From Rhodothermia bacterium (GTDB lineage: Bacteria > Bacteroidota > Rhodothermia > Rhodothermales > UBA2364), in NCBI GenBank assembly GCA_017303715.1, contig JAFLBZ010000009.1, forward strand, positions 62,001 through 126,000: 64,000 bases of DNA. The letters are read 5' to 3'. The position numbers were made by a program, and so were the translations under genes. This document shows, piece after piece, positions 1-64,000 of this stretch. Numbering within the stretch: position 1 is the stretch's first letter; each line of letters begins with the position of its first letter. The notes beneath the pieces are model-generated. The model had not been told where the DNA came from and ran no database searches. It saw only the letters and a program-made list of their open reading frames with translations.

Positions 1-186
1 CGTCCCGGTTCCACGCTATACGTGGTTTGGTCGCACGCAAGAGGTGACGAACGCTTCGAGACGTCTTTCCCCGGCCAAACGCCTTCTCCATACGAAGACT
101 CCACGAAAGACCTTCTTCATAATACCTTTTCGGCATTTCCTTCGCAAGGAATCATCCTGAAAATAAACTACTTGTTGATGCGTTGA
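1..186 (+). CDS. C-terminal end of a DUF5916-type protein (partial)
   Basis: The first reading frame is open from base 1 to the TGA at 184-186 and encodes 61 residues. The tail reads PGSTLYVVWSHARGDE, then a loop with DLLHNTFSAFP, and ends ILKINYLLMR. This matches the usual ending of DUF5916 proteins, whose C-terminal beta-barrel-like domain closes with a PGSTL(Y/F)xVW(T/S) strand, a D-L-F-x-x-P loop and a final K-x-x-Y strand. Such proteins usually carry an N-terminal CBM9-like domain and are exported; their substrate is not known. The start lies outside the window. The stop overlaps the 3' end of the opposing DinB gene by 19 bases (tail to tail), so no separate terminator lies between them. 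The family call rests only on the tail. Confidence 0.6.
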   Translation, partial: RPGSTLYVVWSHARGDERFETSFPGQTPSPYEDSTKDLLHNTFSAFPSQGIILKINYLLMR

Positions 187-671
187 ACATTCTCTAATTG
201 CTCCTTCCGGATAACGCCTACTAATTGCAGGATGGTATAGAGGTGATGTGCTTCGTGGATAAGGAAAAATTCAACCCAAAATGGGATTGGAATGGCCCCA
301 TACAAAGGATGAATAGCAGTTCTATCCAAATCGGAAGGGTGAAGATCGGTCAAAAGTTTCGCCAGCGCTTGTCGTCCGGCCACCAAACCAGACCACAGTA
401 CCCACCAATCTAAGGCACACCACTTTTTGAAATGCGGGTCTTCTTCCGCGCTATACCGATCAAATGCTGGTGTTTCTTCCAGAAGTAGCCGACGAATCCG
501 CTCCGGCATCAACTCCTGATACCGCGCCAAATGCGCCACGTGCTCCAGAATACTCCACTTTTGAGGATTAGGACGATAACGAAGAAGCGGCTCCTGCATC
601 CCATTCAAGATGAACGGAATAGATTCGTGCTGCGATCGTAGCCGACTTATGGCAGAATGGGTGAGTTGCAT
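168..671 (-). CDS. DinB-like (DinB_2) four-helix protein
   Basis: This 167-residue protein has the layout of the DinB/YfiT-like metal-binding four-helix bundle. A His pair lies in helix 2 (LEHVAHLA, H44 and H47) after the family's K-W-S-I-L-E-H motif, and an HxxxH lies in the last third (IHEAHHLYTI, H139 and H143). These are the expected positions for the divalent metal ligands. Family members act as thiol- or metal-dependent transferases or hydrolases, often linked to stress; the substrate here is unknown. The ATG at 669-671 is used. It is the last gene of a leftward cluster (protease, era, LolA-like, this gene), about 100 bases after the LolA-like stop. Its 3' end overlaps the convergent DUF5916 gene. 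Confidence 0.75.
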   Translation of the reverse strand: MQLTHSAISRLRSQHESIPFILNGMQEPLLRYRPNPQKWSILEHVAHLARYQELMPERIRRLLLEETPAFDRYSAEEDPHFKKWCALDWWVLWSGLVAGRQALAKLLTDLHPSDLDRTAIHPLYGAIPIPFWVEFFLIHEAHHLYTILQLVGVIRKEQLENVQRINK

Positions 672-772
672 GAAATTGCCTTTAACCGACCAATCTAATG
701 GAATGTGTACAGTTTATGCCCAATCCAATAAACGGAACCAGACATGAGAAAGGATCATGCGCGGTAAATGTG

Positions 773-1453
773 TTATTTCGGAGCAATAAACAAACTCGTG
801 GTATTCACATTAAACAAGACCTCGTTCACCGTTTTGGTCATGCGGGTTGTAATGACCTCCTTGAAAGGGAACCAGAATCCATTCACCACCCGATAATCTT
901 CGTACCATTGCGGATCGGGGCTGGTATCAAAGTAATTCCAATCCACCGCAACCAATAGCAGACTTGATTTTTCAAAGTAAAACTTATGACGGAACTTCTT
1001 ATTGCGGGTGGGCTGACTTACTACGTAATACACCTTGCCTTTAAGGGTTTCGTCCTTTTCTAATCTTGCAGTCGGATCGTGTAGCAAGGTCAGTTCGTGT
1101 ACCGGAAAAACCTTGCTTTTTATTCCGGCAGAGGTCAGGATTCGTTTGGTATCTGCTTCGTAGCGCCAGCTTTTTTGTGGCGTTTGGGCTTCAGTCACCA
1201 CCACCGATCTGCCATTGGTCGTGATGGTGCTTTTGCTATAATATTGGTTTGGCAACTGCCAGACCTCGATTCGCGCTTTGTCCAAATAATCCATGCGACT
1301 ATTTACCTGAACACTTTTTAGGGTTTGCCATTTATCCCAGCCTGTTTTTTTTGTAACGGCGGTGAGTAGGCTTTTGGCATCTTTATAAGGTTGCGCAGCA
1401 ATAAGAGGGGCAACCGCCAAGAGATACATTGCAATATGGAGTATCTTTCGCAT
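773..1453 (-). CDS. exported LolA-like outer-membrane lipoprotein-sorting family protein
   Basis: The 226-residue product begins MRKILHIAMYLLAVAPLIAAQ, a typical Sec signal peptide, so it is probably periplasmic. The mature part is rich in beta strands with alternating aromatic and charged residues (RIEVWQLPNQYYSKSTI, WRYEADTKRIL, KFYFEKSSLLLVAVDW, NGFWFPFKEVITTR). This is the pattern of LolA/LolB-fold proteins, in which strand-forming K-x-Y-F and G-x-x-x-P-x-x elements recur. A direct role in lipoprotein transport is not shown; many such proteins are uncharacterised. The frame also opens at TTG 1465, but the ATG at 1451-1453 gives the cleaner signal peptide and is preferred. It lies 20 bases after era, so it is probably co-transcribed with it. 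Confidence 0.6.
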   Translation of the reverse strand: MRKILHIAMYLLAVAPLIAAQPYKDAKSLLTAVTKKTGWDKWQTLKSVQVNSRMDYLDKARIEVWQLPNQYYSKSTITTNGRSVVVTEAQTPQKSWRYEADTKRILTSAGIKSKVFPVHELTLLHDPTARLEKDETLKGKVYYVVSQPTRNKKFRHKFYFEKSSLLLVAVDWNYFDTSPDPQWYEDYRVVNGFWFPFKEVITTRMTKTVNEVLFNVNTTSLFIAPK

Positions 1454-1473
1454 AACAACATCCAAATTAAAGG

Positions 1474-2385
1474 TTAGTTAGGACGATAACCGTAGGCATT
1501 CAGAAAATGTTCTTTGCTTCGCCAATCATCACGCACTTTCACATGAAGTTGGAGAAATACCTTTTTTCCGACCATTTCCTCAATATCTTTTCGTGCCTCG
1601 CTGCCCACTTCCTTCAAAGCACTGCCTTTTTTACCAATCAGAATCCCTTTTTGTGTTTCGCGTTCCACCACAATTTCCGCATCAATCAAATCCGCTCGGC
1701 CTTCCCGTTCCTCGTAGGCTACAATATTAACTTGTGTGGCATAGGGTACTTCTTGATGGAAGCGTTGGAAGATCTTCTCGCGAATGATTTCCGAAATAAA
1801 AAACCGTTCTGGGTGTTCACTAATCTGATCTGGAGGATAGAACGGAACCCCAAAAGGTAAACGGCTGATGATCTCTTGCAGTAACGTATCCAACTGTTTT
1901 CCCTTAAGTGCCGAAATGGGAACGACCGCCTCGAAGTTCCGAACAGCCAAGCACCTGCTTACAAGCGGGAGTGCCTTTTCTTGTGCCACCAGATCCATTT
2001 TGTTAATAGCTAAAATTGCAGGACGGTCTTTCAGAAACGCCAATACTTCTGGCCGCACCTCTTCTTGCTGTGCATCCACCAAAAAAACCACCAAATCTGC
2101 ATCCATCACCGCACCTTGAACCGAGTGCATCATGCGTTCTTGCAATTTATAATTAGGTTTGATGATGCCGGGGGTATCTAAAAAGATGACTTGTGCTTGC
2201 TCATTGGTCAAAATCCCCAGAACCTTATGGCGGGTCGTTTGTGCCTTGGCGGTCACGATCGAAAGTTTTTGCCCCAACAAGGCATTCATCAAGGTGCTTT
2301 TTCCGGCGTTCGGACGGCCCACGATGGCCACGTATCCACAGCGAAATTCTGGTGATACCTCAAACATTAAACCCGTTTCTTCCAT
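1474..2385 (-). CDS. era: GTPase Era
   Basis: Era is the essential Ras-like GTPase that binds the 3' end of 16S rRNA and assists 30S maturation at the membrane. The 303-residue length fits the family. All G motifs are visible: G1 GRPNAGKS, the switch-I Thr in QTTRHKVLGI, G3 DTPG, G4 NKMD and G5 ISAL. The C-terminal KH RNA-binding domain follows with its GxxG loop (GILIGKKGSALKEVG) and ends VRDDWRSKEHFLNAYGY, characteristic of Era. It is preceded on the same strand, 41 bases away, by a protease gene and followed after 20 bases by the LolA-like gene. The ATG at 2383-2385 has no clear Shine-Dalgarno; an internal ATG six codons later (before FEVSPEF) is a weaker alternative. Confidence 0.96.
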   Translation of the reverse strand: MEETGLMFEVSPEFRCGYVAIVGRPNAGKSTLMNALLGQKLSIVTAKAQTTRHKVLGILTNEQAQVIFLDTPGIIKPNYKLQERMMHSVQGAVMDADLVVFLVDAQQEEVRPEVLAFLKDRPAILAINKMDLVAQEKALPLVSRCLAVRNFEAVVPISALKGKQLDTLLQEIISRLPFGVPFYPPDQISEHPERFFISEIIREKIFQRFHQEVPYATQVNIVAYEEREGRADLIDAEIVVERETQKGILIGKKGSALKEVGSEARKDIEEMVGKKVFLQLHVKVRDDWRSKEHFLNAYGYRPN

Positions 2386-2426
2386 ATCGCTTTGTTTTGG
2401 GTAAAGGGATGTTGTATAGTTTGTAA

Positions 2427-4130
2427 CTAATGTACAACCTTTAACGGGCCAAGTTTAATAGGAATTGGTGCAATAAATCCGGAATTTTCTATCGAACGTT
2501 GTAAAGCATCCGCCCATTCTGTGTTCAAACTTTTAAGTTTTGCCAACATCAAGCGTGCCGAGAGTTCGTCTTTTTGCATGGTGTACCAAATACCTTTCCA
2601 AAAAATGACCGAGGGATCGTTCGGGTCGAGGTTCAAAAGTGCATCTAAAGCCAAGCCCGCCGCTGCCAGTTCTCGGCGCATGATGTGCGACTGCGCAATT
2701 CCGTATAAGGCATAACGTTCATATGGTGATTCTTGACGCACTTTGTATAGATACCCCAGTGCATCGGTATATTGGGCTTGTTGTAGCGCCAGGGTTCCAA
2801 GTGCAAAAGCCGCCATAAATTGTGTTTCGTTGCGGTCTAAAGCCGTTTTATAGGCGGAGATTGCTTTCTCCTTTAGGCCGATTAGCTGATAAATAGCGCC
2901 ACTCAAGAACTGTGCGCTGGCATCCGAACCCACTTCTTCCGCAAGGTCGTCCATCTGGCGAATGTAATGTGCAATGGTTCCTTGATGCACCAAGCCCGTT
3001 TGTTCTGTTGACAAAGACAACATGTCGGAGGCCTCTAAGAGTTTTTGGTAGGGTGTGTCTTCTGACTTTGCTTGATTCATGAAATGGGAAAATCGTTTTG
3101 CGCCTTCTTTCCATTGGATCTTTTCAAGAACGGGCCTTGGGTCGGTAGAAATGGTCATGGATTGTTTGTGTGCTTGACCATACCGATCTTGGTCTCCCAA
3201 TGAAACAACGCCCAGAACCCGGCCTCCCTCGTCTAACAATGGCCCACCGCTATCCCCCGGACGGACGGCATTCGTGCTGATCCAGCGCTTTTCCGTTTGA
3301 AAGTTTGTCGTTTTCGCAGACCAAACGCCCACACTTGGAACCTGCTTGCTACGAGGCCATCCGGCTGTAAAGACGACACGCTCCACCTCGCTTTCATTGT
3401 CTGCAAGGGGTGAAAGTGCCAATGGCTCAAGACCAGCTTTTTTGATCTCTGTTGGGTTTACCGCCAAAACAACAATATCTCGTTTGGCATCCATCGCCCA
3501 TGCCTTGCGTGTTTTAATCATTTTCCCATTGGGTAAGCGGATTTCTACCTCGCCGACCTTAACCAAGGTATGAAAACTGGTAACAACGGCGTTTTCACGA
3601 ATTAAGAATGCTGAGCCGATCCGGATGGGTTCGCCATGTTTCCGATGGTGTACCCAGATCGGCAAAACATTTTGGGTGGCATGTTGTCGCACCGGCAAGT
3701 CTGAAAACGCATATACTTTTTGATGTCCTGTGGTAAATTGCGTACCATTTACGGAAAAAGAGAACAAAGGCGCTTTGAGGGTTCCTCTTCTTAAGGGTGC
3801 TAACACAAAGACCCACTTCATCCGGCTTACGGGCATCCATTGTTCAAGCGTCCATGCAAGGTATTTCTGAGCGGAGATTACCCGAAAATGTGTCGGATTT
3901 ACCTGCAACTGTCCGGCTTCGAAGGCTTCTTGCACGCGGTCTGGACGCATGGAAAGGCTCCAGCATGTCACCTCGAAAGTCACTTCAGATTTCGTTGGTA
4001 CAAACGATTCACTTATTTGGCTCGTGAGGTGGATACGTGTTTCTTGGGCAAGTACCAAGACGTGAAGGTTAATAAAAACAAGTACAACGAGGAGACCCCG
4101 AAAAGTCCACAGAAGTCGGCTGATTTTCAT
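2427..4130 (-). CDS. exported trypsin-like serine protease with C-terminal TPR-like repeats
   Basis: The product has 567 residues from the ATG at 4128-4130, which has a GGAGG Shine-Dalgarno eight bases upstream; the frame also opens at a GTG two codons earlier. Residues 1-28 form a signal peptide ending VLVLAQ. Residues about 35-145 resemble the beta-sandwich of BatD-like proteins (KAPLFSFSVNGTQFTT). A trypsin-like fold follows: GSAFLIRENAVVTSFHT gives His187, AKRDIVVL gives Asp218 and RPGDSGGPLL gives Ser294, a complete catalytic triad. From about residue 340 helical repeats with A-x-F-A-L-G-T-L and YALYGIAQ patterns look like TPR units. It should act in the periplasm; substrates are unknown. 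A perfect AT-rich inverted repeat lies 38 bases upstream and could be its operator. Confidence 0.82.
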   Translation of the reverse strand: MKISRLLWTFRGLLVVLVFINLHVLVLAQETRIHLTSQISESFVPTKSEVTFEVTCWSLSMRPDRVQEAFEAGQLQVNPTHFRVISAQKYLAWTLEQWMPVSRMKWVFVLAPLRRGTLKAPLFSFSVNGTQFTTGHQKVYAFSDLPVRQHATQNVLPIWVHHRKHGEPIRIGSAFLIRENAVVTSFHTLVKVGEVEIRLPNGKMIKTRKAWAMDAKRDIVVLAVNPTEIKKAGLEPLALSPLADNESEVERVVFTAGWPRSKQVPSVGVWSAKTTNFQTEKRWISTNAVRPGDSGGPLLDEGGRVLGVVSLGDQDRYGQAHKQSMTISTDPRPVLEKIQWKEGAKRFSHFMNQAKSEDTPYQKLLEASDMLSLSTEQTGLVHQGTIAHYIRQMDDLAEEVGSDASAQFLSGAIYQLIGLKEKAISAYKTALDRNETQFMAAFALGTLALQQAQYTDALGYLYKVRQESPYERYALYGIAQSHIMRRELAAAGLALDALLNLDPNDPSVIFWKGIWYTMQKDELSARLMLAKLKSLNTEWADALQRSIENSGFIAPIPIKLGPLKVVH

Positions 4131-4168
4131 ACCCACATCCTCCCAAAATGCTGTATTGTTGAAACCTT

Positions 4169-4197
4169 TTTAAGAAAAATGAAATATTTTTCTTAAA
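4169..4197. promoter_or_regulatory. perfect 12-bp inverted repeat upstream of the protease gene
   Basis: TTTAAGAAAAAT (4169-4180) and its exact reverse complement (4186-4197) flank a 5-base spacer. A further half-site-like copy of the right arm, ATTTTCTTAAT, lies at 4208-4218. The site is 38 bases upstream of the protease start and some 290 bases upstream of the divergent glycosyltransferase. Perfect symmetry without a T-run favours an operator over a terminator, but no regulator can be named. Confidence 0.45.
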
Positions 4198-4340
4198 GAT
4201 AAGGTAATATTTTCTTAATACATCTCTTTAAACACCACATTTTTGAATGGGTTTATATCATCAATATTACCATTAATCGAAGTTCATGTGAGGCTGTTGC
4301 CATCCCTTGTTTCTTCGTTGTCCAATAACGCCTTTGTTCG

Positions 4341-4353
4341 TTGTGCAGCACAA
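4341..4353. promoter_or_regulatory. TTGTGC-A-GCACAA palindrome in the divergent intergenic region
   Basis: A perfect odd palindrome with six-base arms lies in the 357-base gap between the divergent protease and glycosyltransferase genes, 135 bases upstream of the latter. A second, looser hairpin (CCCAAA ... TTTGGG) follows at about 4380-4410. Both are operator-like in form only. The rest of the gap (4131-4487) is AT-rich and no further gene is seen in it. Confidence 0.25.
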
Positions 4354-4487
4354 AACTTAAAACGCCAGTTTGTTAAATTCCCAAAGCATCTACACCACCA
4401 AATTTGGGGAATACGTTAAACAAGCGTATCATTCCACCCAATAAAGTCTCAGTCCACCCGTGAATCCGAATTGACGGCAAGCCTCAA

Positions 4488-6239
4488 ATGATCATTACCG
4501 ATAGAGACCTCGCCCCAGAGGAACATGAGAAATGCCCGCAGACAGGCCATATTATTGACTTGCGTAACTCCCCTGAACAGACTTTTTTTCGGGACATATT
4601 GCTCAATTGGTTAGAGGAGACCGTGCATTTGCAGATCAATGGGCTTGCGGTTCACGATTTTTTCGGATTAAACGGTTCTTCTTATTGGCTCCATGTTCGC
4701 GCCCGCATTTTTTACCAACTCTTCCGGATCGCACAACAGATGGATCGCTTGCCCGACTCGTTAGCCCTTGACGACATAACGGCAATTTATACCCGATCTT
4801 CGGAAATTCCGCTATGGTCTGCCCTTACACCAAAAGCGACCTTATTTGTCAATAACGAATCCGTACCGAAGCGTGCAAAAAAAACCTCTTTAGATTTTGG
4901 GTATTTCCTCCACGTCGCCCGCGCTTCAAAGGCACTAAAACCGTTGCCGAAAGGCGGAGTTTGGATTTTCTCGAACATCTTTTACAACCAGCAAAATGCG
5001 GATGGGACCAATAGTGATCGGGTCTTTGATCCTCTTTTTCGGGCGTTAGGGCCAAATGCAAGGCGTTTAGAACTACTCCCCATTCCGCCTAAAGGCTTAG
5101 AGAAAACGCCACAAAAGCTCCGCATTGGGTCTTTTGAATGGCCAAATGCAACATTAGACGCCATTTTAGTGGACTTTATAAAAAAACATCCACAACATAT
5201 TGTATATGCGCTTCGTAATTTCCGAACAGTGAAAAAGCGTTTTAACAGTCCCCTTACGTTTAACCTCGTTTTCCCGCGTTACAATGATTTTTGGCAGGCG
5301 CAATTGGCCAAGGCCATCTCGCAGACAGCCGCCTCTATACCCATACTTGATTTGTGTAAAAATGCTTTATACCAATTTTTTATACAGCAAAAGCCCAAGG
5401 TTTTGGTGGGATCAAGCGAGAATAACTCGATTGGGCGATGCGTGGTAGAGGTAGCAAAGTCTCTTGGTATCCTAACGATTGGGTATCAGCATGGCAGTAT
5501 AGACCGCCACAATGCCGATTATCGGTTTTCGCACTACGATATGCCACAGGCAATTCCCGATTATTTTTGCTGTTGGGGGGATGATGTTCGGGATTATTTA
5601 ATTGCCGAAAGCCATTATCCACCCGAAAGAACCTTGTCAGTGGGCAGAATGCAAACAGGGTTAGAAAAGCCCGTTCTACCAGAAGAAAAGGTTCTGCGCT
5701 TTAAAGAAACCCACAAAAAACCTCTTTTGCTCTTTGCCTCGCAAGCCCAAGGCATGTTCGACGAAGTAAGGAACGCATCTGCACCACTTCTTGCAAGGTT
5801 TTGTGCCGATCATGGGCTTTGTTGCGTGGTAAAGCCTCATCCACGTGAGACGGATGACGGACTTTATCGGCGTGCTTTCCAAAAAGCAAAGATTTCCAAT
5901 CGGTTGCTTGAACTACAAGGGGATCTCTTTCCCATGCTTTCCGCCTCCGATTTTGGCGCAACGTGCTACTCCACGGTTGGGTGGGAAATGATGTGGTTAG
6001 GTTTACCCTTAATTTTGTTTGATCCCTTAAAATTGGATTTACTCAAACTCCGAGCAGCACCTTACGTGTACACCTTTACCGGTGGGCATGACGATCCAGA
6101 TTTTGGAAATTGGCAAAAAAACCTTATTGCTCATAAATCCGCCGGAAAATCCTCTGCAATCCGACGTTTGGGGCCTATCGAGGGCGGCGCGGCAAGCCGT
6201 ATTGTAGAAATTTTAGAAAACGATCTTTTTTTGGGCTGA
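4488..6239 (+). CDS. GT-B-like capsule/CDP-glycerol-type glycosyltransferase
   Basis: The 583-residue cytoplasmic protein has no signal peptide. Its C-terminal half shows landmarks of GT-B transferases related to CDP-glycerol glycerophosphotransferases and capsule polysaccharide enzymes. VLVGSSENNSIGRCVVEVAK starts a Rossmann-like half, IGYQHGSIDRHN has the family's QHG loop (residues 334-336), VVKPHPRE has the donor-phosphate HP motif (449-454), and a CYSTVGWEMMWLGLPLILFDP segment carries the typical S-T-x-G-x-E acidic helix of the donor site. The N-terminal 300 residues are not recognised. It probably builds a surface or secreted carbohydrate; donor and acceptor are unknown. It is a single gene with no sugar-pathway neighbours, about 330 bases from the convergent UPF0158 gene. 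Confidence 0.6.
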   Translation: MIITDRDLAPEEHEKCPQTGHIIDLRNSPEQTFFRDILLNWLEETVHLQINGLAVHDFFGLNGSSYWLHVRARIFYQLFRIAQQMDRLPDSLALDDITAIYTRSSEIPLWSALTPKATLFVNNESVPKRAKKTSLDFGYFLHVARASKALKPLPKGGVWIFSNIFYNQQNADGTNSDRVFDPLFRALGPNARRLELLPIPPKGLEKTPQKLRIGSFEWPNATLDAILVDFIKKHPQHIVYALRNFRTVKKRFNSPLTFNLVFPRYNDFWQAQLAKAISQTAASIPILDLCKNALYQFFIQQKPKVLVGSSENNSIGRCVVEVAKSLGILTIGYQHGSIDRHNADYRFSHYDMPQAIPDYFCCWGDDVRDYLIAESHYPPERTLSVGRMQTGLEKPVLPEEKVLRFKETHKKPLLLFASQAQGMFDEVRNASAPLLARFCADHGLCCVVKPHPRETDDGLYRRAFQKAKISNRLLELQGDLFPMLSASDFGATCYSTVGWEMMWLGLPLILFDPLKLDLLKLRAAPYVYTFTGGHDDPDFGNWQKNLIAHKSAGKSSAIRRLGPIEGGAASRIVEILENDLFLG

Positions 6240-6571
6240 CGAAGAGGGTTACAAAGTCTTTACCTGTATTCTCGTCAAAATAAAAATGAATTTGTAATTT
6301 ACCAGCGGATTGCCTATCCAAAAAGCAGAAGCTAAACCTAATGACAAAATCTTATCTGTGTGCTATAGATGGACTGCAAGTCTTACACAGCTAACAAAAA
6401 TTATTAGACGACATTAAGCCCCGTCGGATCGGACGGTATCTCCCTAATTTTAAATCGAACAGAGGAAATTTTGGAATTGCGTAACTGGAAGAAATTAGAC
6501 CAATCTAAAGAAACTACTTTTTAAAATAACAATACTTTAAAACCCATAACTTAGGTTTTTATTGCGACATT
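6240..6571. other. intergenic region with a degenerate dispersed-repeat copy
   Basis: No gene is seen between these convergent genes. At about 6416-6447 the sequence AAGCCCCGTCGG...CGGTATCTCC is a diverged relative of the two AAAGCCCCGTA-type repeats near 51 kb. At 6539-6559 AAAACC ... GGTTTT forms a weak hairpin that could terminate the leftward UPF0158 transcript, but its U-run is poor. Confidence 0.4.
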
Positions 6572-7036
6572 TTACTCCTCGAAAGCCAGCTCTTGCAACA
6601 TACACCAATTCCGCATGGCACGCCGGAGCATCTGGCGGCGAAACCGTTGCCAATCGTCTGCCAAGTTCAAGGCGGTCACCGTCGTCTCCCATCGGCGTTC
6701 TGCCAAACCAGATTGCAGCACACGGTTCAATTCATGAATTTTTGCCTCGTTCACGACTACATTTCGGACGAAGCGCTGCATGATGTCGTATTCGTCCACC
6801 TCAAGCCGAGTGGGGAGCCTTATCCAAACTGGATTTCCCAGAATATCGGCTGCAAGCCGCACCTCCATTTGCTCCCAAGCTACACGGCTATCCGAGCCGC
6901 CTTTTTCTACCGCATGGAAGGCTTCCGGCGAAACGGCCGCCACTTGCCCCGTTTCAGGATTTAAATAAACGACGAGTTGGCGCAAACTGAGTTCTAAGCC
7001 TCGTACCAAATCATCTAAATGATGGACTTGTTTCAC
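6572..7036 (-). CDS. UPF0158 family protein
   Basis: This 154-residue protein starts with GTG at 7034-7036, chosen because an AAAAAGGTGAT Shine-Dalgarno-like element lies just upstream. It follows the UPF0158 layout. An N-terminal LDDLVRGLEL helix leads into YLNPETGQVAAVSPE (the conserved Y-L-D-x-x-T-G-x-V strand), then IRLPTRLEVDEYDIMQRFV (the P-x-x-x-x-x-D-Y-x-I-M-x-x-F motif). The final segment WQRFRRQMLRRAMRNWCML corresponds to the usual F-R-x-F-K ... W-Y helix. No biochemical function is established for the family. It lies 22 bases downstream of the asparaginase-like gene on the same strand and is probably co-transcribed with it. Confidence 0.7.
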   Translation of the reverse strand: MKQVHHLDDLVRGLELSLRQLVVYLNPETGQVAAVSPEAFHAVEKGGSDSRVAWEQMEVRLAADILGNPVWIRLPTRLEVDEYDIMQRFVRNVVVNEAKIHELNRVLQSGLAERRWETTVTALNLADDWQRFRRQMLRRAMRNWCMLQELAFEE

Positions 7037-7058
7037 CTTATCACCTTTTTGGGATTCA

Positions 7059-7583
7059 TCAAACCGCTTCGAACCGATTGGCGGCTCGGTTCTTTACGAC
7101 ATGATCTGGATGGAAGATGCACCCATTCATGGTCACAAAAATACCATGCGTATGTGCTTGAACAACGCCCATCGCAAAACCAATATTAAAAACGGCATCG
7201 GTATTTCTGAACCGTGCTGGTGACAATGAACCAACCAAAACAATCGTCCGTTTTTGGGATAGTGGTGCAAGGACTTGGGCTGTTTTGACCATGGTATCCG
7301 TTCCATGTGTAATAATGACTCGATTATTCGTACACTGGGCAACGGCCTCAAAAATTATTTGACGATCGGCATCGGTCAAGGCCAAACTGTCTTTCCGCAT
7401 CAACTGCTGAATCTCAAAAGCCGGCGTTACATTGGCTTCGCGCAAGACCTCACCGATCATCGGGTCTCCAATTTCGAACTCGCTTTTGGCATCAAAATAC
7501 ACCTTATCAATCGTTCCACCTGTCGTAAAAATGGTAATCATCTGTTCGGGATTTGGGGGATTTTCCTTTGAAGTTAAAACCAT
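7059..7583 (-). CDS. single-domain asparaginase-like protein
   Basis: Of 174 residues, about 160 correspond only to the N-terminal domain of L-asparaginase, whose full enzymes run near 330. Both catalytic threonine motifs are present: TTGGTIDKVYFD near the N-terminus and ITHGTDTMVKTAQVL in the middle, followed by the IVLVGSLSPAR strand. The C-terminal domain that completes the active site at the dimer interface in classic enzymes is missing, and the protein ends NRAANRFEAV. Short asparaginase-domain proteins of this length are a known group of unclear activity, so this may be a natural form rather than a truncation. The ATG at 7583 is used; the ATG fourteen codons later, just before ITIFTTGGT, is an equally likely start. 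Confidence 0.72.
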   Translation of the reverse strand: MVLTSKENPPNPEQMITIFTTGGTIDKVYFDAKSEFEIGDPMIGEVLREANVTPAFEIQQLMRKDSLALTDADRQIIFEAVAQCTNNRVIITHGTDTMVKTAQVLAPLSQKRTIVLVGSLSPARFRNTDAVFNIGFAMGVVQAHTHGIFVTMNGCIFHPDHVVKNRAANRFEAV

Positions 7584-7662
7584 CCATCGGTGGGAGCAAT
7601 TAAATGTCTTGTGCGTTGCAAAGATTCTTCTTGTTTACACGTACAAACATCTGCTGATTGCT

Positions 7663-8079
7663 ATGAACAACTTTCACGAAATCTTTAATCGCACGAAAAC
7701 CATTGCCGTGGTTGGTTGTTCGAACAAACCCTATCGGACGAGTTTCCAAATTGCAGCCTACCTTCAATCCGCTGGCTTCCGTATTGTCCCCATAAACCCA
7801 AACATACGAGAGACGATTTTAGGCGAAATCTGTTATCCCGATTTAATTTCTGTACCAGAAAACATACACCTTGACATGGTGGATATTTTCCGGAGGCCAC
7901 GCTATACCGCCGAAGTGGTTCTGGATGTTTTGGCACGCATAAAGAACACCAAGGAACAACCCATAATTTGGACCCAATTGGGGGTCTCCTCCGAAGAAGC
8001 TCGACGCCTATCTGCCTCCCACCAATTAACGTACATTAGCAACCGCTGTACGTTGGTAGAACACCAGCACCTATTATAA
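7663..8079 (+). CDS. CoA-binding (YccU-like) domain protein
   Basis: The 138-residue product is a single Rossmann-type CoA-binding domain. KTIAVVGCSNKPYRTSFQIAAYLQ carries the nucleotide loop. FRIVPINPN and LGEICYPDLISVP carry the family's V-x-P-V-N-P and G-x-x-x-Y-x-S/D-L-x-x-V-P motifs. IDLVDIFRRP-like HLDMVDIFRRPRYTAEVV and IIWTQLGVSSEEA complete the pattern. Family members resemble the CoA-binding part of succinyl-CoA synthetase; their role is unknown. The ATG at 7663 fits the domain start. The frame is open further upstream, but that part overlaps the divergent asparaginase-like gene and does not look coding. A hairpin follows the stop by four bases. Confidence 0.85.
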   Translation: MNNFHEIFNRTKTIAVVGCSNKPYRTSFQIAAYLQSAGFRIVPINPNIRETILGEICYPDLISVPENIHLDMVDIFRRPRYTAEVVLDVLARIKNTKEQPIIWTQLGVSSEEARRLSASHQLTYISNRCTLVEHQHLL

Positions 8080-8082
8080 CAA

Positions 8083-8116
8083 ACGTGCCCATCCGCATTG
8101 CTTTAGATGGACACGT
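8083..8116 (+). terminator. hairpin after the CoA-binding gene
   Basis: ACGTGCCCATC (8083-8093) pairs with GATGGACACGT (8106-8116) with one mismatch and a 12-base loop, four bases after the stop codon. The position fits a transcription end, but there is no T-run, so intrinsic termination is doubtful. The rest of the gap to 8392 contains no gene that looks real. Confidence 0.4.
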
Positions 8117-8392
8117 TACAACCTCCTCCTTCAGAAGCGACCACAAACGTGGGCAACTTCAGGGCTGTTCAAAAATACAACATTCAAAAGCGCTTCCACC
8201 CTTGTTTTTTTATAATTGGTCAAAAAACCGTGTTGAATGGTCAAGAAAAGTGTGATAAGAACACCGTAACCCTGTATTTCACTTTTTTCAGCGTAACCAA
8301 CAAATTATTAGCTGTTCGTTATGTTCCATTTGGCGGCGAGTTTCTTATCTTCCGTAACCTTACCCGCTAACATCTAAGAAATATTCACGAAG

Positions 8393-9331
8393 ATGAAATT
8401 TTGCTTTATCGCCCTTTTTTGGGGAGCTATATTCAGCGGGTGCTCCCCCAATTCGGATCCCGACCTTCTTCCTATTGATCTGAACAAGCCCGATCAAGAA
8501 CGGCTTTTGTCCTTTTATTTGGGCGGATATACGTCTCCGGAAGGCAAAGACCCCATAGAAGCAGGCATTTTGGTGAAAGACGGAGCATCGTTTTTTATCC
8601 GAAAATCGGCCCTTAAAGCTGTTTCACCAGCCGCTGCCAACCAACTCCCAAGCGAAAGAATGGACTGGGCAGCCCTCAAAAAATGGGTGGGTGATACCTA
8701 TAATACGAGCAGAGGTTTTCCTAAAACCCTTCAGGAATTTTCTGATCAAAATCAATATAAACAAGGCTTTAAGCTGTCGGTATCTGGGGTGATGACCACC
8801 GCCGTTCGGGACGTTTATGTACCAGAGAAAGCCCTTCGTTCTGCACTTACACAATACCAAAAAAACGGTGAGAAACTCTTGTATCCGGTGGGGACTACTT
8901 TTGTGGGTGAGCACCATGAAACGGGAAGCTGGGAAGAAACCACCATCATGAAAAAGCGGCAAGATGGTTTTTGGGACTATTGGGTCTATGACAAAACGGG
9001 CAATCTTGCAGGCCAAACAGTCGCCAAACCCCAAAGTTTAAAATCGCCTGTGCAATGTGTGGGTTGCCATTTTGGTTCACGGTTGTTCGAGCCGGAGAAA
9101 AGTTTCCCGAATGTTGCGCCACCCGGCCCCAAAGGAACCAAACGCGAACTTTATGTGAATGGACTTGCGGTTCCGGCAACGTTGGTGACCCATTTTAAAG
9201 AACATGCCAAACGCAGTGATACCATTTTAGGGCCATATGCCACCCTTTATGTGGCTGGCTTGCTAAAAAAGAAACAAGCGGGAGAGGCAAGTGAGGAGGA
9301 TTTGGCGCTTCTGAAGGCTGCCGGACTTTAA
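8393..9331 (+). CDS. cytochrome P460-like haem lipoprotein
   Basis: The 312-residue protein starts MKFCFIALFWGAIFSGC, a lipoprotein signal with Cys17 as the lipidation site, so it is membrane-anchored on the periplasmic or outer side. Residues about 125-230 resemble cytochrome P460 domains. LYPVGTTFVGEH and EETTIMKKRQDGFWDYWVYD match the family's Y-P-x-G-T-x-x-x-K-E and W-x-Y-x-x-Y/F-D strands, and the domain ends with a c-type haem site, CVGCH (C222, C225, H226). P460 proteins oxidise small nitrogen compounds such as hydroxylamine, or detoxify NO; the role here cannot be told. The N-terminal 120 residues and the last 80 are not recognised. It is a single gene with no electron-transfer neighbours. 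Confidence 0.68.
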   Translation: MKFCFIALFWGAIFSGCSPNSDPDLLPIDLNKPDQERLLSFYLGGYTSPEGKDPIEAGILVKDGASFFIRKSALKAVSPAAANQLPSERMDWAALKKWVGDTYNTSRGFPKTLQEFSDQNQYKQGFKLSVSGVMTTAVRDVYVPEKALRSALTQYQKNGEKLLYPVGTTFVGEHHETGSWEETTIMKKRQDGFWDYWVYDKTGNLAGQTVAKPQSLKSPVQCVGCHFGSRLFEPEKSFPNVAPPGPKGTKRELYVNGLAVPATLVTHFKEHAKRSDTILGPYATLYVAGLLKKKQAGEASEEDLALLKAAGL

Positions 9332-9477
9332 ATCGAATTGCGGGATTCCTGATTTAAGAACAATCCTTACAGAGATCGTTTTTTACCAAATGATTTCGGT
9401 TTTTTAGGCGAATAACCCTTGATAAGTGTTTTGTGCCCTTTTATTTATCTGTTTTATGTCTTTAGAAGTCATTAAAG

Positions 9478-10041
9478 ATGCCAGAAATAACCCCAATTCG
9501 TCCGGCGAGAATGGACGAGATCCCGCAACTCAATGCTTTCATTGCACATTCTACCCGTGTATTACAAGCACCTTATTACACCGAAAAACAGTTGGAAGGT
9601 GCAATTGGAACTGTTTTTGGCGCGGATTCGCAGCTCATCTTAGACCAAACCTATTATGTGGTTGAAAATGAAGGGCAGATGGTGGCGTGTGGTGGATGGA
9701 GTGGCCGGAAAACCCTCTTTGGTAGCGACAATGCTGCACATCGAGAAAGTGATGAACGATTAGACCCCTTGACCGATGCGGCGCGGATTCGTGCTTTCTT
9801 TGTTCACCCTGATTGGGCCAGAATGGGTATTGGCGCACGTTTATTGACGTGGTGCGAACTAAAGGCCCTTGAGGCGGGATTTTCACGTTTTTCATTAGGT
9901 GCTACGCTTGCTGGTGTACCTTTTTATGCACGTTACGGGTACTTGGAAACGGCGCATGTTCGTGTACCACTGCCCAACGGCGAGCAGCTGCCAGTGGTTT
10001 TAATGGAAAAGCACCTTTCACAGCGTGCTCTCATGGTTTAA
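9478..10041 (+). CDS. GNAT family N-acetyltransferase
   Basis: The 187-residue protein has the GNAT acetyl-CoA fold. It opens with ITPIRPARMDEIPQLNAFI (strand 1 and helix 1). The central signature RIRAFFVHPDWARMGIGARLLTWCE contains strand 4 and the pyrophosphate-binding ARMGIG loop. It ends with GVPFYARYGYLETAHVRVPL, the typical F-Y-x-x-x-G-Y-x strand. The substrate is unknown; such stand-alone GNATs modify small molecules or protein N-termini. The gene is not obviously in an operon, and its last bases overlap the stop of a possible small leftward gene by four bases. Confidence 0.88.
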   Translation: MPEITPIRPARMDEIPQLNAFIAHSTRVLQAPYYTEKQLEGAIGTVFGADSQLILDQTYYVVENEGQMVACGGWSGRKTLFGSDNAAHRESDERLDPLTDAARIRAFFVHPDWARMGIGARLLTWCELKALEAGFSRFSLGATLAGVPFYARYGYLETAHVRVPLPNGEQLPVVLMEKHLSQRALMV

Positions 10042-10208
10042 TATGGCTTTGGTTCATGCAAAATGAGCGGTTCTTGGCTTGCTTCGGTTACACCCAACCA
10101 GATACCCGCACCTTGTAGGACGATGCCTCGCGGTGGTGCAAAAGGTCGTCCAAAAATCTTGGTAGCCCTTATAGAGGTTGGATCGTCCAGCGTATTAATC
10201 ACGTTCAT
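10038..10208 (-). CDS. possible 56-residue small protein
   Basis: A frame from ATG 10206-10208 to TAA 10038-10040 encodes 56 residues with a protein-like composition (NTLDDPTSIRATKIFGRPFA, then PPRGIVLQGAGIWLGVTE, ending LHEPKPY). No family is recognised and there is no Shine-Dalgarno. It lies just beyond the glgC terminator, so it would need its own promoter. It overlaps the convergent GNAT stop by four bases. It could be a small gene, the decayed end of a larger one, or chance. Confidence 0.3.
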   Translation of the reverse strand: MNVINTLDDPTSIRATKIFGRPFAPPRGIVLQGAGIWLGVTEASQEPLILHEPKPY

Positions 10209-10235
10209 TGCAACAGCTTAAAGCCTAAAAAATGC

Positions 10236-10270
10236 CATAAAAAAGCCCTTAGACAAGACGTCTAAAGGCT
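10236..10270 (-). terminator. intrinsic terminator of the glgA-glgC operon
   Basis: On the minus strand GCCTTTAGAC (10269-10260) pairs with GTCTAAGGGC (10254-10245) with a five-base loop and one G-T style mismatch, followed directly by TTTTTTATGG. This is a standard rho-independent terminator, 27 bases after the glgC stop. Confidence 0.85.
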
Positions 10271-10296
10271 GGGTGAATTTCATCCAAAACAAAAAT

Positions 10297-11610
10297 TTAT
10301 ACCGCTCCAATCACGGTTCCGCTGGGGATTACGGCTTTTTTCTTAATGATCACTATTCCATCCACAATACTATACCCTTCTTCCTCTTTGTTTGGCAGGC
10401 CCGGAGCGCCGCGAATAATGACGGTATTGCCAATCCGAGCATTTTTATCCACAATAGCACGTTCGATATAACAACTGTGGCCAATTCCCATCGGTATTGT
10501 TCCGGGCGTATTGATTTGTTCGAGGGTCTCGTAATAGTCGTGCCCCATCAAAATGGCATCTTTGATAACGGTATCTTTACCAATACGGGATCGAACGCCA
10601 ATAACAGAATGTGCAATCTCTTTGGCTTCAATGATTGTACCCTCCGCGAGAATGGATTGCCAGACCCGCGTGCCCATAATCTTAGAAGTCGGAAGGTTAC
10701 GTCTTCTGGTATAGACAGGATTTTCTTTGTCGTAGAGGTCGAATAACGAGATGGGATTTGTCATTTCGAGGTTGGCCTCGTAGAAAGATTGGATATTCCC
10801 TATATCCGTCCAATATCCGTCGTAGAGATAGCTGGAGACTTTTAGGCCGTCTTGGATGGCTATTGGGATAATGTTTTTTCCAAAGTCGGTAGCGTCTGGA
10901 TATTGCTTAAACAGATCTTTTAGGGTCTTACGGTTAAAAATGTAAATCCCCATAGACGCTAAATAAACTTTGCCTTCCGCTTGTTGTTTTTCGGGCACAT
11001 CCGAAGCCCAGTCTCCCAGAAGTTCGGTTTTGGGTTTCTCAATAAACCGGGTAATGGCCTGATTCTCGTCCACCTTCATGATGCCAAAGGAAGTTGCATC
11101 GTTTGCATGGACGGGAATGGTGGCAATGGTGAGGTCTGCTCCAGTTGCAATGTGCGCCTCGGCCATTTCCTCGAAACTCATCTGGTAGAGTTGATCTCCG
11201 GAGAGGATCAGGATGTAGTCATAGTCGTGGTTTTCGAGGTGGTGCATGGATTGCCGGACGGCATCCGCCGTTCCCTGAAACCATTGGTCACTTTTATAGG
11301 TTTGTTCGGCGGCCAAAATGTCCACAAAGCCATGCGTGAAGGAGTCGAAGTGGTAGGCGTTTTTTATATGTTGATTTAGGGACGCAGAGTTGAATTGTGT
11401 AAGAACAAAAATACGCCTTAGACCGGAATTAAGGCAGTTGGAAATGGGGATGTCTATCAACCGGAATTTACCACCGATTGGGACGGCAGGCTTGGAGCGG
11501 TCTTTGGTTAATGGGTATAAACGGGAGCCTACGCCACCGCCTAGAATAAGGCCAAGCATCTTAATTTTTCGGTCTTGCTTGCCTGCATTCACGTAAAGTC
11601 CATGTCTCAT
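10297..11610 (-). CDS. glgC: glucose-1-phosphate adenylyltransferase (ADP-glucose pyrophosphorylase)
   Basis: GlgC makes ADP-glucose from ATP and glucose-1-phosphate, the regulated first step of bacterial glycogen synthesis. The 437-residue protein has the nucleotidyl-transferase signature LILGGGVGSRLYPLTKDRSK, the KPAVPIGGKFRLIDIPISNC substrate loop, QWFQGTADAVRQ, a DYILILSGDQLYQM metal-binding strand and ITRFIEKPK. A left-handed beta-helix follows in the last 130 residues (GTIIEAKEIAHSVIGVRSRIG and later hexapeptides). From the ATG at 11610 there are 17 extra N-terminal residues; the ATG at 11559 (before LGLILGGG) is a plausible alternative start. It follows glgA by 11 bases on the same strand and ends at a clear terminator. 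Confidence 0.93.
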   Translation of the reverse strand: MRHGLYVNAGKQDRKIKMLGLILGGGVGSRLYPLTKDRSKPAVPIGGKFRLIDIPISNCLNSGLRRIFVLTQFNSASLNQHIKNAYHFDSFTHGFVDILAAEQTYKSDQWFQGTADAVRQSMHHLENHDYDYILILSGDQLYQMSFEEMAEAHIATGADLTIATIPVHANDATSFGIMKVDENQAITRFIEKPKTELLGDWASDVPEKQQAEGKVYLASMGIYIFNRKTLKDLFKQYPDATDFGKNIIPIAIQDGLKVSSYLYDGYWTDIGNIQSFYEANLEMTNPISLFDLYDKENPVYTRRRNLPTSKIMGTRVWQSILAEGTIIEAKEIAHSVIGVRSRIGKDTVIKDAILMGHDYYETLEQINTPGTIPMGIGHSCYIERAIVDKNARIGNTVIIRGAPGLPNKEEEGYSIVDGIVIIKKKAVIPSGTVIGAV

Positions 11611-11621
11611 AGTTGCGAGGA

Positions 11622-13058
11622 TTATAGTGGTGAGGAAACACTTTTATAGAGGGAGATATATGCCTCGGCAGATTTTTCCCAAGAGAAATTTAGATCCATT
11701 ATCCGTTTTCGGAATCCTGTAAGCAGGTTTTTGTCTGAATAGAGCAATGATGCCCGATAGAGTGCATGGAGGGCATCCTCTTCCGAAAAGTGATCGAATC
11801 GAATACCACGGGGGTTTTCCTCCGACCAATCTCGGACGGTATCCCTTAACCCTCCTACACTGCGTACAATGGGGATAGTTCCATATCTAAAAGCATAGAG
11901 TTGGTTTAAGCCACAAGGTTCAATTCGAGAAGGCATAATTAAAAAATCCGATCCCGCATATAATTGGTGAGCGAGCGATTCATTGTACTCAATAGAGGCA
12001 TCAAAACGCCAATAGAAGCGGTCTCTCAGGGCATAAAAAGCACGTTTCAGGTTTGGATCACCTGTTCCTAAGATCAAAAAAGCCATTTGTGCATTATTTT
12101 CCAAAGCCCGCTGTATGACGCCGGGGAGTAAGTCTGCACCTTTTTCATTTACCAGACGGCCAATAAACGTGATGATTGGCAGTTCTGGGTCTAATCTGAA
12201 TCTTTGGCAAATGGCAGCTTTATTGGCTGCTTTAAAGGTATTGACATCACCCTCGAAGCGGTGTGCAATCAGGGGATCGGTTGCTGGATTCCAAACTTGG
12301 GCATCTATGCCATTGATGATCCCGGAGGACTTTTGCCATTCGTTGTTGAGGAGCCATTCAAGGTGGCTTTCGGGCGACTTTAGTTCGTCCATGTATCCGG
12401 GTGAAACGGTATTTACACGCCAAGCACAGCGAATGGCGGAGGCGAGTGGGTGAATGGTATCTGCCCAGTCTAATAAATTCTTTGCGGAGGACTCAAAAAA
12501 GGGCATTTTATCCACTTGTTGCCAACTAAAAGCGCCCGTATATGCTCCATTGTGAATGGTGAAAATAGTAGGAATATCGTGCAATGCGTGAAATTCAGGG
12601 CAATGCTTTACCATGAAAGGAATTAATCCAGTATGGTGGTCATGGCAATGCAAAATCTTCGGTTTTTCCCAAAATTGTGAAACCCACTGCAATACTGCCT
12701 GCTGAAATCCGAGCCATCTGGAAACGTCGTCGCCATACCCGTAACCGTCTGGACTGGCGTAAATACCATCTCGTTCAAACAAGGCTGGAATATTGGCCAC
12801 ATATAAAGGAAAGCCAAGGGAGTCATCAATTTCTCGTTCGATAGTGAAGGGTAAATAGCGATCATGTAGGCGTATTGTACCCCGAAAATCTTCCACAAAT
12901 CGGTGTTCTTTTATCCACCTGAGGGCATATTTGGGAAGAATGACGGCAGATTCCTGCCCAGATACACAAAGGTATTTTGGCAATGCACCAACGACGTCGC
13001 CCAGCCCACCGGCTTTTGCAACGGGATAACATTCTGCTGAAATGTGTAGAATCTTCAT
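11622..13058 (-). CDS. glgA: glycogen synthase (ADP-glucose-dependent, GT5)
   Basis: GlgA extends alpha-1,4-glucan chains from ADP-glucose. The 478-residue length is typical. The N-terminal MKILHISAECYPVAKAGGLGDVVGALP contains the KxGGLGD ADP-glucose motif (residues 15-21). The first Rossmann domain continues with ILHCHDHHTGLIPF and IPTIFTIHNGAYTG. The second has ITFIGRLVNEKGADLLPGVI and the E-x7-E region PSRIEPCGLNQLYAFRYGTIPIVRSVGGLRDTV, the GT5 catalytic donor site. It is the first gene of the leftward glgA-glgC operon and is divergent from the giant repeat gene, with a 366-base gap upstream. Confidence 0.95.
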   Translation of the reverse strand: MKILHISAECYPVAKAGGLGDVVGALPKYLCVSGQESAVILPKYALRWIKEHRFVEDFRGTIRLHDRYLPFTIEREIDDSLGFPLYVANIPALFERDGIYASPDGYGYGDDVSRWLGFQQAVLQWVSQFWEKPKILHCHDHHTGLIPFMVKHCPEFHALHDIPTIFTIHNGAYTGAFSWQQVDKMPFFESSAKNLLDWADTIHPLASAIRCAWRVNTVSPGYMDELKSPESHLEWLLNNEWQKSSGIINGIDAQVWNPATDPLIAHRFEGDVNTFKAANKAAICQRFRLDPELPIITFIGRLVNEKGADLLPGVIQRALENNAQMAFLILGTGDPNLKRAFYALRDRFYWRFDASIEYNESLAHQLYAGSDFLIMPSRIEPCGLNQLYAFRYGTIPIVRSVGGLRDTVRDWSEENPRGIRFDHFSEEDALHALYRASLLYSDKNLLTGFRKRIMDLNFSWEKSAEAYISLYKSVSSPL

Positions 13059-13424
13059 AGATAAGTGGGTAATGGTTTGAGGAGGTGAGGTCTCTGAATT
13101 CTCGTTAGAATACGATGATTTTTGTAAATGCCTTGTGTGAAAAATGTGGCCTCAAAAATCGTAAATGCACGCACTGTGACCAGATAAAGTACGATGTATC
13201 ATGGCTAAAAGGAAGAGGTGAGAATGAAAAAAAAGGCATTGGAGCGGTATTTGCCTGAAGAGAGAACGGAATAGACTTGGAATTAAACCATTAACCATTA
13301 GACCCTATCCAAAACCCGTTACGCTTAAACCGCTACTACAGCATTTCAGTTTTGGGGAGCCTTTTACTATTTTATCTCCAACATTATTGGAAGTCATGGC
13401 TTGTAGTTACGAATCAAATTCAAA
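13059..13424. other. divergent intergenic region between glgA and the giant gene
   Basis: This gap should hold promoters for both glgA (leftward) and the giant protein (rightward). Candidate Bacteroidota-type elements, such as TTTTGG near 13350 and ATTTTATC some 20 bases later, are too loose to assign. A 16-codon frame with a good AGAGGTGAG ribosome site lies at about 13224-13274; it is probably chance. No other gene is seen. Confidence 0.3.
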
Positions 13425-16400
13425 ATGAAGTTTTTTATACCGTCCCGAAATAAAGTGATATATAGTACTGGAAGGAGAATAACTCCTTCTTTCAGTGGTG
13501 TTTCTAATCAAGACCATCCATCCACCGTATATAGACCTAAGCACATGTTTCAACGTTGTGTAAGCCGCCTTGGGGCTGGCATTTTTGGTTTTGCAGCATT
13601 TACAATGTTGCTTGTTGTTCCACAAGGGCTAATGGCTCAGGATATTTCACTCCAAGATTCTGGAGATCCAACACTAAAAGCATCACCAGCCAAGCCCGCT
13701 TTATTTGAGGAGTTGGTTGTCCCAGAGCCGGAGGTCTCTCAGGTGGGTTTGGAACGAGTAATTCCAGAAAAAAATGCAGAAGAAACAGATGCAAGAACCT
13801 TCTTTACGAGTGTTACGGGTTTCGTCTATCGAGATTTTAACAGCAATGGGGTAAAAGATACCTACGATATTGGCGTCCCGGGAGTACTGGTTTCAGCATA
13901 TGGCAGCAATGGCACACTCATCACCTCTACCACAACGAATGCAAGTGGGTCATACTCGTTATCCATTGCTACAGGTGTTCAAGCGCGTGTCGAGTTTACA
14001 CAAATACCAACAGGGGCTTTTCCAACGAATGCCGGTACGAGTAATGGCACGACCATTCAGTTTGTAACCTCTCCAGCCAGCAATGTGAATTTGGGGATCA
14101 ACTACCCAGCAGACTACTGTGAAGACAATCCGAAAATGGCTGCCCCAAGCCATCGCAATGGCGATCCATTGGCTGGTGGGAATGTTGGGCCATTAGGGGT
14201 TTTGTTTAGCTTCAACTACAATGATACCAATGGTACACCTTTGCCAACACAAATCGCTACGGCAGCACAAGTGGGGGCCACCTACGGTGTTGCTTATCAA
14301 CGTGAAACCAAGAAGCTATTTGTTTCTGCATTTACCAAACGTCATGCTGGTTTTGGGCCATTAGGTACGGGTGGGATTTACCAATTAGATATGTCTATTG
14401 GTACACCTACGGTTTCCAATTATTTAAACCTTGCAACCCTTGGGATCAATACAGGGGCTAATCCGCACACAGGTTTGCCCGCAGATAAGTTTGCAGCCAA
14501 TGCAGACTTAGGTGCGTTTGATGCTGTTGGGAAAACTTCGTTGGGGGACATGGATATTTCGGATGACGGGAAGTATCTATTTGTGATGAACCTTTTTGAC
14601 AAGAAGCTCTATCGTATTTTTACAGACAATCCTGCAAGACCGGGTAGCTCGATAACGGCGGGTGATGTCACTTCATACACGGTTCCTAATCCGGGTTGTA
14701 CAGGTGGCACCTCAAGGCCGTTTGCAACAAAATTCTATCGGGACAAGGTGTATGTAGGGGTCACATGTGATGCAAGCAACTCGCAGTCTGCCGCAGACCT
14801 GAAGATGTATGTCTATAGTTTAGACCCAGCATCTGGAGCCTTCACACAAGTCTTGGCACATACCAGTAACCCTCTCAGAAATCAACGTCCATGGAAGCCT
14901 TGGATTTCTGCATTTCCAAACATTAACAATACATGGATTACCTTTGAGCAGCCTTTGCTTTCGGACATTGAGTTCGATACGAACGACGCGATGGTTTTGG
15001 GTGTGATGGACCGATGGGGGCATCAGTCTGGGCGTGCAAACTTGAACCCTGTTACCAATACACTTTTTAGTGGTAACACAGGGGGGGATGTTATACGTGC
15101 AAATAAGACGGGTAATACTTGGACGATGACACCTGACGAGTTTTACACGGGTGATGACGGTCCGGTATATCAGCACCAAGAGTCTGCAATGGGAAGTTTA
15201 GCTTTGCGCCTTGGTTCCGGAGAGGTTGCAACCTCGTTGGTGGATCCGGCACAAGGCATCTGGGCTGGTGGTGTGCAATATATCTCGAATACAAGCGGTG
15301 CTCGTAATCGCGGATATGATGTATATGTATCGGTGGATGTGACGACCTTCGGGAAAGCGGCAGGTCTTGGCGATATCGAATTGCTTTGTGCCCCTGCACC
15401 ATTGGAAATTGGTAATCGTGTTTGGTTGGATACGGATTCTGACGGTATCCAAGATGCAGATGAAGGGGGGATTTCTGGGGTAACCGTTCGTCTTTTCAAG
15501 AATGGGACTCAGGTTTCGTCAACAAATACCAATACGAAAGGTGAGTACTACTTTAATAGTGCAAATGTAACGGGTGGTCTTTTGCCCAACATGGCGTACG
15601 AAATTCGATTAGACAAAACCCAAACAGCTGTTTCTTCTTATTCGCTTTCTAATGCCAATGCTGGCACAAACGACGCAATTGATAGCGATGCCACGATGAG
15701 CGGCAATAATGCCATTATTTCACTAACAACAGGTGGATATGGTGTTACCAACCATACGTATGACTTTGGCTTTAATGCTGGCCCACCTCCTCCAGACGGT
15801 TGGTCTTTCATTTGTACCGACGATAAAAACGTGGGTCTTTACGGAAAAGGTGTAAATGGTGCTACGTTGCCACAAACCATTTCTATTCCAAATAGCGCAG
15901 CAGTCTTCCAAATTGTGGCAGAAGTGGTGTACAAAGGCTCTAATCCCGGGGCTGTTACCACCTTCAAGGATGCTTCTGGCACTTCATACTCGGCAAGCCG
16001 GATTACGCCTCCGGGTACAAGTTCGGATGTATGGGTTTACCGTGTAGTTCTACCAGGAACCTCTTCCGTTCGCTATGAGAACACGACGGCACAGTCCAGC
16101 CTCCAATCCTTTGTGGCATATCCTTTCTATATGGGTACTGGCGAAGGCAAATCCTCTACCGGTAAATTTACGACGTTAAGTGGTTATAACGACATTCAAA
16201 CCTTGACCCTCAATATCCCGACAGACTCTGGTAGCCGTGATCTTAAAGTGACAGTGCCTATCTCTGAATTAACGAATGATGGTCGAGCCTTGAAAGTGAC
16301 GGCTACAGCGGGTGGTGTGAGCAACTCCGTAATTATACGCGGCCCAGACACTACTTTGGGTAATTGTTGCTTGGCCATGCCAATGGTTACCCTAACCAAT

Positions 16401-19400
16401 GTTCCGGCAACAGCAACGTCTGTTACCATTACCATTGATACCCGCAACGGTCAAGTGGTCTCTGGGGTTAATGGCCAATCTTATGTGATTGCCGGTGCTC
16501 TGGAAGCCGAAGTGAATTGTGCGAAGGCCAAATTAGGCGATTATGTCTGGGAAGATCGGAACCGGAATGGCCAACAGGATACTGGCGAACCGGGGATTCC
16601 AAACGCGCAGGTAAAACTATTGGATACCTCGAATAATACATTGGCCACCACCACCACCGATGGTAACGGGATGTATATGTTTGGCAACCTGCAAGCAGGA
16701 ACCTATAAAGTGATGTTCACCACTCCTTCGGGTTATACTCCAACGCTTAAAGACCAAGGATCCGATACAACAGATAGCGATAACGACCCGACAACGGGGA
16801 TGACTGGAACCTACACCCTTGCTGCTGGCCAAGAAAATAAAACGGTGGATGCTGGTTTTTATAAAGTAGCAGATTTGGAAGTGGTTAAGGTTGTGGACAA
16901 TGCAAACCCTGTAACCGGCGGCACAGTAAACTTCACGATCTCGGTTACGAACAAAGGGCCTGCTCAGGCAACGGGCGTTGAGGTAAAAGACTTGTTACCC
17001 ACAAACTTGGTGTATCAGAGTGCGACCCCAAGCCAAGGTTCTTATGCAAGCACAACGGGCTTGTGGACGGTTGGAACGCTGAATGTGAACCAAACGGCTA
17101 CGTTGCAAATCCGTGCAACCGCGAATGGTCCGGCCAAAAACTGTGCCGAGGTGTCAAAGTCGAATGAATATGACCCGGACTCCTCACCAAATAACTATAA
17201 TAATGGTGCTGGGCCAAACGAGGATGACGACGACTGTAAAGATGTTGGCCCCGTAAATAAAATTGACCTTGAGCTTACGAAGAGCGTTAGCGCAACTTCT
17301 GTAACCATCGGGCAAAATGTTACCTGGACGGTTACATTGGTGAACAAAGGACCAAATGCTGCTACAGGTGTAACGGTTCGCGAGAATGTTCCGACAGGAA
17401 CCACTTTTGTAAGTGCAACGCCTTCACGTGGTACATACAACCAGACCTCCGGTATTTGGACTGTAGGGAACTTGGCCGTAAACGAAACACTCACGTTGGC
17501 AATGGTGACGACGGTTCAACAAACGGGCACCATTACCAACTATGCAGAAGTGAATGCAGCCAACGAAATGGACGTTGATTCAACGCCCGGCAATGGCTCT
17601 ACAAACGAAGATGATGATGACACTAAATCGTTAAATGGAACGGGGAAAATTGATCTTGAACTGACCAAAACCGTTAATAACACCACGCCAAACTTTAACG
17701 ACAATGTTACCTTTACCGTTGCGGTTCGGAATGTGGGACAAATTGCCGCTACAGGTGTTGAAGTGAGTGATGTCTTACCTGCTGGATTGCAATTTGTTAG
17801 TGCGACTGCTTCGCAAGGTGCATATGCAAACACAACAGGCGTTTGGACGATTGGGGGTATGGCAGTCAATGCCAGTGTAAACCTCCAAATTGTGGCCAAA
17901 GTGGTGACCACTAATCAGGTTACAAATTATGCCCAAGTTTCTAAAGCCAATGAAATGGACATAGACTCTACGCCGGGCAACAATTCTACCAACGAAGATG
18001 ATGACGACCAAGTGACCTTGGGACCAAAATCTGTTATAGATATTGAGTTGACAAAATTGGTAAACAAAACGACGGCCAGTGTAGGCGACGCCGTAGAGTT
18101 TACCATCTCGGTTATCAATAAAGGGCCAAATACAGCTACAAATGTATCGGTAGAAGATCTTTTGCCAAATGGCATGTCGTTCAGTTCGGCAACACCAAGC
18201 CAAGGCAGTTATAACAATGCTACAGGACTTTGGACGGTAGGAACCCTGAATGCAAATGCGACCGCCACCTTGTTAATCCGTACAATCGCTAATGCCACAG
18301 CCAAAAACTGTGCGCAAGTAAAAGCAGCCGATCAGACCGATGCGGATTCTACGCCCAATAACTTTAATTCGACGACCGAAACGCCGAATGAAGACGACGA
18401 CGATTGTAAATCCGTAACCGTTGCGCCAAAAATTGATTTGGAACTGACAAAAACGGTTAATAATGCGGCGCCTGTAGCAGGAAATAATGTCAATTTCACG
18501 ATAACCGTCACCAACAAAGGCCCAAGTGCTGCAACGGGTGTGAATGTGAAAGACCTACTTCCGGCTGGTTTGACCTTCGTCGCTGCAACACCAAGCGTAG
18601 GAAATTATAATAGTGCAACAGGTGTTTGGACGATAGGTAATGTGGCCGTAAATGCAACACCGACGCTTTCGATCACAGCGACCGCCACCGGAGCACCATC
18701 CATGGCCACCAACTGTGCCGAAATTAGCGCAGCAAACGAAGCCGACTCAGATTCTGCACCAAACAATGCTTCTTCTACACACGAAGATGATGACGCATGT
18801 GCGAAAGTAACCACTTCGCCACAACGAATTGACCTCGAATTGACCAAAACAGTTAGCAATGCCAATCCAACAATTGGTGGTGCGGTGTCCTTTACATTAA
18901 CAGTGGTGAACAAAGGGCCACAAAATGCAACGGGTGTAACCATTGATGACGTGCTTCCCGGGGGCTTCCAATATGCCTCTAACAGTGGTGGATATAACCC
19001 AACCACTGGTTTATGGACAGTGGGCAACTTGGCGGTTAACCAAACTGCGACCCTAACCATTACCGGAACCGCAACGGGAACCCCAAATACGGTGCGCAAC
19101 TGCGCTGAAGTTGGAACTGCAGATCAGTTGGACGTTGATTCTACGCCGCGCAATAACGTACAAACCGAAGACGATTATGCTTGTGCCCAATACACGGTAC
19201 AGCCTCGTATTGACCTTGAAGTGAACAAAGTTGCTGGCACCAATAGCGTACCTGTGGGTGGACAAGCAACCTTTACGGTAACGGTTGTCAACAAAGGCCC
19301 AAGTGAAGCAACAGGTGTGATTCTTAAGGATCTATTGCCCGCTACCGCAACGTATGTGAGCGCTACCGCAAGTCAGGGTAGTTATGTAAACACTACTGGA

Positions 19401-22400
19401 CTGTGGACTGTGGGTACGTTGGGGGTTAATGGTGCTGCAACCTTGTTGCTAACAGCCAAAATCAACAGTACCACCAACAACTGTGCGGAAGTTAATGCAG
19501 CCAACCAAACCGATATTGACTCTACACCGAACAACAACTCTACTACGGAAGATGACGATGCCTGTGCGACCATCTCTACGACACCTGTAATTGATCTTGA
19601 GTTGACGAAGACGGCCAGTACTACTACACCTGTCATTGGCCAGAACGTTACGTTTACCATTACGGTGGTGAACAAAGGACCCAGCAATGCTACAGGTGTA
19701 ACCGTAAGCGATATTCTCCCAACAGGTCTTCAATTTGTTTCCGCAAATCCTGCAGCGGCTTATAATGCTGCAACAGGTGCTTGGACGATCGGAAACGTAG
19801 CCGTTAACCAAACCGTTACTCTCCAGATCGTAGCACGCCCAACCACCACCGAGCAAGTCCGGAACTATGCCCAAGTAGCGACAGCAAACGAAACGGATAT
19901 TGATTCTACGCCGGGCAACAACTCCAATACCGAAGATGACGACGACGCAGTGGTTCTTTCGACCCGTCCACAAATAGACTTGGAACTGACCAAAACCGTC
20001 AATACCGCCAGCCCACAATTGGGTGGAACGGTCACGTTTACCATCTCTGTGGTGAATAAAGGGCCAGCAGCGGCTACTAATGTCACGGTTTCCGACCAAT
20101 TGCCCGCCGGGTTAACCTTTGTTTCGGCAAGCAGTGTAAATGGTTCTTATAACAATACGACTGGTATTTGGAACATCGGAAATATTGCCGTTAACCAAGT
20201 GGTTAGCTTGCAAATAACCGCTACGGTTAATACGACGAACCCAATCACGAATTACGCCCAAGTGAATTTTGCCACAGAGACGGATGTAGATTCCACCCCC
20301 GGCAACAATTCTACGACCGAAGACGACGATGACCAAGTGACCATCCAAGGGTCGGCGAAAATTGATCTCGAACTTACGAAAACCGTCAATACCACCACGC
20401 CAAACATTAACGATAACGTCACCTTTACGGTAACAGTGGTGAACAAAGGGCCAAACAATGGTACAGGTATTGAAGTGCGTGATGTACTGCCTGCCGGATT
20501 GCAGTTTGTTTCTTCAAGTGCAAACCAAGGAAGCTATGTGGCTTCTACCGGAATTTGGAACATTGGCAACTTGGCCGTTAACCAAACCGTGCAACTTCAG
20601 ATTGTTGCAAAAGTGACAACGGTTAATACCGTTACAAACTATGCCCAAGTGAACCGAGCAAACGAGCAAGACATAGACTCTACGCCGGGCAACAACTCGA
20701 CAACTGAAGACGACGATGACCAAGTGACGCTCGCTGGTAAACCCGTCATAGACCTCGAACTTACGAAAACGGTCAATACCACCACCCCAAGCATCAATGG
20801 CGATGTGACTTATACCATTACGGTGGTGAACAAAGGGCCAAGTAATGCCACAGGTGTGACCGTTTCTGACCTCTTGGCGCTCGGACAAACCTTTAAGTCT
20901 GCCGCTGCAACACAGGGTTCTTACACCAATGCTACGGGTTCGTGGAATATTGGCAATCTCGCGGTTGGCCAGTCTGTACGTCTAGATATTGTCACCACCG
21001 TAACTACAACTGATCCGATCCGGAATTATGCCCAAGTGGCTACGGCAAATGAAACTGATATAGACTCTACGCCGGGCAATAATTCCAACACCGAGGACGA
21101 TGATGATGCGGTGGTTATCCAAGCAGCCAAAAAGATTGACCTTGAACTGACGAAGTCGGTCAACAACACGACACCGATTGTAGGTCAAAATGTGATATTT
21201 ACCCTCTCGCTCATCAACAAAGGGCCAAGTGCTGCAACGGGTGTGACAGTAAAAGACGCTTTACCCACTGGTTTGGCATTCGTATCTGCAAGCCCGTCCG
21301 TAGGTTCTTTTGACAATGGAAGCGGGATTTGGACGGTAGGAAATCTTGCGATAGGTCAAGCCGTTACTATGCAAATTACTGCAACTGTAACTACACGAGA
21401 TCTGGTGACGAACTACACACAAGTTAGTGCCGCAAATGAGCCAGATATAGACTCTACACCGAACAACAACTCGACGACAGAGGATGACGACGACCAAGTG
21501 AGCTTACAGGGCACACCTCGGATTGACCTTGAGTTGACCAAAACTGTTGATAATAACAAGCCGGCGATTAATTCTAATGTGACGTTCACGATCAAAGTGG
21601 AGAACAAAGGGCCGAATAATGGAACCGGAATTGAAGTGAAAGACTTACTTCCGGCTGGGCTTCAGTATGTATCCTCAACAACAACACAAGGAGGGTATAA
21701 CCAAACAACGGGTATTTGGACTATCGGAAATATGGCTGTAAACCAAGTTGTTGAATTGCAATTGGTTGCAAAAATGACCACCTCCAATACTGTTGTCAAT
21801 TATGCCCAAATAAACAAAGCGAACGAAACAGACATTGATTCTACACCGGGCAACAACTCGACGACCGAGGACGATGACGATCAGGTGACGTTAACCGGAG
21901 AGGCGCGAATTGACCTTAGCCTGACCAAAACGGTAAACAATGCAACCCCTGTTGCAGGAACGTCAGTTACCTTTACCGTCACGGTTCGTAATGACGGGCC
22001 TTCTCCGGCAACAGGTATAAATGTGAAAGACTTGTTGCCCAATGGCCTCACCTATCAAAACTTTAGCACCTCTACGGGTAGCTACAACAATACAACGGGT
22101 ATTTGGGCGGTCGGAAACTTGGCGGTGAGTGCTACGGCAAGCCTCCAAATTACAGCTTTAGCTACAGGCACTCCCGCTACGGTAGATAACTGTGCAGAGG
22201 TCAGTGCTGCCGGACAAACCGACGTGGACTCTACGCCGGGGAATGCTGCAAATGTAAAAGAAGATGACGACGCATGTGCCAAAGTCACGACTTCTCCGCA
22301 ACGGATAGACCTTGAGTTGACGAAGGTGGTAAACAATGCTACCCCAGTCGTGGGTGAAAATGTGACGTTTACGGTTACGGTATTGAACAAAGGGCCACAA

Positions 22401-25400
22401 AATGCGACAGGCGTTCAAGTGTCGGACTTTTTGCCGCAAGGTCTTGAGTATGTATCGGCTAGCAGTTCAGTCGGTGGATATAGCGCCGCAACTGGATCGT
22501 GGGTCATTGGTAATTTGGCCGTTAATCAATCGGTAGCCTTACAAATTGTGGCCAAAGCATTGGCAACCTCGACGAACTGTGCCGAGGTCTCGCGTGCAAC
22601 TGAAATGGATGTTGATTCGCAGCCGGGGAACAACTCCACTACTGAAGATGACGATGATTGTCGCCCCTTAACCGTTCAGCCACGGATTGATCTCGAACTG
22701 ACAAAGGTGGTGGATAACAATGTCCCGAAAGTAGGGGAAAATGTTACCTTTACCATTCGAGTGGTCAATCGTGGGCCAAGCAATGCTACGGGTGTCGCGG
22801 TTAAAGACTTATTGCCTTCTGGCCTAACCTATGTATCCAATACACCAAGTGTGGGCACGTATAACGCAGGTACAGGGGTTTGGACGATTGGCAATATGCC
22901 GTTAAATGCAGCCGAAAACCTCTTAATTACGGCAAAAGTTACTTCAGCAGGCCAGATTATTAACTATGCTCAAGTGAGTGCTGCCAACGAAACCGACATT
23001 GATTCTACACCGAACAACAATTCTACCACGGAAGATGACGATGACCAAGTGATTATTTCGGGTCAACCGATTGTGGATTTGGAGTTGCAAAAGACGGCCA
23101 ATAAGCAAGAAGTACTTTTGGGCGAAAATGTCGTCTTTACAATCCGTGTTGCCAACACAAGTGCATACAACGCAACCAATGTACGGGTTGTGGACATCCT
23201 GCCTTCCGGATTTACCTTGGTTAGTGCAAGTGATCCGGCATTTGATACCGCAACAAAACAATGGATGGTAGGGACGTTGGCTGCTGGTGCAAGCAAAACC
23301 CTGAGCTTAACCGTCACGGCCAATCAAGCCATTACGATGACCAACTGCGCCGAGATTAGCAACCAAGGTGAGGCCGACTTTGATTCTGCTCCGGCCAACG
23401 GGGTGACAACCGAGGACGACTATGGTTGTGCGCAAGTCAATGTTAAACCACGCACGGCAAGTTTGGACATTACGAAGGCTGTAGATAAAGTGGTGGCAAA
23501 TGTTGGCGAAACCGTGACCTATACCATTACGGTAAGGAACAATGGCGATCAATCGCTAACTGAAATTACGGTAAATGACCCTCAAGCCTTGCAACTTGCT
23601 TCTCCGCAATACACCCTTTCTGGGGATGCTACTGGAAGCGGGGCATGGACGGGAACCCTCAAAATTACCCCAACAGGCGGTTTTGCACCAAACGAAGTGG
23701 TCACGGTTCGGATTTCCGGAACGGTTCCAGCCTCCTTGTTGGGAAGTACCTTCCGTAATACGGCTACCGTTTCTGCACCGAATGTTGATCCGAAGACGTC
23801 GAATGAAGTGGAAACCCGCGTTCCAGTTGCCAACCTAACGATCAACAAACAAGTTGATAAAACAGCCGCTTCGCCCGGCGACCCATTGGCCTATACCTTA
23901 ACCATTACCAATCTTGGAGATGCGCCAGCAACAAGTATTTTGGTGAACGATGGTGCTGCTGTGACCAATTTGTCAAACCCAACCTATACCGTAACTGGTG
24001 GAACACCTGTAAGCGGTAATTGGACAGGCGCATTGACGATTACGCCGAGTGGTGTTGGTCTTGCCAAAAATCAATCCATCATCGTTCGGATTAGTGGAAC
24101 CGTACCGACAAGTGTTACCCCCGGAACCGTATTGGTGAACAGTGCATCTGTTGCATCTCCGCAAGATCCTAATGGCACAACCCCATCCAATCCGGTACAA
24201 ACCGTAATTGGTGGTGCGGACTTGGTGGTGGCAAAAGACGTTGACAAAACAGCCGCACAAGCTGGTGATCAACTGCTTTATCGTGTTACCATCACAAATA
24301 AAGGAACCGCTACGGCCAATAATGTTGTACTCCAAGATGCGGTGCCGTTATCGTCGCCGAAATATGCGATCGGTGCAGACTTTGTTTATACCACTGGTGG
24401 GACGGCTTGGCCATCGAGTAATAGTATAACGCTCCCCGGTTCTATTGCACCGAATGCTACCGTTACGGTCTTTATTCGCGGCATCATTCCAACCAATACG
24501 CCATCTGGCTCGGTTGTCCAAAACATTGCGCAGGCTTCCTCGCCTAATGATCCTGACGGGCCAGCAGTTAGCCCGCCCGTACAAACGGTCATTAATGCCG
24601 CCGATCTCGCCGTCACCAAAACAGTGAATAAAACGGCAGCACAACCAGGTGATTATATTGCCTATACCATTACCATTACCAATAATGGGAACGGTGATGC
24701 AAAAACCATCTTGGTGAGTGATGCTGGCGCTTTGGCTTTACAAAATCCGACCTATACCGCATTAAATGCTTCGCCGACTGGACCCGGTACATGGACAGGA
24801 CAGTTGACCTTTACGCCAACAAATCCGCTCAAAAAAGGCGAAAACATTACGGTTTATATTACCGGAACGGTTCCGGCAAATACAGCTCCGGGAACCATTA
24901 TTCCGAATACCGCACAAGTTAGCTCTCCTGAAGACCCAACCAGTCCGGTGACCTCTACGCCTGTACAAACGGTGATTGGTGCTGCTGATTTGGTGGTCTC
25001 TAAGGAAGTAAGCCAAACTGCGGCTCAGCCGGGCGACCAAATTATGTATAAAGTGGTGGTGAAAAACCAAGGTACGGCTACAGCAACCACTGTTACTGTG
25101 ACCGATGCCGTACCGCTTACTTCTCCGAAATATGCACTTGGGGCAGACTTTAATTATGCCACAGCAGGAACGGCTTGGCCGGGAACGATTACCCTGCCAA
25201 CGGCACTTGCACCAAATGCTTCGGCAACGATCTATATCCGTGGTTTAGTTCCAGCCGTAGCTCCGGGATCGGTCTTGCAGAACATTGCACAAGCGTCTTC
25301 TCCAAACGATCCGAATGGCTCTGAAAAGTCCAATCCGGTTCAGACGGTAATCAATGCGGCTGACTTGGTTGTGGATAAAACGGTGAGTAAAACGGCTGCC

Positions 25401-28400
25401 AATGCTGGAGATGCGCTTACTTATACCATCACCATCCGAAACAATGGTAATGCAACCGCAAATACCATCACCCTCAACGACGCAGGTGCGCTTGCCCTTC
25501 AAAATCCAACCTTTACCGTGACCGGTGGGGTGCCTGCAAGTGGAACCTTTACAGGTACGATCAATTTGATCCCGACGGGCGGATTAGTTCCAAATGAGAC
25601 CATGACGATTGTGCTCACGGGAACGATCCCTGCCACAACTGCACCAGGAACGGTTATCCCGAACGTGGCACAGGTTAGCTCGCCGGAAGATCCGACGAGT
25701 CCGGTACAATCGCCAGAAGTGAAAACCGTCATTGGTGCTGCCGATCTGACCGTTAACAAAACCGTAGATAAGGCAAATGCGCAAGTGGGCGACCAGTTGA
25801 CCTACACCTTGACAATCACCAACAATGGAACGGCCAACGCAAAAACTGTCTTGGTGGATGATCCACAGGTGATCGCATCTTTGCAAAATGTTACCTATAC
25901 CGTTACGGGTGGAACTCCTTCATCGGGTACATGGACGGGTAGCTTGAACATCACTCCTACAGGTGATTTGGTTCCGGGCGAGAGCATGACCGTTGTGATC
26001 AAAGGAACGATTCCGGCAACAACGGCTCCCGGCACGGTCATTCCAAATACGGCACAAGTTTCTTCGCCGCAAGACCCGACCAGCCCGAACCAATCTCCAA
26101 CGGTTCAAACAGTTGTGGGTGGCGCAAACTTGAGTGTGAACAAAACCGTTAACAAGACGGCGGCTCAGGCTGGAGACCAATTGGTTTACACCATTACCGT
26201 CACCAACAACGGGACCTCTGCTGCAACTTCTGTGAGATTGGACGATGCTGGAGCACTTGCGCTGAGCAATCCGACTTATACACTCTCTGGAGGTACACCC
26301 GCAAATGGCGCTTGGCCATCAACCGGCTCATTGGTCATTACCCCGACCGATGGTTTGGCGGCCGGAGAAAGCATGACGATTACTATTTCAGGTATTATCC
26401 CAGCGACAACAGCACCGGGGACGAGCCTTAAAAACACGGCGCAAGTTTCTTCGCCACAAGATCCCGCTGGCCCGAAAACGTCTCCGACAGTAGAAACCGT
26501 TATTGGAATTGCTGATTTGGTGATTGACAAAAAGGTGGATAAAGCTGCCGCACAGGCCGGTGATGTATTAACCTACACGCTCACCGTTACCAATAATGGG
26601 GTGGCCGCTGCTAATACGGTGAAAGTAGATGATGCACAAGTTGTCGCATCTCTCCAAAATGTATCCTATACCGTAACGGGTGGAACGCCGGCCTCTGGAA
26701 CATGGAATGGAAGCCTGACCATCACCCCAACGGGTGGTCTGGTTCCAAACGAAAGCATGACCATTGTAATCTCTGGAACCATACCAGCAAATACAACAGC
26801 AGGTACGGTAATCCCGAATGCGGCCCAGGTTTCTTCGCCACAAGATCCGACTGGTCCCACGACCAGCCCAACAGTCCAAACCGTGGTTGGAGGTGCTGAT
26901 CTAACGATCGTAAAAGCCGTGAACAAGGCGATTGCTCAAGCTGGAGATCAATTAATTTACACCATCACCGTCACCAACAACGGAACGGCTACCGCCAATT
27001 CGGTTAAGGTGGATGATCCACAGGCCGCTTCTGTACTTCAAAACCCAACCTTTACCTTGACAGGGGGGACGCCTGCAAGTGGTGCTTGGACGGGTAGCTT
27101 GAATATTACGCCTGCAGGAGGCTTGACGGCTGGCGAAAGCATGACCTTGGTTATTATAGGTAATTTGCCGACGAATGTGCCCGCCGGAACGTCCATTCCG
27201 AACTCGGCGCAAGTTTCTTCGCCGCAAGATCCAAAAGGCACAAAAACTTCCCCAACTGTCACAACCGTTATTGGGGCCGCAGACCTCGCCGTATTTAAAG
27301 AGGTAAGCAAAACGGCTGCTCAAGCGGGCGAGGAGTTGCTCTACAAAATCACCGTTACGAATAAAGGAACGGCTACCGCTACGGATATTTCCTTAAGTGA
27401 TGCCTTGCCTTTGGCTTCGGCGAAGTATAATGTTGGTGCTGACTTTACCTATGCAACAGGTGGAACTACATGGCCGACGAATAATACCATTAGTTTGTCC
27501 AATTTGGCTCCAAATGCAGCAGTGACGGTGTTTGTACGGGGTTTGATTCCTGCCAATACACCTGCCGGTTCTGTGATTCCAAACACAGCTCAGGCGTCTT
27601 CCTCTACTGATCCATCCAATCCTAATCCTTCTAATACCGTTAATACGGTTATTGGGGCCGCAGATTTGGTGGTTCAGAAGTCGGTGGATAAATCTGCCGC
27701 ACAGGTGGGAGATCAGTTGCGCTATGTGATTAGCGTTACCAATACGGGTACTGCAACTGCAACCAATGTGCAATTAACGGATAATCTTTCGCTTGCTTCT
27801 GCACGGTACAACGTAGGTGGAGACTTTGCTTATCCTTCTGGCGGTACAGTTTGGCCTGCTACCAATGTCTTGAATTTGGGTAATTTGGCGGCTGGTGCAA
27901 GTGCAATCATCTATGTGCGTGGTATCATTCCTTCGGTTCCAGCGGGTAGTGTGGTGGAAAACATTGCACAGGCATCCTCACCAAACGATCCGACCGGGCC
28001 AGCACAATCACCCGTAGTAAAAACGGTGATCAATGCTGCCGACCTTACCGTGACAAAAGCGGTGGATAAATCGGCTGCACAAGCGGGTGATCGCTTAACC
28101 TATACCCTCACCATTACCAATAATGGGAACGCACCAGCCAATACTGTTCGTCTTGAAGACTCGGTATTGTTAACAAATCCGACCTTTACGGTCACAGGTG
28201 CAACCCCAGTAAGCGGTAACTATACCGGAATTATTAACTTGATTCCAACGGGTGGACTCGTACAAAACGAGAGTATGACCGTCACGATTACAGGGTTAAT
28301 TCCAACGAATACGCCAATTGGTACGGTCATTAATAACGTCGCACAGGTGTCTTCGCCAGAGGATCCAACAGCGCCGGTTAAGTCTCCAAATGTACAAACG

Positions 28401-31400
28401 GTCATTGGTGCCGCAGACCTTGTGGTTGCGAAAACGGTGAGCAAAACAGCTGCCGCTACGGGCGATATGATCTTGTATGTGGTGACGGTCTCCAACCAAG
28501 GAACGGCTACCGCCAATAATGTGGTGGTGAACGATGATGTGCCGCTCACAAATCCAAAATACAATATCGGTGCGGATTTTGCCTATGCTACGGCTGGAAC
28601 GGCTTGGCCGGGTACAGCTAGCATTACCTTGCCATCCCCTATTGCACCGGGAGGTTCAACAACGCTCTATATTCGTGGACGAATCCCGAATGTGGTAACG
28701 GGTTCCATATTGGAAAATATTGCCCAAGCTTCATCGCCGAATGATCCTACGAGTCCTGCACAATCACCAAAAGTTCAGACGGTTGTGAACGCAGCTGACT
28801 TAGCGGTGAACAAAACCGTGAATAAGGTTGCCGCAAACGTAGGCGATGAGTTGGTTTATACCATCACGATTACGAACAACGGTAATGCTACGGCCAATAC
28901 CGTTACGTTAAATGATCCTGTCTCGATTAGTAATCCGACCTTTACAGCAAGTGCGGCCACGCCTTCAAGTGGTGCTTGGGCGGGTTCTGCGGTGTTCACA
29001 CCCACAGGCGGTTTGGCTCCAGGAGCTTCTATGACGGTCACCATTCGTGGAACCATCTCGGCCAATACACCGATTGGTACGGTAATCAACAACACCGCGC
29101 AAGTAACCTCGCCGCAAGACCCGACAAGTCCGGTCAATTCCCCGACGGTACAAACCGTCATAGGTGGAGGGAGCCTCCGTGTAACCAAGTCTGTGGACAA
29201 AACTGCCGCACAAGCTGGTGATCAGTTGACTTATACCATTAACGTTACGAACAATGGTACGGGCGTGGTAAACACCCTCACTATTGATGATACTAATGCG
29301 CTCGCGTTGACAAATCCGACCTATACTTTGGGAGGTGGGACGCCTGCTGCCGGTGCTTGGGTTGGTTCCTTGGTAGTGACGCCAACCGGCGGACTTATTA
29401 CCAATGAAACCCTAACCCTTACGATCACGGGTACTATTCCTGCTGGAACTGCCGCCGGAACTATTCTCCAAAATATTGCCCAAGTCTCCTCGCCACAAGA
29501 TCCAGCCGGGCCGAAGCAATCCCCGGCAGTTCAAACGGTCATCGGAGCCGCTCAGTTGAACATTGTTAAAGATGTGGACAAGACGGCAGTACAGGTTGGA
29601 GACGAGGTATTGTATAGGGTTACAGTCTCGAACAAAGGAACCGCTACGGCAACCAATGTAACGCTTGCTGATGCTGTACCGTTGGCCAATCCAAAGTATA
29701 ACCTGAATACAGACTTCAATTATACAACAGCGGGTACGTTATGGCCTATCAACAACCAGTTGACGCTGCCTTCTTTGGCGCCAAATGCCTCTGCAACGGT
29801 CTATATTCGTGGTTTGGTTCCGTCTAACCTGCCTTCAGGCTCGGTAATGGAAAACGTAGCGACCGTAAGTTCCCCGCAAGATCCAAACGGGCAGCAAACC
29901 TCCGCACCTGTTCGCTCTGTTGTGAATGCGGCAGATTTGACCATCAACAAAACGGTGGATAAAGCTGCTGCTGCTGCTGGTCAAACTCTTACCTATACGC
30001 TAACGGTGAAGAACAATGGTAATGCTACTGCAAATACGGTTATGGTGGATGACGCTGCTGCTCTGGCACTTCAAAATCCAACCTACACGGTATTGGGTGG
30101 TACACCTACAAGTGGATCATGGGCTGGCTCCTTAGTTATTACGCCTACGGCAGGCTTGGTTTCTGGTGAGAGCATGACAATCACCATCACAGGAACCATT
30201 CCTTCCAATACATCTGCTGGAACAGTGTTCAATAACGTAGCGCAGGCTTCGTCGCCGCAAGACCCAACCAGCCCTGTTCAGTCCCCGAATGTTCAAACGG
30301 TAATTGGTGGGGCGAGCCTTGCGATTGTGAAAGACGTAAACAAGTCTTCTGCGCAAGCCGGAGACGAGTTGCTGTACCGGATTACGGTCACCAACCAAGG
30401 AAATGTAACGGCAACCAATGTGGTAGTGAACGATGCGTTGTTACTGAACAATGCGCGGTATAATATTGGATCCGATTTTGTTTATCCGGCTGCAGGAACC
30501 GCATGGCCTGCCGGAAACAGCATCAATATTCCGAATATTGCTGCAAATGGTTCGGCTACCATTTTTGTTCGTGGTCTCATTCCGAGCCTTCCTTCGGGAT
30601 CGGTATTGAACAACGTGGCAACGGTTACTTCGCCTAATGATCCGGCAGGGCCAAAGCAGTCGAATACCGTCCAAACCATTTTGGGTGGTGCAGATATTGC
30701 CCTCTCTAAATTGGTGGATAAGTCCACTGCCAAGGTTGGTGATCAGCTTACTTATACCCTGACCGTGAGAAATAATGGAACTTCGCGTGCCAACACGATT
30801 AATGTGACCGATAATATTGGATTAACCAATACTTCTTATCGGATTAATAATGGTGCGGTTGTTTCGCCTTGGCCGGGAACACTTAGCATGACCTCGGCAA
30901 CGGTGGGTGCAATGCCTCTTGAGGCCAATCAAGAAATCCGGATTACCATTACGGGGACTGTCCCAACCGGATTGGAAAATACCGTACTCAATAATGTGGC
31001 TGTTGCTTCTTCTCCAGAAGACCCGACTTCGCCCGTAACGTCGAATACCGTCTCAACCGCTATCGTCTCTGAAAACCCGTCACTTGCCGTTACCAAACGT
31101 GTTACGAACATTGTGTCGCTCTCTGGTAGCAATAGTGTGACGTTCCAAATTCAAGTCGTGAATACAGGAAATACCGACCTCTCGAACCTCAATGTGACCG
31201 ATGATTTGGCGAATACGTTCATCAATACTGCTCGCCCGATAGCGGGAGATTACAGCAGTATTTCTGGTGGAACCGTACAGTTCACGGCTGGAACTGGCTT
31301 CTTTAATGCCGCATATACGGGTAAAACATCTGGTTCTATCAACCTGCTTGCTCCGGGCGCAACCTTGCCGAAAGGTGCAACCGCAACCATATCCTTCACG

Positions 31401-34400
31401 GTAAATGGTGTGGTTCCAGCCTCCAGTGCAGATTATACCAACACAACGAATGTGGATGGAACAGCACCCACTGGCCAAAAAGTGGTTGGTGCAGCCTCGA
31501 CCACATTTGGATTTGGTGTACCATTGGTGAACGTTTACAAAACGCTTGCCGGAGCACCCGTCCAAAAAGCGGATGGCTCGATGGATCTGAAGTACCGGAT
31601 TACGGTCACCAACCCCGGAACCGTTCGTGTAACGAATGTGCGGATTACTGACCGTCTGACACCGGATGTCTTCCCGTCAACCTTCACGGTTACGGTCCCG
31701 GTGAAACCCGCCATTGTAGGCTCTGCTGGATCCTTTAACCTGACGCCGAATGTGCTATATGATGGTAGTGTAAACACCGATGTGGTTCTCCAGAATCCGA
31801 GCAACTTCTTGGATCCAAACGCAAGTGTTACATTTGAGTTTACCACCAATGTCCAAACTAATGGTAGCGCCAATGTTGGGCCTTTTACGAACAAAGCATG
31901 TGTTGAAGCAAGTGGAGGTAGCCTTGGTGCAAGTGCTTGTGGAAGTGCAGACCCCATTACCCTTGTAAAATTTGCATCGGACATTGCCGTAGAAAAAACG
32001 GTGGATAAGGCAGTTGCAAACATTGGGGATAAAGTAACCTTTACCATTGTCGCCAAGAACTTGGGGCCAAATAATGCGACAGGTGTGGTATTAACAGACC
32101 TCTTGCCAATAGGGCTTTCATTATCAGGTTCATCTGCCTCTTCTGGTACATACAACTCCGGTAATGGTCAGTGGACGATTGGTGATTTGGTTGTTGGGGA
32201 AAGCAAAGTGTTGACCATTGTAGCAACAGTGGGTACTTCTGGAAACTTTGTAAACACCGCAACACGTACCGCTTCATCGCCGACAGATCCGAATGCGTCT
32301 AACGATATATCGCGTGCCACCGTATGTGCTGGAACAGGATGTAGTGGGCAATTCGCCGATGTGGGTGTAACGAAGAACGTGTCTGAACTAACACCGACAG
32401 TAGGGGATAAAGTGATTTTTGCTGTTGATGTGTACAACCGTGGGCCATTCGATGCAACAAATGTGGTCGTGAGCGATCAACTTCCGGCGGGTCTCACGTT
32501 TGTAAGTGCTACAAAAGGCACATACAATGCTGGAATCCGTACTTGGACGTTCACCCAGCCATTCCTTGGTGCTGGAGAAACCAAACGGTTCTTCATCGAG
32601 GCGCAGGTAGATGCAACAGGTACGCTGACTAACGTGGTCAACATCACGTCTTTGGATCAGACAGATCCCGTAACCTCAAACAATACCGATTTTGCAGTTG
32701 TGAATCCGCAAGGGCCAATTGCTGATATTGAAGTCCTTAAGAGTGCAGACAAAGCCGCTGTTAACTTGGGTGAAAATGTAACCTTCACCATTCTTGTTAC
32801 AAACAATGGGCCGACGGCTGCCACAAATGTTGCGATTAGTGATAAACTGCCGGGTAGTATGACCTTTGTGTCCGCCAGCCCAAGCGCAGGTACATATAAT
32901 GCTGCTACAGGTGTTTGGACGATCGGCAATCTCGCCGTGAACCAAACGGTAAACCTGAAAATCGTTGGTAATGCAACCCAGAATGGCACCACAACCAATG
33001 TGGCCACACGTCTGTCCTCGTCACCAACAGATCCGGTCAATGCCAACGACCAGTCTGAGGCAACTGTTTGTGCAGGGCCTTCTTGCTCGGCACAAGTTGC
33101 TGATGTAGCGATTGATAAAGAAGTGGTCAGTGGTACGATTACGCCAGAAGTGGGTGCTTCGGTGCTCTATAATATTGTGGTGAAAAACAATGGGCCATTT
33201 GATGCAACCAATGTGGTGCTGAACGATGTGATTCCGGCTGGCTTGACGTATAAGGCGGCAACAGGCGGATCGTACAACAGTTCAAACCGCACATGGTCGG
33301 TCACGCTACCGCTTCTCAAAAATGGTGAAACAAAAACTTACCGCATCGAAGCGAAGGTGGAGCAATCTGGCGAAATTGTGAACTCCGTTCGCGTCGTTAG
33401 CCTTGACCAAACCGATCCTGTCCGCTCGAACAACGAAGATTCTGCTACCATTAACCCCAATACGCCACAGGCCGATATTAAGGTTGAGAAGTATGTCAAT
33501 AAAACCGTTGCGAATGTAGGGGAAAATGTAACCTTCACCGTAGCCGTAACGAACAATGGCCCACAAGCTGCAACAGGCGTAAAGGTTAGCGATACTTTAC
33601 CAGTTGGACTTACCTTGGTTCAATCGTCTGCAACGCAAGGAACATATGCCGGAGGAACGTGGGATGTGGGGGCTTTGGCCATCGGTGAAAGCCGTGTATT
33701 AACGATCGTTGCAAATGTTAGTGCAAATGGCAACTTTACGAATACTGCTACCCGTTCTGCATCGTCACCAGCCGATCCAAATCCGTCGAACGATAGTTCT
33801 TCGGCCAAAGTTTGTGCTGGAACAGGTTGTGCGGTGAACTTTGCTGATGTTGGCGTTCGTAAGTCTGTGAATAATCCAATCCCGAATGTAGGCGAGGATG
33901 TCACGTTCACGATTGAGGTCTATAACAATGGGCCTTCTGATGCAACTAATGTGAAAGTAAACGATGTTATTCCATCCGGTCTGACGTATCGTACCGCGAC
34001 GGGAGGTTCTTTCGATAATACGACATCACCTAAATGGACGGTTACCGTGCCGTTGCTTAGAGTGGGCGAGCGGGTGTTCTACAACATCGTGATGACGGCA
34101 AACAGTACGGCCACCATTTCCAATACCGCTGTTATCGAAAGCCTAACACAAACTGACCCTGTGGGCGGCAACAATTCGTTTACTGTCACCTTAAATCCGG
34201 TTGAAGCGGCAGATGTCCGCCTAACAAAATCGGCTAATAAAGTTGTAACACAAGTTGGTGAACAAGTGACGTTTACCATTTCAGTAACGAATGATGGGCC
34301 AAATACGGCAACAAACGTTCGGGTACAAGATCTTGTACCTGCTGGATTGACCGTAACGGGTGTCTCAACGACCAAAGGTACATGGATAGCCCCAGAATGG

Positions 34401-37400
34401 AATGTCGGCTCGCTGACGCGGAATGAAAGCGCGACGTTGCAAATGGTGGTTACAGTTACGGCCAATGGACGCTACGAAAACGTCGCACAAGTTTCGGCCA
34501 TGAACCAGCGTGATCCAGACTCCACGCCGGGTAATTCAAATCCAGACGAGGACGATCAGGCTTCGGCTACTATCTGTGCCGGATCCGGTTGTGGAACCAC
34601 GCAATTCACGGACTTGGCCATCACCAAGGTGGTGGACAAAGTTGCAAATGCGGTAGGTGATGTGGTTACATATACCGTTACGGTACGGAATAACGGGCCA
34701 GCAGTGGCTACGGGTGTGGTTGTAACAGATCAGTTGCCAGCCAATTACAATGTAACCCTCGCAACTCCAAACCGTGGAACGGTAATAGGAACCGGCCTGA
34801 CACGCACATGGAATATTGGTAACATGGCGGTTGGCGAAGCCGTAGTGATGCAAATTGTAGGTATCCCAACCAATGACGGCATCTTCCCCAATATCGTAAC
34901 GGTCCGTGGGGATCAATCCGACCTATTGGAGTACAACAATGAAGCCCGTGCGACCTTCTGTGCTGGAACCGCCTGCGGAACGGTACAAAATACCGACCTA
35001 CAAGTCTTTAAGGTGGTGGATAAACTTAGCCCACAAGTGGGTGAAAACGTCCGCTTTACGATTACAGCATCCAACGACGGGCCTGCCAATGCAACAGGTG
35101 TTCGGGTAACCGACATTCTCCCAGCTGGATTGCAATTTGTTTCTGCTTCGAATATCAGCTACAACCCAACAAACAACGATAATATTTGGGATGTAGGCAA
35201 TTTGCAAGCCGGACAAAAAGTCCAGATGGAAATTGTGGCCAAAGTACTCGACTTAACCGGAACCATAACCAACACCGCGACCATTACAGGCAACCAAACC
35301 GATCCGGTTCCTTCCAACAACGAAGCTTCGGCGGTTATTACCAGTTTGGCTGTTGTGGACTTGCTCTTGGATAAATCGGTTGACCGCGAAAGCCCAGCAG
35401 TGGGTGATAACGTAACCTTTAACGTAGTGGTGTCTAATGCCAGTACGCGCCAAGCAACTGGTGTTAAAGTGACGGACTTGCTGCCAAGTGGTGTAAGCTA
35501 CGTTTCTCAATCGCTTACGGCAGGAACGTATGACAAGAATACGGGTCTCTGGACAGTTGGAACCCTAAATCCGGGCCAATCCCAAACCCTAAGCCTTACG
35601 GTTAAAGTCGAGAGCGCCCAGTCGGTGATTAACTTTGCCTTGGTAAGTGGTTTAGACCAAGTAGATCCGACGCCAGCCAGTGATTTTGCGCGCATAACGC
35701 CTATCCAAGCGGTTGATGTTGCGATCGCTAAAACAGTGGATGTGGCTTCGCCAAAAGTGGGTGATACGGTCAGGTTTACGGTTACCGCAACCAATATTAG
35801 TGCAGTTACCGCAACCAATGTGCGGGTGAGTGATGCCCTACCTGCCGGATTGACGCTGACCAATGTCGCCACGACAAAGGGTACTTTTGATCCTGTGACA
35901 GGAATTTGGAATGTGGGCACTTTACAACCCGGAACAACGAATCAAGGGCAAATGGTGATTACCGCCATTGTGAATACCGCTGAACGCATTGCCAATATTG
36001 CAACCCTCGTTGGATTGGATCAGACAGACACCAATTCTGCAAACAACCAAGCGATTGCGGTAATTGCACCGGGCGTCTCGGCAGACTTGCAAATTCAAAA
36101 GGCGGTAAGCAAAGAAAAACCGGGTCTAAACGAAACCGTTACGTTTACCTTGACGGTACGCAACTTGGGTCCGGGTACTGCAACCAACTTGTTGGTTTCC
36201 GATGTCTTGCCATCAAGTACCGACCTACAGTACATCTCGTCCAGTCCTGCGGGCGTTTATAACAGCGCAACAAATACCGTAACATGGACGGTTCCGACGC
36301 TGGCGGCCAATGCACCACCACTCACCTACACCATAACGGCCAAAACCCTCCTCGGTGGCTCCAAAACCAATGTGGCGACGGTACGTGGTGACCAAACCGA
36401 TCCGAATCCCAATAACAACTCGGATAACGTAACTATTTGCGTGGATTGTCCGGCAGATCAGGTGGATATTGCCGTGACCAAATCTGCAGATAAATTAGAA
36501 CCGAAGTTTGGTGAGGTTGTTCGGTTTACCATTACAGCGAGAAATACCAGCAATACGGCTGCTACGGGCGTAGTTGTGGAAGACATCTTGCCAGCAGGTT
36601 TAAACCTTTTGCCAGTTGCAAATCCAGATGTTACGGCTGTGGGAACCTTGGTTAAGTGGAACGTCGGTTCACTTACGGCAAACCAAACCAAGTCGTTAAC
36701 CTTGGATGTACAAGTGAATACGTACTCCGTATCCACCAATATTGCAACCATGACGAAGGTTAACCAACAGGATACCAATCCGGATAACAATACCGCTTAT
36801 GTAACGGTTGTTCCGAAGGTTGATCCATCCAATGGTGTTGATCTCTTTATGCAAAAGTTTGTGGTAGGTGCTAACCGTGTGAATAAAGGGGAGAATGTGA
36901 CCTTTAAACTCGTAGTGACGAATGTCGGTTCGGTAGAGGCGAAGAGTGTAATGGTTGAGGATGTTCTTCCTGCTACGGGTGTTCAATTTGTGTCGGCTAA
37001 TCCGGCATCAAGTTTCAATACCACATCGGGTATCTGGAATGCCGGAACCTTGAAGGCTGGGGATAGCCAAACACTCGAAATCACGGTGAAAGCCAATGAA
37101 GCTGGATGTTATTCCAACGTCGCAAAAGTATTTGGTTCTACACCGTCAGATAGCAACCTCTCGAATAACGGGGCTGTTGCACAATTCTGTGCAGGTGCGC
37201 CAATTCCAGTTGCTGACCTTGAACTAACGAAAACGGTGAACAACCCAACGCCAAAAGTGGGTGATACCATAGAGTTTGAGATTACCCTCTCGAACCGTGG
37301 CCCCGCTCCGGCAACAGGTATTGAAGTATCGGATGTATTGCCAGCAAACATCTCGTTTGTAAGTGCAACACCAGAAACAGGCGCTTATAACACCGCAACA

Positions 37401-40400
37401 CATGTGTGGTCTTTGGGTCAACTGTTGAATGGTCAGGCCAAAAAGCTGAAAATCACGGCAACCGTGACCAATGCAACGCCAGACATCAACTTTGTTGCAG
37501 TTACAAAACTGAGTGAACAAGACCCAACACCTGCCAAAGCACAAGTCACTGTGACACCGCTTAGCGGAACTCGTGCAGCGGATGTGCAAATCTCGAAGGT
37601 TGACCAAAACGACCCCGTGAAACCCGGAGACGACTTGGTTTATACGATTACTGTTGTGAATGCTGGACCAGACACTGCCGATAATGTTGAGGTATCCGAT
37701 GTGCTGCCAAATGGTATCACGTTCCAATCTGTTGAGGTATATCCAACAACAGGATGGACGGTAAATACGAGTCAGGCTAATACCGGTAGCCGCCGTATTT
37801 CTGCGACCACCGCGTCTATGCCTGCCGGCTCTGTGGCCACCTTTGTAGTGAGAACCAAAGTGAACGCTTCGGTAGCAGTGGGCACAGAATTGGAAAATGT
37901 TGCCTCGGTGGTCACCACCACGCCAGATCCAAAGGCAGACAACAACAGCGATAAGACAACAACAACGGTTTCCGACAAACCGATTGAGCAAGCGGCTGAC
38001 CTACAGGTTCAGAAGGTAGATCAAACCGATCCTGTTAAGCCGGGTAATGTGTTAACCTATACTTTACAAGTAACCAATGCTGGTCCAATAACAGCGCAAA
38101 ATGTATTGCTTACGGATGTACTCCCCAGTAATACCACTTTTGCCTCGGTACAAGTGAATCCACCAACTGGTTGGGCAATCTCTGCACCGCCAGTAGGGGG
38201 AACAGGCAGTGTGGTCTTGTCGAATCCTAACCTTCAAATGGGATTTGCGACCGTGACCATTTCCGTAAACGTGGCCTCAAATCTCGCCGACGGAACGCTC
38301 CTATACAACACGGCGACCATCAGTGGTAGCTTGCCAGATCCGAACAAGGACAACAACTCTTCAACCGCAACCACGTTGGTACGGCAAGAGGCCCCTGTCT
38401 TTGCGGCTGATCTTCGGGTTACAAAGTTTGACTTGGTGGATCCGATTAAGGCTGGCGAAACACTTACTTATACCATTACGGTCACAAATGCGGGACCTGC
38501 ATCGGCGACCGAAGTAGTTTTGGTTGATGCGCTACCAGCCTTCATGACCTTCCAAAGCTTAAGTGGTGTGCCTTCAAACTGGAATGTTGCAACTCCGACC
38601 ATCGGACAAGGAGGCAATATCCGCCTGACCACTGCGAGCTTCCCCGTAGGTTCCTTCACCTTCACCGTTGGTGCAAAGGTAGATCAGTCCGTTCCGGATA
38701 ATGCACTCTTGACAAATGTTGCGGCTGTATCGGCTTCGAGCTTCGACCCGAACCCAGACAACAACACCGATACCGAGACAACCTTAATAAAAAATGGACA
38801 AGTTTCTGACCTTAGCATTCTTAAGGTGGCCTCGGCGACCAAAGTTGCTCCAGGTCAGACGCTAAACTATACCATCACCGTTACGAATATCGGGCCTAAT
38901 CCTGCGGAAAATGTTCGTGTAACGGATCTTTTGCCAGCTTCGCTTAAGTTCGTTTCGGTGGTGAATGTTCCTGCCGGATGGAATGTGCTTACACAACCTG
39001 CTGCTGGTGCATCCGGCCAAGTTGTACTCACAGCAGCTAGTGTAGCAGTAGGCTCTTACACCTTCACCATTAATACGATGGTGGACAACGCGGCAACCAG
39101 TCCGTCGTCCATCAATAACGTCGCAACGGTGATTTCTACGACCGTGGATAGCAATCCTTCGAATAACTCCAGTGTTGTTGAGACGATGATTGGTGAACCA
39201 CAAAACCGTGCAGACCTCTCGGTAACAAAACTTGGGCCTGCAACGGCGCAGCCGGGAAACAACATCACCTACTCGATTCTAATCGCAAACAATAGTGCGA
39301 CCATCACGGCACAGAATGTGGAAGTTTCGGATGTCTTGCCTGCGAATGTCTCCTTCGTATCTATCTCTGGTGTACCCGGTTCTTGGACGGCCTCAACGCC
39401 TCCGGCTGGTACTTCTGGCACAATCTTGCTCTCAACACCCAACTTTGCTCCCGGCTCGTTCCAAGTGCAAGTAACGGTTAAAACAGCAAGTAATGCCGTA
39501 GCTGGAACTGCTATTGTAAATACAGTGGTCGCTACTTCTACGACGCCAGACCAGAATACGGTAAATAATACGAGTACCGTTACCACTACTATCGAACAAC
39601 GTCCGGGCGTTGCGAATCTGTCCATTCAAAAGAATGACGACCGAGACCCCGTTCGCGCTGGTGAGTCCATTACCTATTCGATAACGGTGAACAACGCAGG
39701 GCCAGATCCGGCACAGAACGTAAAAGTAACGGATACACTGCCTTCGGGTGTGGTCTTCCGGTCTGTAAGTGGTGTACCAGCAGGTTGTACCACGAACACA
39801 CCGCAAGTAGGAACCAATGGATCACTCTTGTTGGCTTGTCCAACCGTTCAAACGGGTAACTTTGTCTTCCAAGTTGTTGTGGATGTCAATGCCAATATCC
39901 CAGAGGGAACCTTGTTGGTGAACAATGCCATTGTTACGTCGGAGACAAATGATCCAGATGCCTCAAATAATATTGCTACCCAAACCACGCAAGTGGGCGG
40001 AAGTGGTGCTGATCTGAGCATTATTAAATCGGACTTCCCAGACCCCGTAACCCCCGGAAACCAACTGAGATATACTCTAACGGTGAGAAATGCCGGGCCT
40101 TCTACTGCAAGCAATGTAACCATCACGGACGTATTACCGGGGAATCTGCGTTTCTCAAGTGTGGCAAATGCGCCAGCAGGATGGGCACTTAGCGTACCAA
40201 CCGTGGGTACGAACGGAACGGTACGTTTGACAGCAGCAAACTTCCCGGTTGGCTCTTTCTCCTTCGATATTATTGGGGAGGTAGATGCGAATACACCAAT
40301 CGGCGATGTGATTGTCAATACGGCCTTTATCAATAGCGTAACGCCCGATACCAATCCGCTCAATAATGCTTCTACAGTAACGACCAATACGCCAGTTTCA

Positions 40401-43400
40401 CCATCGGGACAAGCCGACCTCCAAATCGCGAAGTCTGATAGCCCAGATCCGGTGGACGCAAATGGTACGATTACCTATACCATAACAGTAACCAACTTAG
40501 GGCCAGATACAGCGCGGAGTGTGGTGATTAACGATCCATTGCCCAATACCCTGAACTTCCAGTCTATCTCTGGATTGCCAGCCGGTTGGTCGGTGGTGGC
40601 GCAACCAATCGTTGGCGGTAAAGGTAATCTCCAGCTGTCAACGCCAAGCTTTGCACCGGGCTACTTCAGCTTTACGGTACGTGCAACGGTGGATGGAAAT
40701 GCAGTTCCGGGAACCGCGGTGTTGAATGGTATTGGAATTGGCGCTGTTACTGGCGATCCAAATCCGTTCAATAACAACTCCTCGGCGCAAACCTATATCA
40801 AGATTCCGCCGCAAGGAACGACCGATCTGGTCATTGACAAGAGCGATGTGAACGACCCCGTAGCGCCGGGTGGAACCATTACCTACATCGTAAATGTCAC
40901 GAACAATGGGCCGGATGCAGCGCAAAACGTGACGATCTCGGATGCGATTCCAGCCAATACCACTTTCGTAGGGCTGAATAACGTAGCGCCGGGTTGGACG
41001 ATTACAAACCTCCCGCCAGTGGGTGGAACGGGTACGCTTACGCTGGCCAATTCCTTCATCCCAGCAGGTGGAACGTCTAACTTTAGCGTACTCGTTCGGG
41101 TAAATGCGGGCTTGGTGGATGGAACCATCATCACCAATACAGCAGTGGTGAACTCCTCTACAACTTCAGAAACCAACCTGAACAATAACTCGGATTCCGA
41201 AACCACAACGGTTAAAACCGTAACCGGACCAGACCTCTCGGTCACAAAGACCACCAATGTGGCTAACGTAGAGCCGGGTGGCTTGATTACCTACACGCTG
41301 ACCATTACTAACTCTGGGCCTTCGGCTGCGAATAATGTAACGGTAACAGATGCACTACCGGGTGAATTGACCTTCGTAAGTGTTTCCAATGCGCCACAAG
41401 GTTGGAGCATCGTTCCACCTGCAACAGGGACGAATGGAACCATCACGATGACCACACCTAATTTTGCACAAGGAACCGTAACCATCAACATCACGGGTCG
41501 CGTAAGTGCCTCGGTTGCGGATGGAACCATCATTGCAAATACCGCAAGTGTAACCACAACAGGTGGTAATCCTGACCCGAACCCGAACAACAATACGTCC
41601 ACTACGACGACAACCGTTCAAGGGCCAAGGTTTTCTGATCTTTCGGTGGTGAAGACGGCACTTTCGGGGACTGTATTGCCGGGCGCAACCCTGACGTATA
41701 ACCTGACCGTAACCAATGCTGGTCCTGCTACAGCCCAAAATGTGGCCGTGACGGATGTCTTGCCTTCCAATACAACCTTGGAGAGCTTTACAAACCTACC
41801 CGCCAATTGGACTGCCGATAGTGCTACGCCGGGCAGTGTGACCTTTAGAACGGCCTCTATGCCGGTGGGAACTGTGACCATGACCTTGATCGTGAAGGTG
41901 TTGCCAACTACGCCAGCAAATACCGCATTGATCAACAACGTAACTGTTTCTTCCACAACGCCTGATCCCAATCCGGGCAATAATGGAACCACAACGGTGA
42001 CGATTGTAACGGGTGTCCCGACGAGCAGTACCGCAAACTTAACAGTTATCAAAACCGCTTCTCCGAATCCAGTGGAAGCCAATGGTATCCAAACCTATTT
42101 GATCACGGTGATCAACCAAGGGCCAGATACAGCGGTAAATCCAGTGGTGGCGGATAATTTGCCGGCCAATGCGGTCTTCCAAGGGATCAGTAATGTGCCA
42201 AGTGGTTGGACGACCACAACGCCAACGGTCGGAACGACGGGTCAAATCAAACTAACAGCCCCGTCTTTCCCAGTAGGTTCGTTCACCTTCATCGTAACTA
42301 CCCGCATTGCTTCTAATGCAATAAATGGTCAAGCGGTGATTAATGGTGCCGCAGTGGCTTCGACAAGTAACGACCCGAATCCGACGGACAATACCTCTGT
42401 GACGGTGACGGTTGTTAATACGGCACTACAACCTGCAAACCTCTCCATTACGAAGGTGGCCAACGCCGCGCAGGTAGCACCGGGAGGAACCGTGGACTAC
42501 ACCTTGTCTATCACAAATGCGGGCCCATCGGTTGCGCAAAATGTGATCGTCCAAGATGTGATCCCCGCCAATACGACCTTTGTAGCCCTCACGGGTGCTA
42601 TCGGAGGTTGGAATGTGCAAACACCACTCGTTGGTACACGTGGCGTCGTGACTCTCCGTGCTGCTAACATACCTGTTGGCACATCACTCTTTGTGCTACG
42701 GGTGAAAGTGAACGAAGGGCTGACCGCCGGAACACAAATCGCAAACGTGGCTTCGGTGATCTCCGATAATCCAGATACCAACCCAAATGATAACGTAACG
42801 CCGCCTGTTGTGGTGGTCGTTTCAGGGCCGCAAGGCATTGACCTGAGCGTGCGGAAAGTGGCAAATAAATACCAACCGCAAAACGGTGATTTGGTGACGT
42901 TTACCATTACTGCTACCAACAATACAATCGGTTCTACGGCTACCAATGTGGTGGTGACGGATGTTCTGCAAACCGGACTGTCCTACTTCAGCTCAACCGC
43001 TACGCAAGGTTCGTATAATCCCGCAACCGGACGCTGGACTATAGGAACGCTTGCCGGTGGACAAAATGTGACCTTGCAGTTGCAAGCGACCATTAACTCA
43101 AGTGCGCCTGCAATCGTGGTCAATACCGCATCCATCACAGGCTCGGAGGTAGATACAAACCCAACGAACAATGTTTCTACGGTTTATCTCAACCCCGTAG
43201 GTTGCTCAAGTGGGCACGACGGCGGTATCGAGTCCGAAGGTTCAATGGCTATTGCTTTGGCAAGCCGTCTCTATGAGCGCCGCTTCCAAGCTGCTGCACT
43301 TGTTGAAAAGGGAGAATTGCCGTCATTCAATATCTTCACACACAGCGAAACGATTTTGAACAAATCAGAAGCCAATCCAGAAGGATTTAAGCTTAATTGG

Positions 43401-45035
43401 ACAAACTCGGCCGCTGCTGCTGGACGTATTGGCACGTTGATTCCGGACATTGGGCCTGAAAGTAGCCAAGCGATTGACAATACCCCGACCGATCTGCCAC
43501 GGATTACCAATGCCGTAGAGGTCGTCGGTGTGGACTACTTCAAACAAGAAGACAATCGCTTCAAACGCCTTGGTGCCATTCTCGCTATGACAACACTTGG
43601 ATCAGAACTTTACGAACATACCAAAGCCGTCTGTGATCGCTTCGGTGGTGGTGAACTGCGTAGTGTTGAAAATATTGAGGTCAATGGCCAACCATTTGTG
43701 ATGATTCATACCTACACACCGGATGGCAAATTGGACTATGGGGTTAGCTTTGTTGCCTATAAAAAGGCTGGCGCTTGGACTATTGATAGCCGCCATGTAT
43801 TGACCGACTATAAAGTGCCAGCAGGTGCTGAAGAGGTATTCAACTTCCAAGTTTGGGGATCCGTACCGAACTATGCCGAATTCCTCTTGAAAGACTTGCT
43901 CACGCGCATGGCCGTTCAAGGTCCGATCACCTATTTGAATACTACACAAAGCAAACCTGAATTGCCAGATGTCTTTATTAAATCTGGTCGCTACGAAAGT
44001 GGTAAGTTAATCCTAAACGTGGTGAACAATGTAGGTGCAACCGAGTTAGTGCTCACTGGAAAGATCAGAACCAGCGAAACCGTACCCGCCGCAAATGCAC
44101 AGACCGCCAGTATCCGGATTCCATTGCCAGCAGGCACTGAAGTAACCGTGGAAGCCAATGTGGACATCAACGGCGACTATGTGAACGACCCGATCTATGA
44201 CGCACCGTTTGTGGTCTCAAACAACAAAACGGCAACCAAAGACCAACTCTATTTTGCCGATGGTACATGGGCATACAATAGCAATTTGGGCAATGCCAAC
44301 GTAACCTTGTTCAATACCACAGCGCAAACTTCGTATGTGCCAACGAGTGGGTACTACTACCTCAATCGCGCTGCCGAAATCACCGGTACGGTCTCCGACT
44401 GGGTGAGCATGTACCGCACATTGCGTCCGGGTGGAGCATCGGTGGACGTAAGTTCCTATGACTTCATCACCTTCAATGCTTCCGGTTCTGGCTCGGTGGA
44501 TGTACAACTTCAAAAAGCAGGCATCAATACATGGGATCACTTCAACAAGACGATCTCTTTGACGCCTACTTCCCGGAAGTACACCATCAACTTCTCGGAA
44601 TTTGCGAGAGCAAATGGGGTACGGGGTCAATTCAAAGCCAATGCAACGGATGTCAATCTATTGGCCTTCTATATGCGTGGTCGGACTGCAAATGCGCCGT
44701 TCTCCATGAAGATCACCGATGTGCGTTTCGGTAAAATTGGTGTACCAAACGAAGCGTCCGATGAACTACCAACGACCATTGCTTTGAATGGTAACTATCC
44801 AAACCCATTCAATCCGTCAACAAGTATTGGGTTTGACTTGCCACAGGCGACAAAAGTACGTCTCGATGTGTATGACTTGCTCGGTAAGCGTGTTGCAACA
44901 GTGGTGGATGGCTTTATGAGTGCCGGACGCCACGAGGCTACCTTCGATGCCGCTAACTTACCAAGTGGAACATACTTGTACCGACTGACCGTTGGCAACA
45001 CTATCCTGACGAAGAAAATGACGCTGCTCAAATAA
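13425..45035 (+). CDS. giant DUF11-repeat surface protein with T9SS sorting domain
   Basis: A single uninterrupted frame encodes 10,536 residues, roughly a megadalton. Residues 1-40 are a polar extension. A signal peptide follows from Met41 (LGAGIFGFAAFTMLLVV ... GLMAQ, cleavage near 72); Met41 at 13545 is an alternative start. Residues about 131-205 are an SdrD-B-like domain (VYRDFNSNGVKD). Residues 205-655 are a propeller-like region with repeated Y-x-x-Y/F-V-S strands. A second SdrD-B (NRVWLDTDSDGIQDADEGG) lies near 660, an unrecognised region at 800-1035, and a third SdrD-B (DYVWEDRNRNGQQDTGEPG) near 1036. From residue 1149 about 68 DUF11-type Ig-like repeats of about 125-135 residues run to about 9,925. 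A C-terminal region of about 525 residues includes a carbohydrate-binding-like sandwich near YDFITFNASGSGSVDVQLQK. The last 80 residues are a T9SS type A sorting domain. It is probably an extended rod exported across the outer membrane and anchored at or released from the surface, with adhesion the likely role. It is a single gene with its own terminator. Confidence 0.93.
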   Translation: MKFFIPSRNKVIYSTGRRITPSFSGVSNQDHPSTVYRPKHMFQRCVSRLGAGIFGFAAFTMLLVVPQGLMAQDISLQDSGDPTLKASPAKPALFEELVVPEPEVSQVGLERVIPEKNAEETDARTFFTSVTGFVYRDFNSNGVKDTYDIGVPGVLVSAYGSNGTLITSTTTNASGSYSLSIATGVQARVEFTQIPTGAFPTNAGTSNGTTIQFVTSPASNVNLGINYPADYCEDNPKMAAPSHRNGDPLAGGNVGPLGVLFSFNYNDTNGTPLPTQIATAAQVGATYGVAYQRETKKLFVSAFTKRHAGFGPLGTGGIYQLDMSIGTPTVSNYLNLATLGINTGANPHTGLPADKFAANADLGAFDAVGKTSLGDMDISDDGKYLFVMNLFDKKLYRIFTDNPARPGSSITAGDVTSYTVPNPGCTGGTSRPFATKFYRDKVYVGVTCDASNSQSAADLKMYVYSLDPASGAFTQVLAHTSNPLRNQRPWKPWISAFPNINNTWITFEQPLLSDIEFDTNDAMVLGVMDRWGHQSGRANLNPVTNTLFSGNTGGDVIRANKTGNTWTMTPDEFYTGDDGPVYQHQESAMGSLALRLGSGEVATSLVDPAQGIWAGGVQYISNTSGARNRGYDVYVSVDVTTFGKAAGLGDIELLCAPAPLEIGNRVWLDTDSDGIQDADEGGISGVTVRLFKNGTQVSSTNTNTKGEYYFNSANVTGGLLPNMAYEIRLDKTQTAVSSYSLSNANAGTNDAIDSDATMSGNNAIISLTTGGYGVTNHTYDFGFNAGPPPPDGWSFICTDDKNVGLYGKGVNGATLPQTISIPNSAAVFQIVAEVVYKGSNPGAVTTFKDASGTSYSASRITPPGTSSDVWVYRVVLPGTSSVRYENTTAQSSLQSFVAYPFYMGTGEGKSSTGKFTTLSGYNDIQTLTLNIPTDSGSRDLKVTVPISELTNDGRALKVTATAGGVSNSVIIRGPDTTLGNCCLAMPMVTLTNVPATATSVTITIDTRNGQVVSGVNGQSYVIAGALEAEVNCAKAKLGDYVWEDRNRNGQQDTGEPGIPNAQVKLLDTSNNTLATTTTDGNGMYMFGNLQAGTYKVMFTTPSGYTPTLKDQGSDTTDSDNDPTTGMTGTYTLAAGQENKTVDAGFYKVADLEVVKVVDNANPVTGGTVNFTISVTNKGPAQATGVEVKDLLPTNLVYQSATPSQGSYASTTGLWTVGTLNVNQTATLQIRATANGPAKNCAEVSKSNEYDPDSSPNNYNNGAGPNEDDDDCKDVGPVNKIDLELTKSVSATSVTIGQNVTWTVTLVNKGPNAATGVTVRENVPTGTTFVSATPSRGTYNQTSGIWTVGNLAVNETLTLAMVTTVQQTGTITNYAEVNAANEMDVDSTPGNGSTNEDDDDTKSLNGTGKIDLELTKTVNNTTPNFNDNVTFTVAVRNVGQIAATGVEVSDVLPAGLQFVSATASQGAYANTTGVWTIGGMAVNASVNLQIVAKVVTTNQVTNYAQVSKANEMDIDSTPGNNSTNEDDDDQVTLGPKSVIDIELTKLVNKTTASVGDAVEFTISVINKGPNTATNVSVEDLLPNGMSFSSATPSQGSYNNATGLWTVGTLNANATATLLIRTIANATAKNCAQVKAADQTDADSTPNNFNSTTETPNEDDDDCKSVTVAPKIDLELTKTVNNAAPVAGNNVNFTITVTNKGPSAATGVNVKDLLPAGLTFVAATPSVGNYNSATGVWTIGNVAVNATPTLSITATATGAPSMATNCAEISAANEADSDSAPNNASSTHEDDDACAKVTTSPQRIDLELTKTVSNANPTIGGAVSFTLTVVNKGPQNATGVTIDDVLPGGFQYASNSGGYNPTTGLWTVGNLAVNQTATLTITGTATGTPNTVRNCAEVGTADQLDVDSTPRNNVQTEDDYACAQYTVQPRIDLEVNKVAGTNSVPVGGQATFTVTVVNKGPSEATGVILKDLLPATATYVSATASQGSYVNTTGLWTVGTLGVNGAATLLLTAKINSTTNNCAEVNAANQTDIDSTPNNNSTTEDDDACATISTTPVIDLELTKTASTTTPVIGQNVTFTITVVNKGPSNATGVTVSDILPTGLQFVSANPAAAYNAATGAWTIGNVAVNQTVTLQIVARPTTTEQVRNYAQVATANETDIDSTPGNNSNTEDDDDAVVLSTRPQIDLELTKTVNTASPQLGGTVTFTISVVNKGPAAATNVTVSDQLPAGLTFVSASSVNGSYNNTTGIWNIGNIAVNQVVSLQITATVNTTNPITNYAQVNFATETDVDSTPGNNSTTEDDDDQVTIQGSAKIDLELTKTVNTTTPNINDNVTFTVTVVNKGPNNGTGIEVRDVLPAGLQFVSSSANQGSYVASTGIWNIGNLAVNQTVQLQIVAKVTTVNTVTNYAQVNRANEQDIDSTPGNNSTTEDDDDQVTLAGKPVIDLELTKTVNTTTPSINGDVTYTITVVNKGPSNATGVTVSDLLALGQTFKSAAATQGSYTNATGSWNIGNLAVGQSVRLDIVTTVTTTDPIRNYAQVATANETDIDSTPGNNSNTEDDDDAVVIQAAKKIDLELTKSVNNTTPIVGQNVIFTLSLINKGPSAATGVTVKDALPTGLAFVSASPSVGSFDNGSGIWTVGNLAIGQAVTMQITATVTTRDLVTNYTQVSAANEPDIDSTPNNNSTTEDDDDQVSLQGTPRIDLELTKTVDNNKPAINSNVTFTIKVENKGPNNGTGIEVKDLLPAGLQYVSSTTTQGGYNQTTGIWTIGNMAVNQVVELQLVAKMTTSNTVVNYAQINKANETDIDSTPGNNSTTEDDDDQVTLTGEARIDLSLTKTVNNATPVAGTSVTFTVTVRNDGPSPATGINVKDLLPNGLTYQNFSTSTGSYNNTTGIWAVGNLAVSATASLQITALATGTPATVDNCAEVSAAGQTDVDSTPGNAANVKEDDDACAKVTTSPQRIDLELTKVVNNATPVVGENVTFTVTVLNKGPQNATGVQVSDFLPQGLEYVSASSSVGGYSAATGSWVIGNLAVNQSVALQIVAKALATSTNCAEVSRATEMDVDSQPGNNSTTEDDDDCRPLTVQPRIDLELTKVVDNNVPKVGENVTFTIRVVNRGPSNATGVAVKDLLPSGLTYVSNTPSVGTYNAGTGVWTIGNMPLNAAENLLITAKVTSAGQIINYAQVSAANETDIDSTPNNNSTTEDDDDQVIISGQPIVDLELQKTANKQEVLLGENVVFTIRVANTSAYNATNVRVVDILPSGFTLVSASDPAFDTATKQWMVGTLAAGASKTLSLTVTANQAITMTNCAEISNQGEADFDSAPANGVTTEDDYGCAQVNVKPRTASLDITKAVDKVVANVGETVTYTITVRNNGDQSLTEITVNDPQALQLASPQYTLSGDATGSGAWTGTLKITPTGGFAPNEVVTVRISGTVPASLLGSTFRNTATVSAPNVDPKTSNEVETRVPVANLTINKQVDKTAASPGDPLAYTLTITNLGDAPATSILVNDGAAVTNLSNPTYTVTGGTPVSGNWTGALTITPSGVGLAKNQSIIVRISGTVPTSVTPGTVLVNSASVASPQDPNGTTPSNPVQTVIGGADLVVAKDVDKTAAQAGDQLLYRVTITNKGTATANNVVLQDAVPLSSPKYAIGADFVYTTGGTAWPSSNSITLPGSIAPNATVTVFIRGIIPTNTPSGSVVQNIAQASSPNDPDGPAVSPPVQTVINAADLAVTKTVNKTAAQPGDYIAYTITITNNGNGDAKTILVSDAGALALQNPTYTALNASPTGPGTWTGQLTFTPTNPLKKGENITVYITGTVPANTAPGTIIPNTAQVSSPEDPTSPVTSTPVQTVIGAADLVVSKEVSQTAAQPGDQIMYKVVVKNQGTATATTVTVTDAVPLTSPKYALGADFNYATAGTAWPGTITLPTALAPNASATIYIRGLVPAVAPGSVLQNIAQASSPNDPNGSEKSNPVQTVINAADLVVDKTVSKTAANAGDALTYTITIRNNGNATANTITLNDAGALALQNPTFTVTGGVPASGTFTGTINLIPTGGLVPNETMTIVLTGTIPATTAPGTVIPNVAQVSSPEDPTSPVQSPEVKTVIGAADLTVNKTVDKANAQVGDQLTYTLTITNNGTANAKTVLVDDPQVIASLQNVTYTVTGGTPSSGTWTGSLNITPTGDLVPGESMTVVIKGTIPATTAPGTVIPNTAQVSSPQDPTSPNQSPTVQTVVGGANLSVNKTVNKTAAQAGDQLVYTITVTNNGTSAATSVRLDDAGALALSNPTYTLSGGTPANGAWPSTGSLVITPTDGLAAGESMTITISGIIPATTAPGTSLKNTAQVSSPQDPAGPKTSPTVETVIGIADLVIDKKVDKAAAQAGDVLTYTLTVTNNGVAAANTVKVDDAQVVASLQNVSYTVTGGTPASGTWNGSLTITPTGGLVPNESMTIVISGTIPANTTAGTVIPNAAQVSSPQDPTGPTTSPTVQTVVGGADLTIVKAVNKAIAQAGDQLIYTITVTNNGTATANSVKVDDPQAASVLQNPTFTLTGGTPASGAWTGSLNITPAGGLTAGESMTLVIIGNLPTNVPAGTSIPNSAQVSSPQDPKGTKTSPTVTTVIGAADLAVFKEVSKTAAQAGEELLYKITVTNKGTATATDISLSDALPLASAKYNVGADFTYATGGTTWPTNNTISLSNLAPNAAVTVFVRGLIPANTPAGSVIPNTAQASSSTDPSNPNPSNTVNTVIGAADLVVQKSVDKSAAQVGDQLRYVISVTNTGTATATNVQLTDNLSLASARYNVGGDFAYPSGGTVWPATNVLNLGNLAAGASAIIYVRGIIPSVPAGSVVENIAQASSPNDPTGPAQSPVVKTVINAADLTVTKAVDKSAAQAGDRLTYTLTITNNGNAPANTVRLEDSVLLTNPTFTVTGATPVSGNYTGIINLIPTGGLVQNESMTVTITGLIPTNTPIGTVINNVAQVSSPEDPTAPVKSPNVQTVIGAADLVVAKTVSKTAAATGDMILYVVTVSNQGTATANNVVVNDDVPLTNPKYNIGADFAYATAGTAWPGTASITLPSPIAPGGSTTLYIRGRIPNVVTGSILENIAQASSPNDPTSPAQSPKVQTVVNAADLAVNKTVNKVAANVGDELVYTITITNNGNATANTVTLNDPVSISNPTFTASAATPSSGAWAGSAVFTPTGGLAPGASMTVTIRGTISANTPIGTVINNTAQVTSPQDPTSPVNSPTVQTVIGGGSLRVTKSVDKTAAQAGDQLTYTINVTNNGTGVVNTLTIDDTNALALTNPTYTLGGGTPAAGAWVGSLVVTPTGGLITNETLTLTITGTIPAGTAAGTILQNIAQVSSPQDPAGPKQSPAVQTVIGAAQLNIVKDVDKTAVQVGDEVLYRVTVSNKGTATATNVTLADAVPLANPKYNLNTDFNYTTAGTLWPINNQLTLPSLAPNASATVYIRGLVPSNLPSGSVMENVATVSSPQDPNGQQTSAPVRSVVNAADLTINKTVDKAAAAAGQTLTYTLTVKNNGNATANTVMVDDAAALALQNPTYTVLGGTPTSGSWAGSLVITPTAGLVSGESMTITITGTIPSNTSAGTVFNNVAQASSPQDPTSPVQSPNVQTVIGGASLAIVKDVNKSSAQAGDELLYRITVTNQGNVTATNVVVNDALLLNNARYNIGSDFVYPAAGTAWPAGNSINIPNIAANGSATIFVRGLIPSLPSGSVLNNVATVTSPNDPAGPKQSNTVQTILGGADIALSKLVDKSTAKVGDQLTYTLTVRNNGTSRANTINVTDNIGLTNTSYRINNGAVVSPWPGTLSMTSATVGAMPLEANQEIRITITGTVPTGLENTVLNNVAVASSPEDPTSPVTSNTVSTAIVSENPSLAVTKRVTNIVSLSGSNSVTFQIQVVNTGNTDLSNLNVTDDLANTFINTARPIAGDYSSISGGTVQFTAGTGFFNAAYTGKTSGSINLLAPGATLPKGATATISFTVNGVVPASSADYTNTTNVDGTAPTGQKVVGAASTTFGFGVPLVNVYKTLAGAPVQKADGSMDLKYRITVTNPGTVRVTNVRITDRLTPDVFPSTFTVTVPVKPAIVGSAGSFNLTPNVLYDGSVNTDVVLQNPSNFLDPNASVTFEFTTNVQTNGSANVGPFTNKACVEASGGSLGASACGSADPITLVKFASDIAVEKTVDKAVANIGDKVTFTIVAKNLGPNNATGVVLTDLLPIGLSLSGSSASSGTYNSGNGQWTIGDLVVGESKVLTIVATVGTSGNFVNTATRTASSPTDPNASNDISRATVCAGTGCSGQFADVGVTKNVSELTPTVGDKVIFAVDVYNRGPFDATNVVVSDQLPAGLTFVSATKGTYNAGIRTWTFTQPFLGAGETKRFFIEAQVDATGTLTNVVNITSLDQTDPVTSNNTDFAVVNPQGPIADIEVLKSADKAAVNLGENVTFTILVTNNGPTAATNVAISDKLPGSMTFVSASPSAGTYNAATGVWTIGNLAVNQTVNLKIVGNATQNGTTTNVATRLSSSPTDPVNANDQSEATVCAGPSCSAQVADVAIDKEVVSGTITPEVGASVLYNIVVKNNGPFDATNVVLNDVIPAGLTYKAATGGSYNSSNRTWSVTLPLLKNGETKTYRIEAKVEQSGEIVNSVRVVSLDQTDPVRSNNEDSATINPNTPQADIKVEKYVNKTVANVGENVTFTVAVTNNGPQAATGVKVSDTLPVGLTLVQSSATQGTYAGGTWDVGALAIGESRVLTIVANVSANGNFTNTATRSASSPADPNPSNDSSSAKVCAGTGCAVNFADVGVRKSVNNPIPNVGEDVTFTIEVYNNGPSDATNVKVNDVIPSGLTYRTATGGSFDNTTSPKWTVTVPLLRVGERVFYNIVMTANSTATISNTAVIESLTQTDPVGGNNSFTVTLNPVEAADVRLTKSANKVVTQVGEQVTFTISVTNDGPNTATNVRVQDLVPAGLTVTGVSTTKGTWIAPEWNVGSLTRNESATLQMVVTVTANGRYENVAQVSAMNQRDPDSTPGNSNPDEDDQASATICAGSGCGTTQFTDLAITKVVDKVANAVGDVVTYTVTVRNNGPAVATGVVVTDQLPANYNVTLATPNRGTVIGTGLTRTWNIGNMAVGEAVVMQIVGIPTNDGIFPNIVTVRGDQSDLLEYNNEARATFCAGTACGTVQNTDLQVFKVVDKLSPQVGENVRFTITASNDGPANATGVRVTDILPAGLQFVSASNISYNPTNNDNIWDVGNLQAGQKVQMEIVAKVLDLTGTITNTATITGNQTDPVPSNNEASAVITSLAVVDLLLDKSVDRESPAVGDNVTFNVVVSNASTRQATGVKVTDLLPSGVSYVSQSLTAGTYDKNTGLWTVGTLNPGQSQTLSLTVKVESAQSVINFALVSGLDQVDPTPASDFARITPIQAVDVAIAKTVDVASPKVGDTVRFTVTATNISAVTATNVRVSDALPAGLTLTNVATTKGTFDPVTGIWNVGTLQPGTTNQGQMVITAIVNTAERIANIATLVGLDQTDTNSANNQAIAVIAPGVSADLQIQKAVSKEKPGLNETVTFTLTVRNLGPGTATNLLVSDVLPSSTDLQYISSSPAGVYNSATNTVTWTVPTLAANAPPLTYTITAKTLLGGSKTNVATVRGDQTDPNPNNNSDNVTICVDCPADQVDIAVTKSADKLEPKFGEVVRFTITARNTSNTAATGVVVEDILPAGLNLLPVANPDVTAVGTLVKWNVGSLTANQTKSLTLDVQVNTYSVSTNIATMTKVNQQDTNPDNNTAYVTVVPKVDPSNGVDLFMQKFVVGANRVNKGENVTFKLVVTNVGSVEAKSVMVEDVLPATGVQFVSANPASSFNTTSGIWNAGTLKAGDSQTLEITVKANEAGCYSNVAKVFGSTPSDSNLSNNGAVAQFCAGAPIPVADLELTKTVNNPTPKVGDTIEFEITLSNRGPAPATGIEVSDVLPANISFVSATPETGAYNTATHVWSLGQLLNGQAKKLKITATVTNATPDINFVAVTKLSEQDPTPAKAQVTVTPLSGTRAADVQISKVDQNDPVKPGDDLVYTITVVNAGPDTADNVEVSDVLPNGITFQSVEVYPTTGWTVNTSQANTGSRRISATTASMPAGSVATFVVRTKVNASVAVGTELENVASVVTTTPDPKADNNSDKTTTTVSDKPIEQAADLQVQKVDQTDPVKPGNVLTYTLQVTNAGPITAQNVLLTDVLPSNTTFASVQVNPPTGWAISAPPVGGTGSVVLSNPNLQMGFATVTISVNVASNLADGTLLYNTATISGSLPDPNKDNNSSTATTLVRQEAPVFAADLRVTKFDLVDPIKAGETLTYTITVTNAGPASATEVVLVDALPAFMTFQSLSGVPSNWNVATPTIGQGGNIRLTTASFPVGSFTFTVGAKVDQSVPDNALLTNVAAVSASSFDPNPDNNTDTETTLIKNGQVSDLSILKVASATKVAPGQTLNYTITVTNIGPNPAENVRVTDLLPASLKFVSVVNVPAGWNVLTQPAAGASGQVVLTAASVAVGSYTFTINTMVDNAATSPSSINNVATVISTTVDSNPSNNSSVVETMIGEPQNRADLSVTKLGPATAQPGNNITYSILIANNSATITAQNVEVSDVLPANVSFVSISGVPGSWTASTPPAGTSGTILLSTPNFAPGSFQVQVTVKTASNAVAGTAIVNTVVATSTTPDQNTVNNTSTVTTTIEQRPGVANLSIQKNDDRDPVRAGESITYSITVNNAGPDPAQNVKVTDTLPSGVVFRSVSGVPAGCTTNTPQVGTNGSLLLACPTVQTGNFVFQVVVDVNANIPEGTLLVNNAIVTSETNDPDASNNIATQTTQVGGSGADLSIIKSDFPDPVTPGNQLRYTLTVRNAGPSTASNVTITDVLPGNLRFSSVANAPAGWALSVPTVGTNGTVRLTAANFPVGSFSFDIIGEVDANTPIGDVIVNTAFINSVTPDTNPLNNASTVTTNTPVSPSGQADLQIAKSDSPDPVDANGTITYTITVTNLGPDTARSVVINDPLPNTLNFQSISGLPAGWSVVAQPIVGGKGNLQLSTPSFAPGYFSFTVRATVDGNAVPGTAVLNGIGIGAVTGDPNPFNNNSSAQTYIKIPPQGTTDLVIDKSDVNDPVAPGGTITYIVNVTNNGPDAAQNVTISDAIPANTTFVGLNNVAPGWTITNLPPVGGTGTLTLANSFIPAGGTSNFSVLVRVNAGLVDGTIITNTAVVNSSTTSETNLNNNSDSETTTVKTVTGPDLSVTKTTNVANVEPGGLITYTLTITNSGPSAANNVTVTDALPGELTFVSVSNAPQGWSIVPPATGTNGTITMTTPNFAQGTVTINITGRVSASVADGTIIANTASVTTTGGNPDPNPNNNTSTTTTTVQGPRFSDLSVVKTALSGTVLPGATLTYNLTVTNAGPATAQNVAVTDVLPSNTTLESFTNLPANWTADSATPGSVTFRTASMPVGTVTMTLIVKVLPTTPANTALINNVTVSSTTPDPNPGNNGTTTVTIVTGVPTSSTANLTVIKTASPNPVEANGIQTYLITVINQGPDTAVNPVVADNLPANAVFQGISNVPSGWTTTTPTVGTTGQIKLTAPSFPVGSFTFIVTTRIASNAINGQAVINGAAVASTSNDPNPTDNTSVTVTVVNTALQPANLSITKVANAAQVAPGGTVDYTLSITNAGPSVAQNVIVQDVIPANTTFVALTGAIGGWNVQTPLVGTRGVVTLRAANIPVGTSLFVLRVKVNEGLTAGTQIANVASVISDNPDTNPNDNVTPPVVVVVSGPQGIDLSVRKVANKYQPQNGDLVTFTITATNNTIGSTATNVVVTDVLQTGLSYFSSTATQGSYNPATGRWTIGTLAGGQNVTLQLQATINSSAPAIVVNTASITGSEVDTNPTNNVSTVYLNPVGCSSGHDGGIESEGSMAIALASRLYERRFQAAALVEKGELPSFNIFTHSETILNKSEANPEGFKLNWTNSAAAAGRIGTLIPDIGPESSQAIDNTPTDLPRITNAVEVVGVDYFKQEDNRFKRLGAILAMTTLGSELYEHTKAVCDRFGGGELRSVENIEVNGQPFVMIHTYTPDGKLDYGVSFVAYKKAGAWTIDSRHVLTDYKVPAGAEEVFNFQVWGSVPNYAEFLLKDLLTRMAVQGPITYLNTTQSKPELPDVFIKSGRYESGKLILNVVNNVGATELVLTGKIRTSETVPAANAQTASIRIPLPAGTEVTVEANVDINGDYVNDPIYDAPFVVSNNKTATKDQLYFADGTWAYNSNLGNANVTLFNTTAQTSYVPTSGYYYLNRAAEITGTVSDWVSMYRTLRPGGASVDVSSYDFITFNASGSGSVDVQLQKAGINTWDHFNKTISLTPTSRKYTINFSEFARANGVRGQFKANATDVNLLAFYMRGRTANAPFSMKITDVRFGKIGVPNEASDELPTTIALNGNYPNPFNPSTSIGFDLPQATKVRLDVYDLLGKRVATVVDGFMSAGRHEATFDAANLPSGTYLYRLTVGNTILTKKMTLLK
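16869..23456 (+). repeat. DUF11 repeat block I (17 repeats, acidic-loop class)
   Basis: Seventeen tandem domains of about 129 residues begin (V/I)DLELTKTV and carry NKGPxxATGVxVxDLLPxGL and TGxWTxGNLAVN. Each ends with a loop of the form DIDSTPGNNSTTEDDDD or a close variant. The acidic loop looks suited to calcium binding (inference). Within this block the motif ends either N-C-A-E-V with a later C, or N-Y-A-Q-V with no later C, never mixed. The DNA is diverged at synonymous sites between copies. Confidence 0.88.
23457..31076 (+). repeat. DUF11 repeat block II (20 repeats, acid-poor class)
   Basis: Twenty tandem domains of about 127 residues begin ADLxVxKxVDKTAAQAGD and carry LTYTLTxTNNGTAxANTV. 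They end SSPxDPTxPxxSPxVQTVIGAADL. Two sub-types interleave: one has YNIGADFxYxTxGTAWP, the other has NPTYTVTGGTPASGxWTGSL. The linker is mostly VINAADL after the first sub-type and VIGAADL or IGGA after the second. The acidic loop and the cysteines of block I are absent. Confidence 0.85.
31077..31976 (+). repeat. two divergent DUF11-like repeats linking blocks II and III
   Basis: Two atypical, longer Ig-like domains separate the second and third blocks. The first begins SLAVTKRVTNIVSLSGSNSV, the second VNVYKTLAGAPVQKADGSMD. Both keep the V-T-N-x-G core but lack the block-specific motifs. They look like a hinge or an ancestral remnant between amplified blocks (inference). Confidence 0.65.
31977..37577 (+). 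repeat. DUF11 repeat block III (15 repeats, partly two-domain super-repeats)
   Basis: Fifteen domains of about 124 residues begin ADIxVxKxVxK or ADVxVxK and use NNGPxxATNVxVxDxLPAGLT. In the first part they alternate. An ASSPTDPNASND-ending domain carries a CAGTGC-type linker, and a SLDQTDPVxSNN-ending domain lacks it. This suggests amplification of a two-domain unit of about 250 residues. Later repeats are single units. Confidence 0.82.
37578..42836 (+). repeat. DUF11 repeat block IV (13 repeats, GW class)
   Basis: Thirteen domains of about 135 residues begin ADLxVxKxDxxDPVxPG and use NAGPxxAQNVxVTDVLPxNxTF. They share a block-specific VPAGWxxxTPxVGTxGxxxLxxxxFPVGSFxFxVxxxV segment and end PDPNPxNNxSTxTTxV. 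One further repeat (42837 to about 43200, starting IDLSVRKVANKYQPQ) returns to a block I/III-like form with TQGSYNPATGRWTIG before the C-terminal region. Confidence 0.83.
44775..45035 (+). other. T9SS type A C-terminal sorting domain of the giant protein
   Basis: The last ~85 codons encode NGNYPNPFNPSTSIGFDLPQ, then RLDVYDLLGKRVATVVDGF, GRHEATFDAANLPSGTYLYRL, and a final strand ending KKMTLLK. This is the Por/T9SS cargo domain, recognised by the type IX translocon and removed or attached at the outer membrane. Closely related domains end the products at 48492 and 51452. Confidence 0.9.
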
Positions 45036-45057
45036 GAAGCTGCGAATCCGAAAAGCT

Positions 45058-45091
45058 AACGGGCACTTCCAAAATGAGGTGCCCGTTTTGT
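45058..45091 (+). terminator. intrinsic terminator of the giant gene
   Basis: AACGGGCAC (45058-45066) pairs perfectly with GTGCCCGTT (45079-45087) around a 12-base loop and runs into TTTTG. It lies 22 bases after the stop codon of the giant gene and before the dehydrogenase gene, so the giant gene is probably a single-gene unit. Confidence 0.85.
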
Positions 45092-45136
45092 ATTATCATG
45101 AGGATGATCTACCTTTCTCATTGTCAATAAAATACC

Positions 45137-46093
45137 ATGCCCAAAATTGTAGTACTGGATGGCTTCACCCTTAACCCCGGAGACCTCTCGTGGGAAAAGC
45201 TCAAAGCGTTGGGTGAAACCACTGTTTATGACCGCACCGCGTCCCATGAAGTGGAGGAACGTAGCCTTTGCGCGGAAATTCTCATCACAAACAAAGTGCG
45301 GCTTGATGCGGCTCTTATCGAAAGATTGCCTCATCTGAAAGCTATAATGGTGTCCGCAACAGGACACGATGTGGTGGATGGCTTTGCAGCAAGCAAACGA
45401 AACATTCCGGTATGTAATGTGGCCGGATATGGGCCGGATGCCGTAGCACAACATACCTTCGCCCTTTTGCTCGCCCTGATCAATCGGGTGGGGGAATACC
45501 AGAATGACGTGCAAGCCGGTGGTTGGTCACAACGAGGCGATTGGTGTTATTATCTCTATTTTCCCGTCGAATTGGCAGGTAAAACGATAGGATTGGTCGG
45601 ATTTGGTGAAATTGCGCAACGTGTTGCAAAAATTGCAATAGGGTTTGGTATGAAGGTCATTGCTTATACCCCCAATCCTAAGCCGCACCCGAATGTGTCC
45701 TTTACCACGCTGGAGACCGTCTTTAAAGAAAGCGATGTTGTTAGCCTACATTGCCCAATAACACCGGAAAACCGAATGATGGTGAATACAGATCGGCTTG
45801 CAATGATGAAGCAAAGTGCTGTTCTAATTAATACCGCACGCGGAGGGCTGGTGGACGAGGAGGCCTTAAAATTTGCTTTGATCCAAAAAATAATTGCTGG
45901 AGCGGCCTTAGATGTGCTGGCCCAAGAACCGCCGCCATTGGATCATCCTTTGTTTGGAATGGATCATTGCATCATTACCCCACATATCGCATGGGCAGCC
46001 CATGAAACCCGTAAACGATTGCTCCATTTGATGGTAAAAAATATCCGATCTTTTTTGGCCGGAAAGCCTATAAATGTGGTAAATGGCGTATGA
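45137..46093 (+). CDS. D-2-hydroxyacid dehydrogenase (glycerate dehydrogenase/HprA-like)
   Basis: The 318-residue enzyme belongs to the NAD-dependent D-isomer 2-hydroxyacid dehydrogenases, which reduce 2-oxoacids such as hydroxypyruvate or glyoxylate. The NAD-binding loop is TIGLVGFGEIAQRVAKIA (residues 150-167). The catalytic set is complete: Arg235 in INTARGGLVDE, Glu264 in LAQEPPP and His283 in ITPHIAWAAHETR. The N-terminal catalytic domain has the LKAIMVSATGHDVVDGFAA substrate loop, and its GHDVVD form resembles glycerate dehydrogenases. Exact substrate is not decidable. Its stop overlaps the modA start (ATGA at 46090-46093), so the two are translationally coupled despite their unrelated roles. 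Confidence 0.86.
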   Translation: MPKIVVLDGFTLNPGDLSWEKLKALGETTVYDRTASHEVEERSLCAEILITNKVRLDAALIERLPHLKAIMVSATGHDVVDGFAASKRNIPVCNVAGYGPDAVAQHTFALLLALINRVGEYQNDVQAGGWSQRGDWCYYLYFPVELAGKTIGLVGFGEIAQRVAKIAIGFGMKVIAYTPNPKPHPNVSFTTLETVFKESDVVSLHCPITPENRMMVNTDRLAMMKQSAVLINTARGGLVDEEALKFALIQKIIAGAALDVLAQEPPPLDHPLFGMDHCIITPHIAWAAHETRKRLLHLMVKNIRSFLAGKPINVVNGV

Positions 46094-46809
46094 CAAGGCG
46101 CTGCTATATGCTCGTGATGATCGTTTTATTCACTGGATGCCATCCAGGTGAAAAGCCGGAAACCCTTACCGTGTCCGCAGCGGCTTCCCTCGGTGAGGTC
46201 CTGAAAACATTGGTTCAAACTTATAACGCCGAAAACCCCCATCTGCAAATTCGTTTAAATGTGGGAGGGAGCGGGATGTTGGCCCGTCAGATTGAGGCTG
46301 GTGCAAACGTAGATGTTTTTATCTCGGCAGATGTGGCTTGGGCACGTTACTTGGTGAAAAAACAAAAAACAACCTTTATTGACTCGACCACTTTGGGAAA
46401 CAGAATGGCCGTATATGCACAGGATCCATCCTTAAACCTAAATGAGGCCAAGCGATTAGCCTTAGCAGATCCTCGTTCTGTGCCTGCCGGACGATATGCA
46501 AAGGAAGCTCTACAGTGCATGGGCGTTTGGAATAAAGTTTCTGCAAAGATAATCCCTGTACAAGACGTGAAAGCGGTTATTCGTACCATACAAAATGGGG
46601 CCGCTGATCTTGGTTTTGCATATGCCACGGATGCAACGCCAGAGTTGGTAGAACTAAACCTCATTCCGAAGAACTGCCTTCCCGAAATCCGTTATGGCAT
46701 AACCAGTACAATAAAAGGATGGCCTTTTGTACAATTTATAACATCAGAAAAAGCTCATAAGGTACTTGTAAAAAAAGGATTTAGGGTGCTTGGTGAAAAT
46801 GTGTTTTGA
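46090..46809 (+). CDS. modA: molybdate ABC transporter substrate-binding lipoprotein
   Basis: ModA captures molybdate or tungstate for import. The 239-residue protein begins MTRRCYMLVMIVLFTGC, a lipobox with Cys17 as the anchor. The ModA landmarks follow. TVSAAASLGEVLKTL provides the first oxyanion loop, VGGSGMLARQIEAGANVDVFISAD the second, and RSVPAGRYAKEALQCMGVW the third. The C-terminal part ends with GAADLGFAYATDA and WPFVQFITSEKAHKVLVKKGF. It overlaps the upstream dehydrogenase by four bases. The modB gene follows only after 288 bases because a 99-bp inverted-repeat element lies between them. Confidence 0.92.
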   Translation: MTRRCYMLVMIVLFTGCHPGEKPETLTVSAAASLGEVLKTLVQTYNAENPHLQIRLNVGGSGMLARQIEAGANVDVFISADVAWARYLVKKQKTTFIDSTTLGNRMAVYAQDPSLNLNEAKRLALADPRSVPAGRYAKEALQCMGVWNKVSAKIIPVQDVKAVIRTIQNGAADLGFAYATDATPELVELNLIPKNCLPEIRYGITSTIKGWPFVQFITSEKAHKVLVKKGFRVLGENVF

Positions 46810-46972
46810 TTGATATTTAATAACCATTATTGGTTAAGGGCAAGGGCTTCTGGCGGTTAATAACAACCAAGACCAATAGGAATTGACTTCCTAATGATAA
46901 ATCAATAAAGTAGGGGAAAGTTCTAAGAATGGACTTAACAGTTTGAAAACAATATCTTGAAAATCATTGCTA

Positions 46973-47087
46973 ATTTGTTGGGTTCTCTGACAATTTTTGT
47001 GGAAAGCGACTCCTCAAAGCCTTTTAAACGCTTTGAGAGGTGTTAGACACATCGAAATCATAAAAAATGTCAGAGAACCATTTGTTG
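46973..47087. mobile_element. MITE-like element with target duplication between modA and modB
   Basis: The element proper is 46981-47079 (99 bp). Its ends are 18-bp inverted repeats starting GGTTCTCTGACA (46981-46998 and the complement of 47062-47079) with one mismatch at position 13. It is bordered by an identical 8-bp direct repeat ATTTGTTG at 46973-46980 and 47080-47087. Inside is a second hairpin, CTCAAAGC / GCTTTGAG (47013-47037). It encodes no protein. This is the structure of a non-autonomous transposable element moved by a transposase encoded elsewhere. It lies 10 bases upstream of the modB start and may supply or disturb its transcription. Confidence 0.85.
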
Positions 47088-47097
47088 TTGAGATCAC

Positions 47098-47730
47098 ATG
47101 CTCGGAAGTGAATTGCCAGAAATCATCCTGCGGTCATTATGGGTTGCAGCTCTTGCAGTTGGGCTTGGTTTAGTTCCGGCTACGATGCTCGCTTTTCGCC
47201 TATCTCGTGAGCAAAACCTAATCCTTGCCATATTGGAGTACCTTTTGTACGTGCCATTGGTCTTTCCTCCAGTGGTGATCGGATGGCTGTTGCTGCAAAT
47301 AGAAATATTGCAGTTTAATGTCTTGGGGGCTGTGGTTGCTGCATGTGTGGTTTCCTTCCCACTACTTACGCAGACGCTCAGAGCCGCATTTGACCAAATT
47401 GATCCGCGTTTAGAAGAGGCTATAAAAATGGATGGTGGCGGGAAATGGCAGGTTTTTAGGTTTTTATATGTACCTTTGGTCTTGCCCGGATTGGCGGCAG
47501 GTGCTGTTTTGGCCTTTGCAAGGGCATTGGGTGAGTTTGGCGCAACCATCGTGGTAGCCGGAAATATTCCCGGAGTCACAGAAACGATCCCTTTGGCCAT
47601 TTATGCCGCACTTCAAAGACCAGATGGCGATGAAATGCTCTTTCCTTTGTTGGTTACGTGTTTGGCTTTGTCTGCAACTTCGGTACTGGCCCATTCCCTC
47701 CTAAGAATGTTTTCGCGTAAGAGATTGTAA
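47098..47730 (+). CDS. modB: molybdate ABC transporter permease
   Basis: The 210-residue inner-membrane protein has about five hydrophobic helices and the ModB features. The EAA loop is LEEAIKMDGGGKWQVFRFLYVPLVLPGLAAG, which contacts the ATPase. The ModB-specific segment is FARALGEFGATIVVAGNIPGVTETIPLAIY. Length is slightly below the usual 220-230. The ATG at 47098 has only a weak GAG ribosome site. The MITE-like element ends 10 bases upstream. No ModC ATPase gene follows; the next 305 bases are AT-rich and non-coding, so the ATPase must come from elsewhere. Confidence 0.92.
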   Translation: MLGSELPEIILRSLWVAALAVGLGLVPATMLAFRLSREQNLILAILEYLLYVPLVFPPVVIGWLLLQIEILQFNVLGAVVAACVVSFPLLTQTLRAAFDQIDPRLEEAIKMDGGGKWQVFRFLYVPLVLPGLAAGAVLAFARALGEFGATIVVAGNIPGVTETIPLAIYAALQRPDGDEMLFPLLVTCLALSATSVLAHSLLRMFSRKRL

Positions 47731-48035
47731 TCCAATGTTGTTTCATGTTATTATTTTTGAAATCGCCATAAGTTTATAGTATGATACTTTGTTTAAAACA
47801 TTTGTATTTATTTTAATTGACTGTATGTTTTTAGTCATCATTAATAGTTCATCAACTCGAATTTGGCAAATCCGAGCAATGAAAAGCATCGTTACACGCC
47901 TGCTTAGACAAAATGCCGTTTGCAGAATTTGGAAAATTCGCTTACAGAAGTCATTTACATATAGTTTTAATTGAATTAATTTTACTTACCTGTTGACATT
48001 ATGTTGTATAGTTGCTAAATTAATCAAGTAAATTC
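47731..48035 (+). promoter_or_regulatory. AT-rich intergenic region with promoter-like and palindromic sites
   Basis: A TTGACA (47993-47998) and TAAATT (48016-48021) with a 17-base spacer form a sigma-70-like promoter just before the small exported protein at 48036, although the leader would be under 15 bases. Upstream, two related palindromes, ATTTG-G-CAAAT (47861-47871) and GAATTT-GGA-AAATTC (47925-47939), lie 64 bases apart and could be operator sites. No gene is seen in this gap. Confidence 0.35.
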
Positions 48036-48425
48036 ATGATTATATGTGCGTTGTATTACGTTTTGTTGATATTTTCCTTTTCTATAAGCGCTTTTGGCCA
48101 GAATGAGCAAGACCTCTTCGATGTAGAAACAAAGCTCAATATCCAAGACGAAAAAAAACTTTCAACAAAAAGCAAAGACATACTTAAAAACTTAAGAGAT
48201 GATCAGCTCACTTCTAACACTAAAATCGTTAAGTTAAACCCGATTAATAATTTGCGGAATTTGCCTAATATTGCTATAACTATAAACGAACAACTTCAAT
48301 ATTCAGGTAATCATGTTGTTCAATGGAAACGAAAGGATGAAAAAAACGTGTCGAACGGCTATTACATGTATCGTATTAAAATAGGGAGTAAGCAATTTAC
48401 AAAGCCCATCACGGCAATAAAATAA
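48036..48425 (+). CDS. small exported protein, mostly a reduced T9SS-like sorting domain
   Basis: The 129-residue product starts with a signal peptide (MIICALYYVLLIFSFSISAFGQ). About 50 polar residues follow with no recognised domain. The last 40, HVVQWKRKDEKNVSNGYYMYRIKIG and KQFTKPITAIK, resemble the end of a T9SS type A domain, in which G-x-H-x-V-x-W-x-x-x-x-x-x-x-S-G-x-Y-x-Y-R-L precedes the final strand. The NYPNPFNP start of that domain is absent. It may be a secreted peptide carrying only the sorting tail, or the worn end of a larger gene. Codon use is AT-rich like the next gene's body, unlike the rest of the window. Confidence 0.5.
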   Translation: MIICALYYVLLIFSFSISAFGQNEQDLFDVETKLNIQDEKKLSTKSKDILKNLRDDQLTSNTKIVKLNPINNLRNLPNIAITINEQLQYSGNHVVQWKRKDEKNVSNGYYMYRIKIGSKQFTKPITAIK

Positions 48426-48491
48426 TTTTATTATCCTGGAAAATGGCAATTTTAAGGATTGTCAATTCCTATATTTATTTGGAGGAATGTC

Positions 48492-50636
48492 ATGAAAAAC
48501 AAACAATTACTTTTTTGCATCATCCTTTTTCCTTTTTATGCACAGGCACAAATAGCATGGAAGAATTTAGGACAACCACAAGGCTTAATTGTCCCATGTT
48601 CCTTTTATACCGATAGCAAAAAACTCGTTTCTTGTGGACTTACCCACGGGGATGCGATCATAAACTATTCTTATCTTTCACCTGATTTAGGAACAAGTTG
48701 GGAATCGGTATTGGGGAGCAAAAAAAACGAAGATATTAAATACTCAACCTTTATAAGTACCGAGACAGAACACTTAAAAAGGGATAAAACTGGAAATGTT
48801 GTAAAAAGTGGTACGGCTTTAGCAGATGTTACGTTAGGATATATTAAAGTTCTTGATAAAGACTTTAATGTAAAGTCCAATTTTTATATGGCTGATAGAA
48901 CCTATATTTGGGACTTCGACATTTCACCCGAAAATGAAATCTGGATTGCTACAAATAAGGGTCTCTTACGTTCTAATGACGAAAATAAGAGTTATCAAAC
49001 GGTATCATTTGCGAATATAAACACTACAGCAATTACATTCACGGACAAAGGCGAAATCTGGATCGCTACCGAAGATGGTGTTTTTAGGTCGCTAAATCAA
49101 GGTAAAGATTGGAAACAAGTCAGTGCTTTTTACACCGATTCGGATATTTTATATTTCGACCAAATAAATAGGCAAATTTTGGTGATAAACAACACGAGCA
49201 CGCAATGGGGATTCGGTAATAACAAACAAGGTGATATTGAATATGCCCGATTTTCAGAAGAAGGGGTGCTCATTGGAAGCACCGTTTTCAAAAGCAATTA
49301 TGTGTATGATGTGCTGTCTGAAACAAATAAGCATCTGTATTTGGCAACTCAATCGGGTTTATGGGATTCTCAAAACCAAGGAGAAAGTTTCGTTAATACC
49401 ACTGTTCAAGTACCAACCTATCATATTTTAAAGGCTGAGAACCAACTTTTTGCTTCTACACTAAATGGAATTTATGGAACCTCCACAAGCGATGTATCAT
49501 GGGCAAAGAAAGGTATTTCTGGTCTTGATATCACCTCTCTGGCTGCTAATAATACCCTTTTATTTGCGAAAGCGGACAATAATGTATCCGGGCTTTTTTA
49601 TTCAGACGATCATGGCGTTTCATGGAAAGAAAATAATAGCATTATTTCTGGATATGGCAACGTCGCAACAATCAACGACCTTGTTTGTTTAAATATTCAA
49701 TCGGGTACTTGGTGTTCGGAGGACAATGGCGTCACAGGGAAAATTGTTACCAAATTAAATGGAAACATTTATTTACCTTCACCTGAAACGTGGTACATAC
49801 AAGAAAATGATAAAATTTGGATCAGTAAGGATCAAGGTATAAATTGGACAGAAAGAGCCTTGCCTGTCTCCAGTAGTTTTAATAAAGCCATTATTCCAAA
49901 TGAAACCTCCATTTTCATTTCTGGGCTTGAAGGCACGTTTCAATCTAAAAATCAAGGTTTAACATGGGAAAAATTACCTTTTCATTGTTCTCCAACATGC
50001 TCTATTTCGGCGAGTAATCGCAATGGCGTATTGGTAATGTCTAATGGATTGAAACAGCATTATTATACAAAGAATTATGGTGTGTCATGGGAAAAATTTA
50101 CTCTGCCTGAGCATACAATTGCAGAAGAAATTGCAATAAGCCCAAGTGGACAAGTCGCAGTCGCAACTCCAGATAATATCTTATTGGCAGTAGATTTTAA
50201 TACATGGTCGCCTTCCGTTGATGAAACGTCCGTAATGAAAGATACTTATGGAGGTGTTAACGCTCTTTATTTTGATGACAAAAATTTTCTTTATGTAGGA
50301 ATTAAAGGCAATAGCTTATTTCGAAGCCAATTTCCAGTTTCACTTGTCGCCAACGAGCCAGAAACCATTCCTACTCAACTCACTTTGTTTCAAAACTATC
50401 CGAATCCATTCAATCCCGCCACCACCATCAACTTCACGTTGCCACAACCCCAAAACGTACACCTCGAAGTGTTCAATGTACTTGGCCGATCTGTTCATGT
50501 CTTGGCAAATCACCCCTTCGAGGCAGGTCGCCACGAAGTCATGTTCGATGCCAAAGACCTTCCGAGTGGTATCTATGTCTATCGTCTCAAGGCGGGCAAT
50601 ACCGTCATCACCAAGAAGATGAATCTCATTAAATAA
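48492..50636 (+). CDS. T9SS-exported BNR/sialidase-like repeat protein
   Basis: Start ATG 48492 is chosen over the upstream in-frame ATG at 48459 because GGAGG lies six bases before it and a clean signal peptide follows (MKNKQLLFCIILFPFYAQAQ). The 714-residue product carries at least seven BNR-type Asp-box-like repeats: SPDLGTSWESV, NQGKDWKQV, NQGESFVNT, DDHGVSWKEN, DQGINWTER, NQGLTWEKL and NYGVSWEKF. These suggest a six- to eight-bladed propeller like photosynthesis-stability or sialidase folds. Catalytic residues are not evident. The last 85 residues are a T9SS domain (NYPNPFNPATTINFTLPQ ... KKMNLIK). The propeller part is AT-rich, while the tail returns to local GC, suggesting a transferred body joined to a resident sorting tail. 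Confidence 0.78.
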   Translation: MKNKQLLFCIILFPFYAQAQIAWKNLGQPQGLIVPCSFYTDSKKLVSCGLTHGDAIINYSYLSPDLGTSWESVLGSKKNEDIKYSTFISTETEHLKRDKTGNVVKSGTALADVTLGYIKVLDKDFNVKSNFYMADRTYIWDFDISPENEIWIATNKGLLRSNDENKSYQTVSFANINTTAITFTDKGEIWIATEDGVFRSLNQGKDWKQVSAFYTDSDILYFDQINRQILVINNTSTQWGFGNNKQGDIEYARFSEEGVLIGSTVFKSNYVYDVLSETNKHLYLATQSGLWDSQNQGESFVNTTVQVPTYHILKAENQLFASTLNGIYGTSTSDVSWAKKGISGLDITSLAANNTLLFAKADNNVSGLFYSDDHGVSWKENNSIISGYGNVATINDLVCLNIQSGTWCSEDNGVTGKIVTKLNGNIYLPSPETWYIQENDKIWISKDQGINWTERALPVSSSFNKAIIPNETSIFISGLEGTFQSKNQGLTWEKLPFHCSPTCSISASNRNGVLVMSNGLKQHYYTKNYGVSWEKFTLPEHTIAEEIAISPSGQVAVATPDNILLAVDFNTWSPSVDETSVMKDTYGGVNALYFDDKNFLYVGIKGNSLFRSQFPVSLVANEPETIPTQLTLFQNYPNPFNPATTINFTLPQPQNVHLEVFNVLGRSVHVLANHPFEAGRHEVMFDAKDLPSGIYVYRLKAGNTVITKKMNLIK

Positions 50637-50691
50637 GGAAACGAAACGTCAAGGCGCAGCTCTTTGCGCTCTTTAAAACGACCTAAAATCA

Positions 50692-50719
50692 AAAGGCAAA
50701 CCGGCAATGGCTTGCCTTT
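50692..50719 (+). terminator. hairpin after the BNR-repeat gene
   Basis: AAAGGCAA (50692-50699) and TTGCCTTT (50712-50719) pair perfectly around a 12-base loop, 56 bases after the stop codon. A short T-rich tail follows. The right arm is the start of the first copy of the adjacent 17-bp tandem repeat. Confidence 0.5.
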
Positions 50720-50782
50720 CTGCATGTCTTGCCTTTCTGCATGTCTTGCCTTTCTGCATGTCTTGCCTTTCTGCATGTCTTG
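50711..50782. repeat. four-copy 17-bp tandem repeat
   Basis: The unit CTTGCCTTTCTGCATGT occurs four times without change at 50711, 50728, 50745 and 50762, followed by four more bases of a fifth copy. The perfect identity indicates recent expansion by slippage. It is non-coding; the minus-strand frame through it is only a repeat-generated KARHAERQDMQKG string. Confidence 0.95.
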
Positions 50783-50965
50783 TATTTACCTATTGTTGAG
50801 CCAGTCTTTAACTTAAAAGGATTGTAATGCTTAACGTGCATTAGTGGGTTAATCAAGTGGAAGCCTGCAAAAGCCAGTCCCAGCCTCAAGAACGTCACGT
50901 AATTACCCACGGGATTGTGTAGATGTCGGTTTTACAAGGGTTTGTTCTATTTTTTAATAAACGGC

Positions 50966-51045
50966 AAAGCCCCGTAGGAGCGGTATCTTTATAGCGTTGG
51001 TTTCCAAATGTACAACAAAGCCCCGTAAGGGTGGCCTCTTTACAG
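50966..51045. repeat. two copies of a 29-bp dispersed repeat
   Basis: Two 29-base copies (50966-50994 and 51017-51045) begin AAAGCCCCGTA and end with TCTTTATAG or TCTTTACAG. A third, worse copy lies at 6416-6447. GCCCCGT-type intergenic repeats of this kind are common in this bacterial group (general knowledge). The larger gap 50637-51451 holds nothing else that looks coding. Confidence 0.6.
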
Positions 51046-51324
51046 GAAGAGGAATAGCTGGACATGACGAGGAAAAGCTGGTTGATCGTAGCCAAAGCCA
51101 TCCATCTTGGCTAAGTGTAGTCGAAGTCCGGTAGCTGAGCTTATCCGGCGGATTTTCCTAAGGGTAGCCCTGCCATTATTGAACAACACAGCATACTTGT
51201 AAGATAGAGGTGATCTCAATGACAAGCATGGACAGGAATATCCAGCTACTTAATCTTCACACAATCCTGAATCTTCAAACGAATTAAGTTGGCACGGCGG
51301 TAATCAAACAAGGAGGTCCATCAT

Positions 51325-51336
51325 GTAAGCGCTTAC
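51325..51336. promoter_or_regulatory. LacI-family operator 1 of the maltodextrin operon
   Basis: GTAAGCGCTTAC is a perfect 12-bp palindrome with the central AAGCGCTT typical of LacI/MalR-family operators. It lies 116 bases upstream of the first amylase start and 43 bases from a second near-identical site, so both fall on the same DNA face. No LacI regulator is in the window. Confidence 0.8.
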
Positions 51337-51367
51337 CTTTTTGTCAGAATCTCCACACATGCCAGAT

Positions 51368-51379
51368 GTAAGCGCTTTC
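51368..51379. promoter_or_regulatory. LacI-family operator 2 with promoter-like element downstream
   Basis: GTAAGCGCTTTC differs from operator 1 at one position. A TTGACG (51393-51398) and a loose -10 region near 51411-51421 follow, so a repressor here could block the promoter of the operon at 51452. Binding of maltose or maltodextrin to the repressor would be the expected signal (inference from related systems). Confidence 0.75.
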
Positions 51380-51451
51380 CCTTTACTTTTTTTTGACGTA
51401 TATTTAAATGTTGTATCAACTCTGCAAATATCTTTTAAACCCCAATCTGTT

Positions 51452-54274
51452 ATGATAATACGCTGTCTGGTTTTGTGCCTGCTCTTTATAGCTCCATTTG
51501 CCACATTTGCGCAAACAATAAACGTGACCTTCCGCTATGTATTAGACCCCAAAGTGACGCCGCCTGTACGGGTATTTGTGCCGGGGCAATTCAACAACTG
51601 GGGGCCAAATGCCTCTGGTATCATTTCGGCAGGCGCTGTTTCACAAATGGACTTGGATGCCTCCGGTGCATTTTACAAAAAAACAATCTCGCTCATAGTC
51701 GGACAGTCTTATATGTACAAGATGCACTTGCATCTAAACAGCGCTGGAACCAGCAATTCTTGGGTTTCGGATCCATTAAACCCCAAAGTCAATCCGGCGG
51801 ATAACAACAATTCCGTTCTTGATGTTACGAATCCCTTCGCCTTCCAACCGGCCCGCGAGACCGATGTTTCTGGCCAAATCAAAGCTTTTTCTGCGGGGCT
51901 GTTTTCCACTAAAGCCATAACCAAAATTGATTACGAGATCAATGGCGTAGCCTATGCGGATGGCTTGACCCATTTTGATGCAGCATCAGGAATTTTTCGA
52001 TATGCACCAGCATCACCCATGCCATCTGGAACAGGGTTTAAGGTGACGCTAACGGATGCAGACGGCAAAACCGCCACAGCAGAGGTCAAAGCCGATGTTA
52101 GGCCGGTGGTGACCAAGGCGCCACGGCCAACTGGTGCAGTTGAGGGTGTAAATTACAATCCGGCAGCCCCCACCGAAGCCACATTTGTGTTGTATGCACC
52201 TCAGAAAGCGTATGTATATGTTATTGGTGATTTTAACAACTGGGAAGCCCGTCCGGAGTACCTGATGAAAAAGGACTCTACCGCTACCGACCGTGTCTAT
52301 TGGTGGCTTAAGATCACGGGTCTTACGCCTGGCGCAGAATATGCGTATCAATATTTTGTAGATGGGCAAATTAAGGTGGCGGATCCTTTTGCCACTAAGA
52401 TTTTAGACCCGTCAAACGATGGCTTTATTCCCGCAGCCAATTATCCCAATCTGAAAGCTTATCCATCGGGTAAAACACAATATGACGTATCGGTTTTACA
52501 AACCAATAAACCCACTTATACATGGACTGCCACCAATTACCAACGCCCAAAGCAGAGTGAATTGGTGATTTACGAACTCTTGGTACGCGACTTCACCACG
52601 CAACGTTCTTATCAGTCCGTTATAGATACATTGGGTTATTTACAACGTTTGGGCGTTAATGCTGTTCAGCTAATGCCCGTACAAGAATTTGACGGCAACT
52701 CTTCTTGGGGATACAATCCCAAATTTTATTTTGCACCCGATAAGTACTATGGAACCGCCGAAGCACTTAAAAAACTTATTGACGAGTGCCACAAACGCAA
52801 TATGGCGGTGATTATTGATGTGGTTTACAACCATCAAACAGGCTCCTCCCCCTTTGCAAGGCTGTACAACGCAAGTGCAACGGGCGATCCATCAGCAGCC
52901 ATCACAACCGCTAATTACTGGCTCAATACCGCTGCAAAACATCCTTACAATGTCTTTAATGATGCCAACCACGAGGCTTGGCAGATGCAATATCTGATGG
53001 ATCGGGCAAATGCGTATTGGCTCAACGAGTTTAAAGTGGATGGCTTCCGGTTTGACCTCTCGAAAGGCTTCACCCAAACCGTAAGTACGGAGGCCACGAT
53101 GGGGAACTATGATGCCTCAAGGGTACGGATTTTAAAGCGGATGGCAGACGCCATTTGGACTGTTGACCCCTCGGCTTATGTGATCTTAGAACATTTTGCT
53201 GAAAACCGTGAAGAAAAAGAATTGGCAGAATACAATACAACGTCTGGGAAACCCGGCATGATGTTGTGGGGAAATGCAAATGGTAATTTCAACGAGGCGA
53301 CCATGGGATATCACGACGGCGGAAAGTCCAACTTTGAATGGGCTTATTTTGGACAGCGCGGATGGACTAAAGCCAATCTGATTTCCTACATGGAGAGCCA
53401 TGACGAAGAACGGCTAATGGTCAAAAACCTATTATATGGCAATGCTTTAGGAGACTACAAAGTGAAAGACCTTTGGGTATCCATAGAGCGAATGAAAGCC
53501 GCTGGTGCGATGTTTTTCACGGTTCCCGGCCCCAAAATGATCTGGCAATTTGGTGAATTGGGCTATGATTTTGCGATAGATTATAACGGTAGAACAGGCG
53601 AAAAACCAGTGCGTTGGACGTATGCACAAGACCCAATGCGCCACCGTTTATACAAAACATGGGCGGCGATGATCAACATGCGCCGTACAAATCCGGTATT
53701 TCATGATCCGGCAACCACCGTTTCACAGTCGTTGTCTCAACCGGTTAAGCGCATCAATCTTAGTCATCCTACGATGAATGCCACGATTATTGCCAACTTC
53801 AGCGTCACCACAATGTCGGTTAACCCCAATTTTCAGCAAACAGGAACGTGGTATGACTTTTTTAGCGGTAATGCCCTAAATGTTACCAATACCCAAGAAG
53901 GGATTTCGCTCCTGCCGGGAGAGTTCCGGATTTATACAACCAAGCCCCTACCCACGCCCGAAGCCGGGCTCATTCGTGTAGCCACAGAGGTAGATACGGC
54001 CAATGTCCCTGCCCAATTTAGCCTTTTGCCCAATTATCCGAATCCCTTTAATCCGGCAACAACCCTTACTTTCGCGTTACCACAGACCGCCAATGTAACC
54101 TTGGATATTTTCGATGCCGTTGGCCGGAAAGTCAAGACCATTGCCCAAGGACTACATGCAGCCGGAACCTATAAGGTTACGTTCGATGCTGCTGGGCTGC
54201 CAAGCGGGATGTATGTAGCCAGAATACAAGCCGGAACGATTGTCTCTACCCAGAAACTGACCTTGGTAAAGTAA
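51452..54274 (+). CDS. T9SS-exported GH13 alpha-amylase with two CBM48-like domains
   Basis: The 940-residue enzyme starts at ATG 51452 with the signal MIIRCLVLCLLFIAPFATFAQ; the frame also opens at a TTG 111 bases upstream, but no signal sits there. Residues 25-110 and about 235-330 are CBM48/E-set domains (VFVPGQFNNWG and VYVIGDFNNWE). The catalytic barrel from about 370 shows GH13 regions I DVVYNH (456-461), II GFRFDLSKG (nucleophile Asp535), III ILEHFA (acid/base Glu580) and IV MESHDEER (Asp651), all intact. It is closest in layout to branching or pullulanase-like GH13 enzymes; exact bond specificity is open. The last 70 residues are a T9SS domain (NYPNPFNPATTLTFALPQ ... TQKLTLVK). It probably cuts starch or glycogen at the cell surface. 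It is the first gene of the operon, behind two LacI operators. Confidence 0.9.
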   Translation: MIIRCLVLCLLFIAPFATFAQTINVTFRYVLDPKVTPPVRVFVPGQFNNWGPNASGIISAGAVSQMDLDASGAFYKKTISLIVGQSYMYKMHLHLNSAGTSNSWVSDPLNPKVNPADNNNSVLDVTNPFAFQPARETDVSGQIKAFSAGLFSTKAITKIDYEINGVAYADGLTHFDAASGIFRYAPASPMPSGTGFKVTLTDADGKTATAEVKADVRPVVTKAPRPTGAVEGVNYNPAAPTEATFVLYAPQKAYVYVIGDFNNWEARPEYLMKKDSTATDRVYWWLKITGLTPGAEYAYQYFVDGQIKVADPFATKILDPSNDGFIPAANYPNLKAYPSGKTQYDVSVLQTNKPTYTWTATNYQRPKQSELVIYELLVRDFTTQRSYQSVIDTLGYLQRLGVNAVQLMPVQEFDGNSSWGYNPKFYFAPDKYYGTAEALKKLIDECHKRNMAVIIDVVYNHQTGSSPFARLYNASATGDPSAAITTANYWLNTAAKHPYNVFNDANHEAWQMQYLMDRANAYWLNEFKVDGFRFDLSKGFTQTVSTEATMGNYDASRVRILKRMADAIWTVDPSAYVILEHFAENREEKELAEYNTTSGKPGMMLWGNANGNFNEATMGYHDGGKSNFEWAYFGQRGWTKANLISYMESHDEERLMVKNLLYGNALGDYKVKDLWVSIERMKAAGAMFFTVPGPKMIWQFGELGYDFAIDYNGRTGEKPVRWTYAQDPMRHRLYKTWAAMINMRRTNPVFHDPATTVSQSLSQPVKRINLSHPTMNATIIANFSVTTMSVNPNFQQTGTWYDFFSGNALNVTNTQEGISLLPGEFRIYTTKPLPTPEAGLIRVATEVDTANVPAQFSLLPNYPNPFNPATTLTFALPQTANVTLDIFDAVGRKVKTIAQGLHAAGTYKVTFDAAGLPSGMYVARIQAGTIVSTQKLTLVK

Positions 54275-54307
54275 AATACCATCTAACCCACCACCTAATC
54301 CGTTATT

Positions 54308-56128
54308 ATGACCATGAAGAAACTTGCTTTATTGCTTCTTCTTTTCCCAATAAGCGTAACGGCACAAGAGATTGTCCCCAACTGGGCAAAGACCGTCGTT
54401 TGGTATCAAATCTTTCCCGAACGATTTAGGGACGGAGACGCGACCAACCAGCCCATTCGCGAATCCATTGAATACCACGACATCGCACCATTGTCTTGGC
54501 AGCCTGCACGGTGGACGGGAGATTGGTACGAACGGGTGGGATGGGAAAAAGAGAGCAAAAGTTTCTATGATCCGATGGTTTTTCAACGGCGTTATGGAGG
54601 AGATTTACAAGGCGTTATAGACAAATTGCCGTATTTAGAGGCATTAGGTATTACTGGCATCTATTTTAATCCCGTATTTTACGCCCGCTCTATGCACAAA
54701 TACGACGCCTCGTCCTTCCACCATATAGACCCCTATTTTGGCCCAGATCCGGCGGGAGATATTGCACTCATGGCAACCGAAACCGCAGATCCGGCCACAT
54801 GGAAATGGACTTCGGCGGACAAACTGTTTCTGAACCTCGTCAAACAAGCGCACACCCGTGGAATTCGGGTCATTATTGACGGGGTCTTTAACCATTCAGG
54901 ACGCGACTTCTTCGCCTTCAGAAACCTGATTCAACTGCAAGACAAGTCTCCTTACAAAGATTGGTACATCGTTCATTCCTTCGACAACCCAGCCACAACG
55001 GAAAATGAGTTTGCATACAAAGGATGGTGGGATGTAGCCGCACTACCCGTTTTTGCAGATACGCCCGACGGTAAAGACCTCTTCCCAGCCGTGAGGCAAC
55101 ATCTTTTTGACATCACAAAACGCTGGATGGATCCAAATGGCGATGGTAACCCCTCGGATGGTATTGACGGCTGGCGGTTGGATGTGGCGGATGAAGTACC
55201 TACAGGTTTTTGGCGGGATTGGAACGCTCACGTCCGCAAAATTAATCCCAATGCCATTACCATTACCGAGGTCTGGCACAAAGCCCATGCTCTGGTTACA
55301 GACGGTGGTTTTACAGCCAGTATGAACTACGAAGGGTTTGCAATACCCACCCACGACTATTTGATAGATGGCCGGATTAAGACCAGTGAATTTGTCCAAC
55401 GCTTGGTTAAACACGTTACAGAGTACGCCGGAGACCGACCCTATGCAATGCAAAACCTAACGGATTCCCATGATACCGATCGGCTGGCCTCGATGATCGT
55501 CAATGCAGATAAAGAGCATTACGACCGTGCCAATTCTCCACGTTGGATGCCACAATACCAAATCCGAAAACCAAACCAACAAGAACAGCACCGCCAACGT
55601 CTGATCGAGCTTTTCCGGTTTACCATGCTCGGCGCACCCATGATTTATTATGGAACCGAGGCGGGCATGTGGGGCGGTGACGATCCGGACGACCGTAAAC
55701 CGATGCTTTGGGCGGACTTGGTGTATGACGACGAGGCAACCGATCCACGTGGAACCATCAGAACACCCGATACCAACCGTTTCGACGAAGTTATTTTTGG
55801 TTTCTATCAAAGTATGATTGCGTTTCGCAAACGCTTTCCTGTATTTTCCGATGGCGATTTTTCTGTATTTTACACAAACGATGACCAACCCGCGTTCGCA
55901 TTCAGTCGGAAGGGCAGAGATGGTACTTTTGCCGTGGTTACACTGAACCCCAGTAACACCCCGCAAACCATAAAAGTACTTGCAAAATCTTTCCAAAAAG
56001 TGCAAGTTCCAGCCGTGGTCACACTATCCGGCGAGGTGGTAAGTGCTTCCTTACGCGATGGCTGGTTTACGATACAGATTCCAGCCTCTTCGGGTGCGGT
56101 GTATGTACTTTCAAAGCAACAACAATAG
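54308..56128 (+). CDS. periplasmic GH13 (neopullulanase/cyclomaltodextrinase-like)
   Basis: The 606-residue enzyme has a signal peptide (MTMKKLALLLLLFPISVTAQ) but no T9SS tail, so it should stay in the periplasm. WYQIFPERFRDGD near the N-terminus starts the barrel. GH13 regions are I DGVFNH (191-196), II GWRLDVADE (nucleophile Asp292), III ITEVW (Glu321) and IV DSHDTDR (Asp389). The long insertion between strands 3 and 4, with MHKYDASSFHHIDPYFG, is typical of neopullulanase and cyclomaltodextrinase enzymes, which cut short maltodextrins. It follows the surface amylase after 33 bases. The ATG at 54314 is an alternative start, two codons in. Confidence 0.9.
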   Translation: MTMKKLALLLLLFPISVTAQEIVPNWAKTVVWYQIFPERFRDGDATNQPIRESIEYHDIAPLSWQPARWTGDWYERVGWEKESKSFYDPMVFQRRYGGDLQGVIDKLPYLEALGITGIYFNPVFYARSMHKYDASSFHHIDPYFGPDPAGDIALMATETADPATWKWTSADKLFLNLVKQAHTRGIRVIIDGVFNHSGRDFFAFRNLIQLQDKSPYKDWYIVHSFDNPATTENEFAYKGWWDVAALPVFADTPDGKDLFPAVRQHLFDITKRWMDPNGDGNPSDGIDGWRLDVADEVPTGFWRDWNAHVRKINPNAITITEVWHKAHALVTDGGFTASMNYEGFAIPTHDYLIDGRIKTSEFVQRLVKHVTEYAGDRPYAMQNLTDSHDTDRLASMIVNADKEHYDRANSPRWMPQYQIRKPNQQEQHRQRLIELFRFTMLGAPMIYYGTEAGMWGGDDPDDRKPMLWADLVYDDEATDPRGTIRTPDTNRFDEVIFGFYQSMIAFRKRFPVFSDGDFSVFYTNDDQPAFAFSRKGRDGTFAVVTLNPSNTPQTIKVLAKSFQKVQVPAVVTLSGEVVSASLRDGWFTIQIPASSGAVYVLSKQQQ

Positions 56129-56166
56129 CATCTAAACGTTTTTTACAACACCTTATCCAGTTGTAT

Positions 56167-57411
56167 ATGCTAAAATACTTGATTGGGATTTGTGTCATCT
56201 TTGCCCTTGTTTTTTTGGGCTTCGCAACAATGTCGCGCAAAGACGACGGCCCAGTACGCATTCGCATTTGGCATCAGAAAGACCTTTCGGAAAGAAACCT
56301 GATGATTGAGCAGGTGAAACGTTATAATGCCCTCAACAAAGATCATCAGATCGAAATTTTATGGAAGGAGAACGAAGAACTCCGAAGCAATTATATTATT
56401 GCGGCGATGGGCGGAACTGGCCCAGACATCCTCTATGGCCCGTCCGATAATATTGGCGTGTTTAGTTTAACCAAAACCATACAGCCCTTAGACAGTGTCT
56501 TTCATGCCACATTCTGGAACCGTTATACACCAGATGCTGCAGCAGTTTATGAGGGAAAAAAGTGGTCGGTGGCAGACCAAGTGGGCAACCACCTCACCCT
56601 TGTTTACAACAAAAAATTAGTCCCCAATCCCCCAAAATCATTGGATGAACTTATTGCTTTGGGCAAAAAACTGACAAAAGACATCAATGGCGACGGCAAT
56701 CCAGACCAGTACGCGATTGTGTGGAATTATCGCGAACCCTTTTTCTTCGTTCCTTTTCTGACGGCGTTTGGCGGTTGGGTAATAGACGAAAAAACAGGGA
56801 ACCCAACCTTGGATAATGACAAAACGGCAAACGCCATTCAATTCATTCTCGACCTACGCGATAAGCATAAAATCATCCCAAAAGAAATTGATTACGATAC
56901 CGCAGAAACCCTTTTTAAAGAAGGAAAAGCAGGAATGGTCATCAACGGCCCTTGGGCATGGGGTGGATACAAAGACGCAAATTTGGATTTCGGCTTGGCC
57001 AAATTGCCCTATAACAACCAAACCCAACTTTGGGCAACCCCCACGGTAATGACCAAAGGGTATTCCATAAACGTGAATGTTGGCCCAGAAAAAATGCCTT
57101 ACGTCCGGAAAGTCATTGCATACTTGACCGGTGCGGACGTCCAGATGGAGATGGTGAACAAACTTTCTACCATTCCGGTCTATAAATCCGTATTTACGCA
57201 AGTCACGGCAAATCCACCAGAACTCTTAAAAGGAGCGATTGCGCAGTACAAGCAAAGCCGTCCGACCCCCACCAATCCACGTCTGCGCCAAATCTGGGAT
57301 GGAATGCGCGGCCCATATCAATTGGTTATGAGTGGCGCCATCTCTGCACGAAAAGGGGCAAAAGAAATGCAAGCTCAGTGCAGTAAATTGATTGAAGACA
57401 CCTATTTATAA
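56167..57411 (+). CDS. maltodextrin-type ABC transporter substrate-binding protein
   Basis: The 414-residue extracytoplasmic protein is of the MalE/SBP family 1 type. After the N-terminal hydrophobic segment come RIRIWHQKDLSERNLMIEQ, an AAMGGTGPDILYGPSDN hinge region and GKKWSVADQVGNHLTLVYNK. The C-terminal lobe has INGPWAWGGY and TKGYSINVNVGPEKMPYVRKVIAYLTG. The ATG at 56167 is used, although TTG 56161 also fits. No lipobox Cys follows the hydrophobic segment (LVFLGFATMSRKDD), so it is probably held by an uncleaved N-terminal helix. It follows the GH13 gene after 38 bases and feeds the two permeases downstream. Confidence 0.85.
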   Translation: MLKYLIGICVIFALVFLGFATMSRKDDGPVRIRIWHQKDLSERNLMIEQVKRYNALNKDHQIEILWKENEELRSNYIIAAMGGTGPDILYGPSDNIGVFSLTKTIQPLDSVFHATFWNRYTPDAAAVYEGKKWSVADQVGNHLTLVYNKKLVPNPPKSLDELIALGKKLTKDINGDGNPDQYAIVWNYREPFFFVPFLTAFGGWVIDEKTGNPTLDNDKTANAIQFILDLRDKHKIIPKEIDYDTAETLFKEGKAGMVINGPWAWGGYKDANLDFGLAKLPYNNQTQLWATPTVMTKGYSINVNVGPEKMPYVRKVIAYLTGADVQMEMVNKLSTIPVYKSVFTQVTANPPELLKGAIAQYKQSRPTPTNPRLRQIWDGMRGPYQLVMSGAISARKGAKEMQAQCSKLIEDTYL

Positions 57412-57452
57412 AAAATCTTTTTCATACCCACACACCATAAATACCTAAAACG

Positions 57453-57959
57453 ATGCGCTATATTTTAACCCTTAGCTTGGCTCTGTTCCTGTCCTCCGGC
57501 GTTTTGAATGCCCAAAGTACCGGGAAGCCAGCCCCTAAGCCTACAACTAAATCCTCTGCGGCACCAAAAGTAAGCACACCAGTTTCAGAGCCAAAGGTCA
57601 CAGAAAACGAGGAGGGCGAGCATCCTATTGATACCAAATTAAATGCTTGTATGGACAAAAACCCCTCTACTGCGGGCATGATTCAGTGTCTCGATGAGGC
57701 GTACCGTGCTTGGGATGGCCTCTTGAATACGTCATACAACGGTCTTTTGGCTACCATGAAACCGGTACAGCAAGGAAAATTGCGCAATCTTCAGCGCCAA
57801 TGGCTGGCTTTTCGCGATGCCGAGTTTGCATTTATCAACGAATTTTACCCCACACAAGGAACGATGTGGGTTCCTGTGCGCATGAGCGAACGTGTTGAAA
57901 TCGTAAAGTCCCGTGCCCTACAGTTGTCCTCGTATTTAGAAAGCCTTAAAACCTTTTAA
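57453..57959 (+). CDS. LprI-like (DUF1311) exported protein
   Basis: The 168-residue product has a signal peptide (MRYILTLSLALFLSSGVLNAQ), then a proline- and serine-rich spacer. The LprI/DUF1311 domain runs from about residue 62: LNACMDKNPSTAGMIQCLDEA gives the two conserved cysteines, and YRAWDGLLNTSYNGLLA with RNLQRQWLAFRDAEFAF gives the W-x-x-L-N and Q-R-x-W-L-x-F-R-D motifs. The family includes a lysozyme inhibitor (LprI), but most members have no proven function. It is embedded between the binding-protein gene and the permeases of a maltodextrin operon, with gaps of 41 and 45 bases, so it is very likely co-transcribed. Why it sits there is not clear. Confidence 0.8.
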   Translation: MRYILTLSLALFLSSGVLNAQSTGKPAPKPTTKSSAAPKVSTPVSEPKVTENEEGEHPIDTKLNACMDKNPSTAGMIQCLDEAYRAWDGLLNTSYNGLLATMKPVQQGKLRNLQRQWLAFRDAEFAFINEFYPTQGTMWVPVRMSERVEIVKSRALQLSSYLESLKTF

Positions 57960-58004
57960 TAACGCAAAAATGCCCCCTCTTGTTCAGTTTCAACCCTTTA
58001 TTGC

Positions 58005-58904
58005 ATGTTTAACCTAAGCGAAAAGGCTCGTTACAATTGGTTCCTTGTGTTCCTTATGGGACCTGCTACGGTACTGGTTTTAGCGGTTGTTGCCTATCCG
58101 TTCTTCTACAATGTGTTTCTTTCGCTTTCTAATGCGAATATCTACCACATTAACGACTGGCGGATTATCGGACTTCAGCAGTATTTATCGGTTTTTAGAG
58201 AACCTCTTTTTTGGGAAATCCTGCTTAAAACCGTTTTATGGACGGCTGTTAACGTGGTTTTTCACGTTGGGATTGGGGTTTTTCTGGCGGTGATCCTGAA
58301 CCAAAAGTTTATTAAACTAAAACCAATCTGGCGGGTGATCTTGATTATCCCTTGGGCACTCCCTCAATATATTGTTGCTCTTACTTGGCGTGGTATGTTC
58401 AACTATGAATACGGGGCCATAAACCTCTTACTCAAGTATTTCGGGCTTTCGCAATCCGGTGTCACTTGGCTTACTTCTCCCTTCGAGGCGTTTTTAGCCG
58501 TTATTATCACCAATATTTGGTTGGGATTTCCCTTTATGATGGTGGTTGCCTTGGGTGGCCTACAATCTATTCCGGCAGAATTGTATGAAGCGGCAGATGT
58601 TGATGGAGCCTCGGCATGGCGGAAGTTCTGGGCAGTTACCGCACCCTTACTAAAGCCAGTAATGTTGCCCGCCATTACGCTTGGAACCGTTTGGACGTTT
58701 AACAACATTAATGTGGTCTGGTTAGTCTCTAACTCAGGCGAACCCAACGACCAAACCCACATCTTGGTGTCTTACGTCTATAAAGCCGCTTTCAATATGT
58801 ACCGTTTTGGATGGGCAGCGGCTTTTTCGATGGTTATTTTCATGATCTTATTCACCTTCAATCGGTTGGTTTTGCGCAAAGCACAGACCAACGAAGTGTA
58901 TTGA
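58005..58904 (+). CDS. ABC sugar transporter permease 1 (MalF-type)
   Basis: The 299-residue inner-membrane protein has six hydrophobic helices. The first (VFLMGPATVLVLAVVAYPFFYNV) and the typical SLSNANIYHINDWRIIGLQQY periplasmic loop fit the MalF/UgpA group. The ATPase-contacting EAA loop is LYEAADVDGASAWRKFWAVTAPLLKPVML. It is short for MalF proper, which carries a large periplasmic insertion, and matches the UgpA/LacF-like form. The MalG-type partner follows after 13 bases. Confidence 0.9.
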   Translation: MFNLSEKARYNWFLVFLMGPATVLVLAVVAYPFFYNVFLSLSNANIYHINDWRIIGLQQYLSVFREPLFWEILLKTVLWTAVNVVFHVGIGVFLAVILNQKFIKLKPIWRVILIIPWALPQYIVALTWRGMFNYEYGAINLLLKYFGLSQSGVTWLTSPFEAFLAVIITNIWLGFPFMMVVALGGLQSIPAELYEAADVDGASAWRKFWAVTAPLLKPVMLPAITLGTVWTFNNINVVWLVSNSGEPNDQTHILVSYVYKAAFNMYRFGWAAAFSMVIFMILFTFNRLVLRKAQTNEVY

Positions 58905-58917
58905 TAAGGAGGTTGTA

Positions 58918-59757
58918 ATGAATCCACATACCAAACGTATTCTTTCGATGATTACCGCTTACGGCGTTTTGTTGCTTTTTGCCTTTATAGCGCTTTACCC
59001 GTTGTCGCAAATCATAACGATCTCCCTACGTCCGTCCGACAAATTGCTCTCGACGTCCTTGGCTTTTATTCCAGAAGGTGCTTCCTTCAAAAACTACGAA
59101 AAACTCCTTTTCGAAACGCCTTATTTACGTTGGCTCTTTAATTCGCTGATGGTTTCGGTGGTGGTTACCTTTACAGGTGTTGCCCTTGCCTCAACAGCCG
59201 GATATGCCATCTCACGCTTTAAGTTTCGGGGACGTAAGGCATACATGGAGGGGCTATTGGTTACCCAAATGTTTCCTGCCACCATGCTTCTTTTGCCCAT
59301 GTACATCATGTTGATCAACCTAAAGCTCATTAATTCATACTTAGGTTGTATCATTATCTACTCCGCTACGGCATTACCCTTCTGTATTTGGCAAATGAAA
59401 GGGTACTACGATACCATCCCCGTTGCGCTCGAAGAGGCCGCCCGAATTGACGGATGCACGCCTTGGCAAACATTTTACCAAGTGATCTTGCCCCTTGCCG
59501 CACCAGCATTGGTGATAACAGCCCTTTTTTCCTTTATGACCGCATGGAACGAATACATTGTGGCGGCACAAGTCCTCCAAGATGTGGATATGTTTACCAT
59601 GCCTGTTGGACTCAAAATGTTCCAAGGGCAAATGCAAACACAATGGGGTCTTTATGCTGCTGGTGCATTATTGGTTTCTGTACCTGTTGTGGTGCTGTTT
59701 CTTGCACTAAGCCGCTACCTCATTTCAGGGCTAACATTAGGCTCCGTTAAGGGTTAG
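58918..59757 (+). CDS. ABC sugar transporter permease 2 (MalG-type)
   Basis: The 279-residue permease has a strong AAGGAGG ribosome site five bases before its ATG. It shows the MalG/CUT1 layout: an N-terminal helix, the ITISLRPSDKLLSTSLAFIP loop, and FKNYEKLLFETPYLRWLFNS. The EAA loop is ALEEAARIDGCTPWQTFYQVILPLAAPAL and the domain ends SRYLISGLTLGSVKG, the classic MalG tail. No MalK-type ATPase follows; the next gene is a convergent GT2. Confidence 0.92.
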   Translation: MNPHTKRILSMITAYGVLLLFAFIALYPLSQIITISLRPSDKLLSTSLAFIPEGASFKNYEKLLFETPYLRWLFNSLMVSVVVTFTGVALASTAGYAISRFKFRGRKAYMEGLLVTQMFPATMLLLPMYIMLINLKLINSYLGCIIIYSATALPFCIWQMKGYYDTIPVALEEAARIDGCTPWQTFYQVILPLAAPALVITALFSFMTAWNEYIVAAQVLQDVDMFTMPVGLKMFQGQMQTQWGLYAAGALLVSVPVVVLFLALSRYLISGLTLGSVKG

Positions 59758-59959
59758 CATTGATGTAACCAATGTTGTTGGATTGAGGTGTTTTACAGCC
59801 TTTTCAGCACATTCCGCAAGTTATAGGTTCAAAATTTTGGTTATTCAACGGAAAAATCTGTCGGACTTCGACGATGCTCAGCCCCTACCATTTATGATGT
59901 CCGTCCTTTAGATCTTAACGCTGTCTTTCACGACGGAACGATAAGCACACAAAGCAAAA

Positions 59960-61006
59960 CTAAGCCATTTCCTCGATCCTAAACCGAGATTTTGGCATGG
60001 CCGAGTATGTTTTGCGGCCAAGCAGCATTGCATCTAAAAGCACCGAACCTCTGAATGAGGGCAAGACCAAACGATCTTGAGCAGTAGGCGCTTGATAGTC
60101 GTGTTTCATTTTTCTGAAATCGCGGTGCGCCGTCCATACAGCCAAAGCCTCTTCTTGGCTTGAAAACAAAAACCGGACAAAAGCTAATGCATCTTGTAAA
60201 ATCCGCAAAGGATAGACCAAGTTAAACCGGTATCGGGGCAAGTTTTTATAAAGCATCAACAAACTATTTCGGAAGTTGTAATACAGTTTACGTGGATTTC
60301 CTTGCGGCAAACTTGCACCGCCGATATGATACACCTCGCCTTTTGTTGCGGCCATAATCCGATAACCAGAACGTTGTAGCCGCCAACAAAGGTCTATTTC
60401 TTCCATGTGCATAAAAAATTGTTCATCCAATAAGCCTACCACCTCTAAAGCACTTCTGCGGAGAAGCATTGCCGCGCCAGATGCCCAAAATACCGTTTGG
60501 ACATCATCATATTGCCCAGAATCTTGTTCGAGGTTAGACAAGATACGGCCTCTGGTGAAGGGAATCCCCAAATCGTCTAAGTGCCCTCCAGCCGCCCCAG
60601 CATACTCGAAATGGGTTGGGTCGTGGAAGTGAAGCAATTTGGGTTGTACCGCTGCAACATCCGAATGGCCGAGCATTACGCACATCATTTCCCGCAACCA
60701 ATTTGGGTGGACAGTGACGTCGTTGTTTAGCAAGACCACATATGGGCTTTCGGTTTGTCGAATGGCCACATTATTGCCTCGTGCATAGCCCCAGTTTTCT
60801 GGATTTCCGATAATACGTACCTGTGGATAGGTACGCATGAGCCACGCGAGCGAATCATCCGTGGAGGCATTATCGGCCACCACGACTTCAAATACCGGGT
60901 AATCTGTCTCAAAAACAGAGGGTAAACACGTTTCCATCAAATTTCGCCCATTCCAATTCAGGATAATAATGGAAACTTCCGGCCATTCTGATCTTGTATT
61001 CTTCAT
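59960..61006 (-). CDS. family 2 glycosyltransferase (rhamnosyltransferase-like)
   Basis: The 348-residue protein is a GT-A fold transferase. WPEVSIIILNWNGRNLMETCL starts the nucleotide-binding half, VVVADNASTDDSLAWL follows, GNPENWGYARGNNVAIRQ is the family's N-x-G-x-x-x-G-x-N-x-G motif, and VVLLNNDVTVHPNWL holds the metal-binding N-D-x-D site. FWASGAAMLLRRSALEVVGLLDEQFFMHMEEIDLCWR is the typical acceptor and catalytic segment. It probably adds a sugar to a surface glycan or lipid. It converges on the malG gene with no strong terminator in the 200-base gap. Confidence 0.86.
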   Translation of the reverse strand: MKNTRSEWPEVSIIILNWNGRNLMETCLPSVFETDYPVFEVVVADNASTDDSLAWLMRTYPQVRIIGNPENWGYARGNNVAIRQTESPYVVLLNNDVTVHPNWLREMMCVMLGHSDVAAVQPKLLHFHDPTHFEYAGAAGGHLDDLGIPFTRGRILSNLEQDSGQYDDVQTVFWASGAAMLLRRSALEVVGLLDEQFFMHMEEIDLCWRLQRSGYRIMAATKGEVYHIGGASLPQGNPRKLYYNFRNSLLMLYKNLPRYRFNLVYPLRILQDALAFVRFLFSSQEEALAVWTAHRDFRKMKHDYQAPTAQDRLVLPSFRGSVLLDAMLLGRKTYSAMPKSRFRIEEMA

Positions 61007-61061
61007 CCGCTAAAGGTAAACATACAAAAATGGGTGATTTGCGAATCTTAGCCAAAAGAAA

Positions 61062-61093
61062 AACCCATTGCCAAAGCGACAACGGGTTTTTTT
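61062..61093. terminator. hairpin with T-runs on both strands
   Basis: AACCCATTG (61062-61070) and CAACGGGTT (61080-61088) pair with one mismatch. A T-run follows on the plus strand and TTTTTCTTTT on the minus strand. It could stop transcription in either direction, but it has no obvious gene upstream on the plus strand. Confidence 0.45.
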
Positions 61094-61174
61094 AACCCAC
61101 ATATACATTGTGAAAGGCGCGGTAGAGAGAAGTAATACCTTCCAGACACACTGCATCTGCAAAACATAACCTAC

Positions 61175-61208
61175 AAAACAAAAAAAGGCTGCCGAATGAA
61201 GCAGCCTT
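61175..61208 (-). terminator. strong minus-strand terminator without an assigned gene
   Basis: AAGGCTGC (61185-61192) and GCAGCCTT (61201-61208) pair perfectly around an 8-base loop. On the minus strand a T-run of about six bases follows, then GTTTTG. It would end a leftward transcript coming from about 61,210-61,490, where only a small frame is visible. Confidence 0.6.
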
Positions 61209-61286
61209 CCCACTAACTTACGATTTAGCGCAGACATGAAAGCGCTATAGAGATGAAAATTGTGAAGCAACCATCACTTCAGTCAT

Positions 61287-61397
61287 TCAAGATTGAGGCT
61301 TGAGAAAGATAAAAAAGCACTCAATGTTTAACCCGGTTAAAAAGTAAGCCCCTAAAGTGTAGGCGGTTGCGACTTTTTGAGCGGGTAAATAAGACAT
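61287..61397 (-). CDS. possible 36-residue hydrophobic peptide
   Basis: From ATG 61395-61397 a minus frame encodes MSYLPAQKVATAYTLGAYFL and ends FIFLKPQS. An AGGT lies six bases before the start and a strong leftward terminator 80 bases after the stop. The hydrophobic composition suggests a small membrane peptide, or the strand may instead carry an RNA. No family is recognised. The region 61007-61599 contains nothing else that looks coding. Confidence 0.25.
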   Translation of the reverse strand: MSYLPAQKVATAYTLGAYFLTGLNIECFFIFLKPQS

Positions 61398-61599
61398 TTT
61401 ACCTATGCACAACAAGAAGTAAGAATGGCCCATGTGCTGTGTGTAATCTTGTTGTTTTCTTGATGACCGATATGCGTGTGTCTTAAACAAGAATCGTTAT
61501 TTTCATTTATCGAACCGTGTTCTTTAACAGAGCACCACTTAGTGATCTCAAAGCCCGCCAAACCGACTTTTCAAGACCCTTTGAACCCTTTGAACAGCT

Positions 61600-64000
61600 G
61601 TGCTGAAATACATTTTCTTTTTTTTCTTGTTTACGGGAACGGCCTATACGCAGGATTTAACGCCTGATTTCCAAGTTCACACCCGTCTTTCGTTTTACAT
61701 GAACGAAACAGAAGGCCAACTAATGTTGGTGTTTCCGGATACGTCCATCAAGGTTCAAACCGTCTCTGTTGTTGCTGATGGGCGGGTACTGTCTAAGGGC
61801 CTTCAACGCATACGCCCAGATTTATGGTTGGTCAACATTTCCCTCATTGGCGCGATTAATGGGACAACCGAACTTAACACCACTATTACACTTACCAATC
61901 GCCACCGTTTTTCCAAGAAAGCCACGCTTATAAAACTCCCTTTCGAACCGAATGCCGTCCAGATAGACCGCCTGACGGGTGGGTTGTGGAGCGACGGCCT
62001 CCCTCTTTTTCCGTTTGGATTCTATGCCTATTCCCCTTTACAGCCCACGCTACCGGAAGAAGAGGCGGTAAAAGGGTTTAATATGATTTCGCCGTATCAA
62101 AAAATTGAGGCTGGAACACGTGCGGAACGTAAGGCATACTTGGATAGAGCGGCACAATTGGGGATGAAAGTTCATTTCAACCTCCTTTCGGTGGCCGGAG
62201 GCGGGGGCGTAAGCCAAGAAGAAAATGGCAAGCCCAATTCGGTTGCAGAGAAACGCGCATTGCTTCGTGCGGAAATTGAGGCTTTTAAAAAACATCCGGC
62301 CTTGTTGGGATGGTATATCTCGGATGAACCTTCTGCAGTAAATATCCCACCTGCCCCCTTAGAAGAATTGTACCGATTTATTAAGTCCATTGACCCCTAC
62401 CACCCCATAACGATTGTATTTAACGAGGTAAACAATCCGACCTTATATAGCGGCGCAATGGATATTGTAATGGCTGATCCCTACCCGATTCCGAACCAAC
62501 CGATTGCCCAAGTCCAGACCTTCACCGAGAAATTGGTGCGAGGCTTCAGGTATCAAAAACCGGTTTGGATTGTACCACAAGCGTTTGGTGGTGGGGAATG
62601 GTGGCAACGCGAACCCACGCGGCAGGAAATCCGTGCGATGACGTACCTTGCCCTCATTCATGGCGCAACAGGGATTCAATACTTCATCCGGCATGGGCTG
62701 AATGGCTTTCCAAAATCCACCGATGTTTGGAACGAGGCTGGCGCGGTTGCAAGGGAAGTCATGGAAATGACACCGTTTTTACTCTCAGACCTGCCTGCCG
62801 CCGAAGTGGCCACCAACGACCCAAACCTTGTCATCCGTACTGCTCGGTATGATGGTTCTTGGTTGGTTATGTTGGTAAACTTAGAAAATCAACCCAAAAC
62901 ATTTAGTATCCGTATTCCAGAAATTGTCTGGGATGGGAAAGCCAAGGTCTTGTTTGCCAACCGCGAAGTGAATTACCAGAATGCCGTTTTGTCGGATATG
63001 GTGGATGCTTATGGAACCCGTGTTTATCTCTTGCCAGTCTCGGAAAAACGGGAAAAAGTGGGCTTACATCCGGGGAACCTGACGATGGACGCAAGTTTTG
63101 AAGCGGCTACGAATCCCGCTACGCCCGATGCTGTGTATGCACAGGTGGGGCTGGAACGTGGAAGCCCTTATTTTTTGGATACAAGAACGTCCCTACATGG
63201 TAAAAAATCGCTCCGTGTTACAACCCCAGTAGCGGAGAAAGGAACCACTTTTCAGTTTTTCCCCGTACGTTTGGAGCGTGGACAAAGCTATTTATTAAGT
63301 TTGTGGGCCAAAGGGGATCGGCAAACCAGCCTCAATGGGGCGTTTAGATTGGGCTTAGGCGAGCTATTACAAAACTTTTCCTTAACGTCCGACTGGCAAA
63401 AGTACACCATGCCCATTCGATTGCCGGAAGGCGACGTCCGCTTTGTTCGTTCCTCGGCGTCGCTCTCTTTGCTATCGGCTGGAACGGCATGGTTCGATTT
63501 GGTGCAACTTCACCCAGACCCGCAAATTATTCCCGTACCTACCCCCGAACCCGGTGGGATGCGGTTGCAGGTGCTCTCGGTGCTTGATCAACAAAAGATC
63601 GTCTTCACCACAGATGGTTCCATCCCGACGGCCAGTAGCCCACATTACACCACCCCTATTCCGGTTACACAAAGTATGACACTAAGGGCTGGCGTCCTGA
63701 TAAACAACCTTTTGGTTAGTGAAACCAAGAAAAGCATAACCGTCCACAAAGGCTTCATGCAGTCAGTCACCTATAAAACACCTTTTAATGCCCAATTTCC
63801 GGGAAGTGGTCAGACGGCTTTGGTGGATGGCGAGCATGCTCAGACGTTGGTGCAAGATGCGCGATGGCAAGGTTTTCTGGGTGATGATTTAGAGGTTACG
63901 GTAGATTTAGGTGCTATACAAGGTATCGAAGGCATAGGGATTAATTTCTTGCAAGATGAAGGAAACTGGGTTTTTCTCCCTCAATTTGTAAGTTATGCCC
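61600..64000 (+). CDS. large exported glycosidase with CBM and chitobiase-like domains (partial)
   Basis: The frame opens at GTG 61600, the first start after a TGA at 61591, and runs through the window edge, so at least 800 residues are present. The signal peptide is LKYIFFFFLFTGTAYTQ. A TIM-barrel-like domain (about residues 135-400) has GLWSDGLPLFPFGFYAYSPL at its start, LGWYISDEPSA with a likely acid/base Glu, and IVPQAFGGGEWWQREPTRQE followed by IHGATGIQYFI, a pattern seen in GH2/GH42-like barrels. A beta-sandwich CBM region follows (about 490-630), then a chitobiase/HEX-C-like domain (VFTTDGSIPTASSPHYTTPI, near 670), then the start of an F5/8 type C-like domain. It probably acts on a plant or microbial glycan; specificity is open. 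Confidence 0.72.
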   Translation, partial: MLKYIFFFFLFTGTAYTQDLTPDFQVHTRLSFYMNETEGQLMLVFPDTSIKVQTVSVVADGRVLSKGLQRIRPDLWLVNISLIGAINGTTELNTTITLTNRHRFSKKATLIKLPFEPNAVQIDRLTGGLWSDGLPLFPFGFYAYSPLQPTLPEEEAVKGFNMISPYQKIEAGTRAERKAYLDRAAQLGMKVHFNLLSVAGGGGVSQEENGKPNSVAEKRALLRAEIEAFKKHPALLGWYISDEPSAVNIPPAPLEELYRFIKSIDPYHPITIVFNEVNNPTLYSGAMDIVMADPYPIPNQPIAQVQTFTEKLVRGFRYQKPVWIVPQAFGGGEWWQREPTRQEIRAMTYLALIHGATGIQYFIRHGLNGFPKSTDVWNEAGAVAREVMEMTPFLLSDLPAAEVATNDPNLVIRTARYDGSWLVMLVNLENQPKTFSIRIPEIVWDGKAKVLFANREVNYQNAVLSDMVDAYGTRVYLLPVSEKREKVGLHPGNLTMDASFEAATNPATPDAVYAQVGLERGSPYFLDTRTSLHGKKSLRVTTPVAEKGTTFQFFPVRLERGQSYLLSLWAKGDRQTSLNGAFRLGLGELLQNFSLTSDWQKYTMPIRLPEGDVRFVRSSASLSLLSAGTAWFDLVQLHPDPQIIPVPTPEPGGMRLQVLSVLDQQKIVFTTDGSIPTASSPHYTTPIPVTQSMTLRAGVLINNLLVSETKKSITVHKGFMQSVTYKTPFNAQFPGSGQTALVDGEHAQTLVQDARWQGFLGDDLEVTVDLGAIQGIEGIGINFLQDEGNWVFLPQFVSYA

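Follow-up and report, generated by a model that had tools for sequence, protein, structure and literature searches.

The window (the whole stretch of 64,000 nucleotides that was analysed) contains a modA-like gene for a periplasmic binding protein (46090..46809, plus strand, SBP_bac_11) and, downstream on the same strand, a modB-like permease gene (47098..47730, BPD_transp_1). Between the end of the modA stop codon (46809) and the modB start (47098) lies a gap of 288 bp, which holds a 99-bp element (46981..47079, plus strand). The element is bordered on both sides by a perfect 8-bp duplication, ATTTGTTG (46973..46980 on the left and 47080..47087 on the right, both plus strand). Direct reading agreed with the preliminary description, which had reported a 99-bp segment with 18-bp inverted ends, an inner hairpin and this duplication: the left end, GGTTCTCTGACAATTTTT, and the right end read inward, GGTTCTCTGACATTTTTT, differ by a single mismatch. 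A repeat search extended the 18-bp core to 21 nt at 90% (46981..47001 on the plus strand and 47059..47079 on the minus strand) and placed the hairpin at 47013..47037, with 12-nt arms at 47013-47024 and 47026-47037. Folded as single-stranded DNA, the element reached -25.3 kcal/mol (z -5.97), and none of 200 shuffles folded equally well. No ORF of at least 60 aa was found inside the 99 bp, leaving no coding room for a transposase. Elsewhere in the window, positions 13425-45035 form a single open frame of 10,536 aa, presumably a giant secreted repeat protein by its look, with DUF11-like repeats and a sorting-type C-terminus.

Subtracting the element and one duplicate brings the modA-modB gap to 181 bp, close to the value of about 180 given earlier, and the coordinates likewise agree that the right duplicate ends 10 bp before the modB start. 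The 181-bp remainder (the spacer at 46810..46972, the modB leader and one duplicate) occurs only in this genome (G000) among the three genomes compared (G000 and its congeners G001 and G002), the spacer being absent from both congeners; the stretch 46805-46980 is single copy in its own genome. In G001 and G002, modB starts within the last modA codons, so that the two genes share a few bases. An empty modA-modB allele, which the preliminary description had proposed to look for in relatives, could thus not be aligned, since the overlapping genes offer no spacer for comparison with this copy. Insertion at this position would lengthen the modA-modB spacer and place a hairpin in the modB leader, of which the element and its duplicate leave 10 bp intact. 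This hairpin may alter the modB messenger, and the putative effect of the element on modB is possible and probably small, if any.

A search of the genome for further copies of the ends revealed a second full element (G000:C1:152229-152327), 98/99 identical to the first with a sole difference at position 87. This copy has a perfect 8-bp duplication of its own, TCATTAAT, at either end and lies 36 bp ahead of the start codon (ATG) of cmr1, with which a type III-B CRISPR (Cmr) operon begins. A loose end pattern allowing up to 3 mismatches gave 11 matches in this genome versus 16 for the reversed control, and the only paired ends among these matches were those of the two elements. One end match with 2 mismatches, on C2, was rejected as a further copy, as it has no partner and sits among ordinary genes. 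The Cmr operon (L019 9837-19121, on G000:C1) also carries Septu-like ptuA and ptuB, located between cmr1 and cas10; its interval between cmr3 and cmr4 encodes a CARF/Csm6-type protein.

The congener G002 carries a cmr1 gene that is 67% identical to that of G000. When the flanks of copy 2 were joined, they matched G002 in one alignment of 697 columns (178 bits, 67% identical), whereas the match of the unjoined sequence broke up into two principal segments (141 and 90 bits) plus a third, weak one. Furthermore, the distance from the end of a conserved upstream motif, GGGGTTTAC, to the cmr1 ATG is 214 bp in G000 and 107 bp in G002, a difference of 107 bp that corresponds exactly to 99 + 8. The empty-site argument rests on this spacing, because the joined alignment is just 67% identical and the target octamer is unconserved in G002. 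By this measure, the Cmr site of G002 is an empty site for copy 2. Two copies with two distinct perfect 8-bp duplications, together with the empty site of copy 2, indicate a MITE that has moved, as had been proposed from the window. The element thus combines inverted ends, a duplication of fixed length (ATTTGTTG and TCATTAAT, each perfect and 8 bp), more than one copy and an empty site, and its 99 bp free of a transposase gene fall below the approximately 500 bp used as the size limit for MITEs.

The element was present in none of 59 relatives, its own genome being the sole carrier among 60, and the exact end pattern was found in none of the 393 other phylum genomes sampled (1/394, the own genome). 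A scan of a named genome collection located the end sequence GGTTCTCTGACA in at least 120 loci from at least 18 other assemblies, as counted from the accession prefixes in the locus list. Matches listed come mostly from MAGs of Cytophagales, Lewinella, Saprospiraceae and Microscillaceae, and also from Rudanella. The first ~25 bases of the window element are identical to ends at other Bacteroidota loci, and its inner 59 bp had no match in the fetched loci outside its own genome. End pairs, taken as ends 60-300 bp apart with one end exact and at most 5 mismatches over both, numbered 98 and occurred in 90 of the 120 loci listed. An 8-bp flanking repeat accompanied 36 of these pairs exactly and 50 with no more than one mismatch, whereas random pairing of flanks in 200 shuffles gave 2.0 such repeats on average and never more than 6. 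For lengths 5 to 9, exact flanking repeats numbered 2, 2, 4, 36 and 0, respectively, a peak at 8 alone. This excess over the shuffles indicates that many GGTTCTCTGACA-ended pairs are MITEs with 8-bp duplications; the other 48 pairs, without a good duplication, are old, damaged or chance pairs.

Ends were also seen in Rudanella and in single MAGs of Deltaproteobacteria, Cloacimonadota and Ignavibacteriae (L085, L130, L031 and L034), where MAG contamination is possible; the element in the Ignavibacteriae MAG is 169 bp long and has a perfect duplication of 8 bp. Two MITEs in Lewinella and Saprospiraceae MAGs (L030 2491-2601 and L042 1696-1835) have a common duplication, ATGAAACA, and shared neighbour genes, and are probably one old insertion kept in both, their lengths now being different.

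A profile search with PF01610 (ISL3) in 16 of the 18 end-bearing assemblies matched 6 of them. In G066, an end (GGTTCTCTGACAGTTTTTGTGG / GGTTCTCTGACAGTTTTTGTGGAG) directly follows the C-terminus of an ISL3 transposase (L152); this copy has the exact GGTTCTCTGACA end and a broken frame, and it runs up to a contig end, so that one of its ends is visible. Ends of the form GGTTGTCTGACAATTTTTGTGG / GGTTGTCTGACAATTTTTGTGGAA adjoin ISL3 pieces in G060 (L149) and at six loci of G071 (L148 and L162-L166), and a second ISL3 element of G066 (L147) has the end GGTACTCTGACAATTTTAGTGG / GGTACTCTGACAATTTTAGTGGAC. The ISL3 loci L150, L151, L153-L155, L157-L161 and L167-L169 of the same search showed no such ends at one mismatch or fewer, and at L146 an exact 12-mer lies 119 bp from the transposase domain and faces away, so that only part of the ISL3 family has these ends. 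The G066 transposase has relatives in 49 of the 394 phylum genomes, at 21-44% identity; among the 30 loci retrieved with it (L170-L199), 8 had paired ends, all with at least 4 mismatches to GGTTCTCTGACA. Two further leads on the parent were set aside: an ISL3 remnant in the congener G001 (C16, two stops) has no matching ends, and an all-against-all comparison of ORFs from the 120 listed loci gave no recurring transposase in the groups listed.

The preliminary description had also called for a full-length IS sharing these ends, and one was found on a Bernardetia sp. plasmid (NZ_CP147018.1), none being found in the own genome. This complete ISL3 element is 1,266 bp long, with two identical 20-bp ends, GGTTGTCTGACAATTTTTGT, and an 8-bp duplication, AATAAGAT; its annotated ISL3 transposase was confirmed by PF01610 (1.9e-56) and PF14690. 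The left end of the MITE, GGTTCTCTGACAATTTTTGTGGAAA, matches the left end of the Bernardetia element at 24 of 25 bases, and the GTGGA context of the MITE left end is common to ISL3 ends. Over the end 12-mer, the MITE is matched exactly by the incomplete copy at L152 and at 11/12 by the complete Bernardetia element. ISL3 elements whose ends are identical or almost identical to those of the MITE, and whose duplications are equally long, support a putative parent in this family, so that the parent, previously held to be beyond naming, appears resolved to the family level.

Within its own genome, a draft of 62 contigs, no ISL3 transposase was detected either by PF01610 or by a protein search with the G066 transposase, and a search with the Bernardetia transposase, run without a positive control, gave no matches. 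In this assembly the element is thus orphaned, unless its helper is hidden in an assembly gap; a MITE may outlive its parent.

Our preferred reading, to which we assign a probability of about 0.93, is that the element is a non-autonomous MITE moved in trans by a DDE transposase of the ISL3 family. Such a transposase would bind the GGTTCTCTGACA- ends, mobilise the element and insert it at an 8-bp target, which repair would then duplicate. Since none was found in the 62 contigs, the probable source of the transposase is an ISL3 element that arrived in the genome and later disappeared, or one in unassembled sequence. Against an ISL3 parent, one of the first 12 bases is not the same in the MITE and in the complete ISL3 element; in addition, the MITE interior had no match in any fetched ISL3 locus. 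The preliminary description had left the choice between ISL3 and IS1595, since 8-bp duplications and GG-starting ends also fit the IS1595 family, and the congener G002 does have one IS1595 transposase. Nevertheless, a PF12762 search of the own genome gave no match, just unpaired look-alikes of the end with 3 mismatches occur around the G002 copy, and it is several ISL3 elements that carry the ends; on this evidence, which for IS1595 covers the own genome and the one G002 copy, movement by an IS1595-family transposase is very improbable. Of the two families, ISL3 is supported by its ends and 8-bp duplication, and IS1595 gained no support from the genome and the copy covered.

The element could instead have been retained because it serves the following gene as a regulatory leader, through its hairpin or an outward promoter, rather than persisting as a plain transposon relic. 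Its stable fold and the common orientation of both copies, which precede a gene start by 10 and 36 bp, favor this possibility, but with only two copies a common orientation means little. Simple promoter and terminator scans found nothing significant in the element: promoter-like matches in 46780-47130 numbered 3 versus 0.9 (sd 1.0) expected, one of them inside the element, and no terminator-like site was seen. A Bacteroidota-type promoter pattern gave one weak match (5/6). An Rfam scan of 45500-48500 gave no match, and the near identity of the two copies would have left little time for selection. We therefore regard a regulatory leader as improbable, though less so than IS1595. A palindrome that arose by chance, or a common type of intergenic repeat (REP or terminator) with fortuitous flanking repeats, would account for the hairpin form and nothing else; the second copy, whose perfect duplication is a different one, and the occurrence of the same ends at other loci argue against it, the empty site of copy 2 refutes it, and we give it practically no credence.

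A bolder extension of the ISL3 reading holds that a large part of Bacteroidota shares a MITE superfamily whose members have interiors of unrelated sequence and are driven by a single type of ISL3 end, GGTTCTCTGACA. These MITEs would be able to reach transposase-less genomes, insert into gene leaders in a uniform orientation and alter downstream expression, in this case that of the molybdate permease gene and the CRISPR type III-B operon. We consider this proposal unlikely as a whole, if somewhat less so than a regulatory leader.

Titles and abstracts of open-licence papers yielded no ISL3 MITE from Bacteroidota. The present analysis assigns a driving family to a MITE that was otherwise anonymous and finds the same ends and 8-bp duplications spread as miniature elements over many Bacteroidota assemblies, which is of use for the annotation of these genomes and makes a new mechanism unnecessary. 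The 99-bp element is a real mobile element of an ordinary, already published kind, the ISL3-driven MITEs. According to the report on Microcystis aeruginosa PCC 7806 (PMC11448079), that genome contains a 187-bp MITE driven by ISL3 with 8-nt duplications, a length also produced by the Microcystis ISL3 elements. Both MITEs are short and non-coding, with a stem-loop, 8-nt duplications and ends that match ISL3. In contrast to the window element, the Microcystis MITE has imperfect 9-nt ends, GGCTCTTCG, is present in 31-33 copies, shares its genome with its ISL3 parents and belongs to another phylum. The ISL3 element ISArsp7 (PMC6305408) has ends GGCTCTTCGC... and an 8-bp duplication, CCTTTGCC; GG-starting inverted ends and an 8-bp duplication are common to ISArsp7, the Bernardetia element and the MITE. 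Whereas full-length ISL3 elements encode a transposase, the window MITE is too short to code for one, and its interior is unrelated to theirs. Further close counterparts are the MITEs with GGTTCTCTGACA ends from Cytophagales, Lewinella/Saprospiraceae and other MAGs, which have the same ends and 8-bp duplications but differ from it in their interiors, with 61-266 bp between paired ends.
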